A DNA stretch of 64,000 bases from Alcanivorax sp. 24. GTDB taxonomy: Bacteria; Pseudomonadota; Gammaproteobacteria; Pseudomonadales; Alcanivoracaceae. Positions 1-64,000 of the stretch are shown here, piece by piece. The stretch covers positions 1 to 64,000 of the forward strand of contig NZ_SNUA01000007.1 in NCBI RefSeq assembly GCF_004360225.1. Reading direction: 5' to 3'. The notes beneath the pieces are model-generated. The model searched no databases, was not told the DNA's origin, and saw only the letters and a list, made by a program, of their open reading frames with translations. The first letter of the stretch is position 1, and each line of letters starts with the position of its first letter. The position numbers were made by a program, and so were the translations under genes.

Positions 1-662
1 AACCCAAAGCGGTGGCGACACGCATGGGGCGGGCGGATCTGCGCACCGCGGTGGGGGAAATTCACGAAGTGACACTGCCAGACGGCAGCCGTTTGTGGTT
101 GAACACGCGCAGCGCGGTGTCTCTCGACTTCAATGCTGACCACCGGCTACTGCGTCTGTGGGCTGGCGAACTGTATCTGGAGACCGCCCGGGATGCCCGC
201 CCCATGCGTGTCGCCACCGCTTTGGGTTCGGCGGCGCCGCTGGGCACCGCCTTCGGAGTGCGCCTCACCGATGGACGACTGCGGGTGCGCGTTGATCGTG
301 GCCGGGTGGCGGTGAGCTCCGTCGTTGGCGACGTCGGCGAGCGACTGGTCGAGGCCGGGCAGGGCGTTATCGTCGATGGCGAGGGGCGTTGGGAGAACCC
401 GCGGCTGCCGACGGAAGAGAGCGCCTGGCGTGACAACCTGCTGGTGGCCAATGGTCGTCGGCTGGGGGATTTCCTTGATGAACTGGCCCGCTATCGGCAC
501 GGCGTGCTCCGCTATGACCAGAGCGTGGCGGATCTGAAACTCAGCGGCGGCTTTCCGCTGGACGACACGGATCGCATTCTCCGGGTGCTGGAAGCGACCT
601 TGCCGGTGAAAGTGACACGCCTGACACCCTGGTGGGTCAAAGTCGAATCCGCATCACGCTGA
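1..662 (+). CDS. FecR-family transmembrane sigma-factor regulator (5' truncated by window edge)
   Basis: FecR-type proteins span the inner membrane and relay occupancy of a TonB-dependent receptor to an ECF sigma factor. The open frame runs off the left edge (first full codon at 3), so the N-terminal cytoplasmic part and membrane helix are missing; a GTG at 12 is only an internal codon. The visible 219 residues hold the periplasmic FecR domain, with AVGEIHEVTLPDGSRLWLNT, a GELYLE strand and GTAFGVRL. The end (LKLSGGFPLDDTDRILRVLE onward) is the small STN-like C-terminal domain seen in FecR proteins. The next gene is a TonB receptor with an N-terminal signalling domain, so this is the usual sigma-FecR-FecA trio, with the sigma gene presumably just outside the window. 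Confidence 0.9.
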   Translation, partial: PKAVATRMGRADLRTAVGEIHEVTLPDGSRLWLNTRSAVSLDFNADHRLLRLWAGELYLETARDARPMRVATALGSAAPLGTAFGVRLTDGRLRVRVDRGRVAVSSVVGDVGERLVEAGQGVIVDGEGRWENPRLPTEESAWRDNLLVANGRRLGDFLDELARYRHGVLRYDQSVADLKLSGGFPLDDTDRILRVLEATLPVKVTRLTPWWVKVESASR

Positions 663-892
663 TATTCCCTCCACAGTAGCACTGTAGTGGCCTCCGGATT
701 TATGTCTCAAGGGCAACTCGGTCTTTCTTTTGGTTCATCGCGGATTACCGGGAATGTGGACCTCCGTAAAGACCCGCTTTGAGTGAACCGCTGCGTTTTG
801 GACGCCAACGACGACGGACCTTTCTGGAGAGAGGGAAGGATGCTCTTCATCCCGGTATGGAGTGGAAAGGACATCCGTCTTTCTCGGTTACC

Positions 893-990
893 TCGAAGCG
901 GAGCCGTGTTACGCCTTTGCGGAACCTGCTTCACGACGTTCCCGCAAAGGCGTAACACGGCTCCGCTGTCCCTGATGGAGAGCAATTCTG
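893..990. repeat. dispersed palindromic repeat, copy 1
   Basis: A perfect 26-bp inverted repeat (897-922 and 942-967, arm begins AGCGGAGCCGTGTTACGCCT) with a 19-nt loop. It lies in the 427-bp gap between fecR and the receptor gene; I see no gene in the rest of that gap. A second copy in opposite orientation lies at 41982-42085 and shares flanks outside the arms (TCCCTGATGGAG). It could act as a terminator or attenuator hairpin or be a non-autonomous mobile palindrome. Confidence 0.75.
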
Positions 991-1089
991 TTTCCTTTTA
1001 AATCGCGACGAACTTTTTTTCCGGTTTTCGCTTTTCGCGGGGCTTAGATCACAAAGGCCTATGCGCAAAACGAAAAACAGGAGAACGAC

Positions 1090-3468
1090 ATGCTTTTCAG
1101 GCTTCGCCGCCAGCCTTTGATGCTGGCACTTTCCCTCCTTGTGCTGCCCTGCCTGGTGGAACGCCCGGTATGGGCCCAAGAGGCACCAACCGCCACGCCG
1201 GAAACCAGTAAGCAAAACTATGACATTGCCGCCGGCCCTCTGGCGGAAGCGCTCGCCCGTTTCGCCGCACAATCCGGCTGGATCGTCTCCGCCAATGCCT
1301 CAATGACGGCAGGCCGCCACTCCCAAGGAGTGCGGGGCGCCTACACCCGGCAACGGGCCCTGGCGCAGTTGCTGGCCGGAACCGGCCTTGGCTGGCGGCG
1401 GGTGGATGAGCGCTCGGTGGTGCTGACGGCAGCGGCGGCTCCGGCGGTTCTGGAACCGGTGACCGTCACCGCCAGCCGGTCGCAAGCGCAATTAGGGAAA
1501 ACACCGCAGAAGGTCACCGTCATCACCCGGGAACAGATCGAGGAACAGATGGCCATGACCAGCGACCAGTCCCTGGTGCTGAGCAGCCTGATTCCGTCCT
1601 ATGCGCCGAGCCGGCAAAAACTGACCAACTACGGTGAAACCTTTCGTGGCCGCAAGCCGCTGTTCCTGATTGATGGTGTGCCTCAATCGAACCCGCTGAG
1701 AGACAGCAGCCGGGAAAGTTACACCATCGATCTGTCCATGGTGGATCGCATCGAAGTTATCCACGGCGCCAGTGCCGAGCACGGTTTGGGCGCCACTGGC
1801 GGTATCATCAATTTTGTCACCCGGCGCCCGCAAGGTGACGATGTCCACCAACACATCGCCACCAATATCAGCGCCCCCAGCAACTTCGATTCCGACAGTG
1901 TCAGTTACATGGGCAGCTATCGGGTGGAAGGCATGACCGGTAACTGGGATTATCTCGCCGGCGTCACCTATCACTCCCGTGGCCTGTTCTATGACGCCAA
2001 GGGGGATCCGGTGGGCATCGACCGCAGCCAGGGCGATATCATGGATTCCCAGGGCCATGATGTGATGGTAAAAATCGGCTACTGGTTCGATGACAATCAG
2101 AATCTGCAATTCACCGCCAATCGTTTTTTTCTCGAAAGCAATCACGATTACATGACCGTGGATGGCAAGCGATCCATCGGCAGGCCCACCACCTCGGTCA
2201 AAGGCGATCCCGGTGGCAAGCCGCCCCGTAACGAAGTGCTGACCACCAGTCTCAACTATCATCACCGTAATTTTCTAGGCAATGACGTGCGGGCCCAGGT
2301 GTATACGCAACGGTTCCGGGCCCGGTACGGCGGAGGTGTTTTCTCCGTATTTCAGGATCCGTCTATTGATCCCGGTAACAATCTGTACGATCAATCGCAA
2401 AACGAGGCTGACAAGATTGGTGGCAAGTTCACGTTGAACCGGGATGGTCTTTTCGAAGGCCGGGTCAAACTCACTGCCGGTTTCGATGTGATTCAGGACG
2501 AGACCAGCCAGATCATGGTGCTGACTCATCGGGAGTGGGTGCCGGAGACACAATTCCGCAATATCGCGCCTTTCCTGCAGGGACTCTGGCGAGTCAATGA
2601 CCGGCTCACCGCCCAGGCCGGTGTTCGCTACGAGTACGCCGAGCTGGATGTTGATGACTTCACCACGCTGGCGTCCTATGGCGGCGCTCGCATTACCGGC
2701 GGCACCCCCAGCTATGATGAAACGCTCTATAACGCCGGCCTGACCTATCAGATCACGGACGGCTGGCAGCTGTTCGCCAGCTACGCGGAAGGCTTCGGGC
2801 TGCCGGACGTGGGCCGGGTGTTGCGCGAGATCGACGATCCCAACACCGACATCGAGAAATTCCTCGATCTTCGTCCCATCATTACCGAAAACAGGGAGAT
2901 CGGGCTGCGGTTTCACCAGCATCCGGTGGACTTTGAGGTCAGCTATTACCAATCTGATTCTGATCTGGGGCAGCGTCTCGAACAAGGTGCCGATGGCTTC
3001 ACCAAGGTGCGCCGGGAGAAGACAGAGATCGATGGCATGGAAGCCAGTGTTGGCTGGCAGGTTCTGGAGAATCACCGCCTCAGCGCCACCTACGCCAAAG
3101 TTCGCGGCCGTTATGACAGCAACGAGGACGGTCGTGTGGATACCAAACTGGATGGACGCAATGTGGCGCCGGATCGGCTGACGCTGCGGTGGCAGGCCAA
3201 TTGGACCGGGAAGCTGCGCTCCCAGATTCAGGGCACCCATTATTTCAGCCGCCATTTCGATGAGCCGGAGAAACGCTTCGAGGGCTACAACCTGGTGGAT
3301 CTGGGCCTGATCTATCAATTACCGAAAGGGCAGTTGAGCGCGGGACTGGAAAACCTGTTCAACGAGGACTATTTCACCTACTTCTCGCAATCCGGGACCA
3401 CCACCAACAGCCAGTATTTCAAAGGGCGTGGCCGTGTCGTGACGGTGGGATACAGCCTGGACTTCTAG
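1090..3468 (+). CDS. TonB-dependent siderophore receptor with N-terminal signalling (STN) domain
   Basis: Outer-membrane receptor of 792 residues for an Fe(III)-siderophore. A signal peptide covers about residues 1-29 (cleavage after VWA). An STN domain follows at about 44-112 (YDIAAGPLAEALARFAAQSG), then a TonB-box-like stretch (EPVTVTASRS), the plug at about 125-240 and a 22-strand barrel ending in the canonical terminal Phe (VTVGYSLDF). CAGGAG at 1078-1083 supports the ATG at 1090. The STN domain and the preceding fecR-type gene indicate autoregulated expression through an ECF sigma factor (FecA/FpvA logic). The substrate cannot be told from sequence. A palindromic repeat lies just upstream and could affect read-through from fecR. 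Confidence 0.93.
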   Translation: MLFRLRRQPLMLALSLLVLPCLVERPVWAQEAPTATPETSKQNYDIAAGPLAEALARFAAQSGWIVSANASMTAGRHSQGVRGAYTRQRALAQLLAGTGLGWRRVDERSVVLTAAAAPAVLEPVTVTASRSQAQLGKTPQKVTVITREQIEEQMAMTSDQSLVLSSLIPSYAPSRQKLTNYGETFRGRKPLFLIDGVPQSNPLRDSSRESYTIDLSMVDRIEVIHGASAEHGLGATGGIINFVTRRPQGDDVHQHIATNISAPSNFDSDSVSYMGSYRVEGMTGNWDYLAGVTYHSRGLFYDAKGDPVGIDRSQGDIMDSQGHDVMVKIGYWFDDNQNLQFTANRFFLESNHDYMTVDGKRSIGRPTTSVKGDPGGKPPRNEVLTTSLNYHHRNFLGNDVRAQVYTQRFRARYGGGVFSVFQDPSIDPGNNLYDQSQNEADKIGGKFTLNRDGLFEGRVKLTAGFDVIQDETSQIMVLTHREWVPETQFRNIAPFLQGLWRVNDRLTAQAGVRYEYAELDVDDFTTLASYGGARITGGTPSYDETLYNAGLTYQITDGWQLFASYAEGFGLPDVGRVLREIDDPNTDIEKFLDLRPIITENREIGLRFHQHPVDFEVSYYQSDSDLGQRLEQGADGFTKVRREKTEIDGMEASVGWQVLENHRLSATYAKVRGRYDSNEDGRVDTKLDGRNVAPDRLTLRWQANWTGKLRSQIQGTHYFSRHFDEPEKRFEGYNLVDLGLIYQLPKGQLSAGLENLFNEDYFTYFSQSGTTTNSQYFKGRGRVVTVGYSLDF

Positions 3469-3494
3469 CGGGCCCGGCGGCGTCAGCAAGCGGC

Positions 3495-4259
3495 TCAGTG
3501 ATCCGATGCCGTCGCCGCGCTTTCCGGTGACCAATTGACCCGATAGGGATCGAAACCCCGCAGGGACGGCTTGATCACCTGAAAATACGGTGAGATATCA
3601 AAATCTCTCGGCGCGAACAGACTGTAGTGGCGAATATGCAGGATCTCCCTGCAATAGCTTTGTTGGGCCGGATCGCACTGATTTTCCCATTCGACGTCGG
3701 GCAGGATCGGGTAGCGGACCGACTGAAACGCCTGGGCGATCAGCGTGGAACAAATTGCGCGGGTGGGGTCACCGCTGCCCAGTGCCAGCATGCGGCGGCG
3801 CCAGCGGCTGGGAGCAGGCGGTGTCTGAATCAGGTAGCGGGCCAGATCGACGATATTGCGCAGGTCGTAGCGGTACCCCACCCGCTCGCGGGCGTAGTTG
3901 ACCGCCCGCGACAGGTCTTCAGTGGTGAGCCCGATGCTGCGGCAGATCCGGGTGTGAAAGCCTCGGTAGTGATCAAGCGGAACCTCGCGCACGCCCTGTT
4001 CTAGGTCTGCCTCGATCAGGCGGCAGTGTCGCGGGGATGGGGCGGTGGCGACCACCAGCGCGGCGTGGGACCAGGTGGACTGGGTCAGATATTTCACCGC
4101 CGAACTGAACCGACTGGTACCTTCCACCAGCAGGACGTCACCCACTTGCACCGTGTCCGCGAGAAGTTGGAGCCCGGTGGCGGGGGCCAGCGACAGATGC
4201 GGCCGGTCGCGGCCCAGATAACGCACCAGATGGCGGCCTAACCACCAGCGAACGCCCAT
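3495..4259 (-). CDS. YiiX/YebB-like NlpC/P60-superfamily cysteine hydrolase
   Basis: A 254-residue protein of the circularly permuted papain-like YiiX group. GDVLLVEG is at residues 40-47, the catalytic-type His in WSHAAL is H65, and the candidate nucleophile is Cys170 in AICSTLIAQAF. These match the permuted NlpC/P60 arrangement, where the His precedes the Cys. Members are thought to be amidases, acyltransferases or lipases; the substrate is unknown. There is no clear signal peptide, so it is probably cytoplasmic or membrane-peripheral. It converges on the TonB receptor gene with a 26-bp gap and is divergent from the LuxR-type gene. Confidence 0.75.
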   Translation of the reverse strand: MGVRWWLGRHLVRYLGRDRPHLSLAPATGLQLLADTVQVGDVLLVEGTSRFSSAVKYLTQSTWSHAALVVATAPSPRHCRLIEADLEQGVREVPLDHYRGFHTRICRSIGLTTEDLSRAVNYARERVGYRYDLRNIVDLARYLIQTPPAPSRWRRRMLALGSGDPTRAICSTLIAQAFQSVRYPILPDVEWENQCDPAQQSYCREILHIRHYSLFAPRDFDISPYFQVIKPSLRGFDPYRVNWSPESAATASDH

Positions 4260-4404
4260 GATCCACCTCTTGTTTCAGTTTATTGAAACCATAACGCAAA
4301 CGAATGCGAAACAGGAGATGAGCCGACCGGGCTTGCTATGTCGTGGCGGGAAACGGGTAGAATGGAGACGAAGCCGACCTTGGGGATCAATAATAATCCG
4401 CTTC

Positions 4405-5196
4405 ATGTCCAATACTGTTCGCGAGCACATTCATCGTATTTGGGACCGACTGGCCGATTTTCCCGAGCCGTTGCTGGGGACGGATGGGCTGCGTTACCTG
4501 CTGGAATCCATCAGCGAGCTGATTGATGCCGATCATGGCTATTGGCTCAGCTGTTTCCTGCTCGGTCATCTGGATGCCAACAAGGACCCCATGCTGGGCT
4601 GGCGGCCCGGCCCCATGTTTTTCTACAAGGAAATGTCCGACGACAAGTCGGTGGTGAAGAACAACATGGAAAAGTTCGAGGCGGGGGAATACCCGGTGGA
4701 TGAAAGTACGCGCAATCATGTGCGCAAGGCCGGGCGTTTTCGCGCCACGTTGATGCGGGACCACGTTTCGGCGGCCTTCTTCAACGGACCGCACTACCGG
4801 CATTATTATCAACGCCGCAACATCACCGATACCTTCTTCGTGGCGGCACCGGTCAATGCCGACACCGAAGTCTATTTCTGCTTCAACCGGGTCGGCAGCG
4901 AACAGCCATTTGGCAAGGCGGAACTGGATATCGCCGTGGAGGCGTTGCGCAGCCTGGGCTGGTTCCACAAAAAAGTACTGCTGGGGCACGGTCTGCTGAT
5001 CGCCCGTCAGCCACTCACGCCCACCGAAAAAAAGGTGATGCATCATCTGTTGACCGGCCTGGCGGAAAAACAGATCGCGGAAAAGCTGGATCAGAAAGCC
5101 GACACCACTCATAAACATGTCGGCAGTATCTATCGTAAGTTCAATGTCAGGAGCCGGGCCGCTCTAACGGCTCTCTGGCTGGGACAGCGGAACTGA
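4405..5196 (+). CDS. LuxR-family transcriptional regulator
   Basis: A 263-residue regulator. The C-terminal 60 residues form a LuxR/NarL-type helix-turn-helix (LTPTEKKVMHHLLTGLAEKQ, then a recognition helix in KHVGSIYRKF). The N-terminal 190 residues carry no response-regulator receiver and no clear acyl-homoserine-lactone pocket, so the signal is unknown. The open frame extends upstream to 4258 and includes an ATG at 4318, but the residues before 4405 look like translated non-coding DNA (many Arg and Trp) and an AGGAG abuts 4318 with no spacer, so 4405 is preferred. The 3' end overlaps the convergent DoxX/HvfX-like gene by 50 bp. Confidence 0.8.
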   Translation: MSNTVREHIHRIWDRLADFPEPLLGTDGLRYLLESISELIDADHGYWLSCFLLGHLDANKDPMLGWRPGPMFFYKEMSDDKSVVKNNMEKFEAGEYPVDESTRNHVRKAGRFRATLMRDHVSAAFFNGPHYRHYYQRRNITDTFFVAAPVNADTEVYFCFNRVGSEQPFGKAELDIAVEALRSLGWFHKKVLLGHGLLIARQPLTPTEKKVMHHLLTGLAEKQIAEKLDQKADTTHKHVGSIYRKFNVRSRAALTALWLGQRN

Positions 5197-5845
5197 GGCC
5201 ACTGATGAGGCGGGATGCCCAGTAATCCAGACTCAGAAATCGGCCCGCGCCATGGAAAAACAAGATCATCAGCATGATCAGATAAGTGGCGGCGAACTCG
5301 ATGCCGTTATTGAGTACCACGAAAGTGCCTTTCTCCGTTAGCCAATCATAATGGCCATGTTCCCGTAACAGAGCACGGGCCTGCGTCAATCGTTCGCCGA
5401 CGCCGGCGCTGTTCTCAAGGCTTGCCTCGGCGGCGGGAATGCCCAGCGCCGCCAGCGGGCGTGCCATGCTGGTTTCCGCGTTGGACGGCGCGATGGCGAA
5501 CCAGCCGTTGGGCCAATGCACGGCGAAGATGGCGACCAGCATGGTGGCCATCAAGGGGAGGCTGATCAGGCGGGTGGCCAGGCCAAGAAGCAGCATAACG
5601 CCACCGATCAACTCGGCGGCGGTGGCCAGGAATGCCAGCAGCCAGGGAAAGGGCAGGCCCAGGCCCCACTCCGGGTTACCGAACCAGGCGACGGTGGCGT
5701 CGAAGGCGTTCAGTTTGTTGAGACCGGCGCTGAAAAACACCGGTGCCAGGTATAACCTCAGCGCCAGGGGCGCCAGGAAGTCCAGAGTACGGGCGCGCTC
5801 CAGCAGCGCCTGGACGCGAAGGCCAAGAACAGAGGGGAATGACAT
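5147..5845 (-). CDS. HvfX-like DoxX-family membrane protein
   Basis: A 232-residue inner-membrane protein with about four helices of the DoxX fold (LYLAPVFFSAGLNKL, ATAAELIGGVMLLLGLATRL, NNGIEFAATYLIMLMILFF). The soluble insert and motifs WFGNPEWGLGLPFP, HWPNGWFAIAP and HYDWLTEKGTFVVLNNG match what I recall of the HvfX subgroup, which accompanies MNIO (DUF692)-modified copper-binding peptides (bufferins). Here it is third in an operon after an ECF sigma factor and a zinc anti-sigma gene, a common setting for Hvf loci, but no precursor peptide or MNIO enzyme gene is adjacent. An AGGA lies about 8 nt before the ATG. The HvfX assignment comes from motif recall and is less certain than the DoxX fold. 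Confidence 0.75.
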   Translation of the reverse strand: MSFPSVLGLRVQALLERARTLDFLAPLALRLYLAPVFFSAGLNKLNAFDATVAWFGNPEWGLGLPFPWLLAFLATAAELIGGVMLLLGLATRLISLPLMATMLVAIFAVHWPNGWFAIAPSNAETSMARPLAALGIPAAEASLENSAGVGERLTQARALLREHGHYDWLTEKGTFVVLNNGIEFAATYLIMLMILFFHGAGRFLSLDYWASRLISGLSSAVPAREPLERPGS

Positions 5846-5915
5846 GCCGGCATCCTGTTTTATGGAAGTCGGAATAGAGATGCCGTGGTGGTGCGAATGT
5901 TACAAACAGCGCCGC

Positions 5916-6152
5916 TCAGGAAGGGCGGCGCGGCAATCGCGCCAGGATGGCGTCCACCTGGTCATCACCAAGAGGGGCATCCGGGGCTTGGTGGCGTAGA
6001 TGCTCGGTAAGCGCGTCCAGCTGCCGCACGTAGCGGCGGCAGTGGCGACAGATCATGAGATGGGTGCGCAGGGCCAGGCGTTCTCCAAGGCTCAACGGAG
6101 TACCATCGACCAGGGCGTCGGCGCGCTGTACCACTTCTTTGCACTTCAACAT
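5916..6152 (-). CDS. zinc-finger (zf-HC2) anti-sigma factor
   Basis: A 78-residue soluble protein with the zinc-binding anti-sigma signature: Cys4, then His31-x3-Cys35-x2-Cys38 (RTHLMICRHC). Such ZAS domains bind ECF sigma factors and release them on redox or metal stress. There is no transmembrane helix, so this is a short cytoplasmic form. Its ATG overlaps the stop of the upstream sigma gene (shared ATGTTGA), indicating translational coupling and near-stoichiometric synthesis. Confidence 0.88.
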   Translation of the reverse strand: MLKCKEVVQRADALVDGTPLSLGERLALRTHLMICRHCRRYVRQLDALTEHLRHQAPDAPLGDDQVDAILARLPRRPS

Positions 6153-6760
6153 TCGCCGGTCTCCTGAAAGTGATCCACCAGTTGGAACAGCCGCGTGCGG
6201 GCGCGATGCAGCAGTACCCGGACATTGGATGGGCTGATCTCGAGAATGTTACAGATAGCATCGAAATCCAGGCCCTGAATATCGCGCAGCTCCAGTACCA
6301 GGCGCTGGTTCTCCGGCATGGCTCCAAGATGCTTGTCCATGCAGCGCTTCAATTCGTTCCGGGTCAATAACGCGTCCGGCCCGTGCAGTTCCCAGGTGAG
6401 TGGCGGCGTCCGCCAGTGACCGTTGCCGCGAAAGCGGTGGGCCAGGGCGTCGCCGGTGTCCTCGGTGGGGTCAAACTGGATCTCGCGGCCGTGGCGGCGC
6501 AGTTGCATGCGGGCCTGATTAATGACGATGCGGGTGAGCCAAGTCAGCAGGGTGCTGCGGCCCTCGAAACGGGCCAGGGCGCCGTGGGCGGCGATCCAGC
6601 CGTCCTGCACCGCCTCCTCTGCGTCCGCCGGTTGCAGCAGGCTGCGGGCGGTACTGAGAAGCCGGGGATGGTAGTGCTTTACCAACAGGGCAAAAGCAGC
6701 GCGGTCACCGCGGCGCAAGCGCTCGACAAAATCCGGACTTTCCAGTTGCGATTCGCTCAT
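6146..6760 (-). CDS. ECF-type RNA polymerase sigma factor
   Basis: A 204-residue sigma-70-family factor with region 2 at about residues 20-90 (LLQPADAEEAVQDGWIAAHG, STLLTWLTRIVINQ) and region 4 at about 135-195 (MPENQRLVLELRDIQGLDF, SPSNVRVLLHRARTRLFQL). It is the first gene of a sigma / anti-sigma / HvfX-like operon and starts 30 bp after ettA on the same strand, so it may also receive ettA read-through. Likely signals, by analogy with other zf-HC2-linked sigma factors, are metals or oxidants. Confidence 0.9.
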   Translation of the reverse strand: MSESQLESPDFVERLRRGDRAAFALLVKHYHPRLLSTARSLLQPADAEEAVQDGWIAAHGALARFEGRSTLLTWLTRIVINQARMQLRRHGREIQFDPTEDTGDALAHRFRGNGHWRTPPLTWELHGPDALLTRNELKRCMDKHLGAMPENQRLVLELRDIQGLDFDAICNILEISPSNVRVLLHRARTRLFQLVDHFQETGEC

Positions 6761-6790
6761 CGGCCGCGGTTTCCGCCTGGTGGGAGAGAG

Positions 6791-8458
<1,668 letters not shown>

Positions 8459-8661
8459 AGAAAATGGCTTGCCTGACAGTGCGTTAAGGCCCCGCTAGGC
8501 GGGGGCCGGGGTGTGGCGCCTAAACTAACCGAAGGCGCGGGAGGATGAAAGCCCGGTGCGGGCCGGGATCCTCAAGAAGCGGCTGGTTCCGCCGATAACA
8601 CGGCCACGAAACCCGATTCCACTTTCCGAAGCGGGTGTGTTGGACCTTTCAGGAGCAGGCC

Positions 8662-10251
8662 GTGCTGGCAAAACTCAACCGGATCAATGTGAAGTATGGG
8701 GTCGCCTTCATCGGGGTGGCATTGGCGTTGTGGATCGTGGTGGGAGTGAACGTACTGCTGGTGAACTCGGTGAAACAGCGGATGCTGGAGTTCGGCGACC
8801 GGTTCACGCCGGCCATCACCGAAGTGGTCAACGCCGACCGCGACCTGTATCAGGCCCGGCTGGCGGAAATGGCCTTTCTGCGCGGCATTCCCGGTACGCC
8901 GGAAGCGCGGGCCAATCAGGCTTTCTATGAGGAGAACGCGGTCCAGGCCCAGGAGCGCATCGCGCGCATGGCGGAGCTGATGGACGGCTACATGGATACC
9001 GGCGGCAAGGCCGATGAGTACCGGCAGCTCTATGAAACCTGGCGGCGCGAATCGGCCAAGGTGTTCCAGCTTTATAATGACGAGTTGGTGGGGGAGGCCA
9101 TGGAGCAGTTGGATGGGCCGTCCCAGGCCAGCTTCGACGCCCTGCGCGCCTTCTATGATCAGGCCGGTGACAATGTCGCCGCGCGCATCCGGGCGTTGCA
9201 GGAAGAGACCTTGGAGACGGTTCGGCTCCAGCAACTGGCCATCAGTGTCTTCGCCGTGATCATCGGCGTGCTGGCGATCGCCATCGCCCTGATCGGCCCG
9301 CACCTGATGTCCCGGGCGATCCGCCAGATCACCCGGCGTATCCGTGAGATCAGCGAAGGGGATGGCGATCTGACCGCCCGCATCCACAGCCGCCGCAGCG
9401 ATGAGATCGGTGAACTGGCGGATCAGTTCAACGCCTTCATCGGGCGTATCGACGGTACCTTGTCAAAAGTGCGCGACAGCGCCTTGAGCGTGAAGACCGC
9501 CGCCGAGGAGATCGCCCGCGGCAGCCAGGAACTGTCCGCCCGTACCGAGCAAACGGCGGCCAACCTGCAGGAAACCTCCGCCTCCATGGAGCAAATCACC
9601 CACACCGTGCACAACACCTCGGACGCCAGCGGCAAGGCGACCCAACTGGTTCGTGGCACCGTGGATGTGGCGCGGCGGGGGCAAGCGGCCATGCAGGAAG
9701 TGGAGCAGACCATGGCGCGCATCAACGACTCTTCCACCCGCATTGCCGATATCGTCACCCTGATCGATGGCATTGCCTTCCAGACCAACATCCTGGCGTT
9801 GAACGCGTCGGTGGAGGCGGCCCGGGCTGGTGAGCACGGCAAAGGCTTCGCGGTGGTGGCCCAGGAAGTGCGTACCCTGGCCAGCCGTTCCGGGGAAGCG
9901 GCCAAGGAGATCCGCGAGCTGATCGGTACCTCGGTGAACTGGACTCGCTCCGGCGCCACCCAGGTGGAGGACACTGGCCGCACCATGGAGGAGATCCTCG
10001 CCGCCATCGAGAAGGTCAACGCGGTGATCGCCGAGATCAGCACCGGCGCCCAGGAGCAGAGTCTCGGTATTGGCCAGGTCAACACGGCGGTGACGGAACT
10101 GGACACCATGACCCAGCACAACGCCTCCATGGTCGAGGAAACCAACGCCGCCGCTGGCGAGATGCGCGACCAGGCCGAGTCCCTGAGCGCGGTGATCGGT
10201 GCTTTTCGGCTCAGTGAGCGCGCCTCCGGCCGGGAGCAGACGCCCTCCTGA
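8662..10251 (+). CDS. methyl-accepting chemotaxis protein
   Basis: A 529-residue chemoreceptor. The GTG at 8662 is chosen because AGGAG at 8651-8655 sits 6 nt upstream; the open frame reaches 8635. A first transmembrane helix (GVAFIGVALALWIVVGVNVL) precedes a periplasmic helical sensor of about 155 residues. A second helix (ISVFAVIIGVLAIAIALIGP) and HAMP domain follow, then a long methyl-accepting coiled coil. Its hairpin tip is canonical (FQTNILALNASVEAARAGEH). The chain ends REQTPS, without a NWETF-type CheR/CheB tether. The ligand is not predictable. No che genes are nearby. Confidence 0.93.
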   Translation: MLAKLNRINVKYGVAFIGVALALWIVVGVNVLLVNSVKQRMLEFGDRFTPAITEVVNADRDLYQARLAEMAFLRGIPGTPEARANQAFYEENAVQAQERIARMAELMDGYMDTGGKADEYRQLYETWRRESAKVFQLYNDELVGEAMEQLDGPSQASFDALRAFYDQAGDNVAARIRALQEETLETVRLQQLAISVFAVIIGVLAIAIALIGPHLMSRAIRQITRRIREISEGDGDLTARIHSRRSDEIGELADQFNAFIGRIDGTLSKVRDSALSVKTAAEEIARGSQELSARTEQTAANLQETSASMEQITHTVHNTSDASGKATQLVRGTVDVARRGQAAMQEVEQTMARINDSSTRIADIVTLIDGIAFQTNILALNASVEAARAGEHGKGFAVVAQEVRTLASRSGEAAKEIRELIGTSVNWTRSGATQVEDTGRTMEEILAAIEKVNAVIAEISTGAQEQSLGIGQVNTAVTELDTMTQHNASMVEETNAAAGEMRDQAESLSAVIGAFRLSERASGREQTPS

Positions 10252-10387
10252 GGCCAAATGGCCCCGCGCCGGCGGGATTTGCCCGGTTCAAGTCGTCATG
10301 AGCGCCATTCAAGTGCCAAAGGGCGGGGTTTTGGTTAGAATACGCGCCCCTGAATCCCCAACCAGACCGTACCTTAGAGGGTAGCCC

Positions 10388-11644
10388 ATGTTCCCCAAAT
10401 CCATGTCCATCGCCGAGTTCGACCCGGAAATCCAGGCCGCCATCGACGCCGAGCGTCTGCGCCAGGAGCAGCACATCGAGTTGATCGCCTCCGAGAACTA
10501 CGCTTCTCCGCGGGTGATGGAAGCCCAGGGCTCCGTGCTCACCAACAAGTACGCCGAGGGCTACCCGGGCAAGCGCTACTACGGTGGCTGCGAGAACGTG
10601 GACGTGGTGGAGCAACTGGCCATCGACCGTGCCTGCCAGCTGTTCGGCGCGGACTGGGCCAACGTGCAGCCGCACTCCGGCTCCCAGGCCAACGCCGCCG
10701 TCTACATGGCGGTGCTGCAACCCGGTGACACCGTGCTGGGCATGAGCCTGGACGCCGGTGGCCACCTGACCCACGGCGCCAAGCCCAACTTCTCCGGCAA
10801 GATGTACAACGCCATTCAGTATGGTCTGGACAACGAAACCGGCCTGATCGACTATGATCAGGTGGCGGAACTGGCCCGCGAGCACAAGCCGAAAATGATC
10901 GTCGCCGGCTTCTCCGCGTATTCCCAGGTGGTGGACTGGCAGCGTTTCCGCGCCATCGCCGACGAGGTGGGCGCGGTGTTGATGGTGGACATGGCCCACG
11001 TGGCCGGTCTGATCGCCGCTGGCGTCTACCCGAGCCCGGTGGGCATCGCCGACATCACCACCACCACCACCCACAAAACCCTGGGTGGCCCCCGTGGCGG
11101 CCTGATCATGGGCAAGGCCAACGAAGACCTGCAGAAGAAGATCAATTCCGCCGTCTTCCCCGGCGGCCAGGGCGGCCCTCTGGAGCATGTCATCGCCGCC
11201 AAGGCGATCTGCTTCAAGGAAGCCATGGACGAGTCCTTCAAGAGCTATCAGCAGAACGTGGTCAAGAACGCCCAGGCCATGGCCCGGGTGTTCATCGAGC
11301 GCGGTTTCGATGTGGTCTCCAACGGTACCGAAAACCACCTGTTCCTGCTCAGCCTGATCAAGCAGGACATCACCGGTAAGGACGCCGACGCCGCCCTCGG
11401 CCGCGCCCACATCACCGTCAACAAGAATGCCGTCCCCAACGATCCGCGTTCCCCGTTCGTCACCTCCGGCCTGCGCATCGGCTCCCCCGCCATCACCCGC
11501 CGCGGCTTCAACGAGCAGGACGCCGCCGACCTCGCCGGCTGGATCTGCGACATCCTCGACAACATGGGCGACGAAGCGGTGATCGACGAAGTGCGTGGGA
11601 AGGTCGGTGAGATCTGCGCGCGGTTGCCGGTCTATGAGCGGTAA
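10388..11644 (+). CDS. glyA: serine hydroxymethyltransferase
   Basis: A 418-residue PLP enzyme converting serine and tetrahydrofolate to glycine and 5,10-methylene-tetrahydrofolate. The PLP lysine is K230 in [31 protein letters not shown] and [18 protein letters not shown] are hallmark GlyA segments. Length and ends are standard. A TAGAAT-like -10 lies in the 137-bp upstream gap. In many gammaproteobacteria glyA leads directly into nrdR and ribD; here a small inserted element separates it from nrdR. Confidence 0.98.
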
Positions 11645-11651
11645 AGGGTGA

Positions 11652-12114
11652 ATTGATAGTTGACAGTGGACAGTTGACAGCGAAAACAAAACGAGGCGTC
11701 AAGGATGACGACAAGATTCGTGGCGCGGGAGAAATCCCGCGCTTTTGCATTGCGGGTGGTGAAGTGTTGCCGATTGCTCCAGGAAGAGATGCGGGAATAC
11801 GTATTGAGCAAGCAATTGCTCCGTAGCGGTACCGCGATTGGGGCACTGATTCGTGAAGCGGAGCAGGCTGAGAGTCGGGCGGATTTCGTTCATAAACTGG
11901 CGATTGCACTGAAGGAAGCCAACGAAACCGAGTATTGGTTGGATTTATTGACTGAGTCTGGCTATTTAGATTTGCGGCACGGACGGTCTATGATGGCGGA
12001 TACCAAAGAGTTATTAAGAATTCTGACAGCCATTATCAGAACCACCAAGGCTCGAGGATAACGCGGGTTGCTGGTTTTTTAGCTATCAACTGTCAACTAT
12101 CAACTGTCAACTGG
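11652..12114 (+). mobile_element. four-helix-bundle (S23/IVS) gene cassette with inverted terminal repeats
   Basis: The gene at 11705-12061 is bracketed by short-period repeats in opposite orientation: 11654-11680 (TTGATAGTTGACAGTGGACA) and 12081-12114, whose reverse complement contains TTGATAGTTGACAGTTGATA. Each end is itself built of tandem TTGACAGT-type octamers. The right end stops 7 bp before the nrdR start codon. This looks like a small mobile or formerly mobile cassette inserted between glyA and nrdR. No transposase is encoded, so any movement would need help from elsewhere. Confidence 0.6.
11705..12061 (+). CDS. four helix bundle protein (23S rRNA intervening-sequence family)
   Basis: A 118-residue, all-helical protein of the S23/IVS family (AVREK-type start seen as VAREKSRAFALRVVKCC, then SKQLLRSGTAIGALIREAEQ and the acidic helix EANETEYWLDLL). 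Family members were first seen inside 23S rRNA intervening sequences and form homopentamers of four-helix bundles; their role is unsettled. Here the gene lies in an intergenic region, not inside rRNA, and is enclosed by inverted TTGACAGT-type repeats. Base composition is lower in GC than glyA and nrdR on either side, in keeping with acquisition. Confidence 0.85.
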   Translation: MTTRFVAREKSRAFALRVVKCCRLLQEEMREYVLSKQLLRSGTAIGALIREAEQAESRADFVHKLAIALKEANETEYWLDLLTESGYLDLRHGRSMMADTKELLRILTAIIRTTKARG

Positions 12115-12121
12115 TCTTCCC

Positions 12122-12607
12122 ATGTACTGTCCCTTCTGCGGCGCGCAAGATACCAAGGTGATCGATTCGCGGCTGGTGGCCGATGGCGGCCAGGTGCGGC
12201 GCCGGCGTGAGTGTCTGAGCTGCAACGAGCGGTTCACCACCTTTGAAACCGCCGAGCTGGTGATGCCGCGGGTGATCAAGTCCGACGGTACCCGTCAGCC
12301 GTTCGATGAGAGCAAGCTTCGTGCCGGTATGCAGCGGGCACTGGAGAAGCGTCCGGTGAGCGTGGAGGACCTGGAAGCCGCCATCAGTCGCATTTGTCAT
12401 CAACTGCGGGCCACCGGTGAGCGGGAATTGCCGGCGCGGGAGCTGGGGGAATTCGTCATGGAGGCGTTGCAACAGTTGGACGACGTGGCCTACGTGCGCT
12501 TCGCCTCGGTCTACCGCAGCTTCCAGGACATTTCCGAATTCGCCGCCGAAGTGGATCGATTGCGAAGCCGGACTGGTGATAAAAAGGACGGCAAGGACGG
12601 CGCATGA
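12122..12607 (+). CDS. nrdR: transcriptional repressor NrdR
   Basis: A 161-residue NrdR, which represses ribonucleotide reductase genes when its ATP-cone binds dATP. The zinc ribbon is Cys3, Cys6, Cys31 and Cys34 ([18 protein letters not shown]). The ATP-cone follows at about 49-139 ([16 protein letters not shown] to [17 protein letters not shown]). The tail (KKDGKDGA) is unremarkable. The inserted S23 cassette ends 7 bp upstream and leaves no obvious Shine-Dalgarno, so expression may differ from the ancestral glyA-nrdR arrangement. The stop overlaps the ribD start (ATGA). Confidence 0.97.
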
Positions 12608-13722
12608 GCGATCCGGCCTTTGATCAGCATTGCATGATCCGGGCCCTGCAACTGGCCCGGAGAGGACTGTATACCACCGATCCCAACCCCCGTGTGGGCT
12701 GCGTCATCGCCCGGGACGGGCGGATCATCGCCGAGGGCTTTCATGCCCGCGCCGGCGAGCCCCATGCCGAACGTCATGCGCTCGCCATCGCTGGCGCCGA
12801 GGCGCGCGGCGCCACCGCCTATGTCACCCTCGAGCCTTGTTCCCACACCGGCCGCACCGGCCCCTGCGCCGACGCCCTGGTCGAGGCCGGCGTCGCCCGC
12901 GTGGTGGCGGCCATGGAGGACCCGAACCCGCAAGTGGCCGGTAACGGTTTTGGCAAGTTGCGCGCCGCCGGTATTCAGGTGGAAGTGGGGCTGCAAGAGG
13001 CGGAAGCCCGGGCCCTGAATCCCGGGTTCAGCCGCCGCATGCGCGGTGAGCGGCCCTGGGTGCGTATCAAAGTGGCCGCCAGCGTGGACGGCCGGACCGC
13101 CATGGCCAGCGGCGAATCCCAGTGGATTACGGGCCCAGAGGCCCGCGAGGACGTGCAACGGCTGCGCGCGCGCAGCTCGGCGGTGATCACCGGCATCGGC
13201 ACGGTGCTGGCGGACCGGCCTTCCTGCACCGTGCGCGCGGACCAGTGGCGGCTGGGCGAATACGGCTCCGATCAGGTCCGCCAACCTTTGCGGGTGATCC
13301 TCGACCGGCGCTTGCGCACGCCGGTGGACGTCCCCGTGGTCACCGCCGCGGGTCCCTGCCTGATCGTCGGCGGCGAAGCCCATCCCGAACGGCAGCGTGC
13401 CCTGGAAGCGACCGGCGCCGAGGTCATGCACCTGCCCAGCTCCGGCTCCGGCGTGGATCTGAAAGCGCTGCTGGCGGACCTGAGCCGGCGGGAATGTAAC
13501 GAAATCCTGGTGGAATGCGGCGCCACCCTGGCCGGGGCCTTCGTCCGCGAAGCGCTGTTCGACGAATTGATTGTCTACATGGCACCGGCGCTGCTCGGCA
13601 CCGATGCCCGTGGCCTGCTCACCTTGCCGCTGGTACGCATGGCGGAAAAAGTATCCCTGCGCTGGGCTGATGTGCGGCAACTGGGCAACGACCTGCGGCT
13701 GACGCTGGTACCAGGACATTGA
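12604..13722 (+). CDS. ribD: bifunctional diaminohydroxyphosphoribosylaminopyrimidine deaminase / uracil reductase
   Basis: A 372-residue RibD that catalyses the second and third steps of riboflavin synthesis from GTP. The deaminase zinc site is H54-A-E56, Cys79 and Cys88 ([20 protein letters not shown]). The NADPH-dependent reductase domain begins near 145 ([16 protein letters not shown]). It is translationally coupled to nrdR by an ATGA overlap. ribE normally follows directly, but here the next riboflavin gene is about 49 kb downstream, and a REP-like sequence begins 3 bp after the stop. Confidence 0.97.
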
Positions 13723-13724
13723 AC

Positions 13725-13753
13725 CGCTGTGGGAAGCTGCCTGGGCAGCGAAT
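13725..13753 (+). repeat. REP-like element
   Basis: CCGCTGTGGGAAGCTGCCTG followed by GGCAGCGAAT shares the core GTGGGA(A/G)GC...GGC(AA)GCGAAT with elements near 23.7, 42.1-42.5, 48.5-48.6 and 62.15 kb. It lies immediately after ribD, at the left edge of the block that splits the riboflavin operon. Confidence 0.6.
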
Positions 13754-13827
13754 AGTTTGTCCCGGTGTTCGACGCTATCCTCTAAAAGGGAAGAGGGAAG
13801 AATCAGAGCCAAAGAGCGGATTGGTCT

Positions 13828-14274
13828 ATGCATCGAGGCGGCGGACAAGGTATTAACCACATAACACTGTCGGTCTCCGACCTGGACCGCTCCCTGAGGT
13901 TCTATACCGATATCGTTGGCATGACAGCCGCTGTGCGTTGGGATGGCGGTGCTTATCTTCGGTCCGGTGGCGATTGGGTTTGCTTATCCTTGGACAATCG
14001 GACTCGGCAAGGCCCTTTGCCGGAATACTCGCACGTTGCCTTTTCCCTCACGGAATCGGCGTTCCGGGAAAAGGCTGACCTGCTGCGCCGCCATGGCGTC
14101 TCTCTCTGGAAAGACAATCGCAGCGAAGGCGACTCCCTTTATTTCCTTGATCCCGACGGCCATAAGCTGGAGTTTCACCGCGGCGATCTGGCCTCCCGTT
14201 TAAGAGCGTTGAGGGAGAAACCCTATTCCGGATTGCAGTGGCTGGAGGACGAGGCCGGGGATAAGTCATCCTGA
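13828..14274 (+). CDS. fosA: FosA-type fosfomycin resistance glutathione transferase
   Basis: A 148-residue vicinal-oxygen-chelate protein that would open the epoxide of fosfomycin with glutathione. The metal ligands of FosA are all visible: His11 (INHITLSV), His69 (YSHVAFSL) and Glu115 (HKLEFH). The potassium/phosphonate loop WKDNRSEGDSLYFLDPDGHK is almost letter-for-letter FosA. The first eight residues are extra compared with typical FosA, and the Shine-Dalgarno is weak. It is chromosomal and single-gene; it lies just inside the block inserted after ribD. Confidence 0.88.
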   Translation: MHRGGGQGINHITLSVSDLDRSLRFYTDIVGMTAAVRWDGGAYLRSGGDWVCLSLDNRTRQGPLPEYSHVAFSLTESAFREKADLLRRHGVSLWKDNRSEGDSLYFLDPDGHKLEFHRGDLASRLRALREKPYSGLQWLEDEAGDKSS

Positions 14275-14409
14275 GTCCACGGCGAGTCGGGGGGACCGTT
14301 CCGGAAGCCATGGCGGTTGTCGAATCCCGGCCTTTCCGTCCGACCATGAGACCTGGTCGTACCGGCCTCTGTTCCCGTTGGGCGCGCCGGATCGGGACTA
14401 ACCAGCCCG

Positions 14410-14961
14410 CTAACGGGTGAGATAGTTCCGCAGCAGGTCATACAGCTCATCCTGGAGTTGTTGCTGTTCCGCCGCTGACGGGTAATCGCTCACCGCCCGG
14501 TGCGCCACGGCTTCCAGGCTGGTTTCCACCACCACGGCGGCCAGAGCCGGCTGGCGTCCGGGAGCCAGCTGATCGGCATGACGGCATAGAAAGGCTTCGA
14601 TCAGGCCGGTGAGACGGTGGCTGGTGTCCCGCGCCCGGCGTAAGCGGTCCACATTGGGCAATTGCTCCATCAACACCCGGTGCAGCGCCGGGTCCAGGCG
14701 TTGCATGTCCAGGCCGGCGTGAATCAGCGTCCGCAGACCGCCTTCCAACCCGGCCGCGTCGTCGCCTTCCAGAGCCCGGTCCATCACCTCCAGCAGGCCC
14801 TGGGCATGCCGATCCACCAGCGCCGCCACCAGCGACTCCAGATTGGGAAAGTACTGATACAGCGAACCGATGCTGACGCCGGCCCGTTCGGCGATGCGGG
14901 CGGTGGTGGCGCCCTTGTAATCGTGGGCCACCAAATGTGAAATATGAGGGAAAACTCGCAT
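14410..14961 (-). pseudogene. N-terminally deleted TetR-family regulator (degenerate copy of the gene at 18487-19110)
   Basis: The 3' three quarters match the intact tetR at 18487-19110 almost exactly: 14460-14935 differs from 18537-19012 at a single base. The match then breaks at CCACCAAA; about 120 bp corresponding to the first ~34 residues, including helix 1 of the DNA-binding domain, are deleted, and the upstream spacer is joined on directly. An ATG at 14961 keeps an 183-codon frame open, but it would make a protein with an incomplete HTH domain. It could at most act as a dimerising decoy of the intact paralogue. Confidence 0.8.
14490..14935 (-). repeat. 446-bp direct repeat, left copy
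   Basis: Identical base for base to 18567-19012 (offset 4077). It lies in the tetR fragment. With the right copy in the same orientation it brackets the ECF sigma module, so homologous recombination could delete or amplify the intervening 3.6 kb. Confidence 0.9.
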
Positions 14962-15033
14962 GATGTTCCAGGCACAACAATGTGGCCACGCATGGCCCTG
15001 TCTTGTCCCTTAGCGCTCACCCAGGAGCCCGCT

Positions 15034-15153
15034 ATGTCCTCCAGCGCCGTCGATCTGCGGCAGGCCGCGGATAGCCTGTCCGTCGATCCGCCTTTTGCCC
15101 TGCTCGGGCACCATCGCTGTGACGAGGAATCCTGGTTAACTGCCGGTGCTTGA
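15034..15153 (+). pseudogene. truncated cupin gene (degenerate copy of 19229-19609)
   Basis: The first 34 codons (MSSSAVDLRQAADSLSVDPP onward to GHHRCDEES) parallel the intact cupin at 19229 at roughly 80 percent nucleotide identity. Similarity stops after the codon for Ser at about 15132 and the frame ends at 15153, so only the N-terminal tail before the cupin barrel remains. It is divergent from the decayed tetR, as in the intact pair. The break marks the left edge of the ECF sigma module. Confidence 0.8.
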
Positions 15154-15213
15154 TGGGGCCGCTGGGATATATATCTGCCGTGAACCCTGGGGTGGCTCGA
15201 CCAGCTTTAACCG

Positions 15214-15239
15214 GGAACGTAGCGTATTCCGGTGGCGTC
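15214..15239 (+). promoter_or_regulatory. candidate ECF-type promoter (GGAACGT) upstream of the sigma gene
   Basis: GGAAC at 15214-15218 followed 18 nt later by GTC resembles an ECF -35/-10 pair. The heptamer GGAACGT recurs upstream of the cytochrome gene (16024) and the lipoprotein gene (16741), which suggests autoregulation. The -10 elements are not convincing in all three. Confidence 0.35.
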
Positions 15240-15275
15240 AAAGTACTTGAGATTGCAACTGTGAGTGCTCCATTG

Positions 15276-16010
15276 ATGTTGAACCCTGCTGAAATCGTCA
15301 ATGACAGAAGTAGCGACGCAGAGTTGGCCCAACGAATGGTTGCCGGCGATACCAATGCTCTGGAATGTTTGATGCGTCGTTATAACCAATCCCTCTATCG
15401 CGCTGCACGCAGCATTTTGAAGGACGAACAAGATGCGGAAGAATCCGTGCAGGACGCCTACTTGAAAGCTTATCGCAATATCGGCCAATTTGATGGTTCC
15501 GCCAAGCTATCTACTTGGCTGACCCGCATCGCAATCAACGAAGCGCTGGCCCGACGGCGTAAGCACCAGCGTCGTACAACCATCATGCGAATAGATTCCG
15601 ATGCTAGCGCGGAGTCACTCACCGCCGAGGATGTCTACGTGCCTCACATCAGACCATGTTTGGCCTCTTCGGACGGCCCGGAACAGGACGCCTTGCGTGC
15701 CGAAATCCGCCACTTGATCGAGTGTAGTATCGACAAACTCCCCGAGCCCTTTCGTTGTGTGTTTGTCCTGCGGGCACTGGGAGAAATGACAGTTGAAGAA
15801 ACCGCTGACTGCCTTGGTCTGCCAGAAGCCACGGTGCGATCTCGCCATTTTCGTGCTCGTGGCTTGATGCGCGAAGCCATTGCGCGCGAAGTAGACCTCA
15901 GTTATGAGGATGTCTTTGGTTTTGACGGTGCACGGTGTGACCGTATTGTGGCTGATGTACTGGCTCAATTGGCGGTGAAGATGAACCGTGTTCCGCCGGC
16001 GGGCTCGTGA
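15276..16010 (+). CDS. ECF RNA polymerase sigma factor
   Basis: A 244-residue RpoE-like sigma factor with region 2 near residues 15-85 (SILKDEQDAEESVQDAYLKA, KLSTWLTRIAINEALARRRK) and region 4 near 150-205 (LPEPFRCVFVLRALGEMTVE, LPEATVRSRHFRARGLM). A C-terminal tail of about 35 residues follows. The frame is open back to 15150, but upstream residues do not resemble a sigma factor; ATG 15276 (or GTG 15261) is preferred, without a clear Shine-Dalgarno. No anti-sigma gene is adjacent. GC content is lower than in the surrounding backbone. The following cytochrome and lipoprotein genes share GGAACGT upstream and may be its targets. Confidence 0.88.
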   Translation: MLNPAEIVNDRSSDAELAQRMVAGDTNALECLMRRYNQSLYRAARSILKDEQDAEESVQDAYLKAYRNIGQFDGSAKLSTWLTRIAINEALARRRKHQRRTTIMRIDSDASAESLTAEDVYVPHIRPCLASSDGPEQDALRAEIRHLIECSIDKLPEPFRCVFVLRALGEMTVEETADCLGLPEATVRSRHFRARGLMREAIAREVDLSYEDVFGFDGARCDRIVADVLAQLAVKMNRVPPAGS

Positions 16011-16023
16011 GGTTGAAAGTCTA

Positions 16024-16030
16024 GGAACGT
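16024..16030 (+). promoter_or_regulatory. GGAACGT motif upstream of cytochrome c gene
   Basis: Same heptamer as at 15214 and 16741, 84 bp before the cytochrome start; a second GGAAC follows at 16034. Confidence 0.3.
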
Positions 16031-16107
16031 TGGGGAACTTGCCGTATCCAGCTAATGGGATACAGCCCCCAAGCGGACCATGGAAACACAAACCGGGGGA
16101 GCTTCTC

Positions 16108-16410
16108 ATGGCCTGCTTTATGATTTTGGTTGTACTGTTTATCTTTGCTCCGATCACTCAGGCTGCCGACCTGAATGCAGGCGAACAGAAAGCGGCTGCT
16201 TGCGCTGGTTGTCATGGGATCGACGGATTAAGCAATACTCCAACCATTCCTAATCTGGCTGGGCAGAATACAGAGTACCTGAAAATTCAATTGCGTAAAT
16301 TTCGCGAAGGTTCACGCAGTAATCCAATCATGAACGGAATGGCTAAAACGCTCAGCGATAGGGATATCGAAAACCTGGCGGCGTACTTTGCCAGCCTAAA
16401 CAACAAATAG
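16108..16410 (+). CDS. small class I c-type cytochrome
   Basis: A 100-residue periplasmic monohaem cytochrome. A signal peptide covers about residues 1-19 (MACFMILVVLFIFAPITQAA). The haem site is Cys32-x2-Cys35-His36 (CAGCHG), and Met75 or Met78 (IMNGMAKTLSD) is the likely distal ligand. NLAGQNTEYLKIQLRKFREG is typical of the c4/c5/c553 group. The ATG at 16108 follows GGGGAG. It probably shuttles electrons for a partner that is not encoded here. It is second in the ECF sigma module. Confidence 0.9.
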   Translation: MACFMILVVLFIFAPITQAADLNAGEQKAAACAGCHGIDGLSNTPTIPNLAGQNTEYLKIQLRKFREGSRSNPIMNGMAKTLSDRDIENLAAYFASLNNK

Positions 16411-16833
16411 CGCCATGTCTGAAATTGATCAATCTGGCCTCGGCATCCGACGACGGTCGTGATGTGTGTGAACGGGTTGATCACTCCCAAAACGTCATGG
16501 GCCACGTCGCTGTCAGGAAGAATATGGCCCGATCAGTCTTTTATATGCTCGTTAATACCTGGTGGTCAGGATCTCGGGACGAGATGTTTGCAGGCCAGAA
16601 TGACCGGAACACTTGACCACCAGGAGTCTTCATACGCTTTCGTGCGCCATTTGCCGGGTTGCTTCCACACATCCGATGAGATTGTCCGTTGTGGCTGCGA
16701 ACTTGAATGGCCGGCCGTAACCAGGATTGTCTCCTTTCCGGGAACGTGAGGGGCGCTGGCATCATCTTATAAGTGCCAATCTTACGACACGGTTAAATCG
16801 TACGGCTTATTCAAATTCCAAGGAGATCATTTG
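16411..16833. other. 423-bp intergenic stretch
   Basis: No convincing gene. Short open frames on both strands lack start signals and recognisable domains. It contains a GGAACGT motif at 16741-16747 and AAGGAG at 16820-16825 serving the next gene. It may hold remnants of an older element, but I cannot identify one. Confidence 0.4.
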
Positions 16834-17505
16834 ATGCTAGTTAAAACTCGTTTTGGCTCTCTGATAAGCACGGTTACTGTAACTCTGGCGATATCCTCAC
16901 TGGGGACCATGAGTGGTTGTGCCAGTAATGACGATGCCAGCGGCCGTCAGGCGTTAGTGGGAAGTTCAGACGTTTCCGGTCCGTCCAACATGTTTGGCGG
17001 GCCTTCATATCAAGGTGAGCCCGCCTTGGTGGTCACCGCAACTCTGGTCAGGGCTGGTGGCGGTGCCGAGGAATTCAGCTTTGCCAAGGCGTTGGTGACA
17101 ATGCTGGGTGAGGAAATCGTCAACGCCGAAGTTGCCAAATTAATACAGCAATATGGTCAAGAAGAAGTTGACATCTTTATTGGCGGTATGGATTTGGCCG
17201 TTAATCTCAGCCTTAAGCACGCCACGCAGGCCGGAATCACCTTGCCTGCTCCCGCCGAGTTAAACGGCATTGAACTGGCCGAAACTCTGGTGAGTGCAGG
17301 TACAGCTCCCGATGGCACATTTTGGAGCGGCTATCTCTTCGATAAGGCTGTATCCAATGGAATTCACCATCAGGTCATGGTGGACATCAACAGCAGTGTG
17401 GGTTATGAGGCGGATTTGATCACCCACAAGATACTGAATCAGGCGATGTATGACGTGGCACAAGTATTGGGCATGAAGCAGGTTAAATTAGCCGGCTTGC
17501 ACTAG
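16834..17505 (+). CDS. hypothetical lipoprotein
   Basis: A 223-residue protein of unknown function. A lipoprotein signal peptide ends at Cys29 (lipobox MSGC, slightly atypical). The mature part has a Gly/Ser-rich segment, then an alpha-helical body (FAKALVTMLGEEIVNAEVAK, LIQQYGQEEVDIFIGGMDLA). AAGGAG at 16820-16825 is spaced 8 nt from ATG 16834. It sits between the cytochrome gene and two small membrane-protein genes, so a periplasmic or outer-membrane role in the same response is plausible. I recognise no family. Confidence 0.7.
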   Translation: MLVKTRFGSLISTVTVTLAISSLGTMSGCASNDDASGRQALVGSSDVSGPSNMFGGPSYQGEPALVVTATLVRAGGGAEEFSFAKALVTMLGEEIVNAEVAKLIQQYGQEEVDIFIGGMDLAVNLSLKHATQAGITLPAPAELNGIELAETLVSAGTAPDGTFWSGYLFDKAVSNGIHHQVMVDINSSVGYEADLITHKILNQAMYDVAQVLGMKQVKLAGLH

Positions 17506-17580
17506 ATTCAGACCAGAATAACAGCAGTGGCCTTCCGCTACATGTGCTGCGCCGTGATCCTGGTTTATGAGGAACTTCCT

Positions 17581-17919
17581 ATGTTGAATTACGCGTTGGT
17601 TGTATTTGGCATTGCTGCCATTGGCGGGCTGGTGCTCGCTGTCAGTGTGCTGCGTGATAAATTCGCTCCCTGGCTTCTTTCCATACTGCATGCCTTACTC
17701 GGTGCGGTCGGCCTTGTTCTTCTGATTGGCATCCTCATGCAGGGCCCGGCGCCGCGGCAGGCGCAGATTGGTTTCGTACTGCTGTTGATTGCCGCGCTGG
17801 CCGGGTTTTTTTTGGCATCGTTTCATTTGCGCCAGAAATTTCCGCCCAAAGCGGTGGTGGCGGTACATGCGGGGATCGCTGTTGCGGGATTTTTTACTTT
17901 GCTGGCCTTGGTGATCTGA
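17581..17919 (+). CDS. hypothetical small membrane protein (four helices)
   Basis: A 112-residue protein that is nearly all membrane: helices at about 2-22 (ALVVFGIAAIGGLVLAVSVL), 31-50, 59-80 and 90-111. GAGGAA at 17569-17574 supports ATG 17581. The stop is followed 3 bp later by the DUF2231 gene, so the two are probably co-translated and may form one membrane complex. No family recognised. Confidence 0.7.
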   Translation: MLNYALVVFGIAAIGGLVLAVSVLRDKFAPWLLSILHALLGAVGLVLLIGILMQGPAPRQAQIGFVLLLIAALAGFFLASFHLRQKFPPKAVVAVHAGIAVAGFFTLLALVI

Positions 17920-17922
17920 ACC

Positions 17923-18348
17923 GTGCGGCATCCCTTGCATCCAGTACTGGTACATTTTCCTGTTGCCTGTTGGTCACTGGCCGTGGCGGCGGATTTCGCC
18001 AGTCTTCATTCGGGTGAGCTCGCCTGGCGTTGGTCGGCGGGCCTGCTGACAGTGGGCTGCTGCTCGGCTGTGCTTGCCATGCCGACTGGCCTGCTGGAAC
18101 TTTCCAAGGTTCCGGAAGGCCGGCCATTGGCCGACTGCTACCGGCATATGGGCTTGATGATGTTGGCGTTTGCCCTGTTTGGCCTGCGCTTATTGGTGGG
18201 ACTGGATCAGATGCAACCCGTGGCTCCGAATAAGATGGCGCTGGCGCTGGATGTCGGGGGCTTTGCCAGTCTGGTGGTTGGCGGCTGGTACGGGGGAAAA
18301 CTGGTCTATGGGCACGGGATTGGCCAAGCGGAAGACCGGCACCGATGA
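17923..18348 (+). CDS. DUF2231 domain membrane protein
   Basis: A 141-residue protein opening with the DUF2231 signature RHPLHPVLVHFPVACWSLAV and carrying four predicted membrane helices. The start is GTG at 17923, 3 bp after the preceding gene. DUF2231 proteins often accompany redox or cytochrome genes and may bind haem or quinone through conserved His residues; that role is not established. It is the last gene of the ECF sigma module, before the right-hand tetR-cupin copy. Confidence 0.8.
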   Translation: MRHPLHPVLVHFPVACWSLAVAADFASLHSGELAWRWSAGLLTVGCCSAVLAMPTGLLELSKVPEGRPLADCYRHMGLMMLAFALFGLRLLVGLDQMQPVAPNKMALALDVGGFASLVVGGWYGGKLVYGHGIGQAEDRHR

Positions 18349-18486
18349 CCTGTGTTACCTGAGTCAGCTGAAGTGGTTTCTTGGCGAACGTTTCGCTCCA
18401 ACGTACAAGGTGTGATCCGTTAATAGACGGCAGTGGCCTGCGCCAAAAGGTAAATGCAGGTATGCCTGAAAGTGTGCTGACGCCGG

Positions 18487-19110
18487 TTAACTGGTGAGAT
18501 AGTTCAATAACAGATCATACAATTCGTCCTGAAGCCGTTGCTGTTCCGCCGCTGACGGGTAATCGTTCACCGCCCGGTGCGCCACGGCTTCCAGGCTGGT
18601 TTCCACCACCACGGCGGCCAGAGCCGGCTGGCGTCCGGGAGCCAGCTGATCGGCATGACGGCATAGAAAGGCTTCGATCAGGCCGGTGAGACGGTGGCTG
18701 GTGTCCCGCGCCCGGCGTAAGCGGTCCACATTGGGCAATTGCTCCATCAACACCCGGTGCAGCGCCGGGTCCAGGCGTTGCATGTCCAGGCCGGCGTGAA
18801 TCAGCGTCCGCAGACCGCCTTCCAACCCGGCCGCGTCGTCGCCTTCCAGAGCCCGGTCCATCACCTCCAGCAGGCCCTGGGCATGCCGATCCACCAGCGC
18901 CGCCACCAGCGACTCCAGATTGGGAAAGTACTGATACAGCGAACCGATGCTGACGCCGGCCCGTTCGGCGATGCGGGCGGTGGTGGCGCCCTTGTAATCG
19001 TGGGCCACCAAAACCTGAGCCGTGGCTTCCAGCAGGGCTTCCACCGTGGCGTGGGAGCGGGCCTGACGCGGCTGTTTACGGGGCTCCGTGGACGTCGAGG
19101 AGGGTGGCAT
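18487..19110 (-). CDS. TetR-family transcriptional regulator
   Basis: A 207-residue repressor. The HTH spans about residues 17-63 (RSHATVEALLEATAQVLVAH, TTARIAERAGVSIGSLYQYF). The C-terminal ligand-binding region is helical. The start at 19110 is preferred (MPPSSTSTEPRKQPRQARSH), with GGAG 5 nt upstream; the frame stays open to 19272 but would overrun the cupin start. It is divergent from the cupin gene across 118 bp and likely represses both. An almost identical but N-terminally deleted copy lies at 14410-14961. Confidence 0.9.
   Translation of the reverse strand: MPPSSTSTEPRKQPRQARSHATVEALLEATAQVLVAHDYKGATTARIAERAGVSIGSLYQYFPNLESLVAALVDRHAQGLLEVMDRALEGDDAAGLEGGLRTLIHAGLDMQRLDPALHRVLMEQLPNVDRLRRARDTSHRLTGLIEAFLCRHADQLAPGRQPALAAVVVETSLEAVAHRAVNDYPSAAEQQRLQDELYDLLLNYLTS
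18567..19012 (-). repeat. 446-bp direct repeat, right copy
   Basis: Identical to 14490-14935. Outside this tract the paralogous loci differ by about 20 percent, which points to recent gene conversion. Confidence 0.9.
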
Positions 19111-19228
19111 GGCGGGCTCCGGAATGCGAATGGGAAATGTGAGGAAACACTCGCATAATTTCTGAAGCGCAACAACGTTGCCATCCTTCGATCCCCTGTT
19201 GTCCATCACTGCTAACAAGGAGCCCGCT

Positions 19229-19609
19229 ATGTCCTCCGTCGCCGTCAATCTGCGGCAAGCCGTGGACGCCATTCCCGACGATCAGCCTTTCTCCCTGCTC
19301 GGCCACCATCGCTGCGACGAGGAGTCCATGGTCGGGGTGATCACCATTCACAACACTCGTTCCGATGGCAGTTGGGAGCGTCACCCACGTGGCGATGAGC
19401 TGCTGGTGATCCTGGACGGTCGTCTGACCATGCGGGTGCGGCAGCCGGATGGGACCTTGCTGGCCCATGAACTGGCCTCCGGCCACGCGCTGCTGATTCC
19501 CCGTGGCCTGCCGCACACGGCCACCCTGCATACCCCTTCCATCCAGGTGCTGTTCGTCACCCCCCGTCACGGTACCGAGGAGTGGGTGGAACCACTGCCT
19601 GCCGGTTAG
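19229..19609 (+). CDS. cupin domain protein
   Basis: A 126-residue single-domain cupin. The barrel has the first cupin motif region SWERHPRGDELLVILDGRLT and the second near ASGHALLIPRGLPHTATLHT, with His residues placed to bind a metal. AAGGAG at 19218-19223 supports ATG 19229. It is divergent from tetR and probably its target. The substrate is unknown. Its stop codon lies inside a 27-bp palindrome. Confidence 0.85.
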   Translation: MSSVAVNLRQAVDAIPDDQPFSLLGHHRCDEESMVGVITIHNTRSDGSWERHPRGDELLVILDGRLTMRVRQPDGTLLAHELASGHALLIPRGLPHTATLHTPSIQVLFVTPRHGTEEWVEPLPAG

Positions 19610-19669
19610 GGCCTGTTCACGCTATTTGCATCCAGCAGGCGCGATGCAAATAGCGTGAACAGGCCCTAA
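19606..19669. repeat. perfect 27-bp hairpin overlapping the cupin stop codon
   Basis: Arms 19606-19632 and 19643-19669 (AGGGCCTGTTCACGCTATTT core) with a 10-nt loop. No U-run follows, so it is either a strong mRNA 3' end structure or a dispersed palindrome. The rest of the gap to paaA (19670-19926) is AT-rich and holds no gene that I can see. Confidence 0.8.
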
Positions 19670-19926
19670 GAGCGTCGGTCTTCCCTGATTCATATCGCCG
19701 CGCCGGTCCGGATACCCGACCGGCGTTTTGCTATGCGCGGAAAAATCCCCTAAAGAGTCCGCGATTTGGATCCTCATTCTGGGTACTACCGTATCGGATT
19801 GATGATCCTTTGGGCTATCAAGATGTCTTTTAAAGGAATGGGGCTGTGTTTCTATTTTTGGATAACTTATTGATTAATAAGAATATATATAAAAAACAGT
19901 GAAATAATGATAAGGGACGTCAAAAC

Positions 19927-19972
19927 ATGACACATAAACTTGTTATTGACATAAATTTATGTGTCATATAAT
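19927..19972 (+). promoter_or_regulatory. paaA promoter with palindromic operator (predicted PaaX site)
   Basis: TTGACA (19946-19951) and TATAAT (19967-19972) form consensus boxes with a 15-bp spacer. A perfect 12-bp inverted repeat, ATGACACATAAA (19927-19938) and TTTATGTGTCAT (19956-19967), encloses the -35 and fills the spacer. The same TGTGTCAT half-site lies in the paaG promoter and beside the livK promoter. Binding there would block RNA polymerase, consistent with repression by PaaX until phenylacetyl-CoA appears. Confidence 0.7.
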
Positions 19973-20021
19973 ACTGTCCCTATGGGTGGCACCACCGCCA
20001 CGACGGAGCAGGGAGAACCTC

Positions 20022-21017
20022 ATGTACGCACAGCAGGTGGATACCGGCGCCAAGCGCCTGAAAAGCCTGGAGGAGATGAGTCCGGAAGAGAGGCACTTCC
20101 AGGAGAAGGTGGATGCGGAAGTGCGCATCGAGCCGAAGAACTGGATGCCCGAAGGCTACCGCAAGACGCTGATCCGGCAGATCTCGCAGCACGCCCATTC
20201 CGAGATCGTCGGCATGCTGCCGGAAGGCAACTGGCTGACCCGGGCGCCGACCTTGAAGCGTAAGTTGCAGCTGATGGCGAAGATCCAGGACGAAGCCGGT
20301 CACGGCCTGTACCTGTACAGCGCCATGGAGACCCTCGGCGCCGACCGCGACGAGGAAATCGAAAAGCTGCATCGCGGCGAGGTGAAATTCTCCTCCATCT
20401 TCACCTACCCGACATTGACCTGGGCCGACATGGGCGCCATCGGCTGGTTGGTGGACGGTGCCGCCATCGTCAACCAGGTGCCGCTGCAGCGTTGCTCCTA
20501 CGGACCCTATGCCCGCGCCATGATCCGCGTGTGCAAGGAAGAGAGTTTCCACCAGCGCCAGGGTTACGAAATCCTGCTCACCATGATGCGTGAAGGCACC
20601 GACGAGCAGAAAGCCATGGTGCAGGATGCGATCAATCGTTTCTGGTGGCCATCACTGATGATGTTCGGCCCCTCCGACGCCAACTCACCGAACTCCGCCC
20701 AATCCATGGCCTGGAAAATCAAACGCCACGGCAATGACGAACTGCGCCAGCGTTTCCTCGATCAGACCGTGCCGCAACTGGAATTCCTTGGCTGTACCGC
20801 GCCGGACCCGGACCTGAAATGGAATGAGGAAACCGGCCACTACGACTTCGGTGAGATCAACTGGCAGGAGTTCTTCGATGTGCTCAAGGGCCACAGCCCC
20901 TGCGGCGTCGAGCGTATTCAACAGCGCAAGAGCGCCATCGACGAAGGCCAGTGGGTGCGTGACGCCGCCGTGGCGTATGCCCGCAATCAAGAGCGGAAAG
21001 CAAAAAGCGCCGCCTGA
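20022..21017 (+). CDS. paaA: phenylacetyl-CoA epoxidase subunit PaaA
   Basis: A 331-residue catalytic subunit of the di-iron monooxygenase that converts phenylacetyl-CoA to its 1,2-epoxide. The ferritin-like iron ligands are visible in [20 protein letters not shown] and in [14 protein letters not shown] 20022 follows GGGAGA at 20011-20016 and gives the standard PaaA N-terminus (MYAQQVDTG). First gene of paaABCDE-paaZ, about 50 bp downstream of the operator-embedded promoter. Confidence 0.98.
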
Positions 21018-21042
21018 ACCGAATTAACTGATCGAGACGAAC

Positions 21043-21324
21043 ATGGCTGACTGGACCCTCTACGAAGTCTTCGTGCGCAGCAAGCACGGCCTCAACCACA
21101 AACACGTGGGCAGCGTGCATGCCGCTGATGCCCAGATGGCGCTGGAAAACGCCCGTGAACTGTACACCCGCCGAAGCGAAGGCGTGAGCCTTTGGGTGGT
21201 GCCCGCCGGGCAAATCACCGCCAGCGCCGGCGATGAGAAAGAACCCTTCTTCGACCCGGCCGACGACAAGGTCTACCGCCACGCCAGCTTCTACAAGCTG
21301 CCCCCGGAAGTGGACCAGATGTGA
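21043..21324 (+). CDS. paaB: phenylacetyl-CoA epoxidase subunit PaaB
   Basis: A 93-residue small subunit that bridges PaaAC dimers in the epoxidase. WTLYEVFVRSKHGLNHKHVG, the ENARELYTRRSEGVSLWVVP stretch and the C-terminal DKVYRHASFYKLP are typical. It starts 25 bp after paaA and its stop touches the paaC start region. Confidence 0.97.
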   Translation: MADWTLYEVFVRSKHGLNHKHVGSVHAADAQMALENARELYTRRSEGVSLWVVPAGQITASAGDEKEPFFDPADDKVYRHASFYKLPPEVDQM

Positions 21325-21335
21325 GGATGCCGACC

Positions 21336-22091
21336 ATGGAAACCCGTGAAGCACTCACCGAATACCTTCTTCGCCTGGCCGATACCGATATGGTCTTGGC
21401 TCAACGGCTGTGCGAATGGTGCGGGAACGCCCCGGCACTGGAAGAAGAAGTGGCGATGATGAACGTGGGCCTTGATCTGCTGGGGCAGGCGCGCAACTGG
21501 TACGACTACGCCGCCGAACTGCTCGACGACGGCCGTGACGCCGATCACCTGGCCTTCCGCCGCAACGAGCGCGAATACCGCAATCTGCTGATCGCGGAGC
21601 AGCCGCGCGGCGACTACGCCGTGACCACCGCCAAGCAGTTCCTGTTTGACGTCTGGCATCACCAGGTGCTTGCCCGGCTCACCGGATCCAGCGATGAACG
21701 CATCGCCGCGGTCGCCGCGAAGGCCCTTAAGGAAGCCTCCTACCACCGCCGCCGTTCCACCGAATGGATGCTGCGGCTGGGGCAGGGCACTGAGGAAAGC
21801 CACCGCCGTCTTGCCGACGCGGTGCAAAACCTGTGGCGCTTCACTTACGAACTGACCGACACCGACGCCATTGAAGACCAACTCGCCGACGCCAACATTG
21901 GCGCGGGTAATGTCGGGGAGGCCTGGCGTGATGAAGTGGCCCGCGTGTTCCGCGAAGCCGATCTGGAATTGCCGGAACTGGCGCGTCACTTCTACATGGA
22001 TGGCAAGAACGGCAAGCACACCGAGCATCTGGGCTTTTTGCTGGCCGAGATGCAGTACCTGCAACGAGCGTACCCCGATGCAACCTGGTGA
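21336..22091 (+). CDS. paaC: phenylacetyl-CoA epoxidase subunit PaaC
   Basis: A 251-residue structural subunit with a ferritin-like fold that lacks the full di-iron site; it forms the stable dimer with PaaA. DTDMVLAQRLCEWCGNAPAL, GLDLLGQARNWYDYAAEL and EASYHRRRSTEWMLRLGQGT are PaaC hallmarks. ATG 21336 or 21327 could start it; 21336 has GAGG about 9 nt upstream. The 3' end overlaps paaD by 14 bp. Confidence 0.96.
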   Translation: METREALTEYLLRLADTDMVLAQRLCEWCGNAPALEEEVAMMNVGLDLLGQARNWYDYAAELLDDGRDADHLAFRRNEREYRNLLIAEQPRGDYAVTTAKQFLFDVWHHQVLARLTGSSDERIAAVAAKALKEASYHRRRSTEWMLRLGQGTEESHRRLADAVQNLWRFTYELTDTDAIEDQLADANIGAGNVGEAWRDEVARVFREADLELPELARHFYMDGKNGKHTEHLGFLLAEMQYLQRAYPDATW

Positions 22092-22617
22092 GCTGATCTA
22101 TCGCGAGCGGACCGCTTTTACCGGCACCCCTCTGGGCGAAGCGGATCTCGAGCGTGCCTGGGACTGTCTGGTCGAAGTGATGGATCCGGAAGTGCCGGTG
22201 GTCAGCGTCGTGGATCTCGGCATGATCCGCGCGGTGGCGTGGGACCAGGACCGTCTGCACGTAAAAGTCTCGCCCACCTATTCCGGCTGTCCGGCCACCG
22301 AGGTGATCGAGCGCGATGTCAGAGACGCGCTGGAACGCTTCGGCTTTCGCGACCCGTGTATCGAGCGGGTGCTGGCGCCGGCCTGGACCACCGACTGGAT
22401 CACCGACACGGGCCGCGAAGCGCTCAAGAGCTACGGCATCGCGCCGCCGCCCAAGGGGCGCGGTCGAGATACTTTGCGTGATCCGGGACCGGCGGACTGC
22501 CCGCACTGCGGCAGCACTCACACCGAACAACTCAGCGAATTCGGCTCCACCGCGTGCAAGGCGCTTTACCGCTGCCGTGACTGCCTGGAGCCGTTCGACT
22601 ATTTCAAGTGCCTTTAA
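22078..22617 (+). CDS. paaD: PaaD, iron-sulfur assembly factor for the epoxidase
   Basis: A 179-residue protein with an N-terminal MIP18/DUF59 domain (DPEVPVVSVVDLGMIRAVAW, SPTYSGCPATEVIE) and a C-terminal zinc-ribbon-like segment (CPHCGSTHTEQLSEFGSTAC, then CRDC). It is thought to help mature the iron-sulfur or di-iron centres of the complex. The start at 22078 lies within the end of paaC, implying coupled translation. Confidence 0.95.
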   Translation: MQPGELIYRERTAFTGTPLGEADLERAWDCLVEVMDPEVPVVSVVDLGMIRAVAWDQDRLHVKVSPTYSGCPATEVIERDVRDALERFGFRDPCIERVLAPAWTTDWITDTGREALKSYGIAPPPKGRGRDTLRDPGPADCPHCGSTHTEQLSEFGSTACKALYRCRDCLEPFDYFKCL

Positions 22618-22633
22618 GACAAGAGCGCCTGAC

Positions 22634-23710
22634 ATGAACCAATTTCATCCATTAAAAATTCGCGAAGTGCGACCGGAAACCCGAGAGGCGGTGTCCATCG
22701 CCTTCGACATCCCGCCGGAACTGACCGACGCTTTCCGTTTCACCCAGGGCCAGCACCTGATCGTGCGCACCCGGATGGACGGCGAGGAAGTGCGCCGCTC
22801 CTACTCCATCTGCACCGGCGTCCATGACGGTGACCTGCGCGTGGCGGTGAAGAAAGTGCCCGGCGGCCGTTTCTCCGGCTTCGCCAATGGTGAACTGAAG
22901 GAAGGCGACACTCTGGAGGTCATGCCGCCCAGTGGTCACTTCTACGTCGATCTGGACGCGGAACGTGAAGTCGAGTACCTGGCCGTGGCCGCCGGCAGCG
23001 GTATCACGCCAATTCTGTCGATCATAAAAACCACGCTGGAAACCGAACCGAAAAGCCGCTTCACGCTGCTTTATGGCAACCGCTCCAGTAATTCCACCCT
23101 GTTCCGGGAAGCGCTCAGTGACCTGAAGAACGCGTATCTCGGCCGCCTGAATATCATCTATCTGTTCAGCCGCGAACAGCAGGACGTGGACCTCTACAAC
23201 GGCCGCCTCGACGCCGACAAATGCGACGCCATCTTCTCCCGCTGGCTCGACACCCCGAACCTGTATGCCGCCTTCCTCTGCGGCCCGCAATCCATGACTG
23301 AAACCGTCCGCGATCGTCTCGTCGGCAACGGCCTGGATAAAAGCCGCGTGCACTTCGAACTGTTCGGCGTGGAAGGGCAGGCGCAACGTAAGCATCGCGC
23401 CCCGGAAGAAGTTGCCGAGGACGAAGCCAAAACCCAGGTCACCATCATCGCCGACGGCCGCGAAGTGCTTGTCGAACTGCCCCGGGACAGCAAGAACATC
23501 CTCGACGCCGCCAACGAACACGGCGCCGACCTGCCGTTCTCCTGCAAGGCCGGCGTCTGCTCCACCTGCCGCTGCAAGGTGGTGGAAGGCGAAGTGGAAA
23601 TGGACAACAACTTCGCCCTGGAAGACTACGAAGTCGCCGCCGGTTACGTGCTCTCCTGCCAGAGCTACCCGATCACCGACAAGGTCGTCCTCGACTTCGA
23701 CCAGCCCTAA
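22634..23710 (+). CDS. paaE: phenylacetyl-CoA epoxidase reductase subunit PaaE
   Basis: A 358-residue NADPH:epoxidase reductase. The N-terminal half is a ferredoxin-NADP reductase module (RRSYSICTGVHDGDLRVAVK for FAD, AAGSGITPILSIIK for NAD(P)). The C-terminal 90 residues form a plant-type 2Fe-2S ferredoxin (SCKAGVCSTCRCKVVEGEVE, LSCQ). ATG 22634 follows GAGCGCC weakly, 16 bp after paaD. It delivers electrons to PaaA. Confidence 0.97.
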   Translation: MNQFHPLKIREVRPETREAVSIAFDIPPELTDAFRFTQGQHLIVRTRMDGEEVRRSYSICTGVHDGDLRVAVKKVPGGRFSGFANGELKEGDTLEVMPPSGHFYVDLDAEREVEYLAVAAGSGITPILSIIKTTLETEPKSRFTLLYGNRSSNSTLFREALSDLKNAYLGRLNIIYLFSREQQDVDLYNGRLDADKCDAIFSRWLDTPNLYAAFLCGPQSMTETVRDRLVGNGLDKSRVHFELFGVEGQAQRKHRAPEEVAEDEAKTQVTIIADGREVLVELPRDSKNILDAANEHGADLPFSCKAGVCSTCRCKVVEGEVEMDNNFALEDYEVAAGYVLSCQSYPITDKVVLDFDQP

Positions 23711-23724
23711 GGCATCGCTGACAG

Positions 23725-23807
23725 AGCCCGCTCCCACAAGAGAGCCAAGGAACCCTGTTTTTGTGGGAGCAGGCCTTGCCAGCGAATGAGCGGCTGAGGC
23801 CGCGAAC
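23725..23807. repeat. REP-like element between paaE and paaZ
   Basis: GCTCCCACAA and TTGTGGGAGC form an inverted pair around a short loop, followed by AGGCCTTGCCAGCGAATGAG. It shares the GTGGGAGC...GCCAGCGAAT core with other elements in the window and lies inside the operon, so it may set relative mRNA levels of paaZ. Confidence 0.65.
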
Positions 23808-23836
23808 ATCCAACCGATTAAAACAGGAGCCACGCC

Positions 23837-25888
23837 ATGACCGTTCTCCAAAGCTACCTCGCCGGCCAATGGTTCGGCAGCCAAGCCGCCAAACCCCTGG
23901 CCAGCGCCATCAACGGCGAAATCGTCGCCCACACCCACGACGACGCTCCCGACTTCGCCGCCGCCGTGGACTACGCCCGCACCACCGGCACCCGCGAACT
24001 GCTCAAACTCGACTTCCAGGAACGGGCCGCCCGCCTCAAGGCCATGGCGCTCTACCTGCAAGAGCACAAAAAAGCACTCTACACTCTTTCGCGCCACACC
24101 GGCGCCACCAAAGGCGACAACGCCTTCGACATCGACGGCGGCTTCGGCACCCTGTTCGCCTACGCCAGCATGGGCCGCAAGGAGCTGCCCTCCGGTAACG
24201 TCCTCCACGAAGGCCCGGTGGTCCCCCTCGGCAAGGAAAACCACTTCGCCGCCACCCACATCCTGGTACCGCGCCGGGGCGTCGCCGTGCACATCAACGC
24301 CTTCAACTTCCCGGTCTGGGGCATGCTGGAGAAATTCGCCGGCAACTTCCTCGCCGGCATGCCGTGCCTGGTGAAACCGGCCACCGCCACCAGCTACCTC
24401 ACCGCTGCCTGCGTGCGCCTCATGCAAGACTCCGGCGCGCTGCCGGAAGGCGCCCTTCAGCTGATCATCGGCGGCACCGGTGACCTGCTCGACCAGCTCG
24501 ACGAACAGGACATGGTCACCTTCACCGGCTCGGCCAGCACCGCCCGCAAACTGCGCGCGCACCCCAACCTCATCAACCGCTCCATCCCCTTCAACGCCGA
24601 AGCGGACTCCCTCAACAGCGCCATCCTCGCCCCGGACGTCACCCCCGAAGACAGCGAATTCGACCTGCTGGCCAAGGAAGTGGTCCGCGAAATGACCGTC
24701 AAAGCCGGCCAGAAATGCACCGCCATCCGCCGCATCCTGGTGCCCCAACAGCACCTGGACGCCTTCGGCGAACGCCTGATCCAACGCCTGGAAAAAATCA
24801 CCCTCGGCGACCCGAACGAAGAAGGCGTGCGCATGGGCGCGCTCGCCTCCCTGGACCAGAAAGAAGACGTGGCCGCCGCCGTCAACGACCTGCTCAACAC
24901 CAGTGAATGTATCTTCGGCGGCAACGGCGACCCGCAGCCCATTGGCCAGGGCACCGACAAAGGCGCCTTCTTCGGCCCGCGCCTGCTGCGCAGCACCGAT
25001 CCTCATGCGGAAGGCGGCGCCCACGACATCGAAGCCTTCGGCCCGGTCAGCACCCTCATGGGCTACGGTGACCTGGATGAAGCCATCGCCCTCGCCGACA
25101 AAGGCAAAGGCAGCCTGGTCACCACCTTCGCCACCAAGGACCCGAAAAACGCCGCCCGCGCCATCCCCGTGCTCGCCGCCCGCCACGGCCGCCTGCAAGT
25201 GCTCAACGCCGAATCCGCCCAGGAATCCACCGGCCACGGCGCGCCGCTCCCCATGCTCAAACACGGCGGCCCCGGCCGCGCCGGCGGCGGTGAAGAACTC
25301 GGCGGCATCCGCGCCGTGCGCCACTACCTCCAGCGCACCGCCATCCAAGGCTCCCCCACCATGCTCGCCGCCGTCACCGGCGAATACGCGCGCGGCGCCG
25401 ACGTCCTCGAAACCGAAGTGCACCCCTTCCGCCGCCACTTCGACGACCTCGCCATCGGCGAATCCCTGCTCACCCACCGCCGCACCGTCACCGAAGCCGA
25501 CATCGTCAACTTCGGCTGCCTCTCCGGCGACCACTTCTACATGCACTTCGACGACATCGCCGCCAAGGATTCCCAATTCGGCAAACGCATCGCCCACGGC
25601 TACTTCCTCCTCTCCGCCGCCGCCGGCCTCTTCGTCTCCCCGGCCCCCGGCCCCGTCCTCGCCAACTACGGCCTCGACACCCTGCGCTTCATCACCCCCG
25701 TCGGCGCCGGCGACACCATCCAGGCCCGCCTCACCTGCAAACGCAAAATCGACCAGGGCAAAGCCGCCCCCGACGGCACCCCCCAAGGCGTGGTGGTCTG
25801 GGACGTACAGGTCACCAATCAGGACGACGAACTTGTCGCCAGCTACGACATTCTGACGCTGGTGGCGAAGAAGAAAGGGGACGCATAA
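23837..25888 (+). CDS. paaZ: bifunctional oxepin-CoA hydrolase / 3-oxo-5,6-dehydrosuberyl-CoA semialdehyde dehydrogenase
   Basis: A 683-residue fusion. The N-terminal aldehyde dehydrogenase domain (about 1-510) has the Cys in [13 protein letters not shown]. The C-terminal MaoC-like hydratase (about 530-683) has [11 protein letters not shown] and [19 protein letters not shown]. The hydratase opens the oxepin ring and the dehydrogenase oxidises the resulting aldehyde. AGGAG lies 9 nt before the ATG. The coding strand is extremely rich in C-ending codons, more than its neighbours, which keeps a 1044-codon frame open on the opposite strand. Confidence 0.97.
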
Positions 25889-25941
25889 CCGCCATGTGGT
25901 GAGTTGGTCCTTACTCTTTAATTCAAGGCTTCCTTGGTGAT

Positions 25942-25969
25942 GGCCGCTCCTTTTGGGGCGGCCTTTTTT
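25942..25969 (+). terminator. Rho-independent terminator after paaZ
   Basis: GGCCGCTCC-TTTT-GGGGCGGCC followed by TTTTTT, 53 bp after the paaZ stop. Confidence 0.9.
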
Positions 25970-26039
25970 GTGCTTTTTCTATGTGTTGGAAGAATGGCAT
26001 CATCGATGAATCGGCGAAAATAAAAGGGGCTCATTATTT

Positions 26040-26555
26040 ATGGATGGCTTTATTTCCATCGGTGGGGCTTGGAAGTTCCTCACTTGGCTACCTAAGTTCG
26101 TTTTGAGAAGAATATTCACCAAGGAAAGAATGTCCGAGCTAATTCTCTTTGACATAAGGCCCAGAGGAAGAAATTTCACTCTTAATTTGGGTGGGGGTGC
26201 GAATTATGATGTGTGGGTCAGGTTTATTAATATCTCCCCGTTTGTGGTCGAGATGGAGAAGCTCGAAGCGGAGCTCTGGTGTAATGGGGCAATATTGAAG
26301 ACGGGGATAAATAAGAGGATAAATATTGCTCCGGGGGAAGTTATGGAGCAGAGGCTTTGGGGTAATATTCCGGATAGCCACGCTGATCAGATTGCCAAGA
26401 ACGGCCCGGAAGGTCCGCTGGTGCTAAAGGGTAATATGGACTTCAATTGCAAAATAGCGAATTTTTCTAAGCATGATTGGAGCTTGGGCGATATTTGTCC
26501 GTGGGTGATAAATGGCGATGTGAGGAAAAAGCAGAAGCAATCTGGGGTGGTGTGA
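26040..26555 (+). CDS. hypothetical protein, low GC
   Basis: A 171-residue protein of unknown function. The N-terminal 30 residues are hydrophobic and basic (WKFLTWLPKFVLRRIFTKER) and may lie on a membrane. The middle (VWVRFINISPFVVEMEKLEA) alternates like a beta-sandwich, resembling LEA14/WHy-type domains only loosely. AAGGGG at 26024-26029 precedes the ATG. GC is clearly lower than paaZ, with many A- and T-ending codons, so it is probably acquired. It ends 19 bp before the next orphan gene. Confidence 0.65.
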   Translation: MDGFISIGGAWKFLTWLPKFVLRRIFTKERMSELILFDIRPRGRNFTLNLGGGANYDVWVRFINISPFVVEMEKLEAELWCNGAILKTGINKRINIAPGEVMEQRLWGNIPDSHADQIAKNGPEGPLVLKGNMDFNCKIANFSKHDWSLGDICPWVINGDVRKKQKQSGVV

Positions 26556-26574
26556 TTTTTTTGGGAGGTAACTT

Positions 26575-27135
26575 ATGTGGGTATCTATTTGCTCTGTCAT
26601 TGTGGCCGTTTTGGCTTTTGGTTTCTCGGTTTTTTCTTTTAGGGAGAGTCGGAGAATAGATTTTGATAAGGCTATGCTGAATTCGTGTGATGATTTGCTC
26701 TGTCGGTCCTATGAGCTGTTGGTGAAAGGTAGGCAGGGAAATGGTTTTCCTGTATCTGACCGCGTCCAGTGGCTCACCTCGGCCAGATACATAATGAGAT
26801 ATTATGACGCCAAGAAAAGAATAAAAACGAAGCCGTATCGGGTGTTGGTAGACAATACGGAGGAGGTTTGGCGGCATGAATTCTATAAGGCGTTAGACTT
26901 TCCCGAAGTGATGCGAAGTGAGTACTTTTATCATGATGAAAGCGGTGGAATCTACCCGACTTCCGCGATGATTATTGCCGAATTCTCAACATGGAAGGAA
27001 GATGTCCGTGACCCGGTCGATGACTACGATGATGAGCGCTTTCTAAATAACAAAAAGTACAAGGCGAGGTTCTCGGCAATTTTTAGTCATGCTGCCCGAT
27101 ACTCGCAGTATAGAGAAATGATGGCTGACGAATAA
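26575..27135 (+). CDS. hypothetical membrane-anchored protein, low GC
   Basis: A 186-residue protein with one N-terminal membrane helix (SICSVIVAVLAFGFSVFSFR) and a charged soluble domain rich in Asp, Glu, Arg and Tyr. GGGAGG at 26563-26568 is well placed for ATG 26575. It shares low GC and strand with the preceding gene and likely forms a two-gene cassette at the edge of a defence segment. No family recognised. A role in defence is only a guess from position. Confidence 0.65.
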   Translation: MWVSICSVIVAVLAFGFSVFSFRESRRIDFDKAMLNSCDDLLCRSYELLVKGRQGNGFPVSDRVQWLTSARYIMRYYDAKKRIKTKPYRVLVDNTEEVWRHEFYKALDFPEVMRSEYFYHDESGGIYPTSAMIIAEFSTWKEDVRDPVDDYDDERFLNNKKYKARFSAIFSHAARYSQYREMMADE

Positions 27136-27179
27136 ATTTGCTCTACGGATGCTTGAGATTTGGATGGCCCGTTGCTAGA

Positions 27180-27275
27180 TTTAAAGAACCTCTTGGAAGA
27201 GGCACTGCCTCCGGGTGCGGCAACACCCGAAGGCAGCTAACCACAACAGACTGGATAGGAGTCCATCATGGCTGC
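27180..27275 (-). ncRNA. predicted SymR-type antisense RNA
   Basis: On the minus strand, TTTACC (27309-27304) and TATGAT (27286-27281), 17 bp apart, form a promoter inside the symE 5' end. Two hairpins follow: CTGCCTTCGGGTG/CACCCGGAGGCAG (27236-27205) and CCTCTTCCAAGAGG (27202-27189), the latter followed by TTCTTT like an intrinsic terminator. The resulting RNA of about 95 nt would cover the symE start codon and ribosome site, as SymR does in E. coli. Confidence 0.5.
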
Positions 27276-27546
27276 TCGCAATCATAAGCCACGCGCCCGC
27301 GTAGGTAAAAGCGAAACCCCTAAACCCAACCGCGAATTTCCCTATATTCGCCACCTCAAGGTCCATCCGGGCCAGTACTACCATCAAACGCTATCCAACA
27401 GCTGCCGGGTCAGGCTTGTGCCCTGGGTCCATATCAAGGGCTATTGGCTGGAGGAAGCCGGCTTTACCGTCGGCACCCCTGTGCACGTGGAAGTCAGCGA
27501 GGGCCGCCTGGTGATCTCCGCCGTCCCGGAGCCCGCCGGCACTTGA
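27268..27546 (+). CDS. symE: SymE-family type I toxin
   Basis: A 92-residue protein ending in the SymE/AbrB-like segment LVPWVHIKGYWLEEAGFTVG and VHVEVSEGRLVISAVPE. In E. coli SymE is SOS-induced, condenses DNA and is controlled by the antisense RNA SymR; family members often sit in restriction-modification loci. That is the setting here, with Vsr, a methyltransferase and a restriction enzyme directly downstream. ATAGGAG lies 8 nt before the ATG. Confidence 0.85.
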   Translation: MAARNHKPRARVGKSETPKPNREFPYIRHLKVHPGQYYHQTLSNSCRVRLVPWVHIKGYWLEEAGFTVGTPVHVEVSEGRLVISAVPEPAGT

Positions 27547-27865
27547 TATCGCCCGTGCCGCCGCCTTGCCGGGCGGCGGCTGCCGCTATGGAGCCGGAGC
27601 TCCACTCAACATTATCCGACGGATTTGATCGGCGGGAAAATACTCGGACAGAAGTGTTTCCCTATAGGCGGCAATGGCCATGCCTTGCAGGCGCCAGATG
27701 GTCCGCCAGAAGAAAACGATTGAAATTTGATCGGCTGGAGCCATGCTGCTTGTTTGATTGACTGTCCTTATGTACAGTTTTTGGGTGTTCGCGCCGAGGG
27801 TGCCCGGCGGGCCCATCTCTACTATCATGGCGGCCAGCATTGAGCCGCCATCCCAGAGAGAGCCC

Positions 27866-28285
27866 GTGTCGGATACCCTTTCGCCCAAGGCCCGCAGCGA
27901 GCGCATGTCGCGCGTGAAGGCCAAGGATACGAAGCCCGAGATGACGCTGCGGCGCCTGGTGCATGGCCTCGGGTTCCGGTACCGGCTTCACCGGCGCGAT
28001 CTGCCGGGGACGCCGGACCTGGTGTTTCCCGGCCGTAGGGCCGTGATCTTCATGCACGGCTGCTTTTGGCATCGCCATCCCGGCTGCGGCCTTACCCGGA
28101 TGCCGAAATCCCGGGTGGAGTTTTGGCGGACCAAGCTGGAGGCCAACCGCGAGCGGGATTTGCGGCATCAGCGGGCGCTGGCTGAGATGGGGTGGCGGGT
28201 GCTGGTGGTCTGGGAATGCGAATTGCGAGATTTGGACGCCGTGGCCAGTAAGGTCGAGGCTTTTCTAACCCAGGAAGAAGCGTGA
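27866..28285 (+). CDS. vsr: very short patch repair endonuclease Vsr
   Basis: A 139-residue T:G-mismatch nicking endonuclease that repairs deaminated 5-methylcytosine. The Vsr core is clear: DTLSPKARSERMSRVKAKDT, LHRRDLPGTPDLVFPGRRAV with the metal Asp in TPDLVF, HGCFWHRHPGC and GWRVLVVWECEL. GTG 27866 reproduces the usual family start; ATG 27827 would add 13 residues. It lies 10 bp before the methyltransferase gene whose product creates its substrates. Confidence 0.93.
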   Translation: MSDTLSPKARSERMSRVKAKDTKPEMTLRRLVHGLGFRYRLHRRDLPGTPDLVFPGRRAVIFMHGCFWHRHPGCGLTRMPKSRVEFWRTKLEANRERDLRHQRALAEMGWRVLVVWECELRDLDAVASKVEAFLTQEEA

Positions 28286-28295
28286 GAGGGAACCA

Positions 28296-29510
28296 GTGAA
28301 ATCAGTGGAGCTTTTCGCGGGCGCTGGCGGTCTCGCCCTGGGCGCCTCACTGGCGGGGTTCGAGCCACTGGCGGTGGTGGAGTGGGACCGCTGGGCCTGC
28401 GACACCATTCGTGAGAACCAAAAGCGTGGCTACCCGGTGGTCAAGGATTGGCCGGTCTGGCAAGGCGATGTGCGCGCTTTTGATTGGTCATCCATTCCGG
28501 AAGATATCGACCTTCTGGCCGGCGGGCCGCCCTGCCAACCCTTCTCCATGGGCGGCAAACACAAGGCCTTCGGTGACAAACGCGACATGTTCCCCGCTAC
28601 CGCCGAGGCGGTGCGCCGCCTCAAGCCCAAGGCGTTCATCGTGGAGAACGTGCGGGGCCTTTTGCGGCCCGCCTTCAGCAATTACTTTGAGTACATCAAG
28701 CTCCAGTTGGAATTTCCCGAGGCGAGCCGAAAGTCTGGCGAGGACTGGGTTGCTCATTTCAAGCGGCTGCAGCGGGAGAAAACGTCCGGCGTGCTTCATC
28801 GCACGGGGTTGGCTTATAACATCGTCACCAATCTGGTGAATGCCGCCGACTATGGTATTCCGCAAAAACGGGAACGTGTGTTCATCGTGGGCTTTCGCTC
28901 CGATCTGGACATCCGCTGGAACATTCCGGACCTGACCCACAGCCACGATTCACTGCTGCATTCCCAGTGGGTTTCCGGCGAGTATTGGGATCGGCACGGT
29001 ATTTCCTCGCGAAAGCGTCCCCAGGTCCCCGCGAATCTGGAAAATCGGGTCAAGAAACTGAGTTCATCGCTTCCTCTGGCGCCACTGAAACCGTGGCGCA
29101 CGGTCCGTGACGCGCTCCAGGACATTCCCGACCCGCGCAAGCGAAAGCCGCATGATTTCTTCAATCATCGCCACCAGCCCGGCGCCAAGGTTTACCCTGG
29201 CCATACCGGCAGCCCTCTGGATTTGCCGGCCAAGACGCTTAAGGCCGGCGACCATGGCGTGCCCGGCGGTGAGAACATGATGATTCTTGACAATGGCGAG
29301 CCGAGATACTTTAGTGTTCGCGAATCCGCCCGGATTCAGACTTTCCCGGACGGCTTCGTTTTTCATGGCTCATGGACCGAGACCATGCGGCAATTGGGGA
29401 ACGCCGTGCCCGTCGCGTTGGCCCGCACCATCGCGGCTTCCGTTGGAGAGCAGCTCATGGAACGACGGATACAGTTGGAGGCACGCTCCCGAAAACAAGG
29501 CGTTGCATGA
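28296..29510 (+). CDS. DNA (cytosine-5-)-methyltransferase
   Basis: A 404-residue C5 methyltransferase. SAM-binding motif I is ELFAGAGGLALGASLAGFEP, the catalytic Cys80 is in GGPPCQPFSMGG, ENVRG is motif VI and QRRR-type motif VIII appears as PQKRERVFIVGFR. The target-recognition region lies between about 230 and 330, then QLGNAVPVALA closes the fold. Grouped with Vsr and a GIY-YIG nuclease, it is the methylase of a type II system; by analogy with Eco29kI the site may be CCGCGG. Its stop overlaps the next start (ATGA). Confidence 0.95.
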   Translation: MKSVELFAGAGGLALGASLAGFEPLAVVEWDRWACDTIRENQKRGYPVVKDWPVWQGDVRAFDWSSIPEDIDLLAGGPPCQPFSMGGKHKAFGDKRDMFPATAEAVRRLKPKAFIVENVRGLLRPAFSNYFEYIKLQLEFPEASRKSGEDWVAHFKRLQREKTSGVLHRTGLAYNIVTNLVNAADYGIPQKRERVFIVGFRSDLDIRWNIPDLTHSHDSLLHSQWVSGEYWDRHGISSRKRPQVPANLENRVKKLSSSLPLAPLKPWRTVRDALQDIPDPRKRKPHDFFNHRHQPGAKVYPGHTGSPLDLPAKTLKAGDHGVPGGENMMILDNGEPRYFSVRESARIQTFPDGFVFHGSWTETMRQLGNAVPVALARTIAASVGEQLMERRIQLEARSRKQGVA

Positions 29511-30157
29511 GCGATAAAAAGAGTTCCATCGTACCTTTCAACCCTCTCGACAAACGGCATCTCGGCGAAAGCGTGGGCCAGGCCATGCTCCGACAGCCCG
29601 TGTTCCCGCTGGAAGAGCTTGAAGCCTTTCAAGGCGCCGGGATCTACGCCATTTACTACACGGGCGACTTCGAGGGCTACGAGGTCATCGCCGAAGCGAA
29701 TCGCAATGATGCTTTTCGAGCGCCGATTTACGTGGGCAAGGCCGTGCCGTCGGGCGCGCGGAAAGGCGGGGATCTGGAAGCCAAGCCCGGCAAGGTGCTG
29801 TTCAACAGAATCAGGCAGCACCTCAAGAGCGTTCGCGAAGCCGAGAATCTGAATTCCAACGACTTTCACTGCCGCTACCTGATTGTCGATGACATCTGGA
29901 TCCCTCTCGGCGAATCACTGCTCATCGCCAAGTTCAATCCGATCTGGAATAAGCTGATCGATGGCTTTGGCAATCACGATCCCGGCAAGGGGCGCCACAA
30001 GGGAATGCGGCCGAGATGGGACGTGCTCCATCCCGGTAGAGCATGGGCCGAGAAATGCGAGCCCCGCTCGGAAAGTTCTTCTCAAATAACGTCCGAGATC
30101 AAGGACTATCTGAGGAACAATCCGCCCAGCACGGATAATGTGCTGATAACGAGTTAA
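29507..30157 (+). CDS. Eco29kI-type GIY-YIG restriction endonuclease
   Basis: A 216-residue nuclease. The GIY-YIG core reads GIYAIYYTG (residues 45-53) with Tyr75 in APIYVGKA, Arg101/Arg103 and His105 in FNRIRQHL, Glu136 in PLGESLLIAKFNPIWN and Asn148 at its end. These fall at nearly the same spacing as the catalytic residues of Eco29kI, which cuts CCGCGG. All catalytic positions are intact, so the enzyme is probably active. Start coupling with the methyltransferase (ATGA) ensures methylase is made first. Specificity is inferred, not shown. Confidence 0.85.
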   Translation: MSDKKSSIVPFNPLDKRHLGESVGQAMLRQPVFPLEELEAFQGAGIYAIYYTGDFEGYEVIAEANRNDAFRAPIYVGKAVPSGARKGGDLEAKPGKVLFNRIRQHLKSVREAENLNSNDFHCRYLIVDDIWIPLGESLLIAKFNPIWNKLIDGFGNHDPGKGRHKGMRPRWDVLHPGRAWAEKCEPRSESSSQITSEIKDYLRNNPPSTDNVLITS

Positions 30158-30198
30158 AGCTCGTTCTTTGCTTGTCCTGGCAAATACCTTGCCGTTGT

Positions 30199-30468
30199 CT
30201 ACCGAAGCGCGTCGACCAGATCGTCCATGGGGGTGGGTGGATTGTCAATCGCGTCCAGCACCCGGCAAAAGTCGTCATGGCTGACGCGGATGGCGGTGAT
30301 CTGGCTGAGCAGCCGCCGAGCTCGGGCCACGGCGCTGGTTCGAACAAACTCGGCTAAATGCAGGCGACTGACGTCGGCGGCTCGCTGTATCAGCGCCTTT
30401 GTATGGGTATCCATGTGTAAAGCGATTCCTTCCATTTCTCGATCGGAACTGGCGGATGGCTTTTCCAT
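30199..30468 (-). CDS. DUF1778 (TacA-family) antitoxin, apparently orphan
   Basis: An 89-residue ribbon-helix-helix protein of the TacA family: HTKALIQRAADVSRLHLAEF, then SHDDFCRVLDAIDNPPTP, with the family's conserved D-N-P-P near the end. In TacAT modules a GNAT toxin gene follows directly; here the next DNA downstream is the 3' end of the restriction gene, so the toxin is missing. The N-terminus is uncertain (an internal ATG begins MDTHTKAL). It may be a remnant or an anti-addiction antitoxin. Confidence 0.75.
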   Translation of the reverse strand: MEKPSASSDREMEGIALHMDTHTKALIQRAADVSRLHLAEFVRTSAVARARRLLSQITAIRVSHDDFCRVLDAIDNPPTPMDDLVDALR

Positions 30469-30793
30469 CGTTGTCGTCCCGGTTGGCGGTTGTTACGGGC
30501 AATCTTTCTTGGAATAGCCTGCTCTTGCTCTTAACTGGTTTCAAGGCACCAGGAAGCCGCCCCCGCAAACCTGTCCTTCAAAGGCTTCTCCATCACCTCC
30601 ATACGAGGCCGCGGTAACGCTACCGCCTCTTGATGCCTCCACTCCCGAGTGAACACTCGACGAAAAAGACCTATGATCCCCAGACACCTTGTTCGCGGCT
30701 TGCTGTCCGGCAGCATCATCGGATAAGCCATCCGGGGCGGTATAAGCAACAAAAGCAGCACCCATCCAATAATGACAAAACCGGGAGAGCAGC
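30469..30793. other. 325-bp intergenic stretch
   Basis: No gene, tRNA or clear repeat seen. It separates the defence segment from the tannase-family gene and contains GGGAGAG at 30783-30789 serving the start at 30794. Confidence 0.4.
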
Positions 30794-32504
30794 ATGAAAA
30801 CAAGAAATGGCCTGACAAGGCTGGGTATGGCGCTATTCGGGATTTCCTCCGTCGCTCTTGTGAGCTGCGGGGGGGGACAGTAGCGATTCGCACGCGCAGC
30901 GGCCGATGTCCTGCGATCAGTTGGTCAGTCTGACGATTCCCGTCGACGCCATGGAATTATCAACCTCCGGCGGTGAGGTCACGGCGGCGGAGGTGGTCGA
31001 GGCCAGCGGCTCCGGCGCGGCGGCAGTGCCTGAGCATTGCCTGGTATCCGGGCGCATTGCGCCGGTGGATCCGCGGGCGCCGGACATTCAATTCAAGGTG
31101 GCGTTGCCCACCGAGTGGAATTCGAAAGTGCTGATGTTCGGCGGTGGTGGTTTCAATGGTTCCATTCCCGCGATCACCGGCAATGTGTCCCAGGGGGCGC
31201 CGAATCAGCCGACGCCACTCGGGCGGGGCTATGCAACCTTCGCCAGCGATTCCGGGCACCAGGCCAATGAGTATGGTTCCCAGGATGGTCGCTGGGGTCT
31301 CAGTGATGAGGCGGTGCGTAACTTTTCCGGCGAGGCGCTGAAGAAAACCCGGGACGCCGCCACCTTTGTGATTCAAAAGCGCTACGCCAGCGAGCCGGCC
31401 CAGCGCTATTTCGCAGGGGGCTCCACCGGTGGCCGTGAGGCGCTGACCAACATTCAGCGGTGGCCGGACGATTGGGATGGCGCCATCGCCTGGTATCCGG
31501 CCTGGAACAACGTGGCCGCGCTGCTTGCCGGACAATACATCAGCCGTGCCCTGGCGGAACCCGGTGCTTATCCGGATTCCGGCGAGCGCCAGAAGTTACT
31601 CGATGCTGCTCTGGAAGCCTGTGATGGGCTGGATGGGGTCGAGGACGGCCTGATCAGCGACCAGCGTCAATGCAACGAGACCTTTGATCCGGCAACCGCC
31701 ATGGTGGACGGCGGCGATCTGCGTTGTCCGAATGGCGCCGACGACGGCGACCATTGCCTGTCCGATGCTCAGATCGACGCTCTGAAGGCGATGGATGCCG
31801 GCGTCGAGTTCAACTTTACCCTGGCCAGTGGCAAGACCGGCTATCCCGGCAGCAACGTCTGGGGCGCGGATCTTGGCATCACCACCATCGATACCCCGGT
31901 ACAACCCACGGTGGTGTTCCTGGCACTGGGCACCGCGCAGCCGGTGCAGCCGGACATGCCCCGCAACGCGCCGTACCTGAGTGTGTTGGTGGATCAGTGG
32001 GTGAAGTATTCGGTGGCCGGTGATGCGGATTTCAATTCCTTTGAGCTGGACCCGATCAACCCCGAGCAGCAATACGCGGAACGGATCAGCGAACTGAGTG
32101 GTATGCTCAATTCCGGCACGGATATCTCCGAGTTCGCGGATCGCGGTGGCAAATTACTGCTGGCGCATGGGCTGGCGGATGTGCTGGTCAGCTCCCGGGC
32201 CACGGAAATTTACTACCAGCGGTTGTTGGAGCAGATGGGCCAGGACAAGGTGGATTCCTTTGTGCGCTATTACGAGATCCCGGGGTTTGGTCACGGTGCG
32301 AGCTCGCACTTCCACGCTACCTGGGATTCCCTGACCGCCCTGGAAAACTGGGTGGAGCGGGATGTGGCGCCGGAAGATCAGGTGACCATGGACCTGATCG
32401 GCGCACCGGGCCGCACCCGGCCGTTGTGTGACTACCCGGCGTGGCCCCGCTATGTGGAGGGCGGTGACCCGATGTCGGCATCGTCATTCGAGTGTGTCGA
32501 ATAA
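30794..32504 (+). CDS. tannase/feruloyl esterase-family lipoprotein, out of frame at a G8 tract
   Basis: The catalytic body is an open frame from 30906 to 32504 (532 codons) of the tannase/feruloyl esterase family, with the nucleophile Ser in FAGGSTGGREAL, an acid in HGLADVLV and His in IPGFGHGASSHF. Upstream, ATG 30794 with GGGAGAG encodes a lipoprotein signal peptide (MKTRNGLTRLGMALFGISSV then ALVSC) whose frame stops at 30883. Removing one G from the run at 30869-30876 fuses the two: C-GGG-DSSDSHAQRP-MSCDQL. So the assembled sequence is frameshifted, either truly (off state) or by a sequencing slip. The Cys pair that normally flanks Ser and His in this family is replaced by Gly at both places. 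Confidence 0.8.
30869..30876 (+). repeat. G8 homopolymer at the lipobox of the tannase-family gene
   Basis: Eight consecutive G directly after the lipobox Cys codon. Seven (or ten) would put signal peptide and esterase in one frame. Confidence 0.9.
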
Positions 32505-32563
32505 TACCGTGCCGGCTCGGAGCGAGTACCCATCATTCCGGCAGGAGAAGATCAGGAGAGGAG

Positions 32564-33031
32564 ATGGCCGAATATACCGCCACCATTCAATGGCGCCGCC
32601 AGGAACAGGAAGTCTTCAGCGATAACCATTATAGCCGCGCTCATGAATGGGTGTTCGACGGCGGGGTGACGGTGCCGGCATCGGCGTCGCCGCACATCGT
32701 GCCGTTGCCGTATTCGGTGGCGGAGAACGTGGATCCGGAGGAGGCGTTCGTGGCGTCGTTGTCCAGTTGCCACATGCTGGTGTTCCTGGGCATCGCCGCC
32801 AAGCGGCGCTATGTGGTGGATCGCTACATGGATGAGGCGGTTGGCGTTATGGCCGAGAATAGCGCCGGCAAGCTGGCGGTAACCCGGGTGACCTTACGTC
32901 CCCGGGTGGTGTTCTCCGGCGAGCGCCGGCCTTCGCCGGAGCAGATCGAAAAACTGCATCATCTGGCCCATCAAGAGTGTTTCATTGCCAACTCGGTGCT
33001 CACCGAGGTGGTGACGGAGCCGCGCTTTTAG
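32564..33031 (+). CDS. OsmC-family peroxiredoxin-like protein
   Basis: A 155-residue OsmC/Ohr-fold protein that would reduce organic hydroperoxides with two redox cysteines, Cys69 (ASLSSCHMLVFLG) and Cys139 (AHQECFIANSV). AGGAGAGGAG just upstream supports ATG 32564. It is 59 bp downstream of the esterase-family gene on the same strand and may be cotranscribed. The OsmC subgroup, not Ohr, fits best from the N-terminal TATIQWRRQ. Confidence 0.9.
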   Translation: MAEYTATIQWRRQEQEVFSDNHYSRAHEWVFDGGVTVPASASPHIVPLPYSVAENVDPEEAFVASLSSCHMLVFLGIAAKRRYVVDRYMDEAVGVMAENSAGKLAVTRVTLRPRVVFSGERRPSPEQIEKLHHLAHQECFIANSVLTEVVTEPRF

Positions 33032-33158
33032 ACTGGGAGCCGGCGGGTCGAGCACCAGCCGGCATCCGACTTCCGCCTGATTTGTGGCGTTCGCCGTTGA
33101 CCCGGCCCGTCGTGCTGGTTAGGTTTAGCCCCCTTTTCGATGTTCCCGGTGTTTGCTC

Positions 33159-33794
33159 ATGTTGGCGGTAGCCCGATCCCTGATTTTGTCCGTCTTTGGT
33201 GTGGTCTGCATGGCGTTTGCCCTGGCGCATTGGGGCGAACCGGCCACGGCGGAGGAACGCACCGGCTGGTTGTACCAGCGTTTCGGTGATCAGGGCGTGG
33301 TGTACGGTATGTTGGCCATGGGCGGCCTGATGTTGCTCTCCGGGATTGTTTCGCTGATACGCCATCGCGGCCGCCAGAAAGCCCATGAACGGGCCATGGA
33401 AATCGCCCAGGACCCGGCCCGTCACGTGCCGGAAGCACCGGTTCAGGCCAAGGCACCCCCGGATCCGAAAAAAGGGGCTTTGCTCGTCGGCCTGGTGTTT
33501 TTGGCGTTCGGGCTTGGATGGAGTGTCTATTACGTTCGCGATACGCTGCAGGCGCTTGCCGCGGGCGCGCCGTTGGTGTCCTATTCCTGGTGGAAGACCC
33601 TGATTGGTCCTTTCGTGGCGGCGATGGGGCTGTTCTACGTACTGGTCCGTCCCGGTACGCTGGAAGGCGTGAAGCACATGACGCCGGGGGAGCGAGTGGG
33701 CTTCCTGGTGTTCGTGTCGCTGGGGCTGGCTGCCGGATTGGGTCTGTTGTTCTGGCTCTCCGCTCAGGCGGAAGCCTATGGGTACCTGTCCTGA
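33159..33794 (+). CDS. hypothetical multi-pass membrane protein
   Basis: A 211-residue protein with about five helices: 3-25, 43-63, 100-132, 150-170 and 180-205. A charged loop at 65-98 (RHRGRQKAHERAMEIAQDPA) is likely cytoplasmic. No family recognised. The gene converges on the nucleotidase gene, with a GC-rich hairpin between them. Confidence 0.6.
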   Translation: MLAVARSLILSVFGVVCMAFALAHWGEPATAEERTGWLYQRFGDQGVVYGMLAMGGLMLLSGIVSLIRHRGRQKAHERAMEIAQDPARHVPEAPVQAKAPPDPKKGALLVGLVFLAFGLGWSVYYVRDTLQALAAGAPLVSYSWWKTLIGPFVAAMGLFYVLVRPGTLEGVKHMTPGERVGFLVFVSLGLAAGLGLLFWLSAQAEAYGYLS

Positions 33795-33799
33795 ATAGC

Positions 33800-33825
33800 G
33801 GAGCCGGGGATTGGCACCCGGCTCC
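33800..33825. terminator. bidirectional hairpin between convergent genes
   Basis: GGAGCCGGG and CCCGGCTCC, 9-bp arms with an 8-nt loop, centred in the 42-bp gap. It lacks a T-run on either side, so termination is likely but unproven. Confidence 0.55.
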
Positions 33826-33836
33826 GGGGGGGACGC

Positions 33837-35660
33837 CTATTGCTGGGTCACGGATTTGAGGCAGTAGAGGTTCGGGTCCAGGGCTGGCAGCGTATTGTCC
33901 GGCAGCTCCTCCCGGAAGTACTCCAGCAGTGGCACCACATAGGCGACATCGGAATTCTCGAAGGCCTCTGGGCGGGCCTCGCGCACTTCACCGAACGTAT
34001 CGTAGCCATCCTTGCCGAGGCCGGTGAAAGAGTTGGTGGCCACGGAGTAGGTGGCGTTGCCGCCAATGGCGCTCCAATTCCCGTTTTCATCCCGTACCTC
34101 GACGTTTTGAATACCCGTTCCCGCCGGCGCGCCGAGCACCACGTCGTAACGCAGGTTGGCGGAATAGGGGAAGGCGCCAGTGGACGCCGAGATACCCTGG
34201 GCATAATCGAGCGCTTCGTTGAGCACTTTGACGATCTCCGCGCCGGTCATATCAATGGTCACCACGGTGTTGGAGAACGGCAGGATGTTGTAGGCGTCCG
34301 CCACGGTGAAGGCCCCATCCTCGAGCGGCGCACGCACGCCGCCGGCGTTCTGGATCGCCACATCGGCTTTTGGTAGATAGGTGAGGAAGGCGTCGGCCAC
34401 GACCTGGGCGGCGTAGCTGCCCGTGGGGGTTTCCCCAGCCTGGAACGGTGTGGGAATACGTTCGAACGGCATGTACTGCACCACGTCCCCCAGCGTTTCC
34501 TGCTTGAAGCTCTCCATTTCCGCTTTGTATGGCGTGAGAATATCGAGAATGGCCTCGGACTCCTTGGCGATCCGCACCGTGGCGAGGCCGTCAATCACAC
34601 CGTTGATCCGCGCCGCTTGTTCGCTGCTGGCCGCCACCCAGGCGCCACTGGCGTCCTGCACCTGATAGTTATCGCCAACCAGGAGTTCAACATTGCCGTC
34701 AATGTCGGTGATGACGCCCTCGGCGTCGAAATTGACTTCCAGTTTGCCCAGCCCCTTGGCGTACTCCCAGGCCTGAACGATATAAACCGGCTGCCCGTCC
34801 GGGTTGTTCACCACTGTCGGGTAGTCACCATCCACGTCCAGCCCCAGGGTCTCGAACTCGCCGGTGGTGTCGAGAAGATCGTGGGTATCACCGCCAACGA
34901 TCAGATCGATGTCGCGGACGTTGGCGGCCAGCTCCTGGTCGAAGTCGTAGCCCAGGTGGCTGAGGACGATGAACTTGTTGATGCCTTCATTCTTCAGGGT
35001 GTAGATGTGTTCACGTACCGAGGTGATCTCGTCATCAAATTCCACGGCGTCGGTGACCAGGGAAGATTCCTGAGTCTTCTCCACCTTGAGAACGCCGATG
35101 ATGGCTACTTTCTCTCCGTCGATTTCCTTGACCACATAGGGGGCGATATCAGAACCAAACAGCGGGCTGTCCGTGGTCGGGTGAACGTTGCCGGCGATCA
35201 CCGGGAAATTGACCGTTTTCAGCAGTTCGGCGAGATGCGCTTCACCCTCGTCGAATTCGTGGTTGCCCAGCTCATAGGCGTCCAGACCGATAGCGTTGAA
35301 CACCTTGAAATCCACCTCTCCCTTGAAAAGGCTGAAGTAGAGGGTGCCGTTCAATTCGCCGCTATTGAGGACCAGAGTGTGGTCGTCGCGATATTCGTCG
35401 ATGGCCGTTGCGATACGCGGGAATCCGCCAAGGTCGACACGCACGGTTTCAGCGCCGACCAGGGCCGGATCGTAGTCCAGGCTCAGGTCCTGGCTTTGTC
35501 CCTCGAAATAGGAGTGGTGGTCGTTGGTGTGGAGCACCTGCAACCGCAGCGGTTTCGCCTCCGGAGCCGGATTGTCATTGTCACTGTCGCCCCCGCAGCC
35601 GGCCAGAAATAGTGTGAAGCCAGCCAAGGCCAGGGCCGGAAGAGTTCTGTAAATAGCCAC
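33837..35660 (-). CDS. 5'-nucleotidase/NadN-type metallophosphatase lipoprotein
   Basis: A 607-residue surface or periplasmic lipoprotein (lipobox LAGC, Cys22). The metallophosphoesterase domain has D47 and H49 in HTNDHHSYF, N133-H134 in GNHEF, and later VLSHLGYD and GGDTHD. The C-terminal nucleotidase domain follows (QNAGGVRAPLEDG, YNILPFSNTV). It would hydrolyse nucleotides or NAD for uptake. The usual bridging Asp motif (GDxxxGT) reads SGELNGT, with Glu102 in place of Asp and one residue fewer, so metal binding may be altered. Confidence 0.88.
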   Translation of the reverse strand: MAIYRTLPALALAGFTLFLAGCGGDSDNDNPAPEAKPLRLQVLHTNDHHSYFEGQSQDLSLDYDPALVGAETVRVDLGGFPRIATAIDEYRDDHTLVLNSGELNGTLYFSLFKGEVDFKVFNAIGLDAYELGNHEFDEGEAHLAELLKTVNFPVIAGNVHPTTDSPLFGSDIAPYVVKEIDGEKVAIIGVLKVEKTQESSLVTDAVEFDDEITSVREHIYTLKNEGINKFIVLSHLGYDFDQELAANVRDIDLIVGGDTHDLLDTTGEFETLGLDVDGDYPTVVNNPDGQPVYIVQAWEYAKGLGKLEVNFDAEGVITDIDGNVELLVGDNYQVQDASGAWVAASSEQAARINGVIDGLATVRIAKESEAILDILTPYKAEMESFKQETLGDVVQYMPFERIPTPFQAGETPTGSYAAQVVADAFLTYLPKADVAIQNAGGVRAPLEDGAFTVADAYNILPFSNTVVTIDMTGAEIVKVLNEALDYAQGISASTGAFPYSANLRYDVVLGAPAGTGIQNVEVRDENGNWSAIGGNATYSVATNSFTGLGKDGYDTFGEVREARPEAFENSDVAYVVPLLEYFREELPDNTLPALDPNLYCLKSVTQQ

Positions 35661-35913
35661 GATTCAACTCCGATTCGAATAAATGGAAGGCAAGTCGATG
35701 CGCATCCTAGAAGCTGTTGATGACAGTCTGGTGGCCGTTTTGTGGACGGAATATGGCTATGTGTGGCAGTGACTTATCCGCGAAACAGCAGGGCGCAGCT
35801 CAATGTCAGGGAGACAGGCCCGCACCCCTTGCCGGTTAGTTATGCTAAATTGCGCCATTGGGGGCTGCCTTGGGGTGGCTATATTTTTGAAATAATACGA
35901 GCAGGGATATGCC

Positions 35914-37314
35914 ATGAAAAAGAACGCTTTTTATAAGCAAGCACTAGCGGTAGTGATCGGTACCCTTATATCTGGCGCCCTCGGAGCGGCCTCTATCTTC
36001 GATGCCGATGAGGTGGTGGATCTTTACCAGGCTGGAGCTCAGGTGCGGTTTCAGGGGTTCGATATCACGTCGCTACCGGATGACCGGTTTGCGGCGACTT
36101 GGGTGGAACATAATATTGAAACCGACTTGGATCGGGTCAGGCTGGCACGCTTCGACCAGAACGGTCACATCGTGGGAGACATTCTGACAGTATCTGAAAA
36201 TAGCGCTTACCCGGATTTCGGCTTGTCAGAACCCATGGTCGATGCCAGTGGTAGTGGTGGCCTGGTGGTGGTTTGGGGTGGTGGCTCGAAAATGGACTCC
36301 TCGGATTGCCGAACAAACGTGATGTTAGGTCGAGTGGGGATTGACGATAGCGTATCAAGTCCATGGCTGGCCTCGCCTGGATACGGGTATAGCTGTAATC
36401 CGGATTTATCGGTAAATCAAGATGGGTGGTCCCTGGTAGCTATGTCCTACGATATTGGGCACGGTTATGTCTATCAATTGTCCGTTCCCGAGGGCGGGGG
36501 AGGGGGGCATTTTCTCCTTGGCTCGGACACTAATCTGGACATACCTGTAGCAGTAGCCATACAAGAGGGTAGTGGCCAGATTATCTGGCCGGTAATTAAA
36601 GATGGTGACACGGTTCTGATGGTGATGCGTCACAGCTATTTTGGTTCGGAACCGCCTAGAGAGCCCTGGGCGCTGGATGCTGGGATAGGCGAGGGCGAAA
36701 GGTTATATCAAACTTTCCCGGTCTTGGCGGCTGGCTCGGATGGTGGATATGCCAGCGCTTGGTTTCAAAGTGCCACAGTTAACACGCAAAAGGTATTTAG
36801 TCAGCGAATTCAATATATAAACGCCGATGGTAGTGCGGGTGCATCGGCCACTATTGGAGAGGATTCACTCGATGTCTTGTCAGGTAAACCGGATATGGCC
36901 GGGGACCGAAACGGAACATTTCTCATCGGCTGGACCGTTTTGGAGAATGGAGAGCCTCGTTACCGAAAAGTCACGGCTTTCGACGAGGAAGGGGTAATAG
37001 ATACCCCGGCAGTCATTGTGTCCAAGGGCGCCCCGGGTTTGTTCGATGCATCCGCCAACACCAGAGTGGCGTTGAACGCCGACCTGGCGGTGGCCGCTTG
37101 GTATGAGCAGGCTGATGGTAACAGTGGCCCTGTTTTGAAGGCTCGTATTGGTTCCCCTCCGAAGCGTTCGGATGTCGGACAGGGTAGTGGTGGTGGGGGC
37201 GGTTCTACCGGACCTGTGTCGTTTTTTGGGCTGGCCCTATTGGCACTGCGACGTCAGCTCACTTATAAACAGACCATTCGCCATGACTCTGAATTGAAAG
37301 GGTATTCAACGTAA
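35914..37314 (+). CDS. hypothetical secreted protein with GlyGly-CTERM-like sorting signal
   Basis: A 466-residue exported protein. The signal peptide is MKKNAFYKQALAVVIGTLIS and a little beyond. The body is beta-rich with repeated Gly-Asp turns, suggesting a propeller or sandwich. Near the C-terminus GSGGGGGSTGPVSFFGLALL then ALRRQ resembles a GlyGly-CTERM anchor cleaved by rhombosortase. Unusually, 18 further residues follow the Arg pair, so the stop may have been lost. No rhombosortase gene is in the window. GCAGGGA precedes ATG 35914. Confidence 0.65.
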   Translation: MKKNAFYKQALAVVIGTLISGALGAASIFDADEVVDLYQAGAQVRFQGFDITSLPDDRFAATWVEHNIETDLDRVRLARFDQNGHIVGDILTVSENSAYPDFGLSEPMVDASGSGGLVVVWGGGSKMDSSDCRTNVMLGRVGIDDSVSSPWLASPGYGYSCNPDLSVNQDGWSLVAMSYDIGHGYVYQLSVPEGGGGGHFLLGSDTNLDIPVAVAIQEGSGQIIWPVIKDGDTVLMVMRHSYFGSEPPREPWALDAGIGEGERLYQTFPVLAAGSDGGYASAWFQSATVNTQKVFSQRIQYINADGSAGASATIGEDSLDVLSGKPDMAGDRNGTFLIGWTVLENGEPRYRKVTAFDEEGVIDTPAVIVSKGAPGLFDASANTRVALNADLAVAAWYEQADGNSGPVLKARIGSPPKRSDVGQGSGGGGGSTGPVSFFGLALLALRRQLTYKQTIRHDSELKGYST

Positions 37315-37395
37315 GAGGAGGCGGGATGGGGTGGGTTGCCATCATGTGTCGCCTGGGGCGTTTCTGTGGGTTTATAGGACGTAAGGGTGGAAGAA

Positions 37396-37854
37396 ATGTT
37401 GGGGTTCTCGGTTTCTGAGGTTGATGCCGAATCATTGCCTTGGGCTTTGTTGCTGGAAGCCGATCCTTCCGAACGGAATGTGCGTAAGTATTTGACGGGT
37501 GCTCGGTGCTTCTCAGTGAAAAAGAGCAACGACATAGTCGGCGTCTGCGTACTCAACACCATCGGCGACGGCGTCCTGGAGCTATTCAATATCGCCGTAT
37601 CCCCTGATGTGCAAGGCCAGGGTGCAGGCTCGGCCCTGCTGCGCCAAGTGATTGACCAGTGCCGGTCCGAGGGCGTGCGCCGTATCGAGCTGGGTACCGG
37701 TACCTTTGGCTATCAGCTGGCGTTCTATCAGCGCCAGGGGTTTCGTGTGGAGGGCGTGGTCCGGGATTTCTTCCTTGATCATTATGATGAGCCGGTGATG
37801 GAAATGGGGGTCCAGCATAAGGACATGCTAAGGTTGGGGCTGGATCTCCATTAA
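37396..37854 (+). CDS. GNAT-family N-acetyltransferase
   Basis: A 152-residue acetyltransferase. The acetyl-CoA loop is VSPDVQGQGAGSALL, preceded by strand ELFNIAV and followed by GVRRIELGTG and YQRQGFRVEG. The substrate is unknown. GTG 37387 would add three residues. The gene stands alone between secreted-protein genes. Confidence 0.85.
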   Translation: MLGFSVSEVDAESLPWALLLEADPSERNVRKYLTGARCFSVKKSNDIVGVCVLNTIGDGVLELFNIAVSPDVQGQGAGSALLRQVIDQCRSEGVRRIELGTGTFGYQLAFYQRQGFRVEGVVRDFFLDHYDEPVMEMGVQHKDMLRLGLDLH

Positions 37855-38062
37855 CGCAAGCACAGGATGTGGTCATGAAATTGGATACAGGGCTGTCCCG
37901 AAATTTTGACATAGCCCGCTTGCACGCAACACGCTGGCACGCCAACACGCCCATCGAGACTCGTGAGCCGTTCCCTCCGCGGCTTCGTTGCTCCCAATTG
38001 CGGGAACGGTGGGCTGAGGGAGCGGTGGGCGATCCTCCGTTCACCTACGCGGATTTGGAACA

Positions 38063-39130
38063 GTGAACAGGGGCCTGTTGTATGTCACATCGGCCGTTTT
38101 TCTGGGCATGGCGTCAACCGCCTGGTCTCAAGTCACGATCGAGGGAATGTCCGCCAAGCACGCGACTTTGGGCGATTATGCCGAGTTTCATTTTCCTCTG
38201 GTGCAAGATAAGACGAAAGCCGCGCGACGGATCAACACCTGGTTGCAGGTGAGCTTGCTGGAGCGCTTCCCCGGCGGCCCCGGCGAGACGCCGTTCGATG
38301 CCGTTTGGCCAAAGGAAGGCAGCTGGACCGGGGTGACCTATCTGGATTATCAGGTAGTGACCAACAGCGAGGGATTTCTCTCCATCGTTTTCAACGGTGA
38401 ATACACCGGTGCCTACCCGTCGGCTTTTTCCCAGAGTTACCGGTTTGAAACGCGGACCGGACAACCCCTGTTTCTGACTACTTTGTTTACTGATGATGGC
38501 GTGCAAAAACTGCGGTACCGGGTGGATGAGCTGCAGCTTGATGATATCGATGCCTTCCTGAAAGCGGCTCCTTCGAGTGGTCTGGATCAGGAGGAAGCGG
38601 AGACCCAGGCGGATCTGTATCGGGAGTGCGGCGAGAACATCCGCAAGGGATTGTACGATGAGCGCGAGTGGCAGCTGCGTGCCGATGCCCTGGTGATGAT
38701 GCGAGGGTGCGGTTTTCCCCATGTGGCGCGGGCGCTGGATGACCTCGGCGATAAGGAAAGCCGGTTTGACTATGAGACGCTGGCGCCCTGGCTGAACGAA
38801 TATGGCCGCTGCCTGTTGCTGGAGAAACGAACCGATTGTCCGTTGCCGGAGCGCGGCCCGGAGGGGGTGTTCTTTGGGGAAATCGACGATCGTTTCCCCG
38901 TGACGCTGGTTCTGGGCGCCTGGTCCGGCCCGGCCTGGTATGCCTACGATAAGTACAAGGTGCCGATACGTTTGCATCGGGAAGCGAGTAAGGAGGGAGA
39001 ACGGGTGCTGACGCGCCGTGATGATGGGGATAGCACCGAAGCCTTTACCTTGAAATGGACCGACCAGGGTGGTCTGGCCGGGACATGGCGGCGTCCGGGC
39101 AAGGTGCCACTGCCTGTCCGCTTGAACTGA
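38063..39130 (+). CDS. hypothetical secreted protein with PdaC/RsiV-like (DUF3298-type) features
   Basis: A 355-residue exported protein with a short signal peptide (GLLYVTSAVFLGMASTAWSQ) and a GTG start. The segment YQVVTNSEGFLSIVFNGEYT, then GAYPSAFSQSYRFETRTGQP and LFTDD, resembles the PdaC/RsiV domain that binds peptidoglycan or lysozyme. The C-terminal half is unassigned. It is 12 bp upstream of the amber-split gene, and the two are probably an operon. Confidence 0.6.
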   Translation: MNRGLLYVTSAVFLGMASTAWSQVTIEGMSAKHATLGDYAEFHFPLVQDKTKAARRINTWLQVSLLERFPGGPGETPFDAVWPKEGSWTGVTYLDYQVVTNSEGFLSIVFNGEYTGAYPSAFSQSYRFETRTGQPLFLTTLFTDDGVQKLRYRVDELQLDDIDAFLKAAPSSGLDQEEAETQADLYRECGENIRKGLYDEREWQLRADALVMMRGCGFPHVARALDDLGDKESRFDYETLAPWLNEYGRCLLLEKRTDCPLPERGPEGVFFGEIDDRFPVTLVLGAWSGPAWYAYDKYKVPIRLHREASKEGERVLTRRDDGDSTEAFTLKWTDQGGLAGTWRRPGKVPLPVRLN

Positions 39131-39142
39131 TTGGAGCGCGCC

Positions 39143-41077
39143 ATGTTGGGTCGGCGGACAAAACAGGCAGGGATGGGGCTGGCGGTTCTGGTGGTGTCCT
39201 TGAGCCATGGGGAGGAGACCATGCCGGCCTTTCCTGATGAGACCGCCGTCTCCTGGCGGGTGCTGGACGACGGTGTGCGTAGCCGCACACCGGATGCCTT
39301 GCGCATCCCCGTGGTGACCCTGGACCCGGGGCGCCTGATTGGTTCGGAGCGTGCCTATATTCTGGTTCAGGCGCCCTATGGTCGAGTCTGGCCGGTAGTG
39401 GCGGAGGCGCTGGCGGATCACGGGGTGGTGTTCGAGCAAGGCACGCCGCCGCTGTACAGTCTTGAGGAGCCCTGGCTCGAGGTGCTGTTATCCAGAAACG
39501 GCGAATGGCGGGCACTGCTGTCGTCGACACCGGAGGGGCGAGATCTGGATGCGGCGGTAGCCGATGGCGCGCTAACGGCCGAGGAACGGACCTGGCGTCG
39601 CCATCAGGCCCGGGCGCGGACCGAGGTGTCCCGAGAGAGGCTGTCCCGCTTGCCGGTGGCCCAGGCGGAATATGCACGGGCCGAATCTGTCCGTGAGTGG
39701 ACTCAGGGGCGGCGTGGCAAACAGCAAGTGACATTGACGGTCACCGTGTTTGATGCCGGGGCGGTGTTTGGCACCACGGCGACGGTGATCGATATTTACC
39801 GTGATCAGCGGTTTCCCAATCCGGACTACCCGAGGCTATGGGCGGCGGATGGGGTGCCGACCCTTTTTTCCCAAACGTTGGTTCCCGCGGATCTGTTCGG
39901 TGAGGTCATGCGCGCACTGGATGTGGAACTGCCTGACGCGGCCCGCCGTTTAAGCGACACCCCATCCCGTTGGCATGGGCCCGTGGCGCCACCGCCGGGG
40001 CCAGTAGAGCCGAGTTTGCGGTATGCCACTCAAGCGGATCTGGCGATCACGCCGGAGATCCATACTCTCACCAGCGCGGATCCCTTTACACCGAAAACTC
40101 TGCAGGCTCTGGCCAACGGTAGCCTGGCTATTGGTGTGGAGCGGGCGGCGTTGCTCGATGGTGAACAAGGCTGGATCGCCGAGCTTTGGCATTTGATGCC
40201 CAGGGAGCAACGTCTGGAAGTGTTATGGCAGGGATGGCAGGGGGTGGACTCGCTGTTCCTGGACCCGGCCACCGGGGCCTTGTGGTTCCGTGGCGATAAA
40301 CACTGGTTTCGTTTTCGATCCGATCAGCAGGGGGCGCGGCCGGTGTCACTGTCGTTGCCCGCCGCCGACCCCGATGCGCGGATGTCCTGGCAACTGGATT
40401 CCCACGGGTACCCCCGACTCTGCTCTGATCGTGTGGACCGGATTTATCGTTACCGGGAACAGAAGGGTGGAAAGGGACACTATGCCGTGGCGGAGGTGCC
40501 CCGCGCGGCGTTTTTCAGTCAACCCCCGCGGCCTGCGCTCTGGCAGGGAGACGCTGTATGGGTGCAGGATCAGTATGGCATGGCGGAGCTGGATCCGGCG
40601 TCGGGGCGGGTGGCGCGCGTGATCCGGGCGCCACAACGTTCTGGCCGTGTTTTCGACGAAGGAACGCCGGAGGGCAGCGTATCCGGGGACGTCATCCCGC
40701 CCTGGCCGGCGGTCGGGTCACCGTCGGGGTAGTGGGTTACCGGAGGTTTCCGATTGCATCGGGGGCAAGGAGAAAACGAAGCCCCGTTAGTGGGACTGCA
40801 TGTCTTCGACACCGCCAGAGCCGAGTACCTGTATTCCGCGGTGCTTGATGGCCAGAGCCGGGTATCGGCGGTGGCGGCGTCGGCGGAAGGGCGGTGGCTG
40901 GCAATGGCGGCGGGTAATCACGTGCAGTTGTGGGAGGCGCGTACGGGGCGTACACCGATCACGTTGAACGTGCCCACTTCGGTCTCCGTGACGGCATTGT
41001 CCTTCGCCCCGGATGGCGGTGGCCTTTATGCTCTCACCGGGTCGTCGGTGTTGCACTGGCGCTTGCCATCCCTGTAA
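39143..41077 (+). pseudogene. secreted WD40-like protein interrupted by an in-frame amber codon
   Basis: A single reading frame of 645 codons with a TAG at 40730-40732 (codon 530). Before it: signal peptide (RTKQAGMGLAVLVVSLSHG) and a long body with beta-propeller-like repeats. After it, in the same frame, the text continues naturally: AVGSPSG-stop-WVTGGFRLHRG, then GLHVFDTARAEYLYS, HVQLWEARTG and SFAPDGGGLYALTG, which are WD40-type blades. Readers may see it split as 39143-40732 and 40754-41077. It is either a nonsense mutation, a read-through site or a sequencing error. Function unknown. Confidence 0.75.
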
Positions 41078-41111
41078 TCGCGCGTTCTCTTTTTTTGATC
41101 AAGGAGTACAC

Positions 41112-41936
41112 ATGCCGAACCGCTGGTTTGCCGCCGTGATGGGCGTGTTGGTGCCGCCGCTGGCCTTTGTTTATCTGTCACGCTGGTGGTGGGTGCTGGT
41201 GTATTTGCTGGCAATGCTGGCGGCCGGTGGGGCGGATCTGGCCTTGGCCGGCCAGGGGGTTCCATCCGGTATCGGGCTGCTGGTGTCCATCGCCGCCGCG
41301 GTGCACGCCTTTGTGCTTGCCGGGCGCGTTCGTTTCGATGGCCGGCGACGCTGGTTCAACACCTGGTGGGGCGCGCTCAGCCTGCCACTGGCCTTCGTTG
41401 TGGTTATCTTCACCGCGAGAGCGTTCCTGTTTGACCTGTTCCGGATTCCGTCCTCCTCCATGGCGCCGACGCTGCAACCGGGCGGTTACGCGGTGATGCA
41501 GCGCTGGGGGTACGGCGTCCATGGCGCTTTTGGTCTGACTCTGCACGAAACCGAAGTGGCTGAACGCACACCGCCACGCCGGGGAGAGTTGTTCGTGTTC
41601 CGTCCGCCGGAAATGGCCGGGCAGCTGTTCGTCATGCGGGTGGTCGGTTTGCCGGGGGACCATGTTCAGTACGCGAACAAACAGTTGGTCATAAATGGTG
41701 GGCCGGTACTCACGGTATTTCGGGACGTAGGGGGATTCGCCGCCGAAACACTCGGCGGCCAGAGCTATTCGGTGCAGTATTCGATGACGGACGGGCCGGG
41801 ACGTCGATTCGATCACGTTGTTCCGGATGGGCACTTCTTTGTTATGGGCGATAATCGCGACAACAGTTATGACAGCCGTTACCTCGGCATGATCCCCGCC
41901 GCGAACATGGTTGGCAAAATCGTGTTGAGCTGGTGA
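41112..41936 (+). CDS. signal peptidase I-family protein lacking the catalytic lysine
   Basis: A 274-residue S26-family membrane protein. AAGGAG at 41101-41106 supports ATG 41112. The N-terminal 110 residues hold four helices. The nucleophile is Ser116 (RIPSSSMAPTLQPGGY), and box E is intact (VMGDNRDNSYDSR). The general-base Lys of LepB (IKRxVGLPGD) is Met175 here (FVMRVVGLPGD), an AAG-to-ATG change. It is therefore probably inactive or uses another base. The position next to secreted-protein genes suggests a dedicated paralogue; the housekeeping lepB is expected elsewhere with lepA. Confidence 0.85.
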   Translation: MPNRWFAAVMGVLVPPLAFVYLSRWWWVLVYLLAMLAAGGADLALAGQGVPSGIGLLVSIAAAVHAFVLAGRVRFDGRRRWFNTWWGALSLPLAFVVVIFTARAFLFDLFRIPSSSMAPTLQPGGYAVMQRWGYGVHGAFGLTLHETEVAERTPPRRGELFVFRPPEMAGQLFVMRVVGLPGDHVQYANKQLVINGGPVLTVFRDVGGFAAETLGGQSYSVQYSMTDGPGRRFDHVVPDGHFFVMGDNRDNSYDSRYLGMIPAANMVGKIVLSW

Positions 41937-41981
41937 TCAAGGGCGAGCAAAGAAAAGGTTCATCGCGGTTTGGAGGGATTT

Positions 41982-42085
41982 AGAATTATCCTCCATCAGG
42001 GACAGCGGAGCCGTGTTACGCTTTTGCGGGAACGTGGTGAAGCAGGTTCCCGCAAAGGCGTAACACGGCTCCGCTTCGAGGTGAG
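41982..42085. repeat. dispersed palindromic repeat, copy 2
   Basis: Arms 42004-42033 and 42046-42075, 30 bp with one mismatch, matching copy 1 at 893-990 in reverse orientation including outer flanks (CTCCATCAGGGA and CTTCGAGGTGAG). The whole 687-bp gap 41937-42623 holds only repeats; no gene is seen. Confidence 0.8.
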
Positions 42086-42117
42086 GGGCTAACGCCTGTG
42101 CTTTTCCAATCGCTGGC

Positions 42118-42180
42118 ATGGACGGACTTCGAAGTCGCTGTGGGAGCCAGCCTGCTGGCGAATGGGCTTGCGGGCCTTAA
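42118..42180. repeat. REP-like element
   Basis: GCTGTGGGAGCCAGCCTGCT and GGCGAATGGGCTTGCGGGCC carry the shared GTGGGAGC...CTGGCGAAT core. Confidence 0.65.
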
Positions 42181-42350
42181 CATTTGCTTGCAGCGGCCCG
42201 CCGCCCGGACAAGCCCCCACAGTGGCGCTGTGGTGACCTCCGAGTTCAGGTCTCCAAGGCCAGCAAAGGCATAACGCACCTCCGCTATTTCGCGATGAGC
42301 CATAAAAAAATGCCGGGAGCAATTTTTAGCGTTGCTCCGCGACGGCCTGT

Positions 42351-42510
42351 CATGCCACGAAGCCGCTGTGGGAAGCGGCCCGGCGGCGCTCCGTTTGGCC
42401 GCGAAGGCCCTGGACTGTTGGCGATTCGCTTGCCAGCAAGCTTCCCACAGCGGCTTCGTGGCATGATCCGTGGGAGACCAGCTTGCTGGCGAATACAGCG
42501 GTTGGTAGCC
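42351..42510. repeat. composite REP/BIME-like palindrome
   Basis: A perfect 25-bp inverted repeat, CATGCCACGAAGCCGCTGTG (42351-42375) and its complement at 42441-42465, encloses cores of the form GGCGATTCGCTTGCCAGCAA. A further copy (GTGGGAGACCAGCTTGCTGG) follows to about 42510. The pairing of head-to-head REP units resembles a BIME. Confidence 0.75.
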
Positions 42511-42623
42511 AGGCCCGTGCCCGTGATTGAAGCGCAGTGGCCCGCGAAACCGCGATGAACCTAAAAAAAAGCGCCGCGCCTGCCAGCACGGCGCCTGCTC
42601 GAAAAGCCATTCACTCAAATCAC

Positions 42624-43370
42624 TTACCCGCCTAAATAGGCGGCCTTGACGCTGTCGTTATCCAGCAGCGCGGTGCCTTCTCCGCTGGCGACGATGCGCC
42701 CGGTTTCCAGTACATAACCGCGATCGGCCACCGCCAGTGCTTCGGCGGCGTTCTGTTCGACCACGAACTGGGTAATGCCCTCTGCTTTCAATTCGCGCAC
42801 GATGTCGAAGATCTGCTCGATGATCAGCGGCGCCAGTCCCATGCTCGGTTCGTCCAGCAATAGCAGCCGTGGCCGTCCCATCAGGGCGCGACCCATGGCC
42901 AACATTTGCTGTTGGCCTCCGGACAGCGTGCCGGCGGTTTGGCGCCGCTTGTCCTTGAGGATGGGGAAGCGTTGATATTGTTTTTCCAGGTCCTCGGCGA
43001 TAGCGGCTTTGTCGTTCCGGGTATAGGCACCGAGCATTAAGTTGTCTTCCACCGACAGCCCGGAGAACACCTGGCGCCCCTCCGGTACTTGAACGATGCC
43101 GCGACGAACGCGATCGGCGGCGTCACCGCGCGACAAATCGCCGCCGTTGAAGCGGATCTCCCCACTGGCGGGTTGCAGGCCGGAGATCACCCGCAGCAGG
43201 GTGCTCTTGCCGGCGCCGTTGGCGCCCACCAAGGCCACGGTTTCTCCCGGGGCGATGGTCAATGCCAGCTCGTGAAGCACCTCGATGCGACCGTAGGCGC
43301 TGGTGATGTTGTTGAGTGACAACAACGGCGTCGGTTCGGGGCGAGGAGTGAAGGGGGCGGCGCTGGTCAT
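42624..43370 (-). CDS. livF: branched-chain-type ABC transporter ATP-binding protein LivF
   Basis: A 248-residue ATPase with Walker A GANGAGKST, signature LSGGQQQMLAMGRALM and Walker B LLLLDEPSMGLAP. LAPLIIEQIFDIV is typical of LivF. It is the last gene of livK-livH-livM-livG-livF; its start overlaps the livG stop. Placement beside paaX suggests transport of an aromatic acid, not leucine. Confidence 0.93.
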   Translation of the reverse strand: MTSAAPFTPRPEPTPLLSLNNITSAYGRIEVLHELALTIAPGETVALVGANGAGKSTLLRVISGLQPASGEIRFNGGDLSRGDAADRVRRGIVQVPEGRQVFSGLSVEDNLMLGAYTRNDKAAIAEDLEKQYQRFPILKDKRRQTAGTLSGGQQQMLAMGRALMGRPRLLLLDEPSMGLAPLIIEQIFDIVRELKAEGITQFVVEQNAAEALAVADRGYVLETGRIVASGEGTALLDNDSVKAAYLGG

Positions 43371-44161
43371 GCCGGGACCTCCCGTGCCTGACGTTCGCGA
43401 GCGCCGCCGCCGAGATAGGCGGCGATGACTTCGGGGTGCTCGCGAATCTGCTCCGGAGTGCCTTCCGCCAGTTTGCGGCCGTAGCTGATCACCAAAAGAT
43501 GATCGGATACGTTCATCACCAGTTTCATGTCGTGCTCCACCAGCACCACGGTGATGCCTTTACCGGCGATCTTCTGAATCACCGATCTCAAGGCGTCGGT
43601 TTCGGTGGCGTTGAGACCGGCGGCGGGTTCGTCCAGCAGCAGAATGTCCGGTTCCGCCGCCAGGGCCCGGGCGATCTCCAGTCGTTTGAGTGCGCCGTAG
43701 GGCATGGCGGAGGCGGCGTGATCCTGATAATCGCCGCAGCCGACGAAGTGCATCAACTCCCGGCATTGTTCGCGGCAGGCTCGATCCGCTTTTCTCAAGC
43801 CCGGCAGTTTGAGCATGGCGGCGAGCGCGCCGCTGCCGAGATGGCGGTGACGGCCCAGCATGACGTTTTCCAGCGCGCTCATGTTCATGCAGATCTGCAG
43901 ATTTTGAAACGTCCGCGCCATGCCCATTTCGCAGAGCTTGTGGGGTGCCCGGCCGGTGATGTCGCGGCCCCCCAGGGTAACCGTGCCGTCGCTGGGCTGG
44001 TACAGACCGGTCACCAGATTAAACAATGTGGTTTTACCGGCGCCGTTGGGGCCGATGATCGAGTGCACATGGCCACGTTGTACCTCGAAAGACAGATCCT
44101 CGATGGCATGCACGCCGCCGAACTCCTTGCTCAGATTGGTGACGGAAAGCAGAGCGCTCAT
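43367..44161 (-). CDS. livG: branched-chain-type ABC transporter ATP-binding protein LivG
   Basis: A 264-residue ATPase starting MSALLSVTNLSKEFGG, with Walker A GPNGAGKTT, the LivG-type MARTFQNLQICMNMSALENV and Walker B LLLDEPAAGLN. The signature is degenerate (ASAMPYGALKRLEIARAL), as usual in LivG. The frame is open farther upstream, but that part overlaps livM out of frame. ATGA overlaps couple it to livM and livF. Confidence 0.93.
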   Translation of the reverse strand: MSALLSVTNLSKEFGGVHAIEDLSFEVQRGHVHSIIGPNGAGKTTLFNLVTGLYQPSDGTVTLGGRDITGRAPHKLCEMGMARTFQNLQICMNMSALENVMLGRHRHLGSGALAAMLKLPGLRKADRACREQCRELMHFVGCGDYQDHAASAMPYGALKRLEIARALAAEPDILLLDEPAAGLNATETDALRSVIQKIAGKGITVVLVEHDMKLVMNVSDHLLVISYGRKLAEGTPEQIREHPEVIAAYLGGGARERQAREVPA

Positions 44162-45162
44162 TGGGCACCTCGCTGCAGTCGCTGGAGCACGCTGGGCAGC
44201 AGGCCCCGCGGCAGAAAGATCATCACCGCCATCAGAATAGCGCCGAACACCACCATCTCCAGCTCCTGAAAATCGGTAAGGAACTGGGGAATGAGCACCA
44301 GGATCGCGGCGCCGATGATGACACCGAAAGTGGATGCCATTCCGCCAAGTACGACGATGGTAATCAGTTCGATGGAATGTTCGAAGGACGCCACGGTGGG
44401 GGTGATGAAGCCGCTGTAGTGGCCGTAAAGGCTGCCGGCGACGCTGGCGTAGACAGCGGATATGACAAACACACGCAGCTTGTATTTGGCGGTGTCCACG
44501 CCTGCCACCTGGGCGGCGATCTCGGAACCGTGCAGGGCACGCAAGGCCCGGCCCAACGGGGAGTCGATGATGTTCAGCGCCAGCAGGACCGCGATCACCA
44601 GGACCGCGGCGGCAAGCAGATACCACAGTTCCACGCCGGTGAATGTCAGGCCGGCGAACTGATACTCGCCGAATACGCTCAGCTCGTGACCGAACAGGGA
44701 CAGCGGCGGCAGACCGACGCCGTCCGGGCCACCGGTAAGTTGCTCTTCGTTGTTGAGTACGATGGCGGCGATCACGCCCAGGCCCAGGGTGGCCATGGAA
44801 AGATAGTGACCTTTCAGGTGCAGAATCGGCCGCCCCACCAGCCAGGCCATTACGCCAACGCCGGCGGCGGCGCTGAGCAGGGCCACCATAGGGCTCAGAT
44901 TGTATTGGCTGGTGAGAATGGCGCTGGCGTAGGCGCCGGCACCATAGAAGGCGGCGTGGCCGAGGCTGACCTGGCCGGCGTAGCCCACCAGCAGATTCAA
45001 TCCCACCGCCACGGTGGCGGTGAGGCAGATCTTGGTCAGCAGGTCATAGTGAAAATCGTTACTCACCGCCAATGGCATCAGTGCCAGCATCAGCGCCAAC
45101 AGCAGCAAGCCCCCATAAGGGGAGATCAGAATATTCTTCTTCATCGCGCGCGCTTCCTTCAT
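44158..45162 (-). CDS. livM: branched-chain-type ABC transporter permease LivM
   Basis: A 334-residue permease with 8-10 helices. NLLVGYAGQVSLGHAAFYGA and GLNLLVGYAG-type repeats mark LivM, and the EAA-like loop is GRALRALHGSEIAAQVAGVD. ATG 45162 shares its A with the livH stop (TGATG), so translation is coupled; GTG 45165 is an alternative. Confidence 0.92.
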   Translation of the reverse strand: MKEARAMKKNILISPYGGLLLLALMLALMPLAVSNDFHYDLLTKICLTATVAVGLNLLVGYAGQVSLGHAAFYGAGAYASAILTSQYNLSPMVALLSAAAGVGVMAWLVGRPILHLKGHYLSMATLGLGVIAAIVLNNEEQLTGGPDGVGLPPLSLFGHELSVFGEYQFAGLTFTGVELWYLLAAAVLVIAVLLALNIIDSPLGRALRALHGSEIAAQVAGVDTAKYKLRVFVISAVYASVAGSLYGHYSGFITPTVASFEHSIELITIVVLGGMASTFGVIIGAAILVLIPQFLTDFQELEMVVFGAILMAVMIFLPRGLLPSVLQRLQRGAQ

Positions 45163-46037
45163 CACACCCGCTCCGCGGCCCGGCTGCCGAACAAACCGTT
45201 GGGCAGGAAAAACAAAATGGCGAGGATGATCACGAACGGCACCGCGTCCTTGTAATCGGAGGAGATATAGCCGGCGGTGTAGGCTTCGCTCAAACCCAAT
45301 AACAAACCACCGACCACGGCTCCGGTGCTGCTGCCCAGGCCGCCGATGGCGGCGGCGACGAAGCCTTTCAGGCCCAGCATGATGCCGACGTCATAGGCGG
45401 TGAAGGTGATCGGTGTAACGATCAGGCCGGCGGCGGCGCCGAGCAACGCGGAAATACCAAAGGCAACGCCGAGGATAACCTGGGTCTTGATGCCGGCGAG
45501 CCGGGCGGCGTCCTTGTTCATGGAAGTGGCGAGAATCGCCTTGCCGAGCCGGCTGCGGCCGAAGAACAGGGCCAGCGCCACCACCAGGACCACGGCGATA
45601 CCCAGGATCCACAGGCTTTGCGTCAACAGGGTGGCGCCGCCGATGGAAAGCGATTCGGTGGCACTGAAGCGGGGCAGCGCATGATACTCCTTGCCCCAGA
45701 AAAACTGGGCCAGGCCCCGCAGAAAGATGGACGCGCCGATGGTGATGATGATGAGCGTCACCACGTCGGCGTCCCGCGCCGGCGCGATGGCCAGACGATG
45801 CAGTAGAATACCGGCCACGGTAGCCAGTACCAGGGCGCCGACCATGGCCGCCGGCAAAGGCAGGTCGGCTCCCACCAGCACCACCGTGCCCATGCCTCCG
45901 ATCATTAGAAACTCGCCCTGGGCGAAATTGATTACATGGCTGGCGTTGTAGATCAGGGTGAAACCCAGTGCCACCAAGGCATAGATGGCGCCCAGGGTGA
46001 TCCCCGAGAACGTGAATTGGAAAAACTCGCTGAACAT
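45162..46037 (-). CDS. livH: branched-chain-type ABC transporter permease LivH
   Basis: A 291-residue permease with about eight helices. The LivH opening (GITLGAIYALVALGFTLIYN), NFAQGEFLMIGG and SRLGKAILATSMNKDAARLA loop are standard. It is 70 bp downstream of the binding-protein gene. Confidence 0.93.
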   Translation of the reverse strand: MFSEFFQFTFSGITLGAIYALVALGFTLIYNASHVINFAQGEFLMIGGMGTVVLVGADLPLPAAMVGALVLATVAGILLHRLAIAPARDADVVTLIIITIGASIFLRGLAQFFWGKEYHALPRFSATESLSIGGATLLTQSLWILGIAVVLVVALALFFGRSRLGKAILATSMNKDAARLAGIKTQVILGVAFGISALLGAAAGLIVTPITFTAYDVGIMLGLKGFVAAAIGGLGSSTGAVVGGLLLGLSEAYTAGYISSDYKDAVPFVIILAILFFLPNGLFGSRAAERV

Positions 46038-46107
46038 GTTCGGTCCTGCCCGGAAAGATAGCGGTGAGCAAGTGCCCGGGCGCCGTCCGGGGCGCCCGGA
46101 TGGCGGA

Positions 46108-47265
46108 TCATTCCACCAGAGCCCAGTGGCCGTCCTTCACCTCGAGAATGCGGAAGGAATCGTAGGAAAGCCCCATGTGATCCTCGGGACTCAGGTGGTA
46201 GGTGCCGGTGACGCCTGCGTAACCCTGAATGTTTTCCAGAGCGTCACGCACTTTCGCCGGATCAGTGGAGCCTGCCTGTTTGATGGCTTGCACCGCCAAC
46301 TGGAAGCCGTCGTAAGCGTAGCCGCCAAAGGTTGACACCGAACTGTTGTAGCGGTCCTCGTAAGCCTGTTTGTAGCCGGTGACAACGCCGTGTTGGGGAT
46401 CGTTATCAGGGATGGTGTCGGCCACCAACAAGGCGGTGGCGGGCAGGCGCAGGCCATTGGCGGCGTCGCCGGCCAGTTTCAGGAAGCTGTCGGAAGCGAC
46501 GCCATGGGATTGGTAAAACGGCAGTTCGATGCCCAGTTGCTTGTAGTTCTTGGTGACGATGGCCGGGCCCTGGCCGAAGTCGAAGTTGAGCACCGCCTGG
46601 ACGCCCTCGGTATTGCGGATACGGGTGAGCTGGGCGGTGACGTCGGTGTCTTTTGGGTTATAGGTCTCGTCGGCGACCACTTCGATCCCCATGGCCTTGG
46701 CTTCTTCCAGGGTCACGTTACGGCCGGAAGCGCCGAAGCCGCCGGTACCGGAAATCAGGCCGATATGGGTGAGACCTCGTTCCTTCATGTCGGTGAGTAC
46801 GCGCCGGGCGGCCTGGCGATCGGATTGCGGCATCTTGAACACCCATTTCTTCACCGGGGTGGAGATGGTTTCCGCGCCGGCCAGGGAAATGAAAGGCACA
46901 CGGGCCTGTTCAATCACTGGCACCGCCGCCATGGTGGCACCGGTGGTACTGCCGCCGATGATGAGATCGACCTTGTCCTGCCGCAGCAGGCGGGTAACGA
47001 AGGTCCGGGCTTTGGACGCGTCTCCGGAATCGTCGTAGTGAACCAATTGAACCTCGCGGCCCAGCAGGCCGCCGTTTTCGTTCAGTTGGTCTACATACAG
47101 TTCCAGGGTTTTCAGTTCCGGGTCGCCGAGAAACGCGGCCGGGCCGGTAACGGAGAGGAATGAACCGATGCGAATCGGGTCTTCCGCCTTCACGACCGGG
47201 GACAGGGAGGTCAGACCCAGCGCCGCCACGGCGCCCACCGCCAGGGTTTTCAGCTTTGTTTTCAT
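46108..47265 (-). CDS. ABC transporter periplasmic binding protein (LivK/HAAT family)
   Basis: A 385-residue solute-binding protein. The signal peptide is MKTKLKTLAVGAVAALGLTS to about VVKA (residue 27), then IRIGSFLSVTGPAAFLGDPE opens a type I periplasmic fold. VDLIIGGSTTGATMAAVPVI and VPFISLAGAET are typical ligand-lobe segments. ATG 47265 has AGGTG upstream. It leads the liv operon, divergent from paaX. By context the ligand is probably phenylacetate or a related aromatic acid; the family also includes amino-acid binders. Confidence 0.9.
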   Translation of the reverse strand: MKTKLKTLAVGAVAALGLTSLSPVVKAEDPIRIGSFLSVTGPAAFLGDPELKTLELYVDQLNENGGLLGREVQLVHYDDSGDASKARTFVTRLLRQDKVDLIIGGSTTGATMAAVPVIEQARVPFISLAGAETISTPVKKWVFKMPQSDRQAARRVLTDMKERGLTHIGLISGTGGFGASGRNVTLEEAKAMGIEVVADETYNPKDTDVTAQLTRIRNTEGVQAVLNFDFGQGPAIVTKNYKQLGIELPFYQSHGVASDSFLKLAGDAANGLRLPATALLVADTIPDNDPQHGVVTGYKQAYEDRYNSSVSTFGGYAYDGFQLAVQAIKQAGSTDPAKVRDALENIQGYAGVTGTYHLSPEDHMGLSYDSFRILEVKDGHWALVE

Positions 47266-47365
47266 TATCACACCTATCTGCGTATGCCCCGGAGGGGCTT
47301 TGTTTTTATGCGCCTGACCGGGCTCCGGTGGCGCGGGACGTCCCATTAGCGTCCATGTTTTTTCA

Positions 47366-47414
47366 GGTATAAAGCGATACGAATTTTAAGTCAAGATCAA
47401 ATTTAATGTGTCAT
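47366..47414 (-). promoter_or_regulatory. livK promoter with upstream TGTGTCAT operator half-site
   Basis: On the minus strand TTGACT (47394-47389) and TATACC (47371-47366) are 17 bp apart. ATGACACAT (47414-47406) lies 11 nt before the -35, matching the paaA promoter, where ATGACACAT lies 10 nt before TTGACA. The rest of the 312-bp livK-paaX gap shows no gene. Confidence 0.55.
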
Positions 47415-47577
47415 AAAAGTTGCTATATTGGTCCAAGCCGCTGTTTTATGGTGCTATTCATTGGCCTTTTATGTCTCCGGACAGGAGGCTTTGGTAGCAT
47501 GTCGCGCCGCCGAAAAGGCCGGTATCACGCTGATTTGAATGCCCCCGGAAAGGGCCCGGAGATAGGAAGATCACCCA

Positions 47578-48504
47578 GTGGATTTGCAATGCGAGCAATT
47601 GGAACGCTTGATCGAACGTTTTCAGCAGCGCCGGCCGCTGCGTACCGGTTCCCTGATCATCACCCTGTTCGGTGACGCCATCGTGCCCAGAGGCGGCGCG
47701 GTGTGGTTGGGCAGCCTGATCGATCTGCTGGAACCCATGGGCATCAATCAGCGTCTGGTGCGCACCTCGGTGTTCCGGCTGACCCGGGAAGGCTGGCTTA
47801 TCGCGGAGAAAGTAGGGCGCCGCAGCTACTACGGACTCACCGCCGCTGGCCGTCGCCGTTTCGAGAAGGCTTTCAAGCGCGTCTATTCCGGCGTGCGGCC
47901 CACCTGGGACGGTGCCTGGACCCTGGTCATTCTCAATCAACTGGATCCGGAGGCCCGCCGTGATGTGCGCCAGGAACTGGAATGGATGGGGTTCGGCGGG
48001 CTGACGCCGGGTATGGTGGCTCATCCGATGGTGGACCGGGCCGAGTTGAACGCGACGCTGCAGGAGCAGAACGCGCTGGAAGACACGATCATATTCGAGA
48101 CCCGGGCCCAGGACAGCTTTGCATCACGGCCGTTGCGTTTGCAGGTGAGGGACGCCTGGAATCTGGAGCAGCTCTCGGAGGGGTATCGGGAGTTTCTCGA
48201 CCAGTTCCGTCCGCTCTGGCAGGAAATGAGCAAGCTGGAGACGCCGCCGCCGATGGAGTGTTTTCTGGCGCGTACGTTGTTGATTCACGAATATCGCAAA
48301 CTGCTGTTGCGCGATCCGTTGTTGCCGGAGGAACTGTTGCCGTCGGACTGGGAAGGCCGCGCCGCGCGCCAGCTTTGCCGCAACCTGTATCGACTGACCT
48401 ATCGTGGCGCGGAAGCCTGGATGAGCGAGCGCACGGAAACCGCGGAAGGCCCCTTGCCGGAGCCGGGGGATGGTTTCTATCTGCGCTTTGGCGGACTGGA
48501 TTGA
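47578..48504 (+). CDS. paaX: phenylacetic acid degradation repressor PaaX
   Basis: A 308-residue GntR-like repressor released by phenylacetyl-CoA. The winged helix is at about 18-95 (RTGSLIITLFGDAIVPRGGA, RLVRTSVFRLTREGWLIAEK). The PaaX central domain has WDGAWTLVILNQLDPEARRD, and the C-terminal region has LLIHEYRKLLLRDPLLPEEL. The start is GTG 47578 with AGGAAG upstream. It is divergent from the liv operon and just upstream of paaG, so it is placed to control all three transcripts through TGTGTCAT sites. Confidence 0.93.
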   Translation: MDLQCEQLERLIERFQQRRPLRTGSLIITLFGDAIVPRGGAVWLGSLIDLLEPMGINQRLVRTSVFRLTREGWLIAEKVGRRSYYGLTAAGRRRFEKAFKRVYSGVRPTWDGAWTLVILNQLDPEARRDVRQELEWMGFGGLTPGMVAHPMVDRAELNATLQEQNALEDTIIFETRAQDSFASRPLRLQVRDAWNLEQLSEGYREFLDQFRPLWQEMSKLETPPPMECFLARTLLIHEYRKLLLRDPLLPEELLPSDWEGRAARQLCRNLYRLTYRGAEAWMSERTETAEGPLPEPGDGFYLRFGGLD

Positions 48505-48507
48505 CAA

Positions 48508-48690
48508 AGCTGCTGTGGGAGCTTCTATGGTGCCTTGCAAGCTCTGGCGCGCCATTCGCCAGCAGGCTGGCTCCCACGGATCATGCTACGAAGCCGCTGT
48601 GGGAAGCTTGCTGGCAAGCGAATAGCCAACGGCCCAGGGGCATCGCGGCCAAGCGGAGCACCGCTCGGGTCTCTTCCTGCAGCGGCTTCG
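48508..48690. repeat. cluster of REP-like elements
   Basis: GCTGTGGGAGC (48511), its complement GGCTCCCACGG (48568), GCTACGAAGCCGCTGTGGGA (48584) with AGCTTGCTGGCAAGCGAAT, and AGCGGCTTCGTAGTTTGCCC (48681). Arms pair as in the 42.35-kb element. They fill the first part of the 477-bp paaX-paaG gap. Confidence 0.65.
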
Positions 48691-48863
48691 TAGTTTGCCC
48701 GGTGATTCCTTATTTAATTGCCTTTTGGGAGCTTTGGTAACATAAAGGGAATGGCCTGTTTATCAGGCTTATCCTGATGAAATTAAAGGAAAAAAGTTCC
48801 TTATTCCGGATTTTCTTCTTGTTCTATTCTTCTAATTCGATACATAAATATAGAATCTCTGTG

Positions 48864-48891
48864 TTGACTTGTGTCATGTCTGGGCTATGCT
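48864..48891 (+). promoter_or_regulatory. paaG promoter with TGTGTCAT in the spacer
   Basis: TTGACT (48864-48869) and TATGCT (48886-48891), 16 bp apart; TGTGTCAT occupies 48870-48877, directly after the -35, as in the paaA promoter spacer. Confidence 0.6.
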
Positions 48892-48981
48892 TTCCGACCA
48901 TAGTTTGGCGTCGGAACTGCGCGGCGGGCCACTGCCTGGCAGGTCTGATCATCGATACCAAGAAAAGGGCAGGACCGGATT

Positions 48982-49773
48982 ATGGAGTTCGCCACCATTG
49001 AGTTTCGTCTGGAGGACAGCGTCGCTACCCTGGCGCTGAATCGTCCGGAACGTCTGAACAGTTTCAATGAGCAGATGCACCGGGAAGTACGGGAAGCCCT
49101 GTCCATGGTGGAGCAGGATCAAACCGTGCGGGCCCTGCTGATCACCGGGAACGGCCGTGGTTTTTGCGCCGGCCAGGATCTTTCCGACCGGAGCGTGGCG
49201 CCCGGCGCCGAAGCGCCCGATCTGGGCTCTTCCATCGAAACCTGGTACAACCCGCTGATTCGTACCCTGCAGCGTTTGCCGATGCCGGTGATCGCGGCGG
49301 TCAACGGTGTCGCCGCCGGTGCCGGCGCCAATATCGCCCTGGCCTGCGATCTGGTCATCGCCGCCCGCTCCGCCAGTTTCACTCAAGCGTTCTGCAAAAT
49401 CGGTCTGGTGCCGGACTCCGGTGGCACTTGGCAACTGCCGCGCCTTGTGGGGATGGCCCGCGCCAAGGGGCTGTCCATGCTGGGTGACAAATTGACCGCC
49501 GAGCAAGCGGCCGCCTGGGGTCTGATCTGGCGATGCGTGGACGATGATGCGTTGCGCGCCACCGCCACCGACCTCGCTCGCCATCTGGCCACTCAGCCGA
49601 CCCGTGGTCTTGCCCTGATCAAGCAGGCTTTGAATCAAAGCTTTGACAACGATCTCGATACACAGCTCGACGTGGAGCGGGACTTGCAGCGTGATGCGGG
49701 CCGCACCGGAGACTATCGGGAAGGCGTCGCCGCGTTCATGGAAAAGCGCGCACCCGAGTTCCAGGGTCGTTAA
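48982..49773 (+). CDS. paaG: 1,2-epoxyphenylacetyl-CoA isomerase PaaG
   Basis: A 263-residue crotonase-fold enzyme that converts the ring epoxide to oxepin-CoA. The oxyanion-hole segments are GRGFCAGQDL and NGVAAGAGANIALACD; the catalytic Asp is in KIGLVPDSGGTWQLPRLVGM. These match PaaG, not the hydratase PaaF. First gene of paaG-paaI-paaJ-paaK. Confidence 0.95.
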   Translation: MEFATIEFRLEDSVATLALNRPERLNSFNEQMHREVREALSMVEQDQTVRALLITGNGRGFCAGQDLSDRSVAPGAEAPDLGSSIETWYNPLIRTLQRLPMPVIAAVNGVAAGAGANIALACDLVIAARSASFTQAFCKIGLVPDSGGTWQLPRLVGMARAKGLSMLGDKLTAEQAAAWGLIWRCVDDDALRATATDLARHLATQPTRGLALIKQALNQSFDNDLDTQLDVERDLQRDAGRTGDYREGVAAFMEKRAPEFQGR

Positions 49774-49800
49774 GGCTGCCCATCCGATTTGGAGATTTGC

Positions 49801-50267
49801 ATGGCTGACCCGAATACCGCCACGACGGCGCTGGACGGTGTTGCTTTGGCCAGACGTTGTGCTGAATCCATGTACGCGAGGGACACCGCGACCCGCGAAC
49901 TGGGCATGACGCTGGAAACCGTTGCGCCGGGATGCGCGATCCTGTGCATGCCAATACGTGACGACATGATTCAGGGGCACGGCTCCTGTCACGGCGGTTT
50001 TATTTTTGCGCTGGCGGATTCCGCTTTCGCCTTTGCTTGTAACACCTATAACGAAGCCACCGTCGCTGCCGGCTGTTCCATCGAGTATGTGTCGCCGGGA
50101 TTACCCGGTGATGTGCTCACCGCGGAAGCGCGGGAACTGACCCGTAAAGGGCGAACCGGTGTTTACGATGTACGTGTCACCGGCGGTGATGGCCAGTTGG
50201 TGGCCCTGTTTCGCGGCAAATCCTATCGCGTTCGCGGGCCGGTGATTCACGATGAGGAGAGCCAGGC

Positions 50268-50271
<4 letters not shown>
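49801..50271 (+). CDS. paaI: hotdog-fold acyl-CoA thioesterase PaaI
   Basis: A 156-residue thioesterase thought to release CoA from dead-end ring-hydroxylated intermediates. GHGSCHGGFIFALADSAFAF contains the catalytic Asp on the helix. GGAG lies 7 nt before ATG 49801. Its stop overlaps the paaJ start. Confidence 0.94.
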
Positions 50272-51476
<1,205 letters not shown>

Positions 51477-51530
51477 GCGAACAAAAAGCAACGCAGACAG
51501 ACCTAAAGACAGAATAACGAGAGGCGGAGC

Positions 51531-52832
51531 ATGAACATGCCATTCAACCTGGAGAATCGTTTCGATCCGGTGGAGCGGGTCAGCGTGGATGAGCTCAAGC
51601 AGTTGCAAGTGGAGCGTCTTCGTTGGAGTCTCACGCACGCCTACAACAATGTGGCGTTCTACCGCAAAGCGTTCGATGACGCCGGTGTTCATCCTTATGA
51701 TCTGAAATCGCTGGACGATCTGCGCCATTTTCCCTTCACCACCAAAGCGGATCTGCGCGACAACTATCCGTTCGGCATGCTCGCCACGCCCATGCGGGAA
51801 GTGGTGCGGGTGCACGCTTCCAGTGGCACCACCGGGAAACCCACGGTGGTGGCCTACACCCGGAACGACATCAATAACTGGGCCGACGTCATGGCGCGCT
51901 CCATCCGTGCCGCCGGTGGCCATGCCGGCGACAAGGTCCACGTGGCCTACGGTTACGGTCTCTTCACCGGTGGGTTGGGCGCCCATTACGGCGCCGAGCG
52001 ACTCGGTTGCACGGTGATTCCCATGTCCGGTGGCCAGACCGAGAAGCAGGTTCAGCTGATCCGCGACTTCGAGCCGGACATCATCATGGTGACACCGTCC
52101 TACATGCTCAACATCGCCGACGAAATGGAGCGGCAGGGCATGGACCCGCGCGAGTCCAGCCTGCGACTGGGTATCTTCGGCGCCGAGCCGTGGACCCAGA
52201 CCATGCGCGAGGAGCTGGAAAGCCGTCTCGGTATCAGTGCACTGGATATCTACGGCCTGTCCGAAGTGATGGGGCCGGGCGTGGGTATGGAGTGCATCGA
52301 AACCAAGGACGGCCCGACCATCTGGGAAGACCACTTCTATCCGGAAATCATCAACCCGGAAACCGGTGAAGTGGTGCCCGATGGCGAGTACGGCGAGTTG
52401 GTTTTCACCTCCTTGACCAAGGAAGCGCTGCCGATCGTTCGTTACCGGACCCGCGACCTGACCCGGCTTCTGCCCGGTCAGGCTCGTCCCATGCGTCGCA
52501 TCGACAAGATCACCGGCCGCAGCGACGACATGCTGATTATCCGTGGCGTGAATGTTTTCCCCACCCAGGTGGAGGAACAGATTCTCAAGATCGAGGATCT
52601 GGCTCCGCACTATGAAATCCATGTGGAGAAGGATGGCAATCTGGACTGCGTGACGGTGCGGGTCGAGCGCAAGCCAGAGTCCTCCGCCGCATCGGCGGAT
52701 GTGGCCAGGGCGCTGCAGCAGCGGGTGAAAACCCACATCGGTATCAGCACCAAGGTGGAGGTGGCCGATACCGGCTCGCTGGCGCGTTCCGAAGGCAAGG
52801 CCAAGCATGTGTTTGATCGGCGCCCGAAATAG
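51531..52832 (+). CDS. paaK: phenylacetate-CoA ligase
   Basis: A 433-residue AMP-forming ligase that activates phenylacetate, the entry step. The ATP loop is HASSGTTGKPTVVAYTRNDI, the second motif is IYGLSEVMGPGVGMEC, and RTRDLTRLLPGQARPMRRID then GRSDDMLIIRGVNVFPTQVE carries the adenylation Asp and hinge. Last gene of the paaGIJK operon; it converges on the histidine-kinase gene. Confidence 0.96.
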   Translation: MNMPFNLENRFDPVERVSVDELKQLQVERLRWSLTHAYNNVAFYRKAFDDAGVHPYDLKSLDDLRHFPFTTKADLRDNYPFGMLATPMREVVRVHASSGTTGKPTVVAYTRNDINNWADVMARSIRAAGGHAGDKVHVAYGYGLFTGGLGAHYGAERLGCTVIPMSGGQTEKQVQLIRDFEPDIIMVTPSYMLNIADEMERQGMDPRESSLRLGIFGAEPWTQTMREELESRLGISALDIYGLSEVMGPGVGMECIETKDGPTIWEDHFYPEIINPETGEVVPDGEYGELVFTSLTKEALPIVRYRTRDLTRLLPGQARPMRRIDKITGRSDDMLIIRGVNVFPTQVEEQILKIEDLAPHYEIHVEKDGNLDCVTVRVERKPESSAASADVARALQQRVKTHIGISTKVEVADTGSLARSEGKAKHVFDRRPK

Positions 52833-52888
52833 GGGGACGCTGGGGATTCAGGCGCCTCGAAAAGCCGGCAAGGGATAGAAAGGCTGGT

Positions 52889-55099
52889 TCACTTGGCGGT
52901 AATGAAGTACCCCGCGTCGGCCTTTGGTAGGGGAATGCGTGCTTCCATGCAAAACTGCCGTGGACTCCCAGGTACACAATAAAGTGACAGTTCTCCACTG
53001 ATCTCTTCAATACGTGTGCGCATGTTGCTGAGTCCACGGCCGGGTAGGCCGTCGCTCCATTCAGAGCAAGGAAAGCGGTTCACTTCATTGCGCAGCAGTA
53101 AACAGAGCTCTCCCTGCTGGTCCAACTGAGCATTAAAGGTCAGCGTGTTTGGCACGCCATGTTTGAGCGCGTTGGTGACCGATTCGTCCAGGATACGCCG
53201 CAGGTTTATGTAGTGACGCGGGGGCAGGGAGGTTTTATCCATATCGCCTGATATTGACCAGTTGAGGTCGAAGCGCGGCCCCAGTCGCTCCCGAAGGTCT
53301 CCGTACCAGTCCTCGAGTAGCGCCTGAAGATCATAGCAGTGCCTGTGATCCAGAGCGTGAATCGCCTCTCTCAAGGCGGTTAGGGCGTTGCGCGCCAACT
53401 CTTCGTTATGTTCGTTGGGGGCGGTGTGTATCAGGGTAAGAAGACGGCCACCAACATCATCATGTAAATCCCTCATGATCCTTTGGCGCTCCTGGATGGC
53501 GCCGGCTTCGCGTGCTTGCCTTACATTGTTGATCCGCTTCGCGGTTGAAACCAGCGCTTGAGCGATCTCGGTATCCCGCTTGCCGAAGAGTCGGCGGCCT
53601 CCTTGCCCATAGAGCAGACAGAGCCCACCTGAAGGCGTACCTGGCGAGGGAAGGAGAAGCCGGGAACCATTTCTGGCAAGGCGTGCCTTTTCAATGGTTT
53701 CGTCGATCCGGTCGAGAGAAAGGGGCTGGAATACTTTCCGGAGTAGCTCCTGCCAAAGCGGGAAGGCGCGATCATCGGGATTGCTGTATAGGGCTTCGAC
53801 GAAGTCCGGAAGATGACGCTCCATGTTTACTTCCGAGGAAGCGGCCAGCCGCCGCCACAGCCACTGCCGAACGGGGAAATAAACCCAGCCCACCGCGATG
53901 ACGGAGAAGGCAAGTGCATGGGCATGATTCAGGCCGAAGGCGGAAATCACCAGGACATCCACCAGAACCACGGTGAGACCACCGAGAAACCAGGCCCAGG
54001 CGGTAAACCACCATCGCTCCAACTGGAATAACCGGTAACGGAGAATGCCCAGTGCGAAACCCAGGTATAAGGTGACCACCAGTCCTACCATAGTGGCGGG
54101 GTTGGCGATGGGGCTTACCTTGAAGGCCACGGGCAGGAAATACACCACCAACCCTGCCCCCATGGCGATAAGGATCGAAAGGAAAACCCAGCGCAGCGCG
54201 GCACGGTCCAGCGGATTGTTCCTGGCGCGTCGCCACTGGGATACAACGAGAGTTATGCCAAGGGGATAGTAGAGCACCAGAGGCAAATAGAAGCTGTGTA
54301 GAGGAAGATCCAGCATCTGGGTATTTTCGTTGATTTGCTGGAGCACGACCGCGGTGGTGATAAGGAAAATGAGCTTCGAAGCATGTTTCAAGGGCTTTGG
54401 GTAGATGATCAACAGCACAAGAAAGGCAACAAGAAGAAGGTGAACGCCAATATGGTTCAGTCTCATCAAGGCATCGAATTGCCATGCGGGCAAGGCGAGT
54501 TCGCGGACTTCCCACAAGCTATGTTGCCAAGTGGCCAGGAACATGCCTGAGCCGGAAATGGCGAGCAGGCGAGGGGGCCAGTTGGCGGGTAAAAAAACCC
54601 ATACTGAAAGGCCGACCAGAAAAGCAATCAAGCCATAGGTATGTAGCAACCAGAACGTCCACGGAAGGGACGACAGTGGGCGATGAAGCGCGGGCTCGAA
54701 CGTCAGAGGCTGGTCGTTGTTGACTATCAATGTCACGGTGGGTGCGCGGAGGGCTTGTGCTATCTGGTTTTCCACGTCGAGATAGATGTTGTAGTGCTGG
54801 AAGGTGGGCTCGGCGTGGGGTTGGAGATGGTGATCATAACCTTTTAGCGAAAACGGGCGGCCGTGAATGATCAGAGCGCGTATGTGGTCGCCGGGATGCA
54901 GCCGTCCAGCCAAGGGGCCCCGTTGATCGACCTTCGTTACCTGTAGTCCTTCAGTGTCAGCGGGTATCAGCTTCACGCCAAGCCAAGGCCCGCGTGTGGT
55001 CAGCCAGGCGGCAAGTGCTATGGTTGCGAGGAGAAGGAAACTGGCTATTAAAAGCGTCTGAAGGGGGGCAAGCCTCCATCGTGACGTGTCAGAGGTCAT
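52889..55099 (-). CDS. PDZ-containing membrane sensor histidine kinase (HisKA_3 type)
   Basis: A 736-residue NarX-type kinase. One helix near residue 20 is followed by a periplasmic PDZ-like domain (GVKLIPADTEGLQVTKVDQR, AGRLHPGDHIRALIIHGRPF). About seven more helices follow (150-420), then a cytosolic linker. The dimerisation helix has the phospho-acceptor His in IMRDLHDDVGGRLLTLIH, and the ATPase has RRILDESVTNALKHGVPN and DGLPGRGLSNMRTRIEEI. ATG 55099 overlaps the response-regulator stop by 11 bp. The PDZ domain suggests that it senses peptides or envelope protein ends. Confidence 0.85.
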   Translation of the reverse strand: MTSDTSRWRLAPLQTLLIASFLLLATIALAAWLTTRGPWLGVKLIPADTEGLQVTKVDQRGPLAGRLHPGDHIRALIIHGRPFSLKGYDHHLQPHAEPTFQHYNIYLDVENQIAQALRAPTVTLIVNNDQPLTFEPALHRPLSSLPWTFWLLHTYGLIAFLVGLSVWVFLPANWPPRLLAISGSGMFLATWQHSLWEVRELALPAWQFDALMRLNHIGVHLLLVAFLVLLIIYPKPLKHASKLIFLITTAVVLQQINENTQMLDLPLHSFYLPLVLYYPLGITLVVSQWRRARNNPLDRAALRWVFLSILIAMGAGLVVYFLPVAFKVSPIANPATMVGLVVTLYLGFALGILRYRLFQLERWWFTAWAWFLGGLTVVLVDVLVISAFGLNHAHALAFSVIAVGWVYFPVRQWLWRRLAASSEVNMERHLPDFVEALYSNPDDRAFPLWQELLRKVFQPLSLDRIDETIEKARLARNGSRLLLPSPGTPSGGLCLLYGQGGRRLFGKRDTEIAQALVSTAKRINNVRQAREAGAIQERQRIMRDLHDDVGGRLLTLIHTAPNEHNEELARNALTALREAIHALDHRHCYDLQALLEDWYGDLRERLGPRFDLNWSISGDMDKTSLPPRHYINLRRILDESVTNALKHGVPNTLTFNAQLDQQGELCLLLRNEVNRFPCSEWSDGLPGRGLSNMRTRIEEISGELSLYCVPGSPRQFCMEARIPLPKADAGYFITAK

Positions 55100-55730
55100 T
55101 GTTGATGACCCCCAGTCGTACCGCCTGCAGCGCGGCTTCGGCACGGCCGGAAACGCCCAGCTTCCGATAAATAGTCTTGGTATAGCTGGCCACGGTATTG
55201 GCGGTGATATCCAACGCTTCTGAGATTTCTCCGCGAGTAAAGCCTCTGGCGAGTAAACGCAGTACATCCGTTTCTCTCTGGGTCAGATCGGGGACCTCCT
55301 CGGGCAGGGAGGTGCGCCGGAAGTGGCGGAGAATTCGGCGGGCCACGCTGGGAGAAAGGGGCGGTTCCCCACGGGCGATACCTTGCAGTTGAGCCAGTAA
55401 GCGGGTTCGAGGCTGGTCTTTCAGGATATAGCCGAGGGCTCCGGCTTGCAGAGCGGAGAAAAGATGATTGTCGTCATCATAGATCGTTGCCATGACGATA
55501 TAGGTGTCCGGTGCCGTGGCCTGCAACTCGGTTACCAGATCCACGCCGCTACCGTCGGGCAGGCTGATATCAACCACGGCCAGGTTGAAATTCTCCTTGC
55601 TGGCCTTCGCGCTGGCATTGGATAGCGTATCCGCCGTTACCACGGATATACCGGGGAATGCCTGCCGAAGCAGCTCCGTGAGCCATTCCCTGCTTTCCCG
55701 GTGATCTTCAACAATGAGCGCCGTTTTCAT
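55089..55730 (-). CDS. NarL/FixJ-family response regulator
   Basis: A 213-residue regulator. The receiver domain has the phospho-acceptor Asp in NLAVVDISLPDGSG and Lys in GYILKDQPRTR. The LuxR-type HTH is LTQRETDVLRLLARGFTRGE and ITANTVASYTKTIYRKLGVS. ATG 55730 (MKTALIVEDHRES) gives the usual start. It precedes and overlaps its cognate kinase gene and is divergent from a small secreted-protein gene that is a plausible target. Confidence 0.92.
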   Translation of the reverse strand: MKTALIVEDHRESREWLTELLRQAFPGISVVTADTLSNASAKASKENFNLAVVDISLPDGSGVDLVTELQATAPDTYIVMATIYDDDNHLFSALQAGALGYILKDQPRTRLLAQLQGIARGEPPLSPSVARRILRHFRRTSLPEEVPDLTQRETDVLRLLARGFTRGEISEALDITANTVASYTKTIYRKLGVSGRAEAALQAVRLGVINNDL

Positions 55731-55976
55731 TGGTTTTCCCCTCTCCCCGGTTACCCGAACACATATACCACATCGCACTCCATTCATTCACATCGATCGG
55801 GAACCGTATCGGCGGCCCCGTTGCCCGCCCATCCCCCCTTTGAGGGTACCCGTTTGTGGGATTGGGCTTGCGGCGGTGTCTCTCTATGCTGCCATGACCG
55901 ATGACCATGAAGGGCAGGACGTCCTTGGCACCGTCCCTTCCTCTTGTGGTGAGAGTGGCATTAAGGGAGAGGTTTG

Positions 55977-56507
55977 ATGAAACAGAAAGGGACTGATCTG
56001 TTGATGTGTACGATTCAGGGCGCGGTCTTGGTCGTATTTCTCACGGCGAAAGCTGAGTCGGCGGGCGCTGATACTCTGGAGGGAGAACTGGGCGGAGAGT
56101 CCCGCTCCTGGCATGTATTGCGTGACGGTCAAACATCCACTGCCCGCTTTTCAAATGTTGCGCCCGGGGTGGTGGTGTACCAGGTGCAGGGCCATGCGGA
56201 GGAAAAGTTCGCGATAGCGGAATCCGTGGCGCTTTCCTTCACCGCGATGAACGGCCGCCTTATTGGCACTCCGGAAGTGTCCTACTTTCCCGAAAACAGT
56301 CTTTTTCCGGTGTATAGCAATCAAGGCGGCGGAAAGCTCACTCTTGAGCATCTGAAAAGTGGAGAGGACACGGTAGTGCTCAAAGGGCGCTACCAGGGCT
56401 CCCTGGAGCGTTTGGAAGGCATCGGCAAAGACGCCTCCGGCGGCGATTCGCTGACGCTGGATCTGTTCTTTGATGTGCGTCTACGGCCGGGGGATGAGCA
56501 GGAGTGA
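55977..56507 (+). CDS. hypothetical secreted protein
   Basis: A 176-residue protein with an N-terminal hydrophobic segment (LLMCTIQGAVLVVFLTAKAE) acting as signal peptide. The mature part is beta-rich. GGGAGAGG precedes ATG 55977. It is divergent from the two-component system and followed by two large lipoprotein genes. No family recognised. Confidence 0.65.
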   Translation: MKQKGTDLLMCTIQGAVLVVFLTAKAESAGADTLEGELGGESRSWHVLRDGQTSTARFSNVAPGVVVYQVQGHAEEKFAIAESVALSFTAMNGRLIGTPEVSYFPENSLFPVYSNQGGGKLTLEHLKSGEDTVVLKGRYQGSLERLEGIGKDASGGDSLTLDLFFDVRLRPGDEQE

Positions 56508-56615
56508 GAGGCGTTTCGGTAGTCCCGCCTGGGGCGGTCGCCACGAGAAAACTGGAAATCGTCCGATGGAAAAAGGCCGGGTTCATATCAACAGGGGAGT
56601 ATAAGGAATAAAGCT

Positions 56616-58466
56616 ATGAATAATGACGGAAAAGTATGGAAGGGTGCGGCCGTATTGGCGCTGGGTATTGCCATTGCCGCCTGTGGCGGCGGAGGTGGCG
56701 GTTCGGCTGGTGGCGGGAATGTTTCAGGAGGTGATGATCCCGGTGATGGCTCTGATGGTGGGGCCGGAACACTGTCCGGCCTGACCGGTGATGCCGACAA
56801 TCAGGATCTATTGTACTTCAGCCACTCTTACGAGACCGGAGAGAGCCCGGGCACTGGCCAAACCATGTATCGTTCGGTGCTTTACGCCCTGGATCCGGCC
56901 AACCCCGAGATGCCGACAGCGCTGCCGCTGGATACCCGGGATTCCGCGCAGGGTGATGATATGGGGCGAAGCCACTATGTGCCGCTCCATGAAGCCAACA
57001 TTGATGCGAGCGATGGTAGCGTCAGCGATTACCGTGTGGCGGACGTGCTGTTTCTGCATAACCGCATGAACGGCAGCGAAACCTCCGAGGGCTTTGCCCG
57101 GGTGGGCACGGAGGTGGGGGCACCCGATCCGGTTCGGGTGTCGTCGGAAACCTATCTCGGCGCGGCGGTGACCGGCGCCGGCACCCTGCTTCGCCAGAAT
57201 TACTCGGACTCGGGCGATGCGGCGGTGGTGTATGGCTTGCCAGGTAATGAAAAGCGCGTGCGGATGACCTTTGGGCCTGGCGATGCGCCAGGGTCAAGTG
57301 GCGGAGGAACGGTCCATCATGTTGTTGATATTGATGCCTTTGGTGCAAATGATTCACTGAACAGACAGACCTATCTTGTTCTCAGTGACTATGGCGGCAC
57401 TCAATGTGATGGGGGCTATCGGCTGGCCATGGATCATATGTACCCCGAAGGCGGTAACAGTATTTCCAATACAAACCTGCTGCCAGGCGGCAGGGAAGCA
57501 AAAAGAGCGGTTCCGCTGGGTGGTCCGCTGAACGATGGCTCCCAATATCTGATCATTGATACGGTTATTGATACGGGTATTGCCGGGCGCCCTTGTCTTT
57601 CCGAAGGCGGCACTTTATGGCGTTACGACGCCACTCAGCCATTTGAAAAATTGGTTCAGGTTCTGGATGAAAGCAATGAACCTCTGGTTTTCCCCGAGGG
57701 CATTGCCGGAGGGGCGGTAGTGCCTCAGGAACGGCATCTGGCCCGGGAGGGCGGCGTGCTGTATTTCGGTATCGCTGAACTTTTCGGTATGACCCCACAA
57801 GATATCTACCGGGTGGAAGGCGAGGGTTGGTCCGTGTTGTCCGAACAGGAACAACCGCTTGGCTGGGAGCTTGGTTTTATCATTGCTGATGAAGGGCGGG
57901 TGGTGGCTTCGGCTGGCAATGGCGTGGTGAGCTGGAACAGCCAGGGCGGTGATCGAAAAGTGCTGGATACCACCGAGGCGGACTGGAGCGGCAGTATCCA
58001 GAGCGAGGTGCTTGGCAGCCGCGACGGTTGGATCTTCTATACCCGTGCGCACATCACCGGTCGTGATGACGCGGTGGCCAGAAAGATTGACGGCAGTGAT
58101 GCCGTGGTGATCGAGGACGCCCGCTGGATCGGTGCTTCTCTCAGCGGTAACGGCGACGCCATCAGCAATATGACAGAGCTGAGCGAGGTGTTTCTGGAAA
58201 CCAATGACAGGGAAATCGCCGCCGTCAGCGCCGCCGATCCCAAGGCGGGATATGTGGTGCTGGGCCAGCATAACGGCCAGTGTGAAGCCGGCGTTTGCTA
58301 TTCCGCTTCCATGTACGGTCTGGCCCCTGGCCCGCACCGCCTGATTCAGGTACAGCGGGATGACGACACCACCGAGGTGTATTACGCCAACACCCGTGAG
58401 CAGGGTTCCTTGCGCAAAGTCATTGACGACCCCACCGGCGAGCAGCGTCCGGTCACGGGCTTCTAA
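56616..58466 (+). CDS. hypothetical lipoprotein with beta-propeller-like body
   Basis: A 616-residue lipoprotein. The lipobox is AIAAC (Cys23), followed by a Gly-rich linker with many Gly and Asp. The body alternates beta segments with DGWIFYTRAHITGRDDAVAR, suggesting a propeller. The role is unknown; probably outer membrane. It is followed 109 bp later by another lipoprotein gene on the same strand. Confidence 0.65.
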   Translation: MNNDGKVWKGAAVLALGIAIAACGGGGGGSAGGGNVSGGDDPGDGSDGGAGTLSGLTGDADNQDLLYFSHSYETGESPGTGQTMYRSVLYALDPANPEMPTALPLDTRDSAQGDDMGRSHYVPLHEANIDASDGSVSDYRVADVLFLHNRMNGSETSEGFARVGTEVGAPDPVRVSSETYLGAAVTGAGTLLRQNYSDSGDAAVVYGLPGNEKRVRMTFGPGDAPGSSGGGTVHHVVDIDAFGANDSLNRQTYLVLSDYGGTQCDGGYRLAMDHMYPEGGNSISNTNLLPGGREAKRAVPLGGPLNDGSQYLIIDTVIDTGIAGRPCLSEGGTLWRYDATQPFEKLVQVLDESNEPLVFPEGIAGGAVVPQERHLAREGGVLYFGIAELFGMTPQDIYRVEGEGWSVLSEQEQPLGWELGFIIADEGRVVASAGNGVVSWNSQGGDRKVLDTTEADWSGSIQSEVLGSRDGWIFYTRAHITGRDDAVARKIDGSDAVVIEDARWIGASLSGNGDAISNMTELSEVFLETNDREIAAVSAADPKAGYVVLGQHNGQCEAGVCYSASMYGLAPGPHRLIQVQRDDDTTEVYYANTREQGSLRKVIDDPTGEQRPVTGF

Positions 58467-58575
58467 TTCAACCACCTTGGTATAACAAGCCGGATACGCC
58501 TGCTGGTTCTTGCTCCATGCTCCCAATACCCGGGTGAGTGGGGCAAGCCGCGGGCGGTCCTGGGAGGGGAAAATA

Positions 58576-60303
58576 ATGACATTGCGTATTTGGGCCATGT
58601 TGCCAGTGTTGATGTTATTGGTCGCTTGTGGCGGTTCATCATCCAGCGGGCCGGCTTCGTCAGGCGCTTTACCGGATCATGACGAGCCTCCGTTGGAAGA
58701 TCCCGAGCAGGACAATCCCCCGGAAGAGCCGTCCCCGCCGGAGGGTGGGCCGTTGGCGGGAGTGGTGCAAAAAGGGCCTTTTCAGGCGGGATCCAAGGTA
58801 ACGCTGGTGCCATTGATTCTGGGGGCCGTGGATGAAGGTGCGCGAGTTCTGGAAACCACGGTGGACGACCAAGGCCGCTATGCGTTTGCGGCGACCGGGC
58901 TGAGCGGCCCGGCATTGCTGAAAGTTCAAGGCTATTGGTTCGACGAGCGTAACGGCCAGTTCAGTTCGGAGCCGATAACGCTGAGAGCGGTGGTGAACGT
59001 GGCGGACGGCAAGGGCAACATTAATCCGCTCACGGATTTGATCAGCGCGCGCTTGCAAGCGGCTTTGGCGGAGCACGATGACGATTATCCGGCGGCGCTG
59101 CAAAGCACCCTGTTGGAATACCACGCGCTGACGGGGCTGCGCATGCCGCCGGGGGCACTGGACATGCTGAAAGGGTTTATCGTCGGCGAGACGCTGGATG
59201 TGGCCTACTATCAGGAAATCGGCCTTTTGCCGATGATTCTGTCGGCAATGGCACAGGGGGGAATGGAAGGGCTGGCGGCGGCGCGGGAAGGCTTTGCCGC
59301 CGGTGGCGCCGAGAATGAAGAGGCCCGCGCGTTCTGGCGGACCATGTGGACGGGCTATGCCGAACTAATAGCGGAGCATAATGACGAGAGCGCGCTTCTG
59401 ACCCATCTCCAGGGACATCTGTCGGGGCAATACCCGCACGCCTCGGGGGAGGCGTTTCCGCCTTATTTGGGCGGTGTTCAGAGCCTGTTGGCAGGGTACG
59501 CGCCCAGTTGCTCGCCGGGGCCGGACGGAAGTCATTCGGAGCATAACCGGCGCCTGTGTCTTGGTGGCGACGGGCAGTCGTTGATGGTCGGCGGCGAGTA
59601 TGGGCAAGCCGGGCTCTATCTGGATGCGCCGACGGACGCCAGTTATCGGGTTGTCGTGCAGCAGTCCGATCCCGTTCCGAATGATGCGCCTGTCTATCTG
59701 GAGAGCGTTTCCGCCGGTAATGGCAATGCCAGTCTTTATGAGCAGTGTCAAAACCACGGCAATTGCTCGGTGGCGACCTCGGCCAGAAGACAAGGCAGTC
59801 GGATGTATTTTCGCATCCGAACCGGGGGCGAAGCGCGTCAAGTACGTGTTTATGTGGAGCGCCTGGGAGACGGGCACCCGCAGCAACCGATGGTGATTGC
59901 CCCGGATCGTGTGCCTCACCATGGCAGAGCGGGAATCCGTGATGGCGGCAGTACACCGCCGTTGACACACTCGGCATATGCCACGGAAAACAGCTTCTCG
60001 CACTACTTCTTTTATGTCGGCGTGGGGGACAAAACCCTGGTGGTGGATAATTTCCTCTGTGGCGATGAGGTGTTGCCGCCGGCATGGGGCATGGAAATAC
60101 TGTTGGCGAAGGTCAGTGGGCAGGGCTATGAAACGGTGGCATCGAGCCCGGGAGCCCGAAACTGCGAGGGGATTCGTCATGATATCGTCGCGGGGGAAAC
60201 CGGATTGTACTATCTGAGAGTTCATCCGGATTACGAACGCGCAACGGGAACCCAGCCGTCCTCCGTCAGTCACGATTATCGTATTCGTCTGTTACCGAGG
60301 TAG
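58576..60303 (+). CDS. hypothetical lipoprotein (VQKGPF-type)
   Basis: A 575-residue lipoprotein with lipobox LLVAC (Cys18) and an acidic Pro-rich linker. GVVQKGPFQAGSKVTLVPL followed by GRYAFAATGLSGPALLKVQG and YWFDERNGQFS resembles a recurring proteobacterial lipoprotein family with a carboxypeptidase-regulatory-like N-terminal domain. The C-terminal region may bind substrates. GGGAGGGGA supports ATG 58576. Function unknown. Confidence 0.7.
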   Translation: MTLRIWAMLPVLMLLVACGGSSSSGPASSGALPDHDEPPLEDPEQDNPPEEPSPPEGGPLAGVVQKGPFQAGSKVTLVPLILGAVDEGARVLETTVDDQGRYAFAATGLSGPALLKVQGYWFDERNGQFSSEPITLRAVVNVADGKGNINPLTDLISARLQAALAEHDDDYPAALQSTLLEYHALTGLRMPPGALDMLKGFIVGETLDVAYYQEIGLLPMILSAMAQGGMEGLAAAREGFAAGGAENEEARAFWRTMWTGYAELIAEHNDESALLTHLQGHLSGQYPHASGEAFPPYLGGVQSLLAGYAPSCSPGPDGSHSEHNRRLCLGGDGQSLMVGGEYGQAGLYLDAPTDASYRVVVQQSDPVPNDAPVYLESVSAGNGNASLYEQCQNHGNCSVATSARRQGSRMYFRIRTGGEARQVRVYVERLGDGHPQQPMVIAPDRVPHHGRAGIRDGGSTPPLTHSAYATENSFSHYFFYVGVGDKTLVVDNFLCGDEVLPPAWGMEILLAKVSGQGYETVASSPGARNCEGIRHDIVAGETGLYYLRVHPDYERATGTQPSSVSHDYRIRLLPR

Positions 60304-60336
60304 TGCCGGGGGCCGCGATTCGCTCTTATCCGGTGG

Positions 60337-61221
60337 TCATCTGACCAGTCCCATCACCCAGTCCCGCACCGCGGCGATACCCTGCTCCCGTAGCCGTTCC
60401 TTTGGATAGACCAGGTGGAATGGCTGCGCCAGCAGTTCCGGTCCAAACGGTTGCACCAGGCGGCCGCTGCGCAATTCATCCCGAATCAACTCCCGGCTCA
60501 TCAGCGCTATACCCTGACCGTCCAGGGCCGCGCTGACGATGTGGGTGTCGTCCGAGAGCGCCAGACCGGCATCAATATCCAGACCCTCGACCCGGGCCCG
60601 TTTTTGCCAGGCGGGCCAGCCCAGTAGCGCTCCGGAGTTGGTGGAGGGCTGGTAGTGCAGCAGGGTGTGATGGCGCAGGTCGTCATGGTCGCGGATGTTC
60701 AGCACCGGACTGCAGGCGGGCACGAAGACATTATCAAACAGCTTTTCCGACTCCAGTCCGGGCCATCGGCCATCGCCATAGCGGATTGCCATGTCGGCGG
60801 CGATGCCGTCCAGTGGCAGTACGTCATAAGTCACTTGAAGGCTCAGATTCAGGTCGGGTTGTTCTTCTCTCAGATAACAGACATTGGGCAGCAGCCAGCG
60901 CGCCGCCACCGACGGAATGGTGGACAGGGTGACGCTTTGTCGCTGGGGTGTCTGTCTCAGTCGTGACGCCACGTCATCGATGGCGTCGAAGGCGTCGGTG
61001 CATACCGCTCGCAGCGCCTGCCCCTGGGCGGTGAGAGTCAGTTGCCGTGGGCGGCGTATGAACAGAGGGACGCCCAGGTGTTCTTCCAACTGCCGCAACT
61101 GATGGCTGATCGCCGTGGGCGTTACCGACAGCTCCTCGGCGGCTTTTTTGGCGCTGCGCAGGCGTGCCGTCGCTTCGAAGGCGCGCAGGGCGGACAGAGG
61201 GGGTAGGTGCCGGGCGCTCAT
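60337..61221 (-). CDS. LysR-family transcriptional regulator (GcvA-like)
   Basis: A 294-residue LTTR. The HTH at about 9-68 reads ALRAFEATARLRSAKKAAEE and VTPTAISHQLRQLEEHLGVP. The effector domain follows; IPSVAARWLLPNV and DMAIRYGDGRWPGLESEKLF are typical of the GcvA/AmpR group. It is divergent from the azoreductase gene over 137 bp, the standard LTTR-target layout. Confidence 0.93.
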   Translation of the reverse strand: MSARHLPPLSALRAFEATARLRSAKKAAEELSVTPTAISHQLRQLEEHLGVPLFIRRPRQLTLTAQGQALRAVCTDAFDAIDDVASRLRQTPQRQSVTLSTIPSVAARWLLPNVCYLREEQPDLNLSLQVTYDVLPLDGIAADMAIRYGDGRWPGLESEKLFDNVFVPACSPVLNIRDHDDLRHHTLLHYQPSTNSGALLGWPAWQKRARVEGLDIDAGLALSDDTHIVSAALDGQGIALMSRELIRDELRSGRLVQPFGPELLAQPFHLVYPKERLREQGIAAVRDWVMGLVR

Positions 61222-61358
61222 CAGTGATGCCTCAATGGATGAATTTTATTTTCCGGAAGCGACAAAAAAACGTCGTTTGTCGCTCTTTCGTGCCTCTGAT
61301 TTCATGGGTTTCGAGTCAACAATGATTGAACTGGTCTCATTCATCAAGGAGCAGAGCC

Positions 61359-62054
61359 ATGACTACGTTATTGCATATCGATGCCAGCCCTCGTCCCGGC
61401 CGTGCGGGAACCGACGAGCACGGCTCCCATACCCGCCGTCTCACCGATCATTTTGTCACTCAGTGGCGCCGCCGACGGCCTGGGGACACGGTGGTGCGCC
61501 GGGATATTGGCGCCCGCCCGCCGGCACTGACCACGGTGGAGTGGATCCAGGCCGCGTTTACCGCCCCGGAGCGTCATCAACCCTGGATGAGGGAGGTGCT
61601 GGCGGAAAGCGATGCCCTGGTTCAGGAAGTACTGGATGCGGACATTCTGGTGCTGGGGGTGCCCATGTATAACTTCAGCTATCCCGCCGCCTTCAAGGCC
61701 TGGATCGACAATATTGTGCGGGTCGGGCGTACCGTGGATTTTGACCCGTCCAATCCGGAAGACCCGTTCACGCCGCTGCTTGCCGACCTGCCCCGCCATA
61801 CGGTGATTCTGTCCTCGCGGGGCGGGTTCGGCATGAATCCCGGTGGACCGCTGGCACATGTGAATCATCTGGAAGCGAGCATTCGCACCGCGCTGGAATT
61901 CATTGGCATCGAACGTTTCCACGAGATCGCCATTGAGCACCAGGAGGAGGGCGGCGAGCGCCTGGAAGCGTCCATCGCCGATGCGTTGTCCCGGGTGGAA
62001 AGCCTGGTGGATGAGCTACAGCAAAGCCGGGAACCGGTGCCGGCTTGCGCCTGA
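61359..62054 (+). CDS. azoR: FMN-dependent NADH:quinone/azo oxidoreductase (AzoR family)
   Basis: A 231-residue flavodoxin-fold enzyme. MTTLLHIDASPRPGRAGTDE binds FMN phosphate, GVPMYNFSYPAAFKAWIDNI carries the MYNF motif, and ILSSRGGFG caps the flavin. It reduces quinones and azo compounds. AAGGAG at 61346-61351 supports ATG 61359. Likely controlled by the divergent LysR gene. Confidence 0.88.
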   Translation: MTTLLHIDASPRPGRAGTDEHGSHTRRLTDHFVTQWRRRRPGDTVVRRDIGARPPALTTVEWIQAAFTAPERHQPWMREVLAESDALVQEVLDADILVLGVPMYNFSYPAAFKAWIDNIVRVGRTVDFDPSNPEDPFTPLLADLPRHTVILSSRGGFGMNPGGPLAHVNHLEASIRTALEFIGIERFHEIAIEHQEEGGERLEASIADALSRVESLVDELQQSREPVPACA

Positions 62055-62141
62055 TCAATGGGAACAGACCGGGGCGTGGTCCGTGGATTAGTGCGATCCC
62101 ACCGTTGTGTAACAGGCCGCCGACACGCCACACGCTCATTC

Positions 62142-62215
62142 GTTGGCAAGCCAGCTTCCCACGGCGGCTTCGTGGCTTTTTCCGTGGGAAGCGGGCATGC
62201 TCGCGAATGCAGCGC
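62142..62215. repeat. REP-like element
   Basis: TTGGCAAGCCAGCTTCCCAC, CGGCTTCGTGGC and CCGTGGGAAGCGGGCATGCT then CGCGAATGCAG, the same family as at 42.35 and 48.6 kb. It lies in the 328-bp gap between azoR and the GFA gene; nothing else is seen there. Confidence 0.65.
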
Positions 62216-62382
62216 GAATTCCTATCTCCAAACCAATAAACTGGCCACGGTTATGGGTTCAGCGTTCAAATGTCGGAGCCGTCAAAATTGGTGAGGCCGC
62301 GGTGGTGTATGGACCGTGGTCAGCTCTGGCGAGGGCGGTATGATGAGCAGCATCAGGGGCGATCACCGGGAGAGGAGCGGTA

Positions 62383-62790
62383 ATGTACACAGGACAATGT
62401 TTATGCGGCGGTGTCCGGTTCCGGATCGAAGGCGAACTGGCGCCGGTGCAGGTCTGTCATTGCTCCCAATGCCGGCATGCCCAGGGCACGCCCTTCGCCA
62501 CCAATATTCCGGTCCCCACCGATGCTTTCCACCTGGATGCCGGTGAGGACTTGCTCAAGGGCTTCGAGTCCACACCGGGCAAGGAGCGGGTGTTCTGCGG
62601 TCACTGTGGTTCGCCGCTGTTCAGCCGCCGGGCCGATCTGCCGGAGGTGGTGCGGATCCGTGCCGGTCTGATCAACGAGCCTTTGGACGTGCGCCCGGCC
62701 TGGCACGCTTTCACCGCCTCCAAGGCCGATTGGTGGTCGATCAATGATGATTTGCCCTGCTATCCCGAGGGCTACCCCGGACGGCCCTGA
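62383..62790 (+). CDS. GFA/CENP-V-family zinc protein
   Basis: A 135-residue GFA-domain protein. Zinc ligands are in GQCLCGGVRF, CHCSQCRHAQG and VFCGHCGSPLFSRR. The family was named for glutathione-dependent formaldehyde-activating enzyme, but most members lack a proven reaction. It is the last gene before the riboflavin operon resumes. A weak AGCGG precedes ATG 62383. Confidence 0.9.
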   Translation: MYTGQCLCGGVRFRIEGELAPVQVCHCSQCRHAQGTPFATNIPVPTDAFHLDAGEDLLKGFESTPGKERVFCGHCGSPLFSRRADLPEVVRIRAGLINEPLDVRPAWHAFTASKADWWSINDDLPCYPEGYPGRP

Positions 62791-62915
62791 ACGCGCCGGA
62801 TTTGGCTCCAGCCCCCTGGACGTTTATCATTTGCCGCGCCTGAGAGCCTGTTTAGGGGCTCTACGCCTTCGCGGCGGTCCGTCCCTGTCCGCCCGGATCA
62901 TTCAGAGGTACCACC

Positions 62916-63578
62916 ATGTTTACAGGCATTATCGAGGCCCAGGGCCATATCGACGCCCTGATTCCCAGCAACGGTGACGTGACCCTGCGCATCCAGAGCG
63001 CCAACCTGGATTTCGCCGATGTGCGGCTGGGCGACTCCATCGCCGTCAATGGCGTGTGTCTGACCGTGACCGAACTGGCTGGCGGCGACACCTTTGCCGC
63101 CGACGTCTCCGGTGAAACCCTGGCGCTGACTTCGCTGAAACAGCTCAAGGCGGGCAGCCGGGTCAATCTGGAGAAGGCGATGACGCCGTCCACGCGCATG
63201 GGTGGCCATTTGGTCAGCGGTCATGTGGACGGCCTGGGTAAAGTGGTATCCCTGACCCCCGATGCCCGGTCCGTACGTATCGACATCGAAGCGCCGGCGG
63301 AGCTGGCCCGTTATATTGCCAAGAAAGGCTCGATCACCGTGGATGGCATCAGCCTCACCGTGAATGAGGTGGATGGCCGGGTGTTCTCTCTCAACATCAT
63401 TCCCCACACCCAGGACGTGACCACCATTCAGGACTGGAAAGCGGGCACGCCAGTGAATCTGGAAGTTGATATCATTGCCCGTTACCTGGAGCGGTTGCTG
63501 CTCGGCGAACGGGCGGCGGAGCCCGGCTCCGCCGGCATCACCATGGCGATGCTGGCCGAACACGGCTTTGTGAAGTAA
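62916..63578 (+). CDS. ribE: riboflavin synthase alpha subunit
   Basis: A 220-residue enzyme that dismutates two lumazines to riboflavin. MFTGIIEAQGHIDALIPSN and the internal duplicate (TRMGGHLVSGHVDGLGKVVS; IAVNGVCLTVTEL and ITVDGISLTVNEV) show the two lumazine-binding barrels. Length is standard. Normally directly after ribD; here preceded by unrelated genes, with a short GAGCCTGTTTAGGGGCTC hairpin upstream. No FMN riboswitch is evident. Also called ribC in some species. Confidence 0.97.
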   Translation: MFTGIIEAQGHIDALIPSNGDVTLRIQSANLDFADVRLGDSIAVNGVCLTVTELAGGDTFAADVSGETLALTSLKQLKAGSRVNLEKAMTPSTRMGGHLVSGHVDGLGKVVSLTPDARSVRIDIEAPAELARYIAKKGSITVDGISLTVNEVDGRVFSLNIIPHTQDVTTIQDWKAGTPVNLEVDIIARYLERLLLGERAAEPGSAGITMAMLAEHGFVK

Positions 63579-63644
63579 TACTGGCATGCTCCGCACGTAC
63601 TTTGCTTGTTAGCGTGTTGCGTGCCAGCTTGAAGGCGAATTTTT

Positions 63645-64000
63645 ATGCAGCTCAATAGCGTTGAAGAACTGATCGAGGATATTCGTCAGGGCCGGATGGT
63701 GATCCTGATGGACGATGAAGACCGGGAAAACGAAGGCGACCTGGTGATGGCGGCCGAGCACGTGACCGCCGAGGCGATCAACTTCATGGCCAAATACGGG
63801 CGCGGGCTGATATGCATGCCCATGTCGAAGGAGCGCTGCGAGCAACTTGATCTGCCGCTGATGGTGCGCGCCAACGGCAGTGGTTTTGGCACCAAGTTCA
63901 CCGTTTCCATCGAGGCGCGTGAGGGCGTCACCACCGGTATTTCCGCCGCTGACCGGGCGCGCACCGTGCAGGCCGCCGCCGCCCGTGATGCCAAGGCGTC
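63645..64000 (+). CDS. ribBA: 3,4-dihydroxy-2-butanone 4-phosphate synthase / GTP cyclohydrolase II (RibBA), 3' truncated by window edge
   Basis: The first 118 codons of the RibB domain: [20 protein letters not shown] contains the acidic catalytic loop and [18 protein letters not shown] follows. [22 protein letters not shown] completes the start of the fold. Whether a cyclohydrolase II domain follows cannot be seen. GAAGG lies 10 nt before ATG 63645. It follows ribE by 66 bp, the canonical order. Confidence 0.95.

Follow-up and report, generated by a model that had tools for sequence, protein, structure and literature searches.

Does a run of eight guanines behind a lipoprotein signal peptide act as a switch for a surface esterase, or is it simply a place where one base has slipped? 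The question is raised by a single locus of an Alloalcanivorax species, lying in a window (the whole stretch of DNA that was analysed, 64,000 nucleotides) that comes from contig 7 of a draft genome (4.76 Mb, 99 contigs). The original prediction had placed a signal peptide with a lipobox and an esterase in adjacent frames, on either side of the G run, and had proposed phase variation of the enzyme, with a sequencing slip as the main alternative. Its coordinates and its reading of the frames are correct, and relatives have a single frame: this assembly does contain a split lipoprotein esterase, which corresponds to one lipoprotein gene elsewhere, while the proposed phase variation is unsupported, for reasons given below. 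The features of the locus are as follows.

30783..30789, + strand: likely ribosome-binding site GGGAGAG, 4 bases upstream of the ATG at 30794, invariant across five aligned species.
30794..30883, + strand: signal-peptide open reading frame of 29 codons plus stop, reading MKTRNGLTRLGMALFGISSVALVSC, then GGGQ, with TAG at 30881-30883.
30866..30868, + strand: lipobox Cys codon TGC (LVSC); Cys-Gly-Gly is conserved in the 10 further genus genomes that have the gene.
30869..30876, + strand: G8 tract GGGGGGGG, the point of the frame break, directly 3′ of the lipobox Cys codon.
30864..32504, + strand: tannase/feruloyl-esterase-family body, an open frame of 546 aa with its stop at 32504.
31422..31424, + strand: putative catalytic Ser codon, in GGS (GCS in MHETase), from alignment to MHETase and 14 sequences.
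32292..32294, + strand: putative catalytic His codon, in HG (HC in MHETase), from the same alignment.

The GGGAGAG motif is likely to be the Shine-Dalgarno sequence of the signal-peptide frame, and MKTRNGLTRLGMALFGISSVALVSC reads as a lipoprotein signal peptide with the lipobox LVSC. The offset between the signal-peptide frame and the esterase frame is one base. The esterase body carries no internal stop in this assembly; its first listed start is the ATG at 30906, which gives 532 aa up to the same stop.

Comparison with relatives is a cheap way of separating the possible readings of such a break. The esterase gene is present in 11 of 13 genus genomes, our own included, with Alloalcanivorax balearicus and A. 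xenomutans as its closest named relatives (94%); family-wide, 12 of 46 genomes matched, namely the same 11 plus a single distant match from beyond the genus. In each of the 10 remaining genus genomes that carry the gene, the signal, Cys-Gly-Gly and the body stand in one frame (569–577 aa from the first Met), so that the lipobox signal is joined to the body in these relatives, where a lipoprotein is predicted, and lies in a separate frame only in this assembly. The single-contig relative G002 illustrates the difference: its intact gene starts with the same signal peptide (96%, residues 1–27), and aligned with the window its residues 1–27 fall in one frame (96%) and its residues 16–569 in another (93%). 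Outside the genus, the gene is also continuous from a lipobox-like signal in Marinobacter bryozoorum, a Bordetella, Ramlibacter pallidus and a Burkholderiales MAG. One sequence with a cut and uninformative 5′ end (L007) was left out of the ortholog dN/dS, cysteine and frame counts, and L004, L011, L012 and L013, which come from outside the genus, are not among the 10 genus relatives.

The run itself is confined to the window lineage. Behind the lipobox Cys, the two glycine codons of the 10 genus relatives are GGT GGC (four genomes), GGC GGC (three), GGA GGT (two) or GGG GGT (one), and the longest G run that they produce is five; in the window lineage both are GGG. Since the relatives' codons give runs of at most five, the long run is new in this lineage.

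The esterase body itself shows no decay. When it is compared with its three closest relatives, dN/dS comes to 0.063, 0.080 and 0.083, and on these ratios the body is under purifying selection. With such selection and no internal stop, the frame break is recent, reversible or technical. The same strong constraint would be expected just as well if the gene were unbroken in the cell. Private amino-acid states number 19 in the window protein and 5–8 in the others among four close sequences; this excess carries no weight, because the window protein is also the most diverged of the four by dS.

These observations are best explained by an incidental slip of one base, either in the cell or during sequencing, in a run born by chance. 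More specifically, we favour a real one-base slip in the sequenced clone, an incidental and probably recent mutation that is not an evolved switch, and give it a probability of a little under one half (about 0.47); that it happened in the cell and not in sequencing is our inference. On this reading the gene encodes a lipoprotein esterase of the tannase/feruloyl-esterase family that is conserved and exported. In this lineage only, chance would have turned the two glycine codons that follow the lipobox Cys into GGG and so created the G run. Slippage during replication, in the clone or culture that was sequenced, could then have changed the length of the run by one base and broken the frame. The normal start would thereafter yield only a 29-residue peptide, no lipidated enzyme would reach the envelope and the isolate would probably make no enzyme. 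The locus resembles an ordinary frameshifted gene, whether a recent pseudogene or a consensus error, in having one lineage-specific homopolymer indel in a gene that is otherwise intact and whole in its relatives; we found no difference from that class at the window esterase. If the break is real, this is an isolate without an exported esterase that its sister species retain, which is relevant when strains of the genus are compared for ester or polyester breakdown.

A chance origin of the run is consistent with the base composition. The window has three G7 matches, two of them inside this very G8 run; dinucleotide shuffles average 26. Runs of at least eight Gs number 41 in this genome, within a range of 5 to 45 across 13 genus genomes; 11 runs here have nine Gs or more, and 125 have exactly seven. 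The tract is no more than composition would give, and G8 runs are not enriched in this genome. Among 132 mechanically chosen open reading frames of at least 250 aa on this contig, GGG makes up 15.6% of glycine codons, so two consecutive GGG codons are expected in about 2% of Gly-Gly pairs. A Cys-Gly-Gly motif with GGG codons yields a G run behind the lipobox by itself, and the position of the run alone is therefore weak evidence for phase variation.

Similar arrangements exist elsewhere in the genus. We inspected all 36 places in the 13 genomes where TGY is followed by at least seven Gs. A lipobox expression fits five of these, one of them unconvincing (L073); of the four convincing cases with G7 or G8, three are in frame (L054, L077, L087) and only the window copy is out of frame. 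L077 (G7) and L087 (G8), with the run near position 1500 and directly after the lipobox Cys, apparently represent one lipoprotein gene in two Alloalcanivorax species, and both can be in frame because the neighbouring codons differ. L054 (1451 onward) is a second lipoprotein of this genome, with an in-frame G8 right after the lipobox Cys and a Big_5 domain.

Alternatively, the slip may be technical: the cell would have an in-frame tract and an ordinary lipoprotein esterase, and the deposited consensus would be wrong in the length of the homopolymer. We regard this as a substantial possibility, short of even odds. Sequencing errors fall in homopolymers, which is where this break lies; the body is free of decay and the gene is whole in 10 genus relatives; and the genome is a draft of 99 contigs. 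One of the two G11 runs of this genome (L070, near 1502, after an Hpt-domain ORF) is some 40 bases away from the end of a contig, and the assembler may therefore have had difficulty with some runs. The other (L064, near 1498) is inside a 136-aa ORF or at its end, and this ORF has no Pfam match; both runs are longer than the window G8.

Against a technical origin stands the state of the rest of the assembly. We compared contig 7 (269,493 bases) with 400 kb of G002 by tblastn of G002 ORFs. A match of at least 75% on contig 7 was obtained for 179 G002 ORFs, and eight of these were flagged as falling in two frames, besides the esterase, which the filter itself missed owing to an overlap of about 12 residues and whose split was confirmed separately. 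Seven of the eight are antisense or over-long ORF calls, as judged from Pfam, opposite-strand ORFs and start positions. The flag at 27013-29115 is antisense to a serine hydroxymethyltransferase gene, and that at 59225-60127 is antisense to the ORF at window 48982-49773, which we take by eye to be an enoyl-CoA hydratase. At 35231-36436, 121548-123590, 128325-129596, 134612-135859 and 284060-284758 the break precedes the Pfam domain, and we read these as over-long start calls. The eighth, at 185287-186120, had no Pfam match on either strand. With this one case left, the comparison of G002 ORFs found no second convincing broken gene on the 269-kb contig, and the widespread indel error sought there was not found. 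The reverse comparison gave 12 two-frame flags among 175 of the contig's own ORFs; these are raw flags, and would be breaks in G002. A cruder blastn comparison listed 39 of 177 and 52 of 177 ORFs as having indels whose length is not a multiple of three; these counts are unclassified.

The behaviour of other long G runs points the same way. We judged the 41 runs of at least eight Gs by hand, adding codon scores since long ORFs alone are too weak a guide. On this reading, 13 lie in genes with the frame kept (L031, L035, L036, L038, L044, L045, L049, L050, L054, L056, L058, L060 and L062), one, the window run, breaks a gene, and 27 are intergenic or unassigned. For L062 the codon scores are slightly negative, and for L060 they tie on one side; Pfam was applied to only two of the 13, L031 and L054. 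Ten ORFs near seven runs were searched against Pfam in all, with matches for L070, L031 and L054 only. As the 13 other runs are in frame, runs of this kind were assembled well elsewhere. This favours an assembly that is sound on the whole, with which one error at the esterase is still compatible.

The tract might instead be an adaptive device that lengthens and shortens reversibly, switching the surface esterase on and off, as originally proposed. The tract does sit directly behind the lipobox of a surface enzyme whose body remains under selection, and a change of one unit in its length shifts the frame within the gene. There is also a likeness to the nalP and mspA contingency loci of Neisseria, in which a G or C run lies inside the coding sequence of a surface protein and a one-base change breaks the frame. 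Short tracts can switch: according to PMC3723659, the poly-C tracts of nalP span 6–15 bases and are ON at 7, 10 and 13, and PMC5953494 cites switching of siaD at G7. The latter, a survey of the Neisseria phasome, sets its cut-off at nine Gs and notes that G7 runs are common. The window tract, at eight Gs, is below this cut-off, which the siaD example shows not to be absolute. As to conservation, a run longer than five occurs in none of the 10 genus relatives; this absence rules out conserved phase variation as the leading reading. The contingency loci of Neisseria surface proteins also differ: their poly-G tracts have at least nine Gs, and the nalP and mspA tracts vary across isolates, whereas the window run has eight, is not conserved in relatives and is not known to vary in length between strains. 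Our genome set contains one genome per species, and an exact-pattern search for a second strain in viral_contigs gave no match. Furthermore, the lipobox with G7 or G8 is in frame in the three other convincing cases of the genus, and G8 runs are not enriched here. Adaptive phase variation is possible but unsupported, and we consider it unlikely. A narrower form, in which the G8 is a newly born contingency locus of one Alloalcanivorax lineage, reversibly switching a surface ester hydrolase, with an off state that may leave a cytoplasmic form from the ATG at 30906, has in our view a slim chance of being correct.

That some enzyme is still made by recoding (slippage on the G run, as long G runs can be slippery for polymerases) or by a restart at the ATG at 30906, giving a cytoplasmic form without signal peptide, is very improbable: this ATG lies 22 bases downstream of the stop at 30881-30883 and the Pfam domain starts at residue 45 counted from it, but no Shine-Dalgarno-like sequence precedes it, the body keeps eight cysteines that suit an exported protein, and the relatives use one continuous frame and hence have no conserved recoding signal.

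As for the enzyme itself, the body matches Pfam PF07519 along the entire profile (1–490 of 490; E 8.6e-112; 374.9 bits against a cut-off of 29.8), and an NCBIfam search of the body gave no family match. Among solved structures, MHETase entries come closest (E about 1e-55), and the Ser, Asp and His positions of the Ideonella sakaiensis MHETase align with the window esterase. In the alignment, all 14 sequences (13 relatives plus the window esterase) have the putative catalytic Ser, Asp and His, and all 14 keep eight cysteines outside the active-site pair; a catalytic role for the Ser (31422..31424) and His (32292..32294) seems probable on this basis.

The difference lies beside these residues. 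In MHETase a disulfide between Cys224 and Cys529 stands next to the catalytic Ser and His, and PMC7568301 describes it as conserved in the tannase family. Here, the corresponding positions (31419-31424 and 32292-32297, next to Ser173 and His463 in body numbering) lack both cysteines: the CS-D-HC pattern of MHETase and the tannase family contrasts with GS-D-HG in the window esterase and GS-D-H[GA] in all 14 sequences, with Gly before the Ser and Gly or Ala after the His. The genus also has more distant paralogues: both of the two sequences read GCS, and the one whose frame extends far enough reads HC. In this respect these esterases are a variant clade without the active-site disulfide of the family; their membership by the PF07519 profile stands. 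A literature search returned no title or opening of an abstract on a tannase clade lacking the disulfide pair, which is weak evidence of novelty, and in a 2026 paper on Alcanivoracaceae carboxylesterases (PMC12886402) the word tannase is absent from the main text. One of the distant tannase-family paralogues seemingly occupies two open frames in G002 (462 + 112 aa; L026, L029) and is whole in G004 (551 aa; L027).

Finally, the surroundings of the gene are variable. Between 25974 and 30637 of the window the only match to the equivalent part of G002 is a patch of 97 bases, and both flanks align. Vsr endonuclease, cytosine methyltransferase and Eco29kI-type restriction enzyme genes are found in this segment, along with a TacA1-like antitoxin ORF. 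Upstream of about 30640 the DNA differs among aligned species too, and the last ~140 bases before the esterase are common to close species. With variable DNA upstream and these ~140 bases shared, the esterase stands at the edge of a variable region, which suggests that an insertion hot spot may adjoin it.
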